DNA of 23,406 nt from a virus: positions 1 through 23,406 of the IMG/VR virus record IMGVR_UViG_3300046660_000189; one strand, given 5' to 3'. The translations under genes and the position numbers were made by a program. Shown in pieces: positions 1 through 23,406 of the stretch. Each line of letters opens with the position of its first letter. Position 1 is the stretch's first letter. The notes beneath the pieces were generated by a model, which saw only the letters and a program-made list of their open reading frames with translations, did not search any database and was not told the origin of the DNA.

Positions 1-20
1 CGCGGAGTGCGCACATGATA

Positions 21-49
21 TTGACCAGCGCCGACGGCCTGCCTATAGG
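21..49 (+). promoter_or_regulatory. Sigma70-type promoter of the tRNA-Met gene
   Basis: A TTGACC box (21-26) is followed by a 17-bp spacer and TATAGG (44-49), close to the sigma70 consensus in sequence and spacing. The predicted start is near 56, about 24 bases before the tRNA. The position and match make it the likely host promoter for the tRNA gene. Confidence 0.7.
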
Positions 50-79
50 CGCTGCTCGCCCGTCGCGGCGGCCTTTCGG

Positions 80-156
80 GGCGGAGTAGCTCAGCTGGTT
101 AGAGCAGCGGAATCATAATCCGCGTGTCGGGGGTTCGAGTCCCTCCTCCGCTACCA
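80..156 (+). tRNA. tRNA-Met (CAT), elongator type
   Basis: The gene folds as a full cloverleaf. The acceptor strand GGCGGAG (80-86) pairs with CTCCGCT, including a G-U first pair, followed by discriminator A and an encoded CCA. The anticodon stem GCGGA/TCCGC holds the loop ATCATAA, with anticodon CAT. The D-arm shows AGCTCAGCTGGTTAGAGC and the T-loop TTCGAGT. The sequence resembles alphaproteobacterial elongator tRNA-Met rather than initiator or Ile2, although CAT alone cannot exclude a lysidine-modified Ile2. The gene is intact although phage genes start within 200 bases, as expected where a tyrosine-recombinase phage integrates into a tRNA 3' end and restores it. Confidence 0.93.
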
Positions 157-230
157 ATGAAATCCATACCAAATCAGCGGCTTACGGGATTTTACTCGCC
201 GAGAACAGCGCGCGAACGCTTTCCCGGCAT

Positions 231-301
231 GTTGCACGATGTTGCAGCATTTCCGTGGGTTTACACAGCGTCCCGGCGTGTCCGTGCAACACAGATGCAA
301 C
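231..301. repeat. Helically phased GTTGCA/TGCAAC repeats beside the tRNA
   Basis: GTTGCA occurs at 231 and 241 (10-bp period). Its reverse complement TGCAAC occurs at 285 and 296 (11-bp period). The two pairs face each other about 40 bp apart, 75-145 bases from the tRNA 3' end. Sites one helical turn apart at this distance from an attachment core resemble integrase arm-type sites, but they could also be an operator. The bases 270-301 share a composite pattern with 2341-2375. The rest of 157-329 holds no gene or terminator that I can support. Confidence 0.5.
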
Positions 302-329
302 AAGGAGAAGGGCTGGAAAACCTAGCCGT

Positions 330-674
330 TTAATCGCCCTTGCCGTGCCTCAGCTTCGCCGCATCATCGATCTCGACGACAGCGCGAATGGCTCGAAACT
401 CATCGTCGGTCATTCCCTCTTCCGGCTGGTCGCCCCAGCTTCGGCATGTCTCGACGAGGTGCCCGCCCTCTAGTGAGGCGCGATATTGCTCCAGCGTATC
501 GAAGCCTTCCTTCTCGCCCCATTTCTGCCCGGCGGCATCCGCCCGAACCAGAAACCCCCAAAGGGCGGCTACGGCTGCGTCTGCTGCCGTGCGCGCCGAA
601 GCGCCGGGATCGTTGGCGCGAGCCTTGATGCTCTTTCGATAGCGGGCTTGCCGCTCAGCGTTTGATAAAACCAT
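330..674 (-). CDS. Small basic phage protein with NAERQARYR motif, function unknown
   Basis: The 114-residue product starts MVLSNAERQARYRKS. The N-terminal 'NAERQARYR' basic helix recurs in many small proteins of phages and prophages, but I know of no proven role. The rest is Ala-rich and then acidic toward the C-terminus, with no signal peptide or membrane segment. The frame also opens at 743, but that start would place coding sequence across the operator array. I prefer 674 because the recognisable motif begins there. No Shine-Dalgarno precedes either start, and operator 1 ends two bases upstream of the ATG, so the transcript may be leaderless. The gene diverges from the 853-2052 operon and could encode the protein that binds the shared palindromes, though nothing shown here proves that. 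Confidence 0.72.
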   Translation of the reverse strand: MVLSNAERQARYRKSIKARANDPGASARTAADAAVAALWGFLVRADAAGQKWGEKEGFDTLEQYRASLEGGHLVETCRSWGDQPEEGMTDDEFRAIRAVVEIDDAAKLRHGKGD

Positions 675-676
675 GT

Positions 677-690
677 CCGTTACATAACGG
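677..690. promoter_or_regulatory. Operator-like palindrome 1
   Basis: CCGTTA and TAACGG flank a two-base centre (CA), giving six-base arms with a mismatched middle. It is the least perfect of three related sites and lies just upstream of the leftward ATG at 674. A bound protein would cover the start region of that gene. Its centre is exactly 35 bp from that of operator 2. Confidence 0.72.
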
Positions 691-709
691 CGGAAGCTGG
701 CTGGCGCAA
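681..709 (-). promoter_or_regulatory. Possible weak leftward promoter
   Basis: On the minus strand TTGCGC (709-704) is followed by a 17-bp spacer and TATGTA (686-681). Both boxes match the consensus only partly. A start near 674 would make the mRNA of the leftward gene leaderless. The -10 box lies inside operator 1, so occupancy would block the promoter. Confidence 0.3.
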
Positions 710-712
710 GTT

Positions 713-724
713 CGTTACGTAACG
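713..724. promoter_or_regulatory. Operator-like palindrome 2
   Basis: CGTTACGTAACG is a perfect 12-bp palindrome identical to operator 3 and sits in the middle of the divergent control region. It lies just upstream of the TTGACG box of the rightward promoter candidate. Centre distances to both neighbours are 35 bp. Confidence 0.8.
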
Positions 725-727
725 CTC

Positions 728-756
728 TTGACGCATTAACCATATGTCGTTACGTA
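728..756 (+). promoter_or_regulatory. Possible rightward promoter of the small-gene operon
   Basis: TTGACG (728-733, five of six consensus bases) is followed by a 17-bp spacer and TACGTA (751-756), a poor -10 box inside operator 3. It would start transcription near 763, about 90 bases before the first rightward gene. The overlap fits control by a protein bound to operator 3. The weak -10 keeps confidence low. Confidence 0.4.
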
Positions 757-759
757 ACG
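748..759. promoter_or_regulatory. Operator-like palindrome 3
   Basis: This is a second exact copy of CGTTACGTAACG. It overlaps the presumed -10 region of the rightward promoter and lies upstream of the operon beginning at 853. The strict 35-bp spacing of the three sites suggests cooperative or looped binding by one regulator. Confidence 0.8.
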
Positions 760-852
760 GGACAGCCAAGGCCAGAAGCCAAGGCGGACCGAGGCGGGAT
801 TGCAGTCCCATCCCCGGTCCTGATCGAAACCCTACATCACAGGGAAACGACT

Positions 853-1245
853 ATGGAAACTCCTACCATCACAAATGCGCCGACGAAAGACGATGCGGAC
901 ATCCTCGCCGCATGGGGCCGCCGATCGCTCGCCCATGCGTCTTACGTCATGCTGCCCTTCTCGGATTGCCCGAGCGCCGCATACACGCCTGAGGAACGGG
1001 AACAGGTCGAAATCATGGATGCCGCGGAGATTGCCATCCGCGAGGCGGTGGCCACTACCCCGCGCGGCGTATCGATCCAGCTTTGGACCGCACTGGCCCA
1101 TATCGAGCAAGACCGCGACACCGAGACGGCCTTGAACATCATGGACCTCGATTGGTTCCTGATCGACGAAGGGCGCTTCGACTGGAACGTCCGGCTCATC
1201 ATCGCAGCCCTGAAATCGCTGCGCGCGATGGGTGGTGTGGCATGA
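853..1245 (+). CDS. Small accessory phage protein, function unknown
   Basis: The 130-residue soluble, acidic protein is the first gene of the rightward operon. It contains 'AWGRRSLAHASYVMLPFSD', 'YTPEEREQVEIMDAAE' and 'TTPRGVSIQLWTALAH', segments that recall small hypothetical proteins of alphaproteobacterial prophages. No catalytic motif, membrane segment or known DNA-binding fold is visible; it looks mostly helical. The ATG at 853 has AGGGA about seven bases upstream. The stop overlaps the next start (ATGA at 1242-1245), indicating translational coupling. A longer frame at 744-992 in another phase looks like a shadow. No function can be named. Confidence 0.8.
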   Translation: METPTITNAPTKDDADILAAWGRRSLAHASYVMLPFSDCPSAAYTPEEREQVEIMDAAEIAIREAVATTPRGVSIQLWTALAHIEQDRDTETALNIMDLDWFLIDEGRFDWNVRLIIAALKSLRAMGGVA

Positions 1246-1562
1246 TCAAGCACTCCCTTCCCAACAAGCTGCGCGGGGCGTGGAAGACGCTGGAGCGCAA
1301 CTATCGCATCGCCCTTGCCGAAAACCTCAAGGCCGCGACCCAAGATGGAGACAGCGAAGCCACTAACGACGCCTATACGGCGGCGGTCGATGCAATCTTG
1401 CTGACGCCCGCCGAGGCGCTGCCGGACATTCGCCTCAAAGTTGAGGTTATGCGCGAACATGAGGTCGAAGATGGCTGGTGGTGCGCGAAGGAGGCACTCG
1501 CGTTGCTCGCGATCGATGCGGGCCGCCTTATCGATCCCACGCGGGAAGGGGGTGAGGCGTGA
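1242..1562 (+). CDS. Small accessory phage protein, function unknown
   Basis: The 106-residue product starts MIKHSLPNKLRGAWKTLERN and is mostly helical and charged. I see no recognisable domain, signal peptide or membrane segment. The frame is open from 1083, but the ATG at 1242 forms an ATGA overlap with the previous stop, so that start is chosen. It ends in a GTGA overlap with the next gene. It is the second member of the four-gene rightward operon under the operator array. I do not recognise the family. Confidence 0.75.
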   Translation: MIKHSLPNKLRGAWKTLERNYRIALAENLKAATQDGDSEATNDAYTAAVDAILLTPAEALPDIRLKVEVMREHEVEDGWWCAKEALALLAIDAGRLIDPTREGGEA

Positions 1563-1927
1563 GCCGCTTCGTGATGTTTACCGGTGCGGGGGGCGAAAAG
1601 CTCCCCGCCGACATCGCCCTCGCCATCATTCCGAGCCTGCCCCGCGCGCAGCTTGAACATTTGGTGCAGCGATTAGTTGACCGGCTCGACGAAGAGGATG
1701 GCGACCCCGACGTTGAGGACGCCCTTGATACCGAGGACGACGTGTTGACAGACTTCGCGCGGCAAGCCGGGAACGATGGCCCCGGTTGCCGGATCGCCGA
1801 CAGCGATTTCGCGGTGGACGATCTGCCTTGCGATGACCCGGACGCGGATAAGGAGCGGGAAGAAAGGTTTGTGCCGCTTTACGGCTCGGACCAGTCGGCC
1901 GGGATTATCGCATGGAGGGTGAGATGA
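1559..1927 (+). CDS. Acidic accessory phage protein, function unknown
   Basis: The 122-residue protein starts at GTG (1559), which overlaps the previous TGA. The N-terminal half includes 'LPRAQLEHLVQRLVDRLDEEDGD', a probable amphipathic helix, followed by a long stretch rich in Asp and Glu. The strong negative charge could suit DNA mimicry or metal binding, but that is speculation; no family is recognised. The C-terminus 'PLYGSDQSAGIIAWRVR' is not acidic. Its stop overlaps the next start by ATGA. It is the third gene of the operon. Confidence 0.72.
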   Translation: MSRFVMFTGAGGEKLPADIALAIIPSLPRAQLEHLVQRLVDRLDEEDGDPDVEDALDTEDDVLTDFARQAGNDGPGCRIADSDFAVDDLPCDDPDADKEREERFVPLYGSDQSAGIIAWRVR

Positions 1928-2052
1928 GCGCGCCTCGCACAACGACAGACGGCATCCTCGTCTGTTTCGGGCTCGCGATGGTCGCCGGACTGGCGTGGTT
2001 CGTCGCGTCCCTGTTCGATCTGGCGGTGAATGTCTTGAGGCTCGCGCCGTAG
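1924..2052 (+). CDS. Tiny single-span membrane protein
   Basis: This 42-residue frame starts at the ATG at 1924, in an ATGA overlap with the preceding stop, and ends at TAG 2050-2052. The product begins MSAPRTTTDG and then has one hydrophobic stretch of about 28 residues (about 11-38) with little charge, so it should span the inner membrane once. A terminator hairpin follows 25 bases after the stop, marking it as the last gene of the operon. The tight coupling and terminator support a real gene despite its size. Possible roles include a superinfection-exclusion or toxin-like peptide; there is no direct evidence for either. Confidence 0.62.
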   Translation: MSAPRTTTDGILVCFGLAMVAGLAWFVASLFDLAVNVLRLAP

Positions 2053-2076
2053 GCTGAACAGAAAGAACCATTTTGG

Positions 2077-2107
2077 GGGCGTCGGGTTTCGACTCGGCGC
2101 CCTTTTT
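2077..2107 (+). terminator. Intrinsic terminator of the small-gene operon
   Basis: A ten-pair GC-rich stem with two G-U wobbles (2077-2086 with 2093-2102) encloses a six-base loop and runs straight into TTTTT (2103-2107). It lies 25 bases after the 42-codon gene and should end the rightward transcript. Confidence 0.85.
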
Positions 2108-2110
2108 GTT

Positions 2111-2221
2111 ATGATGCCCGAGGCTGGTCGGCGCCTGTCGTGAGAAGCGGGAGCCTTAGGGCAAAGACGTTGGGCAAAAGTGTCGGCAGCGATATTTTTG
2201 GTCGCGCTCGCCAGCCAAACG
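2111..2221. other. Non-coding spacer with no recognised element
   Basis: Between the two terminators I see no gene with a credible start and coding character, no RNA gene and no clear promoter. It is part of the 346-base gap between the accessory cassette and the last late gene. Confidence 0.5.
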
Positions 2222-2258
2222 AAAAAGGGCGGCCAGGATATTCCCTGCCGCCCTTTTT
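2222..2258. terminator. Bidirectional intrinsic terminator
   Basis: AAAAAGGGCGGC (2222-2233) and GCCGCCCTTTTT (2247-2258) form a perfect 12-bp stem with A-run and T-run on its two sides, so it can stop transcription both ways. It backs up the rightward operon terminator and ends the leftward late operon, insulating the cassette from late transcription. Confidence 0.88.
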
Positions 2259-2260
2259 GC

Positions 2261-2356
2261 TGTCCCGCTTATTGATCGGGGGCTGTCCCGGCGTCCGGCG
2301 CTAACCCGCCGCTCAAGCGGCCTTCAATGTCCCGGTGACTGTCCCGCGATTGTCCC
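2261..2356 (+). repeat. Five TGTCCC repeats, last three 11 bp apart
   Basis: TGTCCC occurs at 2261, 2284, 2329, 2340 and 2351. The last three are spaced exactly 11 bp apart, one helical turn, and continue into the TGCAAC pair at 2359 and 2370, also 11 bp apart. Such phasing suggests a protein-binding array on one face of the DNA. No gene covers this stretch. Confidence 0.5.
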
Positions 2357-2375
2357 ACTGCAACGGCGATGCAAC
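2341..2375 (+). repeat. Composite site similar to 270-301
   Basis: The order GTCCCG, GTCC, TGCAAC, five bases, TGCAAC is shared in the same orientation with 270-301. Both copies end in GATGCAAC. The two copies lie about 2.07 kb apart and bracket the accessory cassette. Spacing between the elements differs by a few bases, so this is a related site and not a recent exact duplication. Confidence 0.45.
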
Positions 2376-2392
2376 GTTTCAGAAACGTTGCA
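2370..2392. repeat. Perfect 23-bp palindrome
   Basis: The arm TGCAACGTTTC is mirrored exactly around a single central A. It begins with the second TGCAAC of the composite site and ends seven bases before the last late-gene stop. There is no T-run on either side, so it is a poor terminator; an odd-length perfect dyad fits a protein-binding site better. Confidence 0.65.
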
Positions 2393-2398
2393 CAACGC

Positions 2399-2614
2399 TC
2401 ACTGGACGGTAATTCCAACCACGTGGTCAATCCGGAACCTCCACGTCAATTGTTCGTGGTTGATGGTCATCATGGGGCCGGAAACCGCCGCGGATACTAC
2501 GTCGGTTATCATCTTGCCGCTCGCCAGCCACACAGTCACTTGCCGCCCTTCGGCGACCGATTTGTTGATGTCACTTGCTAGGATTTCAGCCGCAGCCTGT
2601 TCATTTTGTGCCAT
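2399..2614 (-). CDS. Small phage protein, function unknown, last late gene
   Basis: The 71-residue product starts MAQNEQAAAEILASDINKSV. The frame is open up to 2722, but the ATG at 2614 is preceded by GAGGGG at good distance and gives a compact protein, so that start is chosen. The sequence predicts a short helix and then beta strands ('QVTVWLASGKMITDVV', 'MMTINHEQLTWRFRIDHVVGI'), a small-barrel pattern perhaps. No membrane segment, signal peptide or known motif is seen. It follows the o-spanin by 49 bases and is the last gene of the leftward late operon. I do not recognise the family. Confidence 0.72.
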   Translation of the reverse strand: MAQNEQAAAEILASDINKSVAEGRQVTVWLASGKMITDVVSAAVSGPMMTINHEQLTWRFRIDHVVGITVQ

Positions 2615-2663
2615 ACATTTTCCCCTCTGCGCCGTGATAATGGGCACGGCGCGGGAAGTCACT

Positions 2664-2963
2664 TTAATCCGGCAGTCGGCCGGCCCATGCCTTCGTCCCG
2701 ACGACGTCGGCTTTGCAGTCACCCCACGCCGCCCGCATCGCCAGCGCGAAGGCCAGCGTCAGGTTGTCCCGGATAAGCTGCGTTGCTTCCGTCCCGTCCT
2801 TCGGGGGGAGGGCGGGGGCTAGGGGCGCATCAGCGCATTCGAGCAATTCGGGCGGCGGCTTAGTCGCCTTTGGGCTGACCTTCTTTTCGCAAGCTGTTGA
2901 GGCCAGCAGCAAGGGGGTCATCAGAAGCGGCAGCAGCAGCTTGCGCGCGGTCAGTGGCGGCAT
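2664..2963 (-). CDS. Rz1-like outer-membrane spanin lipoprotein
   Basis: The 99-residue product begins with a basic N-terminus and a Leu-rich signal peptide ending 'LLLASTAC', with Cys25 as the lipidation site; Ser at -3 makes the lipobox slightly weak. The mature part is Pro-rich ('KPPPELLECADAPLAPALPP'), typical of o-spanins. Its 5' end (2860-2963) is nested out of frame in the i-spanin gene, the classic Rz/Rz1 arrangement. AAAGGAA precedes the ATG at 2963; the longer frame to 3089 is rejected because it would bury the signal peptide. It should bridge to Rz across the periplasm and fuse the membranes after murein digestion. Confidence 0.85.
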   Translation of the reverse strand: MPPLTARKLLLPLLMTPLLLASTACEKKVSPKATKPPPELLECADAPLAPALPPKDGTEATQLIRDNLTLAFALAMRAAWGDCKADVVGTKAWAGRLPD

Positions 2964-3240
2964 CGATCGTTCCTTTCGTTTCGGCCGCAACATCGCGGGC
3001 CTCAGCGTCGGCGGCGGCATCGGCTTCCTCGACAATCTGCGAAGCCGTTTCATATTGCTTGGCGAGGGCGCGCCAGTCGTCCCGGTCACCGTCCACCGAC
3101 GCCAGGCGCCAGGACAGGAAGGCGCAGAGGGCGATGAGCAGCGCGACGACCGTGCGGGCAGGGTTGGCGGTCAACCATGACCCCAGCGCCCTGAGGCGGG
3201 CGAGAAGGGGCGCAGCGATGCCTAGGACGATGCCAATCAT
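2860..3240 (-). CDS. Rz-like inner-membrane spanin
   Basis: The 126-residue protein has a hydrophobic N-terminal region with a main membrane segment at about residues 29-46 ('RTVVALLIALCAFLSWRLA'). A long Ala/Asp/Glu-rich coiled coil follows (about 50-115) that would lie in the periplasm. This layout, position after endolysin and holin, and the embedded Rz1 gene identify an i-spanin. Its start overlaps the stop of the holin-like gene by four bases. The first 16 residues are also hydrophobic, which is a little unusual and may give a second membrane contact. Confidence 0.83.
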   Translation of the reverse strand: MIGIVLGIAAPLLARLRALGSWLTANPARTVVALLIALCAFLSWRLASVDGDRDDWRALAKQYETASQIVEEADAAADAEARDVAAETKGTIDAATDRAQAAAAASDDPLAAGLNSLRKEGQPKGD

Positions 3241-3533
3241 TTCTTCTCTCCAAAGGTGGGCCAGTTGTATGGGTCAGTCGGGGCTTCGGTGACGCTGACC
3301 GGGTCTTCCGGTTTGCCCGTGGGGACATCGTCCTTCGCCTTGCCGCCGCTGCTGGAGCCGATCCAGAACGCGACCACGGCCACCGCAAAGGACTTCCATG
3401 TCCCGATCGTGTCGCCGATCAGCGCCGCGTCTCCGGTGAAAAAGACGACGTGGACGCTGAACGCGAGATAGGCGAGCAAGAGCGCCGCGCTGAACGCGAT
3501 GACCACGCGAGCGTGCGGGACGCGGACATTCAT
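3237..3533 (-). CDS. Holin-like membrane protein
   Basis: The 98-residue protein has two predicted membrane helices, about residues 9-32 and 45-61, then a charged soluble tail with Lys and Pro. The second helix ends in 'FWIGSSSGGKAKDD', a pattern seen in several small phage holin-type proteins encoded beside lysozymes. It lies between the endolysin (one-base gap, TGACATG) and Rz (ATGA overlap). By position and topology it should form or control the membrane lesions that release or activate the endolysin. An antiholin or an unrelated membrane protein is possible; the upstream one-helix protein (4218-4580) competes for the holin role. Confidence 0.72.
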   Translation of the reverse strand: MNVRVPHARVVIAFSAALLLAYLAFSVHVVFFTGDAALIGDTIGTWKSFAVAVVAFWIGSSSGGKAKDDVPTGKPEDPVSVTEAPTDPYNWPTFGEKK

Positions 3534-3534
3534 G

Positions 3535-4221
3535 TCAGGGGCGTCGATACAGCGCGGCTTCGGCGGCGCGGCGCGTCACGAGGCCGGGGAGCTTCTTGCC
3601 CTTGGCTATCACCCACATGCCGAACGCCTTGGCTGCTTCAACGAAGCTGCGCGCGCGGTGCAGGCGAAGGACGCTCGATTTCAGGAAGGCGCCGATACCG
3701 ATGTTGAACGCTAGACTCACCATCGCCGAGAACTGATTGTCGGTCGCATCCGGGGCCGCATTGGCGACCGCGATCTCGAAGCGTTCTAGATCCTCCATCA
3801 AAAGCCGCTCGGCCTCTGCTTCGGTGATGACCATGCCCGGCTTCACATGCGGCCCGGTCGAGCCATAGCCAATCGTCCAGACCCGCGCCGGGCAGAGATA
3901 GGCCTTGAGGCGCAGGCCCTCGCTCGCCTTGACGAGCGCGAGGCCGGCGGGATTGATACGACGGCGGCCGGACTTGAGCGGCTGGGGCTTCTCGCCGCGC
4001 GCAACGCGGATAGCGGCGTCGAGAATATCGACTTCGACCTGATCAAGGCCGTCGTCGTCATCGTCCAGCTCGCGCGCGATGTCGAACAGGGGCTTGATGA
4101 TGCCGGTCGCTTTGACCTGATAGAGGATGGCGTTGATAGCGGCGACGTCGCGGCCGGTCATCGGGCCGCCGATCGCGCGGATGGCGTCGAAAATCGGCTT
4201 GTCGTCCACGAAGGTCATCAT
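3535..4221 (-). CDS. Endolysin, GH24 lysozyme (muramidase)
   Basis: The 228-residue product cleaves peptidoglycan glycan strands. The C-terminal lysozyme domain (about 88-228) carries 'KASEGLRLKAYLCPARVWTI', giving the triad E101-x8-C110-x5-T116; Cys replaces the more common Asp, as in part of the family. 'NQFSAMVSLAFNIG' and 'LVTRRAAEAALY' are further GH24 signatures. An N-terminal extension of about 85 residues precedes it, partly acidic ('ELDDDDDGLDQ'), with no signal peptide or SAR helix, so export should depend on a holin. The frame opens at 4434, but the ATG at 4221 has AAGGA upstream and overlaps the preceding stop by ATGA. Confidence 0.93.
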   Translation of the reverse strand: MMTFVDDKPIFDAIRAIGGPMTGRDVAAINAILYQVKATGIIKPLFDIARELDDDDDGLDQVEVDILDAAIRVARGEKPQPLKSGRRRINPAGLALVKASEGLRLKAYLCPARVWTIGYGSTGPHVKPGMVITEAEAERLLMEDLERFEIAVANAAPDATDNQFSAMVSLAFNIGIGAFLKSSVLRLHRARSFVEAAKAFGMWVIAKGKKLPGLVTRRAAEAALYRRP

Positions 4222-4580
4222 TTGCGTCTTCCTTGTTCGAGGGCGGTGATGCGGTCGGTCTGCTGAGTGTTGACCAGTTCGACCGCGTCGAGACGCTTGC
4301 CGGTCGTGTCGGTCTGTTGCCGGGTGTCGATCCGGGCGACGGTCAATTGCAGCTCGTTGAGCGTGGACACGCCCCATGCGAACATGCCGGTGAAGGCGAG
4401 GGTCATCACCGCGGAGATAATGATGGCCGCCCATTTGAGCGGGGCGGGGATTTCGGGCTTCGGAGCCGGGGCCGCCAAGTGCGGATAGTCGAGCGCGAAC
4501 TTCCTGACCGCCGCTTGTGCTGCCGCCTCGCTAAACGCGTGCGCGATCTCGCGGACCTGTTCTGTGCTTAGCGGGTCCAT
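4218..4580 (-). CDS. Single-span membrane protein with coiled coil, lysis cassette
   Basis: The 120-residue protein has a helical N-terminal part (1-45), one membrane helix (about 48-71, 'LKWAAIIISAVMTLAFTGMF') and a C-terminal heptad-like region ('TGKRLDAVELVNTQQTDRITALEQ') that could form a coiled coil. It lies between the tail appendage genes and the endolysin, with an ATGA overlap to the latter. Position and topology suggest a lysis accessory protein such as a holin, antiholin or XhlA-like anchor, though in XhlA the membrane helix comes last. No specific family is claimed. Confidence 0.7.
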   Translation of the reverse strand: MDPLSTEQVREIAHAFSEAAAQAAVRKFALDYPHLAAPAPKPEIPAPLKWAAIIISAVMTLAFTGMFAWGVSTLNELQLTVARIDTRQQTDTTGKRLDAVELVNTQQTDRITALEQGRRK

Positions 4581-4587
4581 TAAGCCC

Positions 4588-5349
4588 TCAGTTCACGATC
4601 AGCGGGCGGCGTCGGGTATTTGGCGCCGGATAGGTTCCCGGCTCGATCCACGCATAGAAATCGACCTTGGACGAAGCGAAGCCGGCAACCGGCTCGATCC
4701 ACGCCGCAATCGCCTCCTTGGATGCCTGAAATCCGGTGGCGAGCTGCACGCGCAATTCTACTTGCCACTGCACCCATTCGGCATTCGCGCCGGCTATGCT
4801 GATCGCGCCAGAGTTTGTCCCCGATGTAGGCGCCGCCTTGCTGCCAAAGGCAATGCGGCCTCCATCGGTGGCGCTGCCGTTGTCCTCGTTTTCCGTCCAG
4901 CCAGCGGGCTGCGCGAGCGCGGTATTGGCATTCGCCGCGTCGAAATAGACGAACAGGCTATTATCGCGGGTCGAAGCGATCGAAGAGGTCGAGTGCGTTG
5001 AAGTCGCGCCGCTGTTGCTTGTGCTGTTGCCCGGCGCTGCTTCGGTTACGTTTGACCCATCGGCATAATAGGCGATGCGGGCCGCACAGGGAACGGACCC
5101 TGTCCAAGTGAACGTAGGCGCCGCTGCGCCTTCCGCCGCGCGCCAAAGCGACGCTGTAAAGCTAGCGCCAGAATTGACCTGGGATAGCTTTTGCCATGCG
5201 GCGTCGGCGCACGCGTGGGTAGCATTGTTGTCCGATTGAACAACCGCCCACATAACCCCGTTTTGACCAAGCACCGTTGGCTTGGCTGGAGAAATCGACG
5301 CCGCCCCTGCCGAGGCTGAGCGCGCTCCAGAAGCAAGAAACTCAGGCAC
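4588..5349 (-). CDS. Tail appendage / virion surface protein
   Basis: The 253-residue protein is rich in Ser, Thr, Ala and Asn, with the pattern 'SLWRAAEGAAAPTFTWTG', 'STRDNSLFVYFDAANANTAL' and 'PAGWTENEDNGSATDGG'. This resembles beta-sandwich phage and surface proteins that carry 'PxGWt' motifs. It follows another appendage gene and so probably contacts the host surface. The C-terminus has two adjacent 17-residue repeats ending in AWIEP. The start is GTG at 5349, sharing one base with the upstream stop, with GAGG seven bases before. Receptor binding is inferred from place and composition, not from a proven domain. Confidence 0.7.
   Translation of the reverse strand: MPEFLASGARSASAGAASISPAKPTVLGQNGVMWAVVQSDNNATHACADAAWQKLSQVNSGASFTASLWRAAEGAAAPTFTWTGSVPCAARIAYYADGSNVTEAAPGNSTSNSGATSTHSTSSIASTRDNSLFVYFDAANANTALAQPAGWTENEDNGSATDGGRIAFGSKAAPTSGTNSGAISIAGANAEWVQWQVELRVQLATGFQASKEAIAAWIEPVAGFASSKVDFYAWIEPGTYPAPNTRRRPLIVN
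4633..4734 (-). repeat. Two tandem 51-bp in-frame repeats
   Basis: Residues 206-222 and 223-239 of the appendage protein align as GFxxSKxxxxAWIEPxx. At DNA level ccggctcgatccacgc occurs at 4638 and 4689, and ccttgga at 4667 and 4718, both 51 bp apart. This is a tandem duplication that has partly diverged. Confidence 0.85.
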
Positions 5350-6329
5350 TACGCCGCCTCAAGATATGGTTCGACGCCGTTGAACCCGCCCTGCGTGAAC
5401 GGCGCTGACGTGGCGGGGTTGTTATCGACGATATGCAACCGCGGCTCATAGCCAGCAGCATAACTCTTGCCAGAGCTGGAATAGTTGGTGCCGGCGGAAC
5501 GGATGCCGAGCTTCCCATCCGAGATCACACCATCATGGCGACCGCGAGCGGCAACGACGGCGGCGGCGATGACATAACCGCCGGGGAGCGTGATGCCCGC
5601 ATGGGTTTGCCCCGCCTTGTTGGCAGAGGTCGAGATGGCGATAGCGGTGGCGTCGTTCAGCACCCCTTCGTTCACATCGGTATAGACCCCCGACGACGCC
5701 CCTGTGTTGGCCGCGCTGTTGCCGTTGAGCGCCGACGCCATAAGGTGGGTGTCACGAATATCGTAATTAGCACCCATGATCTGGGAGACGCGCGTTGCCG
5801 TCGTCGAAGCCGTGGCTGTATTTCCGGGGAATAATCGCACAGCGGTAATGGTGGTCTGGCCCCCGGACCAGCCGGTCCCGCTGGCAACAGAGGTGTTGTT
5901 CATGAAGACTTCAAACCCGCTGTTTAGATCAATGCGAATGACAAGAGTGGTCAGCGCGGAGTTGGCCAGCGTAAAAGTGGAACCTGCCGAAGCCCACGCG
6001 CCTGCCGTCCAATATTGCGGAGTGACAAGGTAGCTGACGATAGTCGTCCGGAACCGAAAGACTGGAGTAGCGCCGTTATACATTTCCATAAAAGAGTCCG
6101 TGCTAGCGGACGGATTTCCCCCCTGATAGATGTCGTATCTTAGCCAGAACGAGCCGGTCGCCGAAAAGGGCGGGGTTTCGATATACTGGCCCGTCGATCC
6201 TGCACCGATATGAATGGCGCTACTGACATAAGCGGTGTCGAACCGCCCTGACGTTGTATCGCCATCGGTTATTGCTGCGGTGGTCCGCTTGAATGCTGCC
6301 AGCGAGTTGCCCGCAAAATATTTGGTCAT
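5349..6329 (-). CDS. Tail fibre / lectin-like receptor-binding protein
   Basis: The 326-residue protein has an N-terminal half (about 20-185) with the strand pattern of a concanavalin-A-like jelly roll: 'GQYIETPPFSATGSFWLRYD', 'TTLVIRIDLNSGFEVFMNNT', 'ITAVRLFPGN'. The C-terminal half is Ala/Ser/Gly-rich and ends 'FTQGGFNGVEPYLEAA'. It lies after the DUF2793 protein and the hub, where adsorption proteins are encoded. The frame opens at 6347, but the ATG at 6329 overlaps the upstream stop by ATGA and is preferred. Host-surface glycan binding is inferred from fold pattern and position. Confidence 0.7.
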   Translation of the reverse strand: MTKYFAGNSLAAFKRTTAAITDGDTTSGRFDTAYVSSAIHIGAGSTGQYIETPPFSATGSFWLRYDIYQGGNPSASTDSFMEMYNGATPVFRFRTTIVSYLVTPQYWTAGAWASAGSTFTLANSALTTLVIRIDLNSGFEVFMNNTSVASGTGWSGGQTTITAVRLFPGNTATASTTATRVSQIMGANYDIRDTHLMASALNGNSAANTGASSGVYTDVNEGVLNDATAIAISTSANKAGQTHAGITLPGGYVIAAAVVAARGRHDGVISDGKLGIRSAGTNYSSSGKSYAAGYEPRLHIVDNNPATSAPFTQGGFNGVEPYLEAA

Positions 6330-7021
6330 GGGCGCGCTCCGATCCATGTCATGCTAGCGCCGGCCGCCGTGGCGTCGGGCGTAGCGGGGGCGGTGACGAG
6401 CAATTCATCACCGATGAGGCATGACAGCGCCCCGCCGGTCGTAACGGGCGTGAAGGCGCCGCCTGTCGATATGGTGACCGTTCCCACGGGGGTTCCGTTG
6501 ACCGCCACGTCCATGACAAAGCTGGACGTCGGGTTCGTGTCGATGTTGCCCTCGAAGCCCGCGAAGTCGTTGGCGAAGTCGATGTCCTCAACGAAGGTAT
6601 ATCGCGCGATGACGTAGGATGCGGTTGGCGTTTCCTCGAACCCGGTGCCGAGCGAGAAGGCTGTCGGGATCGGCGCGCTGCCGCTAATGTCCGTCCACGC
6701 GGCGCCGTCATATCGGATGCCGACGTCCTCATCATCGACATAGATAATCATCCCGGCCACGGCTTCCTTGAACGCCCATGCCGTCGAGATGCGAAGGGCG
6801 ATCTGACCTTCTTTTCCTGCCCATGCGCCTGTCGCCGTCGCCGCAATGAGATAGGCATCGCCATCGGCGGGGGAGCCGGGAGGATCATTCTCGCCGCGAT
6901 CGAGAACGCGCGCGCCCGCTGCGAAAAACTCCAGCCAACGCGTGTTTTCGTTGACCACGACTTCCGGGATCGCCTGCGACGATTCAAGTTCGGTGAGCGC
7001 CAGAATAGGCGTGTCGGTCAT
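6326..7021 (-). CDS. DUF2793-type tail appendage protein
   Basis: The 231-residue protein opens with 'TDTPILALTELESSQAIPEV' and continues 'RWLEFFAAGARVLDRGENDPPGSPADGDAYLIAATATGAWAGKEGQIAL', the hallmark of DUF2793 proteins found in GTA and phage tails. The second half (about 125-231) is a separate beta-rich domain with Thr/Gly-rich strands and no clear name. It is encoded directly after the hub with an 18-base gap that holds an AAAGGA ribosome site. It probably decorates the tail tip or joins the fibre to the hub. Confidence 0.85.
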   Translation of the reverse strand: MTDTPILALTELESSQAIPEVVVNENTRWLEFFAAGARVLDRGENDPPGSPADGDAYLIAATATGAWAGKEGQIALRISTAWAFKEAVAGMIIYVDDEDVGIRYDGAAWTDISGSAPIPTAFSLGTGFEETPTASYVIARYTFVEDIDFANDFAGFEGNIDTNPTSSFVMDVAVNGTPVGTVTISTGGAFTPVTTGGALSCLIGDELLVTAPATPDATAAGASMTWIGARP

Positions 7022-7039
7022 TCGATCATTCCTTTGGGT

Positions 7040-10000
7040 TTAGGCTGTGGCGAGGAAGCCGTCACCGACCGCCGCCGAGACTTGCGCGACGGTCCATGCG
7101 AGATCGCCGTCCATCACTTCGGCGCCGGTGTCCGTCGTCTGATTGGTAACGGTCCAGAGATAAGCGGGGCTCGTCACAGTCTTGACGTCCGAGGCCACGC
7201 CATCGCCTACGGTCAGGTGATATTCTTCGGTTGCCTCGCCGAGCGCGATCGGGGTTCCCGACGTCCATGCCCCGCCAACGCGAGTGCGGCGTGACCACGA
7301 GAAAGACCAGTCGCCGGTTGCGGGGTCTTTGACCGCCTCCAGATGGACGGGTGCATAGGGCTTGAGGCTGTTTCCCTCGAAGTTCGATAGCGTGATGGGG
7401 AAGCCGCTGGTCCGTCCAGACGTGATCGCCATGAACGAAAGCTCGGTGCCGACCTCAGACAGCCCCAGCGTCTCATCCTGCACGGTATCGAGCAAGATGA
7501 ATTGATCGCTGGCCGCATGAAGTTCGGCGGCCCATTCCGTGCCACGGCGCCCGCGTTTGAAGCCTGACACGGTGTAGGTCTTGTCCGTGACTAGTTCGGC
7601 CGTGGTGAATTGCAGCACTTCCCAGCGCCCCAAGTTCCCGATCGCGATCAGGTTCAACAGCGGGTCGGCGTTCGCAGCGGCTTCGGTGCAGCCGATCAGT
7701 TCCCCGATTTGCAGGGTCACGGTCATCTCGGTGCCGCGGTCCCAAAGGTTCGGGTTGGCGTACGGCATAGCCTCAGCGACATAGCCCCAGGTCGCGGGCG
7801 ACGATGACGGCACGCTCGCCAGCTCGTCCGAATATTCCCCATCCGTCTCCTGATAGATGATCGCCCCCGGCCAAGTCCCATCGGCATAGGGGGCCGCGGC
7901 GACGTAGAGCAGGGGAGAGGCGTTTTCGTCGCTGTCTGTCAGCAAGGGGACGTCGAGGACGAAGCCCTTGGAGATCAGCGGAACGACAATGATGGAAGGA
8001 TCGCGCCCGTCGAACCCGGCCCCCGCCGTGCCGTCGAGCGTCGCGAGGCTGCTATGGTCATAGCGCCATTCGGTTTCGATGGTGTCGTCTGCCTTGACCA
8101 GCATCCGGGTCGCGCGGGCGGTAATGATGGCGCCGTCCAGTTCGATGGTGCGGACGTCGCCCGGTTCGAGGCCAAGGTTCTGCGCGGTCAGGGAGAACAT
8201 CGGTTGCTTGCGCTCGTTCCACTGGCGGCGAAAATATCGCTCGGCGAGCTGCGCCGCCTCGTCCACGTCGAGCGCCAGCGTGGTCAGGTCCAGCTTCTGC
8301 TCGCCGCGTGCGTCGGTGGTATCGAGCGGGCGAGAAGCGCGCTTGCTGTTCGGCTGTTGATCGGCATCCACGTCGGCGAAGTCGATGACCAGCGCCAAGG
8401 GCAGCTCCGACGACTGGCGCACCTTCACGGTATAGCGGGGGTCACCGACGAAGCGCGCGGTTGCCAGCGTTGCGCCGGCAGGAACGCCCGTCCGCTTCAA
8501 ACCCTGAATCGTCCAGTCGTGCGGGCGAATGTCGCTGTCGAAGGCGTCAAGCAACGGTTCGACCTTGTTGCTGGCCTGCCCGCGCGTGACGCTCCAGCCG
8601 CTTACGGTCTGGTCGAGCGCGCTGAAATTATGGTCGGCAATTCCGCATCCGTCCGCCACGTCGGAAACGATGTCGCCGAGATGGACGCCGCTGTTTCCAA
8701 TGCGGTCGAGGTAACGGAACGCGATTTCAAACCCGAATAGGTCGGCGCCGATGAGCGCGTGGTTGATCGGGTCGTAGATCAGACCGTCGTCGCGATTCAG
8801 AACCCAATCGCTCGTGTCAATCGTGCGAACGATAGTCAGCGTCGAAAGCGACACCTCGTTGTCATTGAGCCAGATGGTGGTCGAGCCGGGCGGGAGGTTG
8901 GCGAACTGCTTGTCGGTGTTGTAAACCCATAGCGTGATGGTCAACGAATTGGTGATCGAACCGTCAGCGGGATCGATGGAATAGAGATTGCCGTCTGTCC
9001 CATAGCCCCAAGCGAGGACGAAATTTCCGGTAACTGGATCGCAGCACGCCGCGACGTTGCCCAAATAATTTCCGACTTCTGGCAGCCCGGCGATCACGAG
9101 GAATTGCGGCCCCGTGTCCTCGATCGTCACAACGCGGTAAAAATAGGCTGTGGTCGTGTCGAGATCGATCGAGTGACCGACAGACCAGATATTGCCCGCG
9201 TTGTCGGTGAAATACCCCATCGGGTTCCAGTTGATGCCAGTGCTGTCGAGCATCCGCCATTCGGCGCCGTCGATGTAGAAACGGCTCAGACTGGAAAACG
9301 GGATGGTCAGCCAATGCTCGTCTCCGTCGCCGTCTGCGAGGACGCGGACCTCTTGCTGACCGCGCGTCGGGCCGTGGTCTTGAATGACATCGACGGAGGT
9401 GCCGTCTGCGGAGAAGCGAAGCACGCGCTCATTGTCGCCGCTGATCGCGAGGAAGCGACCGTCCGCATACATTCCAAGCCGCGAGGACAAATTGATCGTG
9501 GAGGGCAGGACGCCAGAGATCATCCGCGCGCGGGCAGCGGTGTCCCAGATTTCATAGTCGCCATCGGTCGATGCCCACATGAAGCGCGAATAATCGGTCG
9601 AGAAAGTGAAGTTCCAGAGCCGGTGCGGCGGCGACGTGACAACCGAGAATATCTCATAAGGATATTCAGGATCGGCGCTGCTCACAATCTCGACTGAGAC
9701 TTGCGGGATGCGGTTGCCGATCTTCTCTAGCGGAATGTCCTTGAGCATGATGTAGGGCGTGCCGCGATAGGCCGGGCAGCTTCCCTCCCCATGCTTGGCC
9801 TCGATCGTCGCCTGCATCCGGGGATCGGGCATCTGGTCTTCGGTGCCGAGATAGATGGCGATGCGCTCGGAAATGTCCCCGCCGTTCGAGCCGAAGTCAA
9901 AGGGAGTAACGGGACCGGCGCCCGACAGGTCATAGACAAGATGGCTGTCGAACCAGATGCGGCGCACCGCGGCGATCTCGTGCCCAGCTAGTGCGACCGC

Positions 10001-10267
10001 CCACGTTCCGTAGTAGGTATATTCATTGTATTTCCCGCCCTTGGTTTTGCGGCGGCGCTTCACCTCTTTCAGGTCTTCGGCGAAAAAGATCGGCACTTCG
10101 AGGCGGCGCATTCCCCAGACGTCGTGAAGCGCCGTGCCATAGTCGGCGCCGGTCACTTTGAGATTGTCGAGACGCGGGCCTTCGATCTTGCGCGACATGG
10201 TCAAGGCCATGTTCGCGGCAGTCAGGGCCACCGTGATCGCGGCTTTGGCGACGAAGTTAAGAGGCAT
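7040..10267 (-). CDS. Tail hub / host-specificity protein with beta-propeller-like insertion
   Basis: The 1075-residue protein is the largest of the operon and follows the DUF2460, DUF2163 and NlpC/P60 genes, the position of GTA gp15 and lambda J. Residues 1-200 have a hydrophobic start and hub-like strands ('YGTWAVALAGHEIAAVRRIW', 'KIGNRIPQVSVEIVS'). Residues about 525-760 fit the Phage-tail_3 hub domain ('NSGVHLGDIVSDVADGCGI', 'VSGWSVTRG'). The C-terminal third is beta-rich. Between these parts, about 205-522 (roughly 8702-9655) contains blade-like repeats such as 'DYSRFMWASTDGDYEIWDT' and 'NAGNIWSVGHSIDLDTT'. Its start overlaps the preceding stop by 11 bases. Hub role is confident; the propeller is inferred. 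Confidence 0.87.
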   Translation of the reverse strand: MPLNFVAKAAITVALTAANMALTMSRKIEGPRLDNLKVTGADYGTALHDVWGMRRLEVPIFFAEDLKEVKRRRKTKGGKYNEYTYYGTWAVALAGHEIAAVRRIWFDSHLVYDLSGAGPVTPFDFGSNGGDISERIAIYLGTEDQMPDPRMQATIEAKHGEGSCPAYRGTPYIMLKDIPLEKIGNRIPQVSVEIVSSADPEYPYEIFSVVTSPPHRLWNFTFSTDYSRFMWASTDGDYEIWDTAARARMISGVLPSTINLSSRLGMYADGRFLAISGDNERVLRFSADGTSVDVIQDHGPTRGQQEVRVLADGDGDEHWLTIPFSSLSRFYIDGAEWRMLDSTGINWNPMGYFTDNAGNIWSVGHSIDLDTTTAYFYRVVTIEDTGPQFLVIAGLPEVGNYLGNVAACCDPVTGNFVLAWGYGTDGNLYSIDPADGSITNSLTITLWVYNTDKQFANLPPGSTTIWLNDNEVSLSTLTIVRTIDTSDWVLNRDDGLIYDPINHALIGADLFGFEIAFRYLDRIGNSGVHLGDIVSDVADGCGIADHNFSALDQTVSGWSVTRGQASNKVEPLLDAFDSDIRPHDWTIQGLKRTGVPAGATLATARFVGDPRYTVKVRQSSELPLALVIDFADVDADQQPNSKRASRPLDTTDARGEQKLDLTTLALDVDEAAQLAERYFRRQWNERKQPMFSLTAQNLGLEPGDVRTIELDGAIITARATRMLVKADDTIETEWRYDHSSLATLDGTAGAGFDGRDPSIIVVPLISKGFVLDVPLLTDSDENASPLLYVAAAPYADGTWPGAIIYQETDGEYSDELASVPSSSPATWGYVAEAMPYANPNLWDRGTEMTVTLQIGELIGCTEAAANADPLLNLIAIGNLGRWEVLQFTTAELVTDKTYTVSGFKRGRRGTEWAAELHAASDQFILLDTVQDETLGLSEVGTELSFMAITSGRTSGFPITLSNFEGNSLKPYAPVHLEAVKDPATGDWSFSWSRRTRVGGAWTSGTPIALGEATEEYHLTVGDGVASDVKTVTSPAYLWTVTNQTTDTGAEVMDGDLAWTVAQVSAAVGDGFLATA

Positions 10268-10685
10268 CGTCTTCCTTCCATCGCCAGATTGAATGAACCA
10301 TGTCGCGGGTGACCCGGACGGGCATCACCTTCATCGGTCCATCATGGAGGGCCTGAATCGTCCGCGTCGGCTTTCCTGCGATGGGCGCGGCGATGGCGAG
10401 GTGTTGCGGCTTGTGGTTGACCTTGAGCAGCAGAACGTCGCCGGGCAGGATGTCCGTCGCCCGGTCGAACAGGGCCGCGAGGCCGCGTTGCAGGCGGCGC
10501 GCGTCAACCTTGAAGCCGTAGTCCCCGGCAATTGCGTGCAGGCTGTCGCCCTCGCTACGGCCACACGCCTTCGCCACGCCCGCGATCAGGCCCTTGCAGT
10601 CGCATCCCGCCTTGACGCGGCCCTGCCATTTGAAGGGCGCGCCGATCCATGCTTCCGCCTCCACGGCGATCATGTCGCCGATCAT
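10257..10685 (-). CDS. NlpC/P60-family tail peptidoglycan hydrolase
   Basis: The 142-residue protein has the signature of phage and GTA NlpC/P60 cell-wall peptidases: 'EAWIGAPFKWQGRVKAGCDC' followed by KGL, with catalytic Cys30, and 'PQHLAIA' with His95. It should cut peptide cross-links so the tail can pass the murein during DNA entry. No signal peptide is present, consistent with delivery as part of the tail tip. Its start forms an ATGA overlap with the DUF2163 gene and its stop overlaps the hub start, the same gene order as GTA g13-g14-g15. Confidence 0.92.
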   Translation of the reverse strand: MIGDMIAVEAEAWIGAPFKWQGRVKAGCDCKGLIAGVAKACGRSEGDSLHAIAGDYGFKVDARRLQRGLAALFDRATDILPGDVLLLKVNHKPQHLAIAAPIAGKPTRTIQALHDGPMKVMPVRVTRDMVHSIWRWKEDDAS

Positions 10686-11581
10686 CCTCCGGGGTTCGGA
10701 TATTTCAGCACTTGGTCAGTGCCAGGAACGTCGGGGAAGCCGCGGAAGGGCAGGGCGTCACCGCCCATGACCATGCAAGCGGCACGGGTTTTAGAGACGC
10801 CCGTGGCAGGGTCATAGCAGCCTTGCCGAAGGGTCAGGGTGTCACCGATCTCAGGCGGCTGCGCCAGCTCGGTCCACAGCACGATCGCACCGGCCGCCGA
10901 CCAGTCCGAAATCTCGACGGGCCGCGTGCCGATCAGCGCGCCGCTGGTGAATAGAACCGTGCCTTTGTTGAAGAAGTTGTCGGCATAGGCCCCGGCGAAG
11001 CTGACCGTGATAAGCCGGTCGTTGGTGACCGCCGTAACGGTGGCGGCGACCTCGATGCGCGTGCGGTCGCAAAAACCGACGCCATAATCATTCTCGCAAT
11101 AGGGGGTGACGAGGCGCCCGGTTTCCTGAGCGAACTTGCTGATTTCCGAATTGATCGTCAGCTTGAAGCGACTACCCACGACTTCGGGCAGCACGACGTA
11201 GCCCCGTTGCAGCTTGATCGCGCCCGAGCCCAGGCTCTTCCAATTGACCTGAAAAAAGTGGGCAACAGCGTCGTCGAACCGGCCGCCGAGAATAGCGGCC
11301 TTGGTGACGTGCCACGGTTCGGTCGCGACTTCGACCAGCGGGCCGGTGACCTCAACGTCGTCGGCGCCAAAGCCGGTGGACAGGGCAAGGTCGCTCGCCG
11401 TGATACCTGTTCGGGGCGAGTAGGAATCGACGCCAGCGCCAATGTCATAGGACAGCGCCCGGTCATGGTCGGTCACTGCGATGACGGTGCCGTCGTTGAG
11501 CGCGAGGCGCAGCATCCGGCAGCGGGTGTGCGTTGCGGAAGCAAGGTGCGACGCCATGCCGACGCTGAGATCGCGGCTCAC
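10682..11581 (-). CDS. DUF2163/BR0599 tail hub-assembly protein (GTA gp13-like)
   Basis: The 299-residue protein matches the DUF2163 plus Phage_BR0599 layout. The N-terminal half covers 'CRMLRLALNDGTVIAVTDHD' and 'YSPRTGITASDLALSTGFGADDVEV'. The C-terminal domain has four cysteines, Cys162 and Cys171 in 'YCENDYGVGFCDR' and Cys255 and Cys269 in 'GCYDPATGVSKTRAAC'. The analogous lambda tail-tip protein L carries a 4Fe-4S cluster, so a metal cluster here is a fair inference. It starts at GTG in a GTGA overlap with the DUF2460 gene. It should join the tail tube end to the hub. Confidence 0.9.
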   Translation of the reverse strand: MSRDLSVGMASHLASATHTRCRMLRLALNDGTVIAVTDHDRALSYDIGAGVDSYSPRTGITASDLALSTGFGADDVEVTGPLVEVATEPWHVTKAAILGGRFDDAVAHFFQVNWKSLGSGAIKLQRGYVVLPEVVGSRFKLTINSEISKFAQETGRLVTPYCENDYGVGFCDRTRIEVAATVTAVTNDRLITVSFAGAYADNFFNKGTVLFTSGALIGTRPVEISDWSAAGAIVLWTELAQPPEIGDTLTLRQGCYDPATGVSKTRAACMVMGGDALPFRGFPDVPGTDQVLKYPNPGG

Positions 11582-12180
11582 TCCTTCACCTCGACGAGCG
11601 CCAGCGTTTCGATATGCTCCAGAAACTCGGCCATACCGGTCGCCTCGAACGACCCTTCAAATCGGACAGGAATATCGTAGAGGCCCGACACGCTGATCGC
11701 CTGTGTGCCTGTCGGGCTGGAGAACGTCAGGACGCCGGTCGCATAATTGATGGAATAGCCCGCCCCCGTAACCACGCCGTTCAATTTCACGACCAGCGGC
11801 GAGACGGGGCGCGTGACGTTCCGCACCTGAGACTGCCCGCCCACCGTCCAAGTCTTCGTGATCTGGAACGCGGTCGTCACGCCGTCCTTCGATCCGATGA
11901 CCTCGTCTTCAAGGGCGCTGTTCACCGGGTCCCAATCGCGGAAGCGAAAGGCGATGGCGCCGCGCGAGGCTTTCCACATTTCCTTGACCGCGAGCGCGAT
12001 CGTGCCGTCATAGTCGGACGCGGGGTAGCTGATGTCATAAGCCAGCTCGTTTTGCGCATGGCGAATGTTGGCGACCTCAAAGCCGCCATCGGTCTTGACG
12101 ATCGTTGTTCCCGGTTCGCTTTCGCGGCGGGTGGCGTTGATTTCGACCTGTTCGGGCAGGCGCTGGTCAATGAAGGTCAT
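11578..12180 (-). CDS. DUF2460 distal tail protein (GTA gp12-like)
   Basis: The 200-residue length is normal for DUF2460. Features are 'FIDQRLPEQVEINATRRESE', 'TTIVKTDGGFEVANIRHAQN', the central 'FRFRDWDPVNS', and the late 'VKLNGVVTGAGYSINYATGV' with 'LTFSSPTGTQAI'. In GTA particles this protein forms the distal ring under the tube. It lies directly after the tape measure (ATGA overlap at 12177-12180) and before DUF2163, as in GTA clusters. No oddities are seen. Confidence 0.92.
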   Translation of the reverse strand: MTFIDQRLPEQVEINATRRESEPGTTIVKTDGGFEVANIRHAQNELAYDISYPASDYDGTIALAVKEMWKASRGAIAFRFRDWDPVNSALEDEVIGSKDGVTTAFQITKTWTVGGQSQVRNVTRPVSPLVVKLNGVVTGAGYSINYATGVLTFSSPTGTQAISVSGLYDIPVRFEGSFEATGMAEFLEHIETLALVEVKE

Positions 12181-14441
12181 ACGCCCGTGGGTCCGTTCAT
12201 TTCCTGTCGGAAGCGGCGTGCCGCCTGCGATCCTGCCTCGCGAGCCTGTCCGGCGTTCGTGATGCCGGGGAAGACGAAGGTGGGCTTAAAGACTTGCTGT
12301 CCCCCGCCCATGAGGTCGCCCAATTCGTCGTTGGCGATGATGCGGCGGCCCGGATCGAGATCGATCAATTCGGGGCCGCGCTCACCGACAAGAGCAAGGC
12401 CGCGAGGCGTGTAGTTCGTCCCGTTCGCAAAGCCGGGGATGCCCGCGAGGCCGCCGCCCAAGCTGGAACCGGCCGCCGCTGGTCCAGCCCCACCCAGCCC
12501 GAGCATCCCCGCGAGCGGAGCGATGATCGCCCGCTGGATCGCGAGGCGCAGAAGGTCCGATAGGATCGACTGCAAGATGGTGTGAGCCGTATCGCCGAGA
12601 GACTGAAAATTGACGATGGCGTTGACCAGTTCGTCATTCAGTTGCTCTAGCCCATTGATCTTTATTTGATCGACCGCCTCGTTGATCTGCTCCGGGGACT
12701 GGCGAAGGTTTCGCAGATAGGCTTCGGCCTGCGTCTCGCTCGAACGGCTGACAGCCGCGCGCTCGCCTGCATTGAGGGCGTCGAGACTATTGAGGATGGC
12801 TTGAGCTTTGTCCTTCTCGGCTTTGCTCGCGATCTTGCTGTCAACGACCATCTGGAGCTGGTTGCGGCGATACTGCTGCTCCAGGTCGAGTATCTGGAGC
12901 GCAAGCGCCTTCCGTTCCGATTGTGTGTCCGCCATGTCATAGGCGTTGCGAAGGGCGTCACGCTGAGCGTCGAACTGGACTTGCGCCGTGTCCGCCGCCT
13001 GCTTTTCGATCTCTTCCTGTTCCTCGCGCCAGATGGCCGTCCCATAGAGCGATTGCTTTGCTTCGATCAGTAGGCCGGTGTCCTCGTCGTAGACGGCTTG
13101 CTGCCCATAGAGCTTTTCAACGATCTCCATGCGCGCGGCGGCTTCCGCCTTCGTGATCTCCTTCTTGCGCAGTGCCTCGTCGATGTCGGAAACCCGGCCC
13201 TCGCGTTCGAGGCTCAAGGCGTCCCGTTGCAGTTCGGCGCGCTCTTCCGCCGAAGTGGTGAGCTGTTCCCGCGCCCGGATTTCCTCCAGAAGTAGCGAGC
13301 GCATTTCCTGTTCTTCGCGAAACTTCTGGTCGAGCGGGTCAGGGCCTTTGGGGCCGGACGATCGGCTGCCCCCGGCCTTCTTCCCCGACGACGCGTTTGC
13401 AACGCCTTCCGCCGTGGCGGGCGCGCTCGGCTTGGTCGGTGCCATCGCTGCTTCGGTTAGGCGACTGTCACCAAAGGCCCGGCCCCCGCCACGTCCGCCC
13501 TTCGGCTTCGGCTTCTTGTTGCCCGATCGACCAACGGAAAAGATGGACCCAGTATAGGGAGTGCCGCCGCGGTTTTGGCGTTGGATGCGGATATTCTCTT
13601 CCGCCGCATTCGGGCCACCGGCAGCATCGCGCCACTTGCGCCACGCAATCAGGGCATCGCTCGCGGCGTCGGTCAGCCGGATAAGCTGGTCGACTAGGAC
13701 GCCGATCGCAGCGGCGTTCTGCGCAACGGCGTTCGAAATCTTTGCCGAGAGAACCTGTTTCAGCTCGGCGATCTTGTCGGCGGTTTCGTCCGCGTCCTGA
13801 ATCGCTTTCTCGCTCAGCACCAAGCCGAGCCGGTGCGCAGCGTCCCGGAGCTGATTGACGCCGGCCGCTCCATTTGCGAGCAACGGAGCAAGCTTCTGAC
13901 CGGCCTTGCCGAATAGATCGACGAGGATTGCAGCACGTTCGGCGGGCGAGTGGATTTTCTTCAAGCCCTCCGCGATCAGCGGGATAGTCTCGCCAGCGTC
14001 CCGGACATTGCCGTTCGCATCACGGACGGTGATGCCAAGGAGCTTGAGGGCGTCGGTTGGCGCCTTGGCCCCCATCGCGGCATCGCCGAGACGGCGGGTG
14101 AGCTGCGAAAGCGCCTGATCCATCTCGCCTTGTTCGATGCCGGTTTGCGTCGCGGCATACCGATATTCTTGCAGGGCCTTCGTGGTCACGCCGAGTTGCT
14201 GCGATACCTCGCCGAGCGATGAGGCGTAATCGAGCCCGGCCTTGGTCACGCGCACAAGCTCGCCGATGGCGAACGCCCCCAGCATCGCGACGAACGCGCC
14301 CTTGATGGCCGTGCCCGCGCGAAGGACGTGCTTCTCCAGTCCGGTGACTTCTTTCTTCGCCCGGCTGCTGCCTTTCTCCAAGGCGGCGGTTTCAAGTCCG
14401 AGGTGGACACTGAGGCGGGCGATGACGTCGCCAAGGGCCAT
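12177..14441 (-). CDS. Tail tape measure protein
   Basis: The 754-residue protein is helical and Ala-rich, with a hydrophobic segment near 42-64 ('GTAIKGAFVAMLGAFAIGEL') and TMP-type text 'LGVTTKALQEYRYAATQTGI'. Long coiled coil spans about 375-590 and a Gly-rich linker follows. The C-terminus has 'RGLALVGERGPELIDL', a frequent tape-measure ending. Using 0.15 nm per residue the tail would be about 113 nm, an estimate from family behaviour. Two in-frame ATGs exist: at 14447 the AAGGAG touches the start codon with no spacing, whereas at 14441 it is six bases away, so 14441 is chosen. It follows the chaperone genes, as usual. Confidence 0.92.
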   Translation of the reverse strand: MALGDVIARLSVHLGLETAALEKGSSRAKKEVTGLEKHVLRAGTAIKGAFVAMLGAFAIGELVRVTKAGLDYASSLGEVSQQLGVTTKALQEYRYAATQTGIEQGEMDQALSQLTRRLGDAAMGAKAPTDALKLLGITVRDANGNVRDAGETIPLIAEGLKKIHSPAERAAILVDLFGKAGQKLAPLLANGAAGVNQLRDAAHRLGLVLSEKAIQDADETADKIAELKQVLSAKISNAVAQNAAAIGVLVDQLIRLTDAASDALIAWRKWRDAAGGPNAAEENIRIQRQNRGGTPYTGSIFSVGRSGNKKPKPKGGRGGGRAFGDSRLTEAAMAPTKPSAPATAEGVANASSGKKAGGSRSSGPKGPDPLDQKFREEQEMRSLLLEEIRAREQLTTSAEERAELQRDALSLEREGRVSDIDEALRKKEITKAEAAARMEIVEKLYGQQAVYDEDTGLLIEAKQSLYGTAIWREEQEEIEKQAADTAQVQFDAQRDALRNAYDMADTQSERKALALQILDLEQQYRRNQLQMVVDSKIASKAEKDKAQAILNSLDALNAGERAAVSRSSETQAEAYLRNLRQSPEQINEAVDQIKINGLEQLNDELVNAIVNFQSLGDTAHTILQSILSDLLRLAIQRAIIAPLAGMLGLGGAGPAAAGSSLGGGLAGIPGFANGTNYTPRGLALVGERGPELIDLDPGRRIIANDELGDLMGGGQQVFKPTFVFPGITNAGQAREAGSQAARRFRQEMNGPTGV

Positions 14442-14544
14442 ATCCATCTCCTTGTAAGGTGTGCCGTGGCGGCACAGCGATTGCCCCTCGCGCCATCAAG
14501 AATTGCGCCCTATCGTGCGCGCCTCGTTGGGAGTGGGAACAGCA

Positions 14545-14781
14545 ATGCGGGGCATTCTGAAAGAGATCGCGAACGCGCTATATTTGTTCACGGTGATTGG
14601 CGGCGGGCTCGCCGCGTGGGTGGTCTTCAATTCGCTTATGGCGATGGGCGAATATGGTCAGCCTGACTATTCGGCCCTCATCGCGGTCACGCTACCGATC
14701 ATTCCCTACTGCATGGCGCGCGCGGTCGATGGGATGCGCCGGAACTATTATCCCTCAGCGCCAGAGGTCGGCGAAGGCTGA
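14545..14781 (+). CDS. Rightward two-helix membrane protein inside the tail operon (moron-like)
   Basis: The 78-residue protein reads against the late operon. It has two predicted membrane helices, about residues 13-34 ('YLFTVIGGGLAAWVVFNSLM') and 44-62 ('ALIAVTLPIIPYCMARAVDG'); 'IPYCMARAV' resembles small inner-membrane proteins common in bacteria. The ATG at 14545 is preceded by a purine-rich GGGAGTGGGAA; the frame is open upstream to 14461 but lacks membrane-protein character there. Its 3' end overlaps the chaperone frame by 34 bases, convergently. Placement between chaperone and tape measure on the opposite strand is typical of a moron expressed in the lysogen, perhaps for exclusion. No good promoter or terminator is visible. 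Confidence 0.65.
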   Translation: MRGILKEIANALYLFTVIGGGLAAWVVFNSLMAMGEYGQPDYSALIAVTLPIIPYCMARAVDGMRRNYYPSAPEVGEG

Positions 14782-15077
14782 CCGTCCGGCTTCGGTGCGA
14801 ACCGCTCGAAAAGCGCGCGCACCTTCTCCACGCCTTCGGCCCGGCGCTGTTCCGGGGTCTGCGGCGGTTTGAGGTAGTGCGCCAGCGGCTTCAATCGCTT
14901 CTGCCCGCCGAAGGCCCCTGCATACCAACCGGTGGCTACCGACCGCTCTTGCGCGGCCCGAAGCTTGGCGCCCACGATGATCGCAAAGGTTCGCGGCGTA
15001 GCCCGCCAGAAATCGTCCGGCTCTAGGCCGGCGGCGCACCACTGGCGCCAGAGGTCGTCCCAAGTGGGACGCGGTCC
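14748..15077 (-). CDS. Tail assembly chaperone T-part, made by -1 frameshift (gpGT-like)
   Basis: This frame has no usable start near its beginning: after a TAA at 15090-15092 it runs open to a TAA at 14748. Its first conserved text, 'WDDLWRQWCAAGLEPDDFWR' then 'ATPRTFAIIVGAKLRAAQER' and 'LKPLAHYL', matches small tail-assembly chaperones of GTA-like phages. Reading -1 at GGGAAAG joins residue K108 of the G-part to 109 residues encoded here, for a fusion of 217. A GTG at 14975 would skip the conserved FWRATPR motif, so independent translation is unlikely. The fusion should bind the tape measure and recruit tube subunits, as gpGT does in lambda. Confidence 0.82.
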   Translation of the reverse strand, partial: GPRPTWDDLWRQWCAAGLEPDDFWRATPRTFAIIVGAKLRAAQERSVATGWYAGAFGGQKRLKPLAHYLKPPQTPEQRRAEGVEKVRALFERFAPKPDGQPSPTSGAEG

Positions 15078-15400
15078 TTTCCCGGCTCCTTATCCCCCGT
15101 GTCCTTGGGGAAGGCGTCAATGCCCGCGCGTTCCAGTGCTTCGCTCACCGCGTCACCGTCCGCCATGAATATCGCGGTCGCGTCTGCGAGGGTGAGCAGC
15201 CGGTGGTTCTGCTGCAATGCGCCGTAGAGCATCGCCCGGATCGCGCCGACGAAGCCAGCTCCAGCATCGGCCATGAGGCTCGGCAATGGCCTGCCATACA
15301 TCTGCTCCGCAACGACAAACGCCTCGAAGTCGAGAACGAGCCGAAACTCGCGCCCGTCTTCGAGGCGTAGCATTGCCTCCCCTTTAAGCGGGTTCGCCAT
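15023..15400 (-). CDS. Tail assembly chaperone G-part (GTA TAC family)
   Basis: The 125-residue protein starts MANPLKGEAMLRLEDGREFR and has 'LVLDFEAFVVAEQMYGRPLP' and 'GAIRAMLYGALQQNHRLLT', typical of gpG/GTA tail assembly chaperones. Its last part, after K108, is low-complexity (Gly/Ser/Pro/Ala) and simply overlaps the T frame, as in lambda gpG. It lies five bases after the tail-tube stop and before the tape measure, the normal place. Most ribosomes should yield this short form; a fraction shift at 15077-15083 to give the long form. Confidence 0.88.
   Translation of the reverse strand: MANPLKGEAMLRLEDGREFRLVLDFEAFVVAEQMYGRPLPSLMADAGAGFVGAIRAMLYGALQQNHRLLTLADATAIFMADGDAVSEALERAGIDAFPKDTGDKEPGKDRVPLGTTSGASGAPPA
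15056..15071 (-). promoter_or_regulatory. Frameshift-stimulating hairpin
   Basis: CGTCCC (15071-15066) pairs with GGGACG (15061-15056) around the loop ACTT. It begins five bases after the slippery heptamer, within the distance used by -1 frameshift stimulators. Six perfect pairs, five of them G-C. Confidence 0.7.
15077..15083 (-). promoter_or_regulatory. GGGAAAG slippery heptamer for -1 frameshift
   Basis: In the zero frame the codons read CCG-GGA-AAG, so the heptamer is phased as X-XXY-YYZ. It is the same heptamer used by lambda to make gpGT. The other frame is open from 15089, so slipping here enters it cleanly. AAGGAG (15091-15086) lies two bases upstream and might pair with 16S rRNA, though closer than in dnaX-type sites. 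Confidence 0.88.
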
Positions 15401-15405
15401 GACGG

Positions 15406-15852
15406 TCAGGCCGCGTAGGGGGCGATGGCGGCAACGGTAACGACACGGAACGTTGCAGTCGCTTCGCGCACGCCGTCCGAGATAACCCGGCCACGGTCAT
15501 AGCCGGTGCAACGGCAAGTGCCGGTGATCTGCGCGGCGGGTGCGCCATTGGCGGGCAACACGGCCTTGAAGGCGCGCGTGTCGCCAGCGGCAAGCGCCGC
15601 TTCAAGCAGGGCGTCAGTGTCCGAAAGCTCGCGGCAATTCAGCATGACCTCGAAGTCGGTGTCCTCATAGAAGCCCGACACATACTCGCGGCGCCAGTCC
15701 GGCGACTTGAGGTGCGTGGCCTCCACCTGTTCGCGCGGACCCGCGCCGGGGACGTCAAACTCTTTGACCTGGCGCAGCTCATAAAGGGTGGTGCCGTTGT
15801 GGAGGTGATATTCGCCCATATAGCCGAGCGTGGCGTCTTGAGTCTCTGCCAT
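15406..15852 (-). CDS. Major tail tube protein
   Basis: The 148-residue protein builds the tail tube. It shows 'YMGEYHLHNGTTLYELRQVK', 'VEATHLKSPDWRREYVSGFY', 'DTDFEVMLNC' and a late strand region 'ATATFRVVTVAAIAPYAA', in keeping with phage tail tube folds. It is encoded between the tail terminator gene and the G/GT chaperones, exactly where siphovirus tube genes lie. AAGGAA precedes the ATG at 15852. It has four cysteines, which is not usual for tube proteins but gives no clear function. Confidence 0.87.
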   Translation of the reverse strand: MAETQDATLGYMGEYHLHNGTTLYELRQVKEFDVPGAGPREQVEATHLKSPDWRREYVSGFYEDTDFEVMLNCRELSDTDALLEAALAAGDTRAFKAVLPANGAPAAQITGTCRCTGYDRGRVISDGVREATATFRVVTVAAIAPYAA

Positions 15853-15876
15853 TTCAATTTCCTTGGTTGGGGGACC

Positions 15877-16255
15877 TTAAACGAGGCGATGTTCGGGCAG
15901 CAGGTCCAAGCTTGCCCGTGATAGGGTTCCAGAGGTGGAATCGTCGCTGAGATCGCGGGGGCCTTCGGCTTTCACGAGGCCGAACTTCACGCCGCCATGC
16001 GTGCCGGGGACAGCAACAATCGTGACGATGTTGTCCGCGATCTTGCGGGCGGTCGCGTATTTCTTCGCGTAAATGTCATACTGGACCCGCGAGACGCGCG
16101 TCGGGACGCGGGTCGCTGATAACCTGATAGGTGGCATAGGGCTCAGCGGCGTCCTGCGGCACCTTATCGACCGGATAGAGGCGCGTGCCGAGATCGGCGG
16201 CGACCAGCGGGGCGGTGGTGATCCAGCCGAACAGGGCAGACACGAAATCAGCCAT
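15877..16255 (-). pseudogene. DUF3168 tail terminator / completion protein, frameshifted
   Basis: Two adjacent frames make one DUF3168-like protein. The first (from ATG 16255, stop 16076) encodes 'VSALFGWITTAPLVAADLGT' and 'AAEPYATYQVISD', then ends in an off-family tail. The second supplies 'SRVQYDIYAKKYATARKIAD' and the C-terminus, ending at 15877. Joining them needs a +1 shift (one surplus base) in the GC-rich stretch 16091-16114, which itself contains two imperfect 12-base tandem units. The joined length, about 125 residues, is normal. The role is to cap the tube and join it to the head. It could be a true mutation, a sequencing error or recoding; no known +1 signal is seen. Confidence 0.78.
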
Positions 16256-16740
16256 CAACGCCCCCTTGCTGCCTTCCTCGCGATGCGCGCGCGGGCCTTG
16301 CCTATGTTGGTGGCAAGTTCCTCGCGCACGTCGCCAATGACCTTCTGACCCTCACTATCGGCGGCGGGTCGGGCGTAGGGGTGCGCGGGCATGTTGCGCG
16401 TCCCGTCTTCCTGCCATCCGGCATTCGCCCGGGCGCGCTTCCCGACCGGTGCGGGGCCGGTGCGGACCTCGACACCGTTACGGGACTGGAACCGGACGCT
16501 CCCACGCTCTCGAGAGGCCCGCACGCGCTGCGTTCGCATTGTCTCATTGAGATGTTTGCCGTCGCCGTCCCGGTCAGCGGAATCGCGCGGCGCCAGTTCT
16601 GCCATCCGGTTTTCGACGCGCTTCATCGAACCTTCGGCGGTGCGCCACAGGACATTGCGCGCCGTGGCTTTCGGCAGTTCTTCAACGAGCGCCTTTTCCA
16701 GTTCCTTGAAGCCGGTGACCCGGAACGTGTCCCGCGCCAT
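16255..16740 (-). CDS. HK97 gp10-family tail/connector protein
   Basis: The 161-residue protein begins 'VTGFKELEKALVEELPKATA' and ends with 'GWQEDGTRNMPAHPYARPAA', the family's 'W-E-GT-MPA-P-RPA' signature. The middle is basic with many Arg residues. Such proteins sit at the head-tail interface or the upper tail in HK97-like phages. It lies between the decoration-like gene (three-base gap) and the tail terminator (stop and start share one base). No deviations are seen. Confidence 0.88.
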   Translation of the reverse strand: MARDTFRVTGFKELEKALVEELPKATARNVLWRTAEGSMKRVENRMAELAPRDSADRDGDGKHLNETMRTQRVRASRERGSVRFQSRNGVEVRTGPAPVGKRARANAGWQEDGTRNMPAHPYARPAADSEGQKVIGDVREELATNIGKARARIARKAARGR

Positions 16741-16743
16741 CGC

Positions 16744-17154
16744 TTAGAGCGCGACGCCCGCTTCGTGGAACTTCACGCTCAGCACCGACACGCTCTTTGC
16801 GAGGCCGACGATGACAACATAATCGCCGGCCGAAAGGTCTTCGAGCGGGCAGATGCCGCCCGGCGTGGGCGACAGGTAATAGGTGGTGCCGGGGACCAGC
16901 GTGGCGCCGATCGTGATGTCACCTTCGGTCAGGACGTCGAGCGGCTGACCGTCGCTGGCACCGTTGAGGCAAATGCCATCGGGCGAGCGAGCGGCGACCG
17001 TCGCGCTGTCGCTGTCGGTGAGCTTCGATTTCAGGTCTGCCGCGTCGCGGTAAACCACTTTGCCAGCGGTGACGGCGGCGCCGGCCGTGCGGCGGGCGAG
17101 GGATGCGTTCGACGATGCCACGACGTTCGCGGCGGTGATGGTGAGGTCAGCCAT
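16744..17154 (-). CDS. Capsid decoration/cement-like protein
   Basis: The 136-residue protein opens 'MADLTITAANVVASSNAS' and contains 'TAGKVVYRDAADLKSKLTDS', 'SPDGICLNGASDGQPLDVLT' and 'ITIGATLVPGTTYYLSPTPG'. This series of short beta strands recalls small phage proteins annotated as head decoration or head-fibre components. A GGAG ribosome site lies eight to ten bases before the ATG, and a 48-base gap separates it from the upstream adaptor. Its place among the connector genes rather than beside the capsid gene is unusual for a decoration protein, so a connector or tail role remains open. Confidence 0.65.
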   Translation of the reverse strand: MADLTITAANVVASSNASLARRTAGAAVTAGKVVYRDAADLKSKLTDSDSATVAARSPDGICLNGASDGQPLDVLTEGDITIGATLVPGTTYYLSPTPGGICPLEDLSAGDYVVIVGLAKSVSVLSVKFHEAGVAL

Positions 17155-17202
17155 GTGAAAATCTCCAGAGGGGTTGCACGTTGAAAGGATGCGAAAGCGC
17201 GG

Positions 17203-17535
17203 TCAGGGTTTTGCGCGGCTCGCGGTGAAATCGATCTCGCTCTTGCCGAGCGGGGTGATGTCGATGATGTCCCAGATAACGGCGCCGATCTTGATGCGGT
17301 CGGCTTCGGTGAGGCTTCGGGTGACGGCGTTCTGACCGACGTTGAAGGTGGCCTGCTTGCTCGCCTGTTCGCGTGCTGCCTGTCGGCGCTCGTCACCGCG
17401 TCCATAAAAGACCTTCGCCATCGAAGATCCGATCTCGCTCCACGCTTCGACCTGTTCGCCGTAGTTGTCCTGACTGGTCGAGAAACGTTCGAAGGTAATG
17501 CGCGTGTCGCGGTCCCCGGCGGGCGTCTTTGCCAT
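17203..17535 (-). CDS. Head-tail adaptor (head closure, SPP1 gp16 type)
   Basis: The 110-residue protein carries 'GDRDTRITFERFSTSQDNYG' followed by 'EQVEAWSEIGSSMAKVFYG', and 'TEADRIKIGAVIWDIIDITP', the pattern of the Phage_H_T_join family. It should close the portal channel and dock the tail. It follows the gp6-like connector by 17 bases. Length and motifs are normal. Confidence 0.9.
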   Translation of the reverse strand: MAKTPAGDRDTRITFERFSTSQDNYGEQVEAWSEIGSSMAKVFYGRGDERRQAAREQASKQATFNVGQNAVTRSLTEADRIKIGAVIWDIIDITPLGKSEIDFTASRAKP

Positions 17536-17552
17536 TGGTCGGTCCTATCGGG

Positions 17553-17849
17553 TCAGGCGACGGTCGGGCGGCGGCGGGTTTCGAGCAAGCTGCTCGCGGA
17601 GTCCGGCAGGCCGCCGTTCTCCCGGTCCCGATAGATCGTGCCAAGGGTGAGCAGGATCGCGGCCTTGACGTCGAAGGGGACCGTTGCGTCCGTCCAGTCG
17701 GTGCCTTCCTCCTTGATGTGGCGAAGCACGATCGCGGTTGCCGTCTCGGCATCGTCGGCGACATTCGCCGCAATATCCGGGTCGGCCATGTCCGTTTCGG
17801 TAAGCTGGAGGTGGCGGCGGGCGGCATCGGTGGTGACGAGCGCGGTCAT
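17553..17849 (-). CDS. Head-tail connector, HK97 gp6-like
   Basis: The 98-residue helical protein contains 'TTDAARRHLQLTETD', 'DIAANVADDAETATAIVLRH' and 'VPFDVKAAILLTLGTIYRDR', typical of gp6-like adaptors that form a ring below the portal. It overlaps the stop of the carbohydrate-binding-like gene by ATGA and precedes the head-closure gene, the normal connector order. Confidence 0.88.
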   Translation of the reverse strand: MTALVTTDAARRHLQLTETDMADPDIAANVADDAETATAIVLRHIKEEGTDWTDATVPFDVKAAILLTLGTIYRDRENGGLPDSASSLLETRRRPTVA

Positions 17850-18346
17850 TGCGCGGCCCTTCCGTCGCGGCCCTTCTTCACTGCGAGGCGCCAGCCGCTA
17901 TCGGCGGCGTCGGGCTTCGCATCGGTCGAGCGTTGAGCGATCCATAGCGAGCCGCCCCACGTCACCGCATCGCCATGCTCGTAGGTGCCTTCTTTCCAGA
18001 CGCCGCGATCCAGCACGACGGGGAATGAAAATTCAAACGAGTGCATTTCTGCGCCGTGGGTGAAGCAGAATTTGAAGGTCCGCCCGTCGTCACCCTGCAC
18101 AATGTCGAAGTCGTCGAGCGTGAAGGTTGCGCCGTGGTCGCCGTCCTTCCCGACAATCCGCCCCATCTCCTTCGTCCGGCCGTCGCTGAATGTCAGCACG
18201 AGGCCGCCTTCGCGATCGATGACGGCGTCTGCGATGCCGCGGAGATCGCGCAGTCCTGCAATCGTCTTTTGCTGTTCGGCAAGCTGCGCCTGAAACGGCG
18301 CCACCGCTGCGGCGACGACGTCGGCAATATCGTCGAGATTAAGCAT
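17846..18346 (-). CDS. Head-module protein with CBM5/12-like domain
   Basis: The 166-residue protein has a helical N-terminus (about 1-40), a beta-rich middle (about 45-112) and a C-terminal carbohydrate-binding-like module (about 115-160): 'GVWKEGTYEHGDAVTWGGSL', 'WIAQRSTD', 'SGWRLAVKKGRDG'. The spaced Trp/Tyr residues and the 'Y-GD-V-W-G-W-A' order are typical of chitin-binding-type modules that also occur in phage virion proteins. Its gene overlaps the portal stop by eight bases and the connector start by four. A surface-exposed glycan-binding decoration on the head or neck is inferred; the actual ligand is unknown. Confidence 0.75.
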   Translation of the reverse strand: MLNLDDIADVVAAAVAPFQAQLAEQQKTIAGLRDLRGIADAVIDREGGLVLTFSDGRTKEMGRIVGKDGDHGATFTLDDFDIVQGDDGRTFKFCFTHGAEMHSFEFSFPVVLDRGVWKEGTYEHGDAVTWGGSLWIAQRSTDAKPDAADSGWRLAVKKGRDGRAAQ

Positions 18347-19697
18347 TCAGGCGCTCCCTGATTTTCTCGTGCAAGAGCGCCTTCCGGCCCGCGCGGTCTT
18401 CTTCTGTCGGCTCGTCATCGTTGGCGGGCGCGACAGGTGGCGTAACGGGCGGGGGTTCCTTGGCGTCTTCGATTAGACGGGCGTCGCGCGCGGCGATGGC
18501 GGCGACGGAATGGTCCTGCATCTGGAGATAGACCGTGCCACCGCCTTCGGGCAGCGGGGCTTCGTCCAGTTCGCGGCGCTGTTCGTCGAGAGTGAGGATG
18601 CCCTTTTTCTTCGCGACCGCATCGACCTGGGCCGTGCTGTCCATCCGGATCAGGCCCTTGATGTCAAACTCGACACCCGCGCCCTCGCTAAAGCCAAGCC
18701 CTTCATCCAAGCAAAGCTCGATGTCCTCGATATGGGACTGGAGGCACTGAGAATAATATTGGGTAGTCATCGCTTCGACGTTGTCGTTCGCCGGGGCTTC
18801 GCCGATGCCGACCATGAAGCCGGGGACGTGATAGACCGAGCAGACGACTTCGGCGGTCCACTTGAGTTGTTCGATGACCTGAGCATCGACGCCCTTCACG
18901 ATGAAGGCTTCGTATTTCAGGCCCTCGCCGAGAACCGCCGTCTTGCCGGTGTTGGCGCCGCTGTAATTGGTTTCCCAAGTTTCCTTGAGCATCGCGGCGG
19001 TTTCGTCGCTGATTTTCTTGTCGGTGCTGAGCGTGCCACCGGGGCGCCCGCCGTTCTGGAAAAGATGGGTGTTGGCGCGCTGGATCGCATCGCCCTGCGT
19101 CGCCGCCAACCCGGCCGCAAAGATCGGCGAGAGGCCGACCATCGGATGAAAGAGGCAGTTGAAGCGGTCGTGGATGATCTCGCGCGCGGGAACCGTGACC
19201 TGTTCGGTGAGCCCGAGCATGTTGTCGCCGTCGAGCTGGTAGAAGACGTCACCGCTTTCCGAGATCAGCACCGTGACAAGATCGGGGTCGAGAATGTGAA
19301 GGCCCGCGACCATGCCCGCATTATTGCGGGCCTTGAGGGCATAGGTGTTGCCCGCGCGCAGCTTCGACAGCACCCACGATTCAATGAACTGGATGCGGTT
19401 CTGATAGCTGTTCGGGCGGCGTAGCAGGGTGCGGTAGGGGCTGTTGCGGCGCTCGCTCCAGATACCGTTGTCGCCCTGTTCGACGATCTTGATGCGCAGC
19501 TTCTTGATGTCCGAGGCGATGCGCGTTTGGCACGAGAAAACGGCGTGGTTGGCCTGCACGCTGGCGAGATCGACCCGGACGTCCTGTTGATAGGCGCCGG
19601 GGTAGGACTCGCTCGCGAACAGGCGGTTCCATCCCCGCCCGCCATCGGCGGGGGAGAGGGACCGCGCGCGCGTGATCTCGAAGCCGAAGATTTTCAC
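18339..19697 (-). CDS. Portal protein, HK97 family
   Basis: The 452-residue protein forms the twelve-fold ring for DNA entry and tail attachment. Signatures are 'QANHAVFSCQTRIASDIKKL', 'YRTLLRRPNSYQNRIQFIES', 'SKLRAGNTYALKARNNAG' and 'TGKTAVLGEGLKYEAFIVKG' followed by DAQVIEQLKWTAEVVCSVYHV. Length and order fit the HK97 portal. The C-terminal tail is Pro-rich and charged. It is encoded after the capsid gene rather than before the protease, which is not the usual HK97 order. The start overlaps the upstream stop by ATGA. Confidence 0.94.
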   Translation of the reverse strand: MKIFGFEITRARSLSPADGGRGWNRLFASESYPGAYQQDVRVDLASVQANHAVFSCQTRIASDIKKLRIKIVEQGDNGIWSERRNSPYRTLLRRPNSYQNRIQFIESWVLSKLRAGNTYALKARNNAGMVAGLHILDPDLVTVLISESGDVFYQLDGDNMLGLTEQVTVPAREIIHDRFNCLFHPMVGLSPIFAAGLAATQGDAIQRANTHLFQNGGRPGGTLSTDKKISDETAAMLKETWETNYSGANTGKTAVLGEGLKYEAFIVKGVDAQVIEQLKWTAEVVCSVYHVPGFMVGIGEAPANDNVEAMTTQYYSQCLQSHIEDIELCLDEGLGFSEGAGVEFDIKGLIRMDSTAQVDAVAKKKGILTLDEQRRELDEAPLPEGGGTVYLQMQDHSVAAIAARDARLIEDAKEPPPVTPPVAPANDDEPTEEDRAGRKALLHEKIRERLNA

Positions 19698-19894
19698 GCG
19701 GGCTTCGACTTCGCTTTGCGCTTCGTCGCGGGCTTGGGCTTCACGACGGGCTTTTCGTCCGACGCCGGAAACTTCGCCTTGCCGATCGCGACCAGCGCGC
19801 GAGCGTCGGCGCGGGTGCGGGCGTTGAAGGTGTCGTCGGGGAGCAGGCGGCGCGTGCCGTAGGTCAGCGCCGTGGTGGCAATCAGGTCAACCAT
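19694..19894 (-). CDS. Small Lys-rich protein between capsid and portal, function unknown
   Basis: The 66-residue product starts MVDLIATTALTYGTRRLLPD and ends with a Lys/Pro-rich tail ('KPVVKPKPATKRKAKSKPA'). The first half resembles short phage head-region proteins that contain 'YgtR-L-pGd-F'. A strong AGGAGG lies seven bases before the ATG at 19894; the longer frame to 19927 would place coding sequence in the capsid-downstream hairpin and is rejected. Its stop overlaps the portal start. The basic tail could bind DNA or the membrane, but no function is established. Confidence 0.75.
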   Translation of the reverse strand: MVDLIATTALTYGTRRLLPDDTFNARTRADARALVAIGKAKFPASDEKPVVKPKPATKRKAKSKPA

Positions 19895-19904
19895 AAGACC
19901 CTCC

Positions 19905-19944
19905 TGAAAAATGTGGCGGGCGACCAAGGGGGAGGTCGCCCGCC
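19905..19944 (-). terminator. Intrinsic terminator or attenuator after the capsid gene
   Basis: GGCGGGCGACC (19944-19934 on the minus strand) pairs perfectly with GGTCGCCCGCC over an eight-base loop; three bases later comes TTTTT (19911-19907). It lies ten bases after the capsid stop with same-strand genes following, and no separate promoter is evident, so it should act as a partial terminator that lowers expression of portal and later genes. Confidence 0.8.
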
Positions 19945-19954
19945 AGCCGGGGGG

Positions 19955-21325
19955 TTACGGGGTTTCGGGCGTGCCGTAGGCGGCGTCACCGATGTAGGCG
20001 ACGGCCGACGCGCGGCGCTTGGCGTAGTTGAGCGGGCGCACAACCTTGATCGCCACCGAGTCCGTCTGGAACATCGAAACGACGGTGGCGTTGGCCACGG
20101 GCGTATCGCTCGCGCCGTCCGGTGCGCTGTCCATCTGGATCGACGCTTCGGTGGAAAGTGAAACCTCCACGCCGCGGTCGCCGATCTTGTAGATGTCCGA
20201 AGGCTTGAGCAGGATGAAATCGCCCGCACCGACGTTGCCGCCGGCAACGAGCGGGTCACCGAGAAGCTGGCCGCCGCTGGCCGTAAGGCCGGGGAACTGC
20301 CAACCGCCCATGACATTCTGCATCAGGCCAAGTGACTTCGCGAGCGATTCAGTCGTGACGAACTGGAGGCCCGAAGCATTGTTGGCCGCGATGAAGCCCG
20401 CATAGAGCGCCTTCACGTCCTCGATAACGCCCGCCACGTCGGCGCCCGCGCTGGTCCCGGCGGTGAGGCCGTTGAGGATGCCAGCAGGCGAGACGCCCGC
20501 GACAGCCGCACCCGCACCGAGGAAGGTGGTATCGACACGCTGCGCGGATGCTTCCACGAGTGCGTCGCGAACCAGCTTCTCAGCCGAAGGCGTGGAATCG
20601 CGAAGCAGTTCCTTCGACACGACCGCCAGCGCAGCGACCTTCAAGGGGGTCAGGTTGACCGCCATGAAGTCTGCCTTGCTGACCGGGATCGACTTCGATT
20701 CACCGACCCAATAGGCCGTTGCCGCGCCATCCTGGCCCTTGATCTGGACGTTCGCCGGAACCTCGCGAAGCGGCAGGCGATCAAAGATCGTCTGTGCATA
20801 GAGGTAATCGATGAAGTCGCCCGTGTAGCGGGTATCAGCAGCGACCAGTTCGGCGCCCCATTCGCCTGAGCCGCTACCGCCGCCAGCGACGGCAGCCTTC
20901 ACGACTTCGACGAGCTGCGGGTTCGACTTGCCCCAACGCTGGAAAGCGATGCCGACAGCCGACACGTCGTCAAGGCGGGCCAGCGTTTTCGCGATGACCA
21001 TGCGGGTGAAGTTCTGGCCTTCGAAAGCCTCTTCACTGTCGCCCTTGTTGATGATCGTGATGCCGCCGCGCGATGCGGTGGCGCCGGCCGCCGTGGTGCC
21101 GACAGCAGCGGTTGCGGTCGAAGCGGCGTTCTTCTCGATCTTGCGCAGACGGTCGAGATGCTTGTCGATCTCGGCGATGTCCAGTTCGTTGCCGTCGAAG
21201 GCTTCGGACTGTTCGGTGTCGAGCGTGGTGCCCTCGCCAGCAGCTTTTTCCATGATGGCGGTATTGGCGCCGGTGAGGGCTGCGCGCTTCTCTTCGAAGG
21301 CGCGGATTTGTTCTGCGATATTCAT
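19955..21325 (-). CDS. Major capsid protein, HK97 fold
   Basis: The 456-residue protein has an N-terminal coiled-coil delta domain (about 1-100, 'IAEQIRAFEEKRAALTGANT', 'DIAEIDKHLDRLRKIEKN') that the protease should remove, then the HK97-fold shell domain. Shell motifs include 'GESKSIPVSKADFMAVNLTP', 'LKVAALAVVSKELLRDSTPS' and 'LLGDPLVAGGNVGAGDFILL'. Delta domain and protease gene next door show that no separate scaffold is needed. The ATG at 21325 follows the protease stop after 15 bases. A hairpin with T-run follows the stop. Confidence 0.95.
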   Translation of the reverse strand: MNIAEQIRAFEEKRAALTGANTAIMEKAAGEGTTLDTEQSEAFDGNELDIAEIDKHLDRLRKIEKNAASTATAAVGTTAAGATASRGGITIINKGDSEEAFEGQNFTRMVIAKTLARLDDVSAVGIAFQRWGKSNPQLVEVVKAAVAGGGSGSGEWGAELVAADTRYTGDFIDYLYAQTIFDRLPLREVPANVQIKGQDGAATAYWVGESKSIPVSKADFMAVNLTPLKVAALAVVSKELLRDSTPSAEKLVRDALVEASAQRVDTTFLGAGAAVAGVSPAGILNGLTAGTSAGADVAGVIEDVKALYAGFIAANNASGLQFVTTESLAKSLGLMQNVMGGWQFPGLTASGGQLLGDPLVAGGNVGAGDFILLKPSDIYKIGDRGVEVSLSTEASIQMDSAPDGASDTPVANATVVSMFQTDSVAIKVVRPLNYAKRRASAVAYIGDAAYGTPETP

Positions 21326-21340
21326 TGAATTGGTCCTTGA

Positions 21341-21952
21341 TCAGGTCCGCTTGATTTCGCGGATAACGAAGGGTTTTGCCCGATCGCGGGCGTCATCCAG
21401 CTTCACGACGCGCCCGGTGCCAGACGAGGCGGGCGGTTCGCGCTGCGGAATAGTGGGCTCAGCGACGCCGGCCGCTTTGCGCAGCCCCGCGTCGATGGAT
21501 TTGACGGCGTCGATGGTGGCTTCCGCTTGGGCGGGAATCGTCACCGCGCTCAGCTCGAACCAGTTCCATTCGTCAAATTCGATGCCGCCGTCTTCGATGA
21601 AGGCATATTTGACCGGGTTGAAACCGATCGACACAGCGGCGACCAGCTTCATTTTGATGCACTGCCAAGCGAAGTCGAGAAGGTCTTTCAGCTTGCCGGG
21701 CTCGTCGGTCTTCGCGATCTGCGCCTTGAAGCGGATGCCCTCTTTCGTGGCGCTGGCTTCGATGACGTGACCAATGGGCTGGTCGTGATTGTGCTGCCAG
21801 AGGAAGGGCAGGGGCAGGGCGAACTTCGCGCCGAGCGGATTGACGACGTCGCCGCTGCGATCGGGCGAGGGCGTCGTCGCCAGCCCTTCGATGATGCGCT
21901 CGTCTTCGTCGATCGATTTGACGGTCAGGATGGAATAGGCGCGATTCTGCAT
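21341..21952 (-). CDS. Prohead maturation protease (HK97 gp4 / U35 type)
   Basis: The 203-residue serine protease shows 'RIIEGLATTPSPDRSGDVVN', 'LWQHNHDQPIGHV' with likely catalytic His54, and 'VAAVSIGFNP' with likely Ser108. It should cut the capsid delta domain and itself during head maturation. The frame opens at 22030 inside the terminase gene, but the ATG at 21952 has GAGG seven bases upstream and starts the family's usual N-terminus. It lies between terminase (eight-base gap) and capsid. Confidence 0.93.
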   Translation of the reverse strand: MQNRAYSILTVKSIDEDERIIEGLATTPSPDRSGDVVNPLGAKFALPLPFLWQHNHDQPIGHVIEASATKEGIRFKAQIAKTDEPGKLKDLLDFAWQCIKMKLVAAVSIGFNPVKYAFIEDGGIEFDEWNWFELSAVTIPAQAEATIDAVKSIDAGLRKAAGVAEPTIPQREPPASSGTGRVVKLDDARDRAKPFVIREIKRT

Positions 21953-21960
21953 GGCGGACC

Positions 21961-23406
21961 TCACACGGTAAAAATCTGGACTTGCCGGGTCGGGCGCTCG
22001 AAGGCGCAAGCGGCACCGACTGCCATGCAAAGGGCGATGGCGGCGTCGATCTTGTTCGTGGCCCGCTCCTTCGCGAGCCAGTAATTCCCCCAGCGGTCTT
22101 CCGCGGTAACGGCGCTCATCATGGCGCTGATCGTCACCGGGTTATTCTGGATCCGAAGCCGTCCTTCGAGAATGAGCAGTTCGACCATGCGGACGCTCAT
22201 CGGCATCCAAAGGCCCTCAGGTTCCCGGCCCGCGTCGATGGCCGCTTCCTTCATCTCTTCGGTCGGCTTGCCCTTCTTCGTCCCGCCTTGGGGATGCTCG
22301 ACACATTGGATCGAAAGCCCCAGCTCGATCATCTCCGGTTCGAGCATCCGGCTAAAGGCGTATCGGTCATAGGCGAGGCACTGGACGTTGAAGTCATGGG
22401 CCGCTTCGGCGAGGGCTTGGGCTACGTGCCGGTAGTTGATGCTCTGGCCCTTGGGGGCCTGTAGGTGGCCTTGAGTGACCCAAAGTTCATAGGGCAGCTT
22501 ATCGACCAGCGCGCGGGCGGCGATCGTGTCGCCGGGCGTCCACGCCTGCACCCAAGCATCATAGACCGGCTTGCCCTTATGCTCGCCCTCTTCGACGACG
22601 CCGGACTGGACGCAATAGCCGAGCGCGGTGATGTCTTTGACCTGGCTGAGATCGGCGCCGAGACAAGCCTTCTTCCCGGCATGTTCGTCGATGGGCTCGA
22701 AATCAACGATGCACGGCTCTAGCGCGGCCCGCGTCATCCATGCGGTTTCGGCGTCGGTCCAGACACAGAAATGTAGACGAAGGATGCCGTTGAGCTTGCC
22801 GGGCATATCCCGTGCCTGCTTCACGACGCCGGCAAGATATTCCTCTTCAATGGTGATGCCGAGCAGCGGGTTCGCCTTTGCCCAGCATGACGGGTCGTTA
22901 AGCGGGTCATCGCCTTGGTCGAGTGCGCAGACATAGGCGAAGGTCGTGTCGTCGATCGCGTCGCCGATGTAGAATGCGTCATCGCTTCGGGCGTTGAGGT
23001 TCCCGGCCGCCACCTTGACGGCATGTTCATGCTCTTCCCAGCAGACCGAATTGCGGTCGGTGCCGCTGTTCGTGGTCATCAATAGAAGGGGCTGAATGCG
23101 GAACTTGAAGCCGCGCTCCAGCATTTCCATCGTTCCGCGGTCGGGATGCTCGTGGACCTCGTCGCAAAGCGCGAAGTGCGGGCGTGGTCCCGACCCGGTC
23201 TTCTTCGTCTCGCGGCTGACCGGCTCGAAGAATGAACCGGTGTCCGAATAGTGGATATTATATTCCCGGCCTTCGCCGCCGCTGAACCTCAGACGCTTCG
23301 CAAGGGCGGGGGACTGGCGCACCATCTTGACCGCATCGCGGAACAGGATCGCGGCCTGTGACTTCGTCGCGCCCGCCGCGTAAATCTTCGAGCCGGAATC
23401 GCCATC
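21961..23406 (-). CDS. Terminase large subunit, 5' end missing
   Basis: Only the last 481 codons are inside the window; the frame is open through 23406. The visible N-terminal part 'SKIYAAGATKSQAAILFRDA' lies between Walker A (beyond the edge) and the Walker B region 'FALCDEVHEH'. A Terminase_1/HK97-type coupling motif follows ('LLMTTNSGTDRN'). The nuclease domain shows acidic residues in 'GADLSQVKDITAL', 'AYDRYAFSRMLEPE' and 'NKIDAAIALCMAVGAA'. It is the ATPase and nuclease that packages DNA into the prohead. The first in-window Met (23325) is internal, not the start. Confidence 0.95.
   Translation of the reverse strand, partial: DGDSGSKIYAAGATKSQAAILFRDAVKMVRQSPALAKRLRFSGGEGREYNIHYSDTGSFFEPVSRETKKTGSGPRPHFALCDEVHEHPDRGTMEMLERGFKFRIQPLLLMTTNSGTDRNSVCWEEHEHAVKVAAGNLNARSDDAFYIGDAIDDTTFAYVCALDQGDDPLNDPSCWAKANPLLGITIEEEYLAGVVKQARDMPGKLNGILRLHFCVWTDAETAWMTRAALEPCIVDFEPIDEHAGKKACLGADLSQVKDITALGYCVQSGVVEEGEHKGKPVYDAWVQAWTPGDTIAARALVDKLPYELWVTQGHLQAPKGQSINYRHVAQALAEAAHDFNVQCLAYDRYAFSRMLEPEMIELGLSIQCVEHPQGGTKKGKPTEEMKEAAIDAGREPEGLWMPMSVRMVELLILEGRLRIQNNPVTISAMMSAVTAEDRWGNYWLAKERATNKIDAAIALCMAVGAACAFERPTRQVQIFTV

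What the first reader, a model, noticed from the sequence alone, without database searches (positions are those of the whole stretch)
677..759. Three near-identical palindromes spaced exactly 35 bp in a divergent control region
CCGTTA-CA-TAACGG and two copies of CGTTACGTAACG have centres at 683.5, 718.5 and 753.5. They sit between divergent genes and overlap the predicted -10 boxes on both sides. A triple operator with strict spacing suggests an undescribed lysogeny-type switch controlling a cassette next to the tRNA, apart from the phage's main repressor region.
Basis: partly seen in the sequence, partly recalled or inferred. Interest (0 to 1): 0.72.

Follow-up and report, generated by a model that had tools for sequence, protein, structure and literature searches.

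The report
Operators of a bZIP-like phage repressor
The three palindromes are very probably the on/off binding sites of a small, undescribed phage protein whose DNA-gripping helix resembles that of yeast bZIP factors, and which here sits where related phages keep an ordinary helix-turn-helix repressor.

Summary
The three palindromes are real: 678-689, 713-724 and 748-759, spaced 35 and 35 bp, not chance. They are the most visible part of a recurrent operator/regulator pair. Scanning public collections for paired CGTTACRTAACG, blind to proteins, finds a small gene encoding the motif NAxRQxx[YWFHL]R beside the sites in most cases. Scanning for the protein motif, blind to DNA, makes CGTAACG the top enriched 7-mer nearby (146 seen, 4.7 expected). 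In homologous replication initiators the motif and the DNA sites come and go together (22/22 versus 0/17 clusters). In eight bacterial genomes the palindrome occurs only in this control region. Relatives of the divergent gene (853-1245) keep its TTGACGCA promoter element and leader, but carry a Cro/CI-type HTH_3 gene with other palindromes where this phage has the NAERQ gene and CGTTACRTAACG. Best reading: the 330-674 product binds the three sites and represses itself and the divergent operon, a non-orthologous stand-in for an HTH_3 repressor. Its basic helix and site resemble yeast Pap1 (NRAAQRAFR / GTTACGTAAC), but homology to bZIP is not supported. The strict 35-bp spacing is not conserved (22-38 bp elsewhere). 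Binding itself is inferred, not shown.

The parts
677..690 (.). Operator O1, CCGTTACATAACGG, ends 3 bp from the ATG at 672-674 of the leftward gene; overlaps its ribosome-binding region
   Evidence: similar placement (-20 to -28 from the ATG) in most relatives
713..724 (.). Operator O2, CGTTACGTAACG, just upstream of the rightward -35-like TTGACG
748..759 (.). Operator O3, CGTTACGTAACG, covers the expected rightward -10; HTH_3 relatives have their own palindrome at the matching place
728..735 (+). TTGACGCA, invariant in the window and four relatives; probable -35 of the rightward promoter
   Evidence: alignment A6; A4
330..674 (-). NAERQ protein, 114 aa (137 aa if started at 743): predicted regulator; helix at residues 5-20 holds NAERQARYRKSIKARA
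   Evidence: no Pfam family; weak match to phrog_10506 of unknown function
636..662 (-). Codons of the basic-helix motif N-A-E-R-Q-A-R-Y-R (first codon at 660-662)
764..852 (+). Conserved leader of the rightward operon (nearly identical in L188), predicted to fold better than shuffles (z -2.7)
853..1245 (+). First gene of the rightward operon, unknown function; relatives at 75, 70 and 68% identity in viral contigs and at 28-45% in sphingomonad genomes
1242..1562 (+). Second gene of the rightward operon, unknown function
1559..1927 (+). Third gene of the rightward operon (GTG start), unknown function

Best explanation
The palindromes are operators of the divergently encoded 330-674 product. Its N-terminal basic alpha-helix (NAERQARYRKSIKA) reads the half-site GTAACG in one major groove. 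Two copies on CGTTAC|GTAACG bind like the two basic helices of a bZIP dimer. Occupancy of O3, over the rightward -10, and of O1, over the start of its own gene, would shut off both the operon at 853 and the regulator itself. Shown: the sites, the repeated co-occurrence and co-loss of motif and sites, and the swap with an HTH_3 gene plus different palindromes in relatives. Inferred: physical binding, dimer geometry, repression rather than activation, and the role in lysogeny.
For: (1) Palindrome-first scans: of 6 viral and 18 genome loci with paired CGTTACRTAACG, 14 carry an NAxR[QR]xx[YWFHL][RK] motif within 400 bp; 14 motifs in 24 kb near sites against 1 in 178 kb elsewhere in the same loci. 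(2) Motif-first scan: CGTAACG 146 seen, 4.7 expected within 500 bp, in 32 of 39 non-redundant loci; the PAERQ control gives 6 against 1.8, four of the six at one genuine-looking relative. (3) In replication-initiator homologues all 22 clusters with RQxx[YFWH][RK] have 3-8 sites in the gene and all 17 without have 0-1; L138 and L142, with Q changed to A (DAQRAREYR), have none. (4) In eight genomes of 2.9-10 Mb CGTTACGTAACG occurs only at this control region, 2-4 copies each. (5) Sites fall at about -21 and -48 from the ATG of small NAERQ genes in many genera. (6) HTH_3 gene and other palindromes in the same slot of relatives, with promoter element and leader kept. (7) AlphaFold gives a helix exactly over the motif, pLDDT near 90. 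(8) In-gene sites lie in all three reading frames and use codons that spell the site, e.g. RN as CGTAAC in 45 cases.
Against: No binding data. The covariation in the initiator family rests on few independent events (4 changes on the best tree, 1 on strongly supported branches). Ten of the 24 loci with paired palindromes have no NAERQ-type gene in reach, so other proteins may use similar sites. No close relative of the window protein itself was found. The profile comparison with bZIP is no better than column-shuffled controls, and no fold match in the PDB was found.
Confidence: 0.78

Rival explanations
1. The sites are bound by a different phage or host protein, and the NAERQ gene is only a frequent neighbour.
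For: Paired CGTTACGTAACG also occurs without a NAERQ gene, e.g. L004 with 18-bp CACCGTTACGTAACGGTG copies, L007, L083, L085.
Against: The motif co-occurs with the sites in Alphaproteobacteria, a Gammaproteobacterium and viral replication genes, in unrelated protein backgrounds, and both vanish together in homologues. In eight genomes the palindrome is private to this locus, so it is not a host regulon.
Confidence: 0.1
2. The NAERQ protein binds the sites but acts as an activator, or as an excision or replication accessory factor, rather than as a repressor.
For: The same motif sits in replication initiators with CGTAACG arrays inside the gene, as a replication origin would have; L005 and L008 lie beside AlpA-like and integrase genes.
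Against: In the window the sites straddle the divergent promoter and the regulator's own start, and HTH_3 relatives place their palindromes likewise.
Confidence: 0.2
3. The palindromes act in RNA, as hairpins or a terminator in the leaders.
For: The scan flags 677-690 on the minus strand as weakly terminator-like.
Against: The other two copies were not flagged; sites inside genes also occur as direct repeats without pairing partners.
Confidence: 0.03
4. Chance repeats without function.
For: None found.
Against: 0 of 100 shuffles reach three matches; recurrence in unrelated contigs.
Confidence: 0.01

Closest known systems
Pap1/Yap1-type fungal bZIP factors (PDB 1GD2, Pap1)
   Same: Asn-x7-Arg spacing with Gln at position 5 and an aromatic at 8 (NRAAQRAFR against NAERQARYR; for the Pap1 letters), short overlapping palindrome with TTACGTAA core; L068 is predicted as one unbroken helix with a heptad-like second half
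   Different: Arg instead of Ala at position 4; no leucine zipper at the fixed bZIP distance in the window protein; profile similarity not above shuffled controls; site extended to CGTTACGTAACG
Divergent Cro/CI-type (HTH_3) phage repressor with palindromic operators, as in L170, L171, L188
   Same: Same slot, same divergent arrangement, operator over the -10 position of the same promoter
   Different: Unrelated protein and operator; three short operators instead of two longer ones
RptR (Zhang et al. 2025, PMC12255303)
   Same: Small bacterial autorepressor, three short palindromes over its promoter, likened by its authors to bZIP
   Different: RptR binds TAGCTA with the recognition helix of a small helical dimer and controls restriction-modification systems; no sequence link seen
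Plasmid repression protein F (NCBIfam NF041430, UrfF)
   Same: Weak, sub-threshold match over the NAERQ helix (E 0.15)
   Different: Far below the curated cut-off; not a member

Membership tests
bZIP (basic leucine zipper) | Basic region with invariant Asn-x7-Arg/Lys | tested here: met
   N5, A6, R8, Q9 and R13 invariant in 16 relatives
bZIP (basic leucine zipper) | Leucine zipper in fixed register directly after the basic region | tested here: not met
   Window protein: helix 5-20 ends, no heptads; L068 has a continuous helix with heptads one residue off register by inspection
bZIP (basic leucine zipper) | Significant sequence similarity to bZIP families | tested here: not met
   No Pfam bZIP match; hhalign score 11.4 within the range of 60 column-shuffled controls (maximum 14.1)
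bZIP (basic leucine zipper) | Dimer binds a short palindrome with TTACGTAA-like core | tested here: inconclusive
   Strong statistical association with CGTTACGTAACG; binding not measured
Cro/CI-type (HTH_3) repressor | HTH_3 domain | tested here: not met
   No HTH match in 330-743, none in the whole record; AlphaFold model gave no PDB match
Divergent phage repressor-operator module (functional kind) | Regulator gene and target operon divergent, with several identical operators over the promoters | tested here: met
Divergent phage repressor-operator module (functional kind) | Regulator binds the operators and represses | not testable with these tools
   needs gel shift and reporter assays
RptR family | TAGCTA sites | tested here: not met
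   Sites here are CGTTACRTAACG; RptR features taken from PMC12255303

The most novel reading that the evidence does not exclude
NAERQ helices are a widespread prokaryotic and phage counterpart of the bZIP basic region: one helix reads (C)GTAACG, and the module has been attached to phage switches, integration modules and replication initiators, each carrying its own CGTAACG arrays, having arrived independently at nearly the same residues and site as fungal Pap1/Yap1.
Probability: 0.55. Interest if true: 0.88.

Novelty: new variant of a known kind. Interest (0 to 1): 0.76.

Why it matters
It pairs an unnamed protein motif, spread through phages and mobile elements and absent from Pfam, with its likely DNA code. 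That would turn many proteins of unknown function into predictable regulators or origin binders. It offers a natural case of a phage switch whose HTH repressor was replaced by a protein of another type, operators included. [quoted passage not shown]

Tried and rejected
Close relatives of the 330-743 protein: none in viral contigs, genome contigs or annotated phages. Homology to bZIP by profile comparison: right register (N-N, Q-Q, R-R) but not above shuffled controls, so not claimed. PDB by sequence and by fold: nothing useful. Promoter consensus scan: nothing. Literature for NAERQ, CGTAACG, GTTACGTAAC and prokaryotic bZIP: no description of this pair. Fixed 35-bp spacing as a family trait: rejected. 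L004, with 18-bp extended palindromes, is probably another system. Tree test of the covariation: too few supported changes for a sign test, so the perfect 22/17 split is reported with that limit.

Full report
Observation. The window is a 23,406-base IMG/VR virus record. CGTTACATAACG lies at 678-689, CGTTACGTAACG at 713-724 and 748-759, spaced 35 and 35 bp. No other match with up to 2 mismatches exists in the record, and none of 100 shuffles gives three. They lie between the leftward gene 330-674 (a start at 743 is possible) and a rightward operon, 853-1927.

Who binds. Two scans in opposite directions point to the leftward gene. Scanning viral and genome collections for paired CGTTACRTAACG, with no reference to proteins, gave 6 and 18 loci. 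Fourteen of these 24 have, within 400 bp, the motif NAxR[QR]xx[YWFHL][RK], usually as the first residues of a small gene with the sites at about -21 and -48 from its ATG (Erythrobacter, Inquilinus, two Sphingobium, Bradyrhizobium, Falsiroseomonas, Rhodovulum and others). In these loci the motif occurs 14 times in 24 kb near sites and once in 178 kb elsewhere; that one, in L074, is a second NAERQ gene. Scanning instead for NAERQxRYR codons, blind to the DNA sites, gave 49 loci in which CGTAACG is the most enriched 7-mer within 500 bp: 146 seen against 4.7 expected, in 32 of 39 non-redundant loci. A control scan with Pro for Asn gave mostly noise and 6 sites against 1.8.

Natural experiments. 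In the replication-initiator family to which epsilon15 and Xanthomonas phage CP2 proteins belong, members with RQxx[YFWH][RK] at the motif position carry 3-8 CGTAACG sites in the gene (22 of 22 clusters); members without it carry 0-1 (17 of 17; Fisher 2e-11). L138 and L142, which read DAQRAREYR, have none. On the best tree this needs 4 changes, only 1 on strongly supported branches, so the effective number of events is small. Pf-like inovirus relatives with DAERARRYR have no or few sites. In-gene sites are read in all three frames and use codons that spell the site (RN as CGTAAC 45 times; VT as GTAACG or GTTACG 85 times), so selection appears to be on the DNA.

Private operators. In eight whole genomes of 2.9-10 Mb the palindrome occurs only at the NAERQ control region, in 2 or 4 copies. 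This is local control, not a host regulon.

Same slot, another repressor. Relatives of the divergent gene 853-1245 (75% and 70% identity, L170 and L171; 51%, L185; a sphingomonad genome locus, L188) keep TTGACGCA, the leader and the gene. Instead of the NAERQ gene and CGTTACRTAACG they have a divergent HTH_3 gene (L171 E 1.2e-7; L188 E 9e-7; L170 weaker, E 7e-4, under the cut-off) and other palindromes, one of them over the -10 position just as O3 is here. L185 has a DUF2513 gene between the promoter and its HTH_3 gene. The window record has no HTH_3 gene and no integrase of its own, whereas the three relatives tested have an integrase. Regulator and operators have thus been exchanged as a unit, which is the strongest argument that they belong together and that the NAERQ protein does the job of a repressor.

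How it probably works. AlphaFold places a helix exactly over NAERQARYRKSIKARA (residues 5-20, pLDDT about 90; overall pTM only 0.51). In L068 the basic region and a coiled-coil-like part are one helix (residues 3-47). The palindrome consists of two GTAACG half-sites meeting at CG, as in CRE-type bZIP sites; Pap1 (1GD2) has NRAAQRAFR and a TTACGTAA site (own knowledge of the 1GD2 paper; PMC3865217 describes the use of 1GD2 and the role of the Gln). I therefore propose a dimer with one helix per half-site. This is a functional resemblance: sequence comparison gives no evidence of homology, and the zipper register is not met.

What remains open. Binding, repression and the part played in lysogeny are inferred. 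The exact 35-bp period is not conserved (22-38 bp elsewhere). Whether the tRNA at 80-156 marks an attachment site was not tested.

Noticed in passing
window 764-852; L188 about 1390-1470: The leader of the rightward operon is nearly identical in L188 and folds better than shuffles (z -2.7); no Rfam family matches it. Possibly an RNA element of its own.
   Followed up: partly
L022 2614-3036; L039 1077-1478: Genes of about 140 codons that carry 18-19 CGTAACG sites together with a NAERQ motif; they look like iteron arrays inside a coding sequence.
   Followed up: partly
L090-L150, replication-initiator genes: CGTAACG arrays inside NAERQ-type initiator genes suggest phage origins within the initiator gene; homologues without the motif lack the array.
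   Followed up: partly
L004, several places between 1885 and 10037: Extended 18-bp palindromes such as CACCGTTACGTAACGGTG scattered over a phage contig without a NAERQ gene; probably operators of another regulator.
   Followed up: no
L083 6019-6139 and L085 3362-3482: Triple CGTTACGTAACG arrays with 52 and 57 bp spacing in two Rhodospirillales MAGs without a recognisable NAERQ gene.
   Followed up: no
L074 about 4317 and 3542, minus strand: Two NAERQ-type genes in one contig, one with Q changed to R (NAERRKRFR), each near CGTAACG-type sites.
   Followed up: partly
L185 2203-2811, minus strand: A DUF2513 gene lies between the HTH_3 gene and the shared promoter; suggests DUF2513 proteins belong to such switches.
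   Followed up: no
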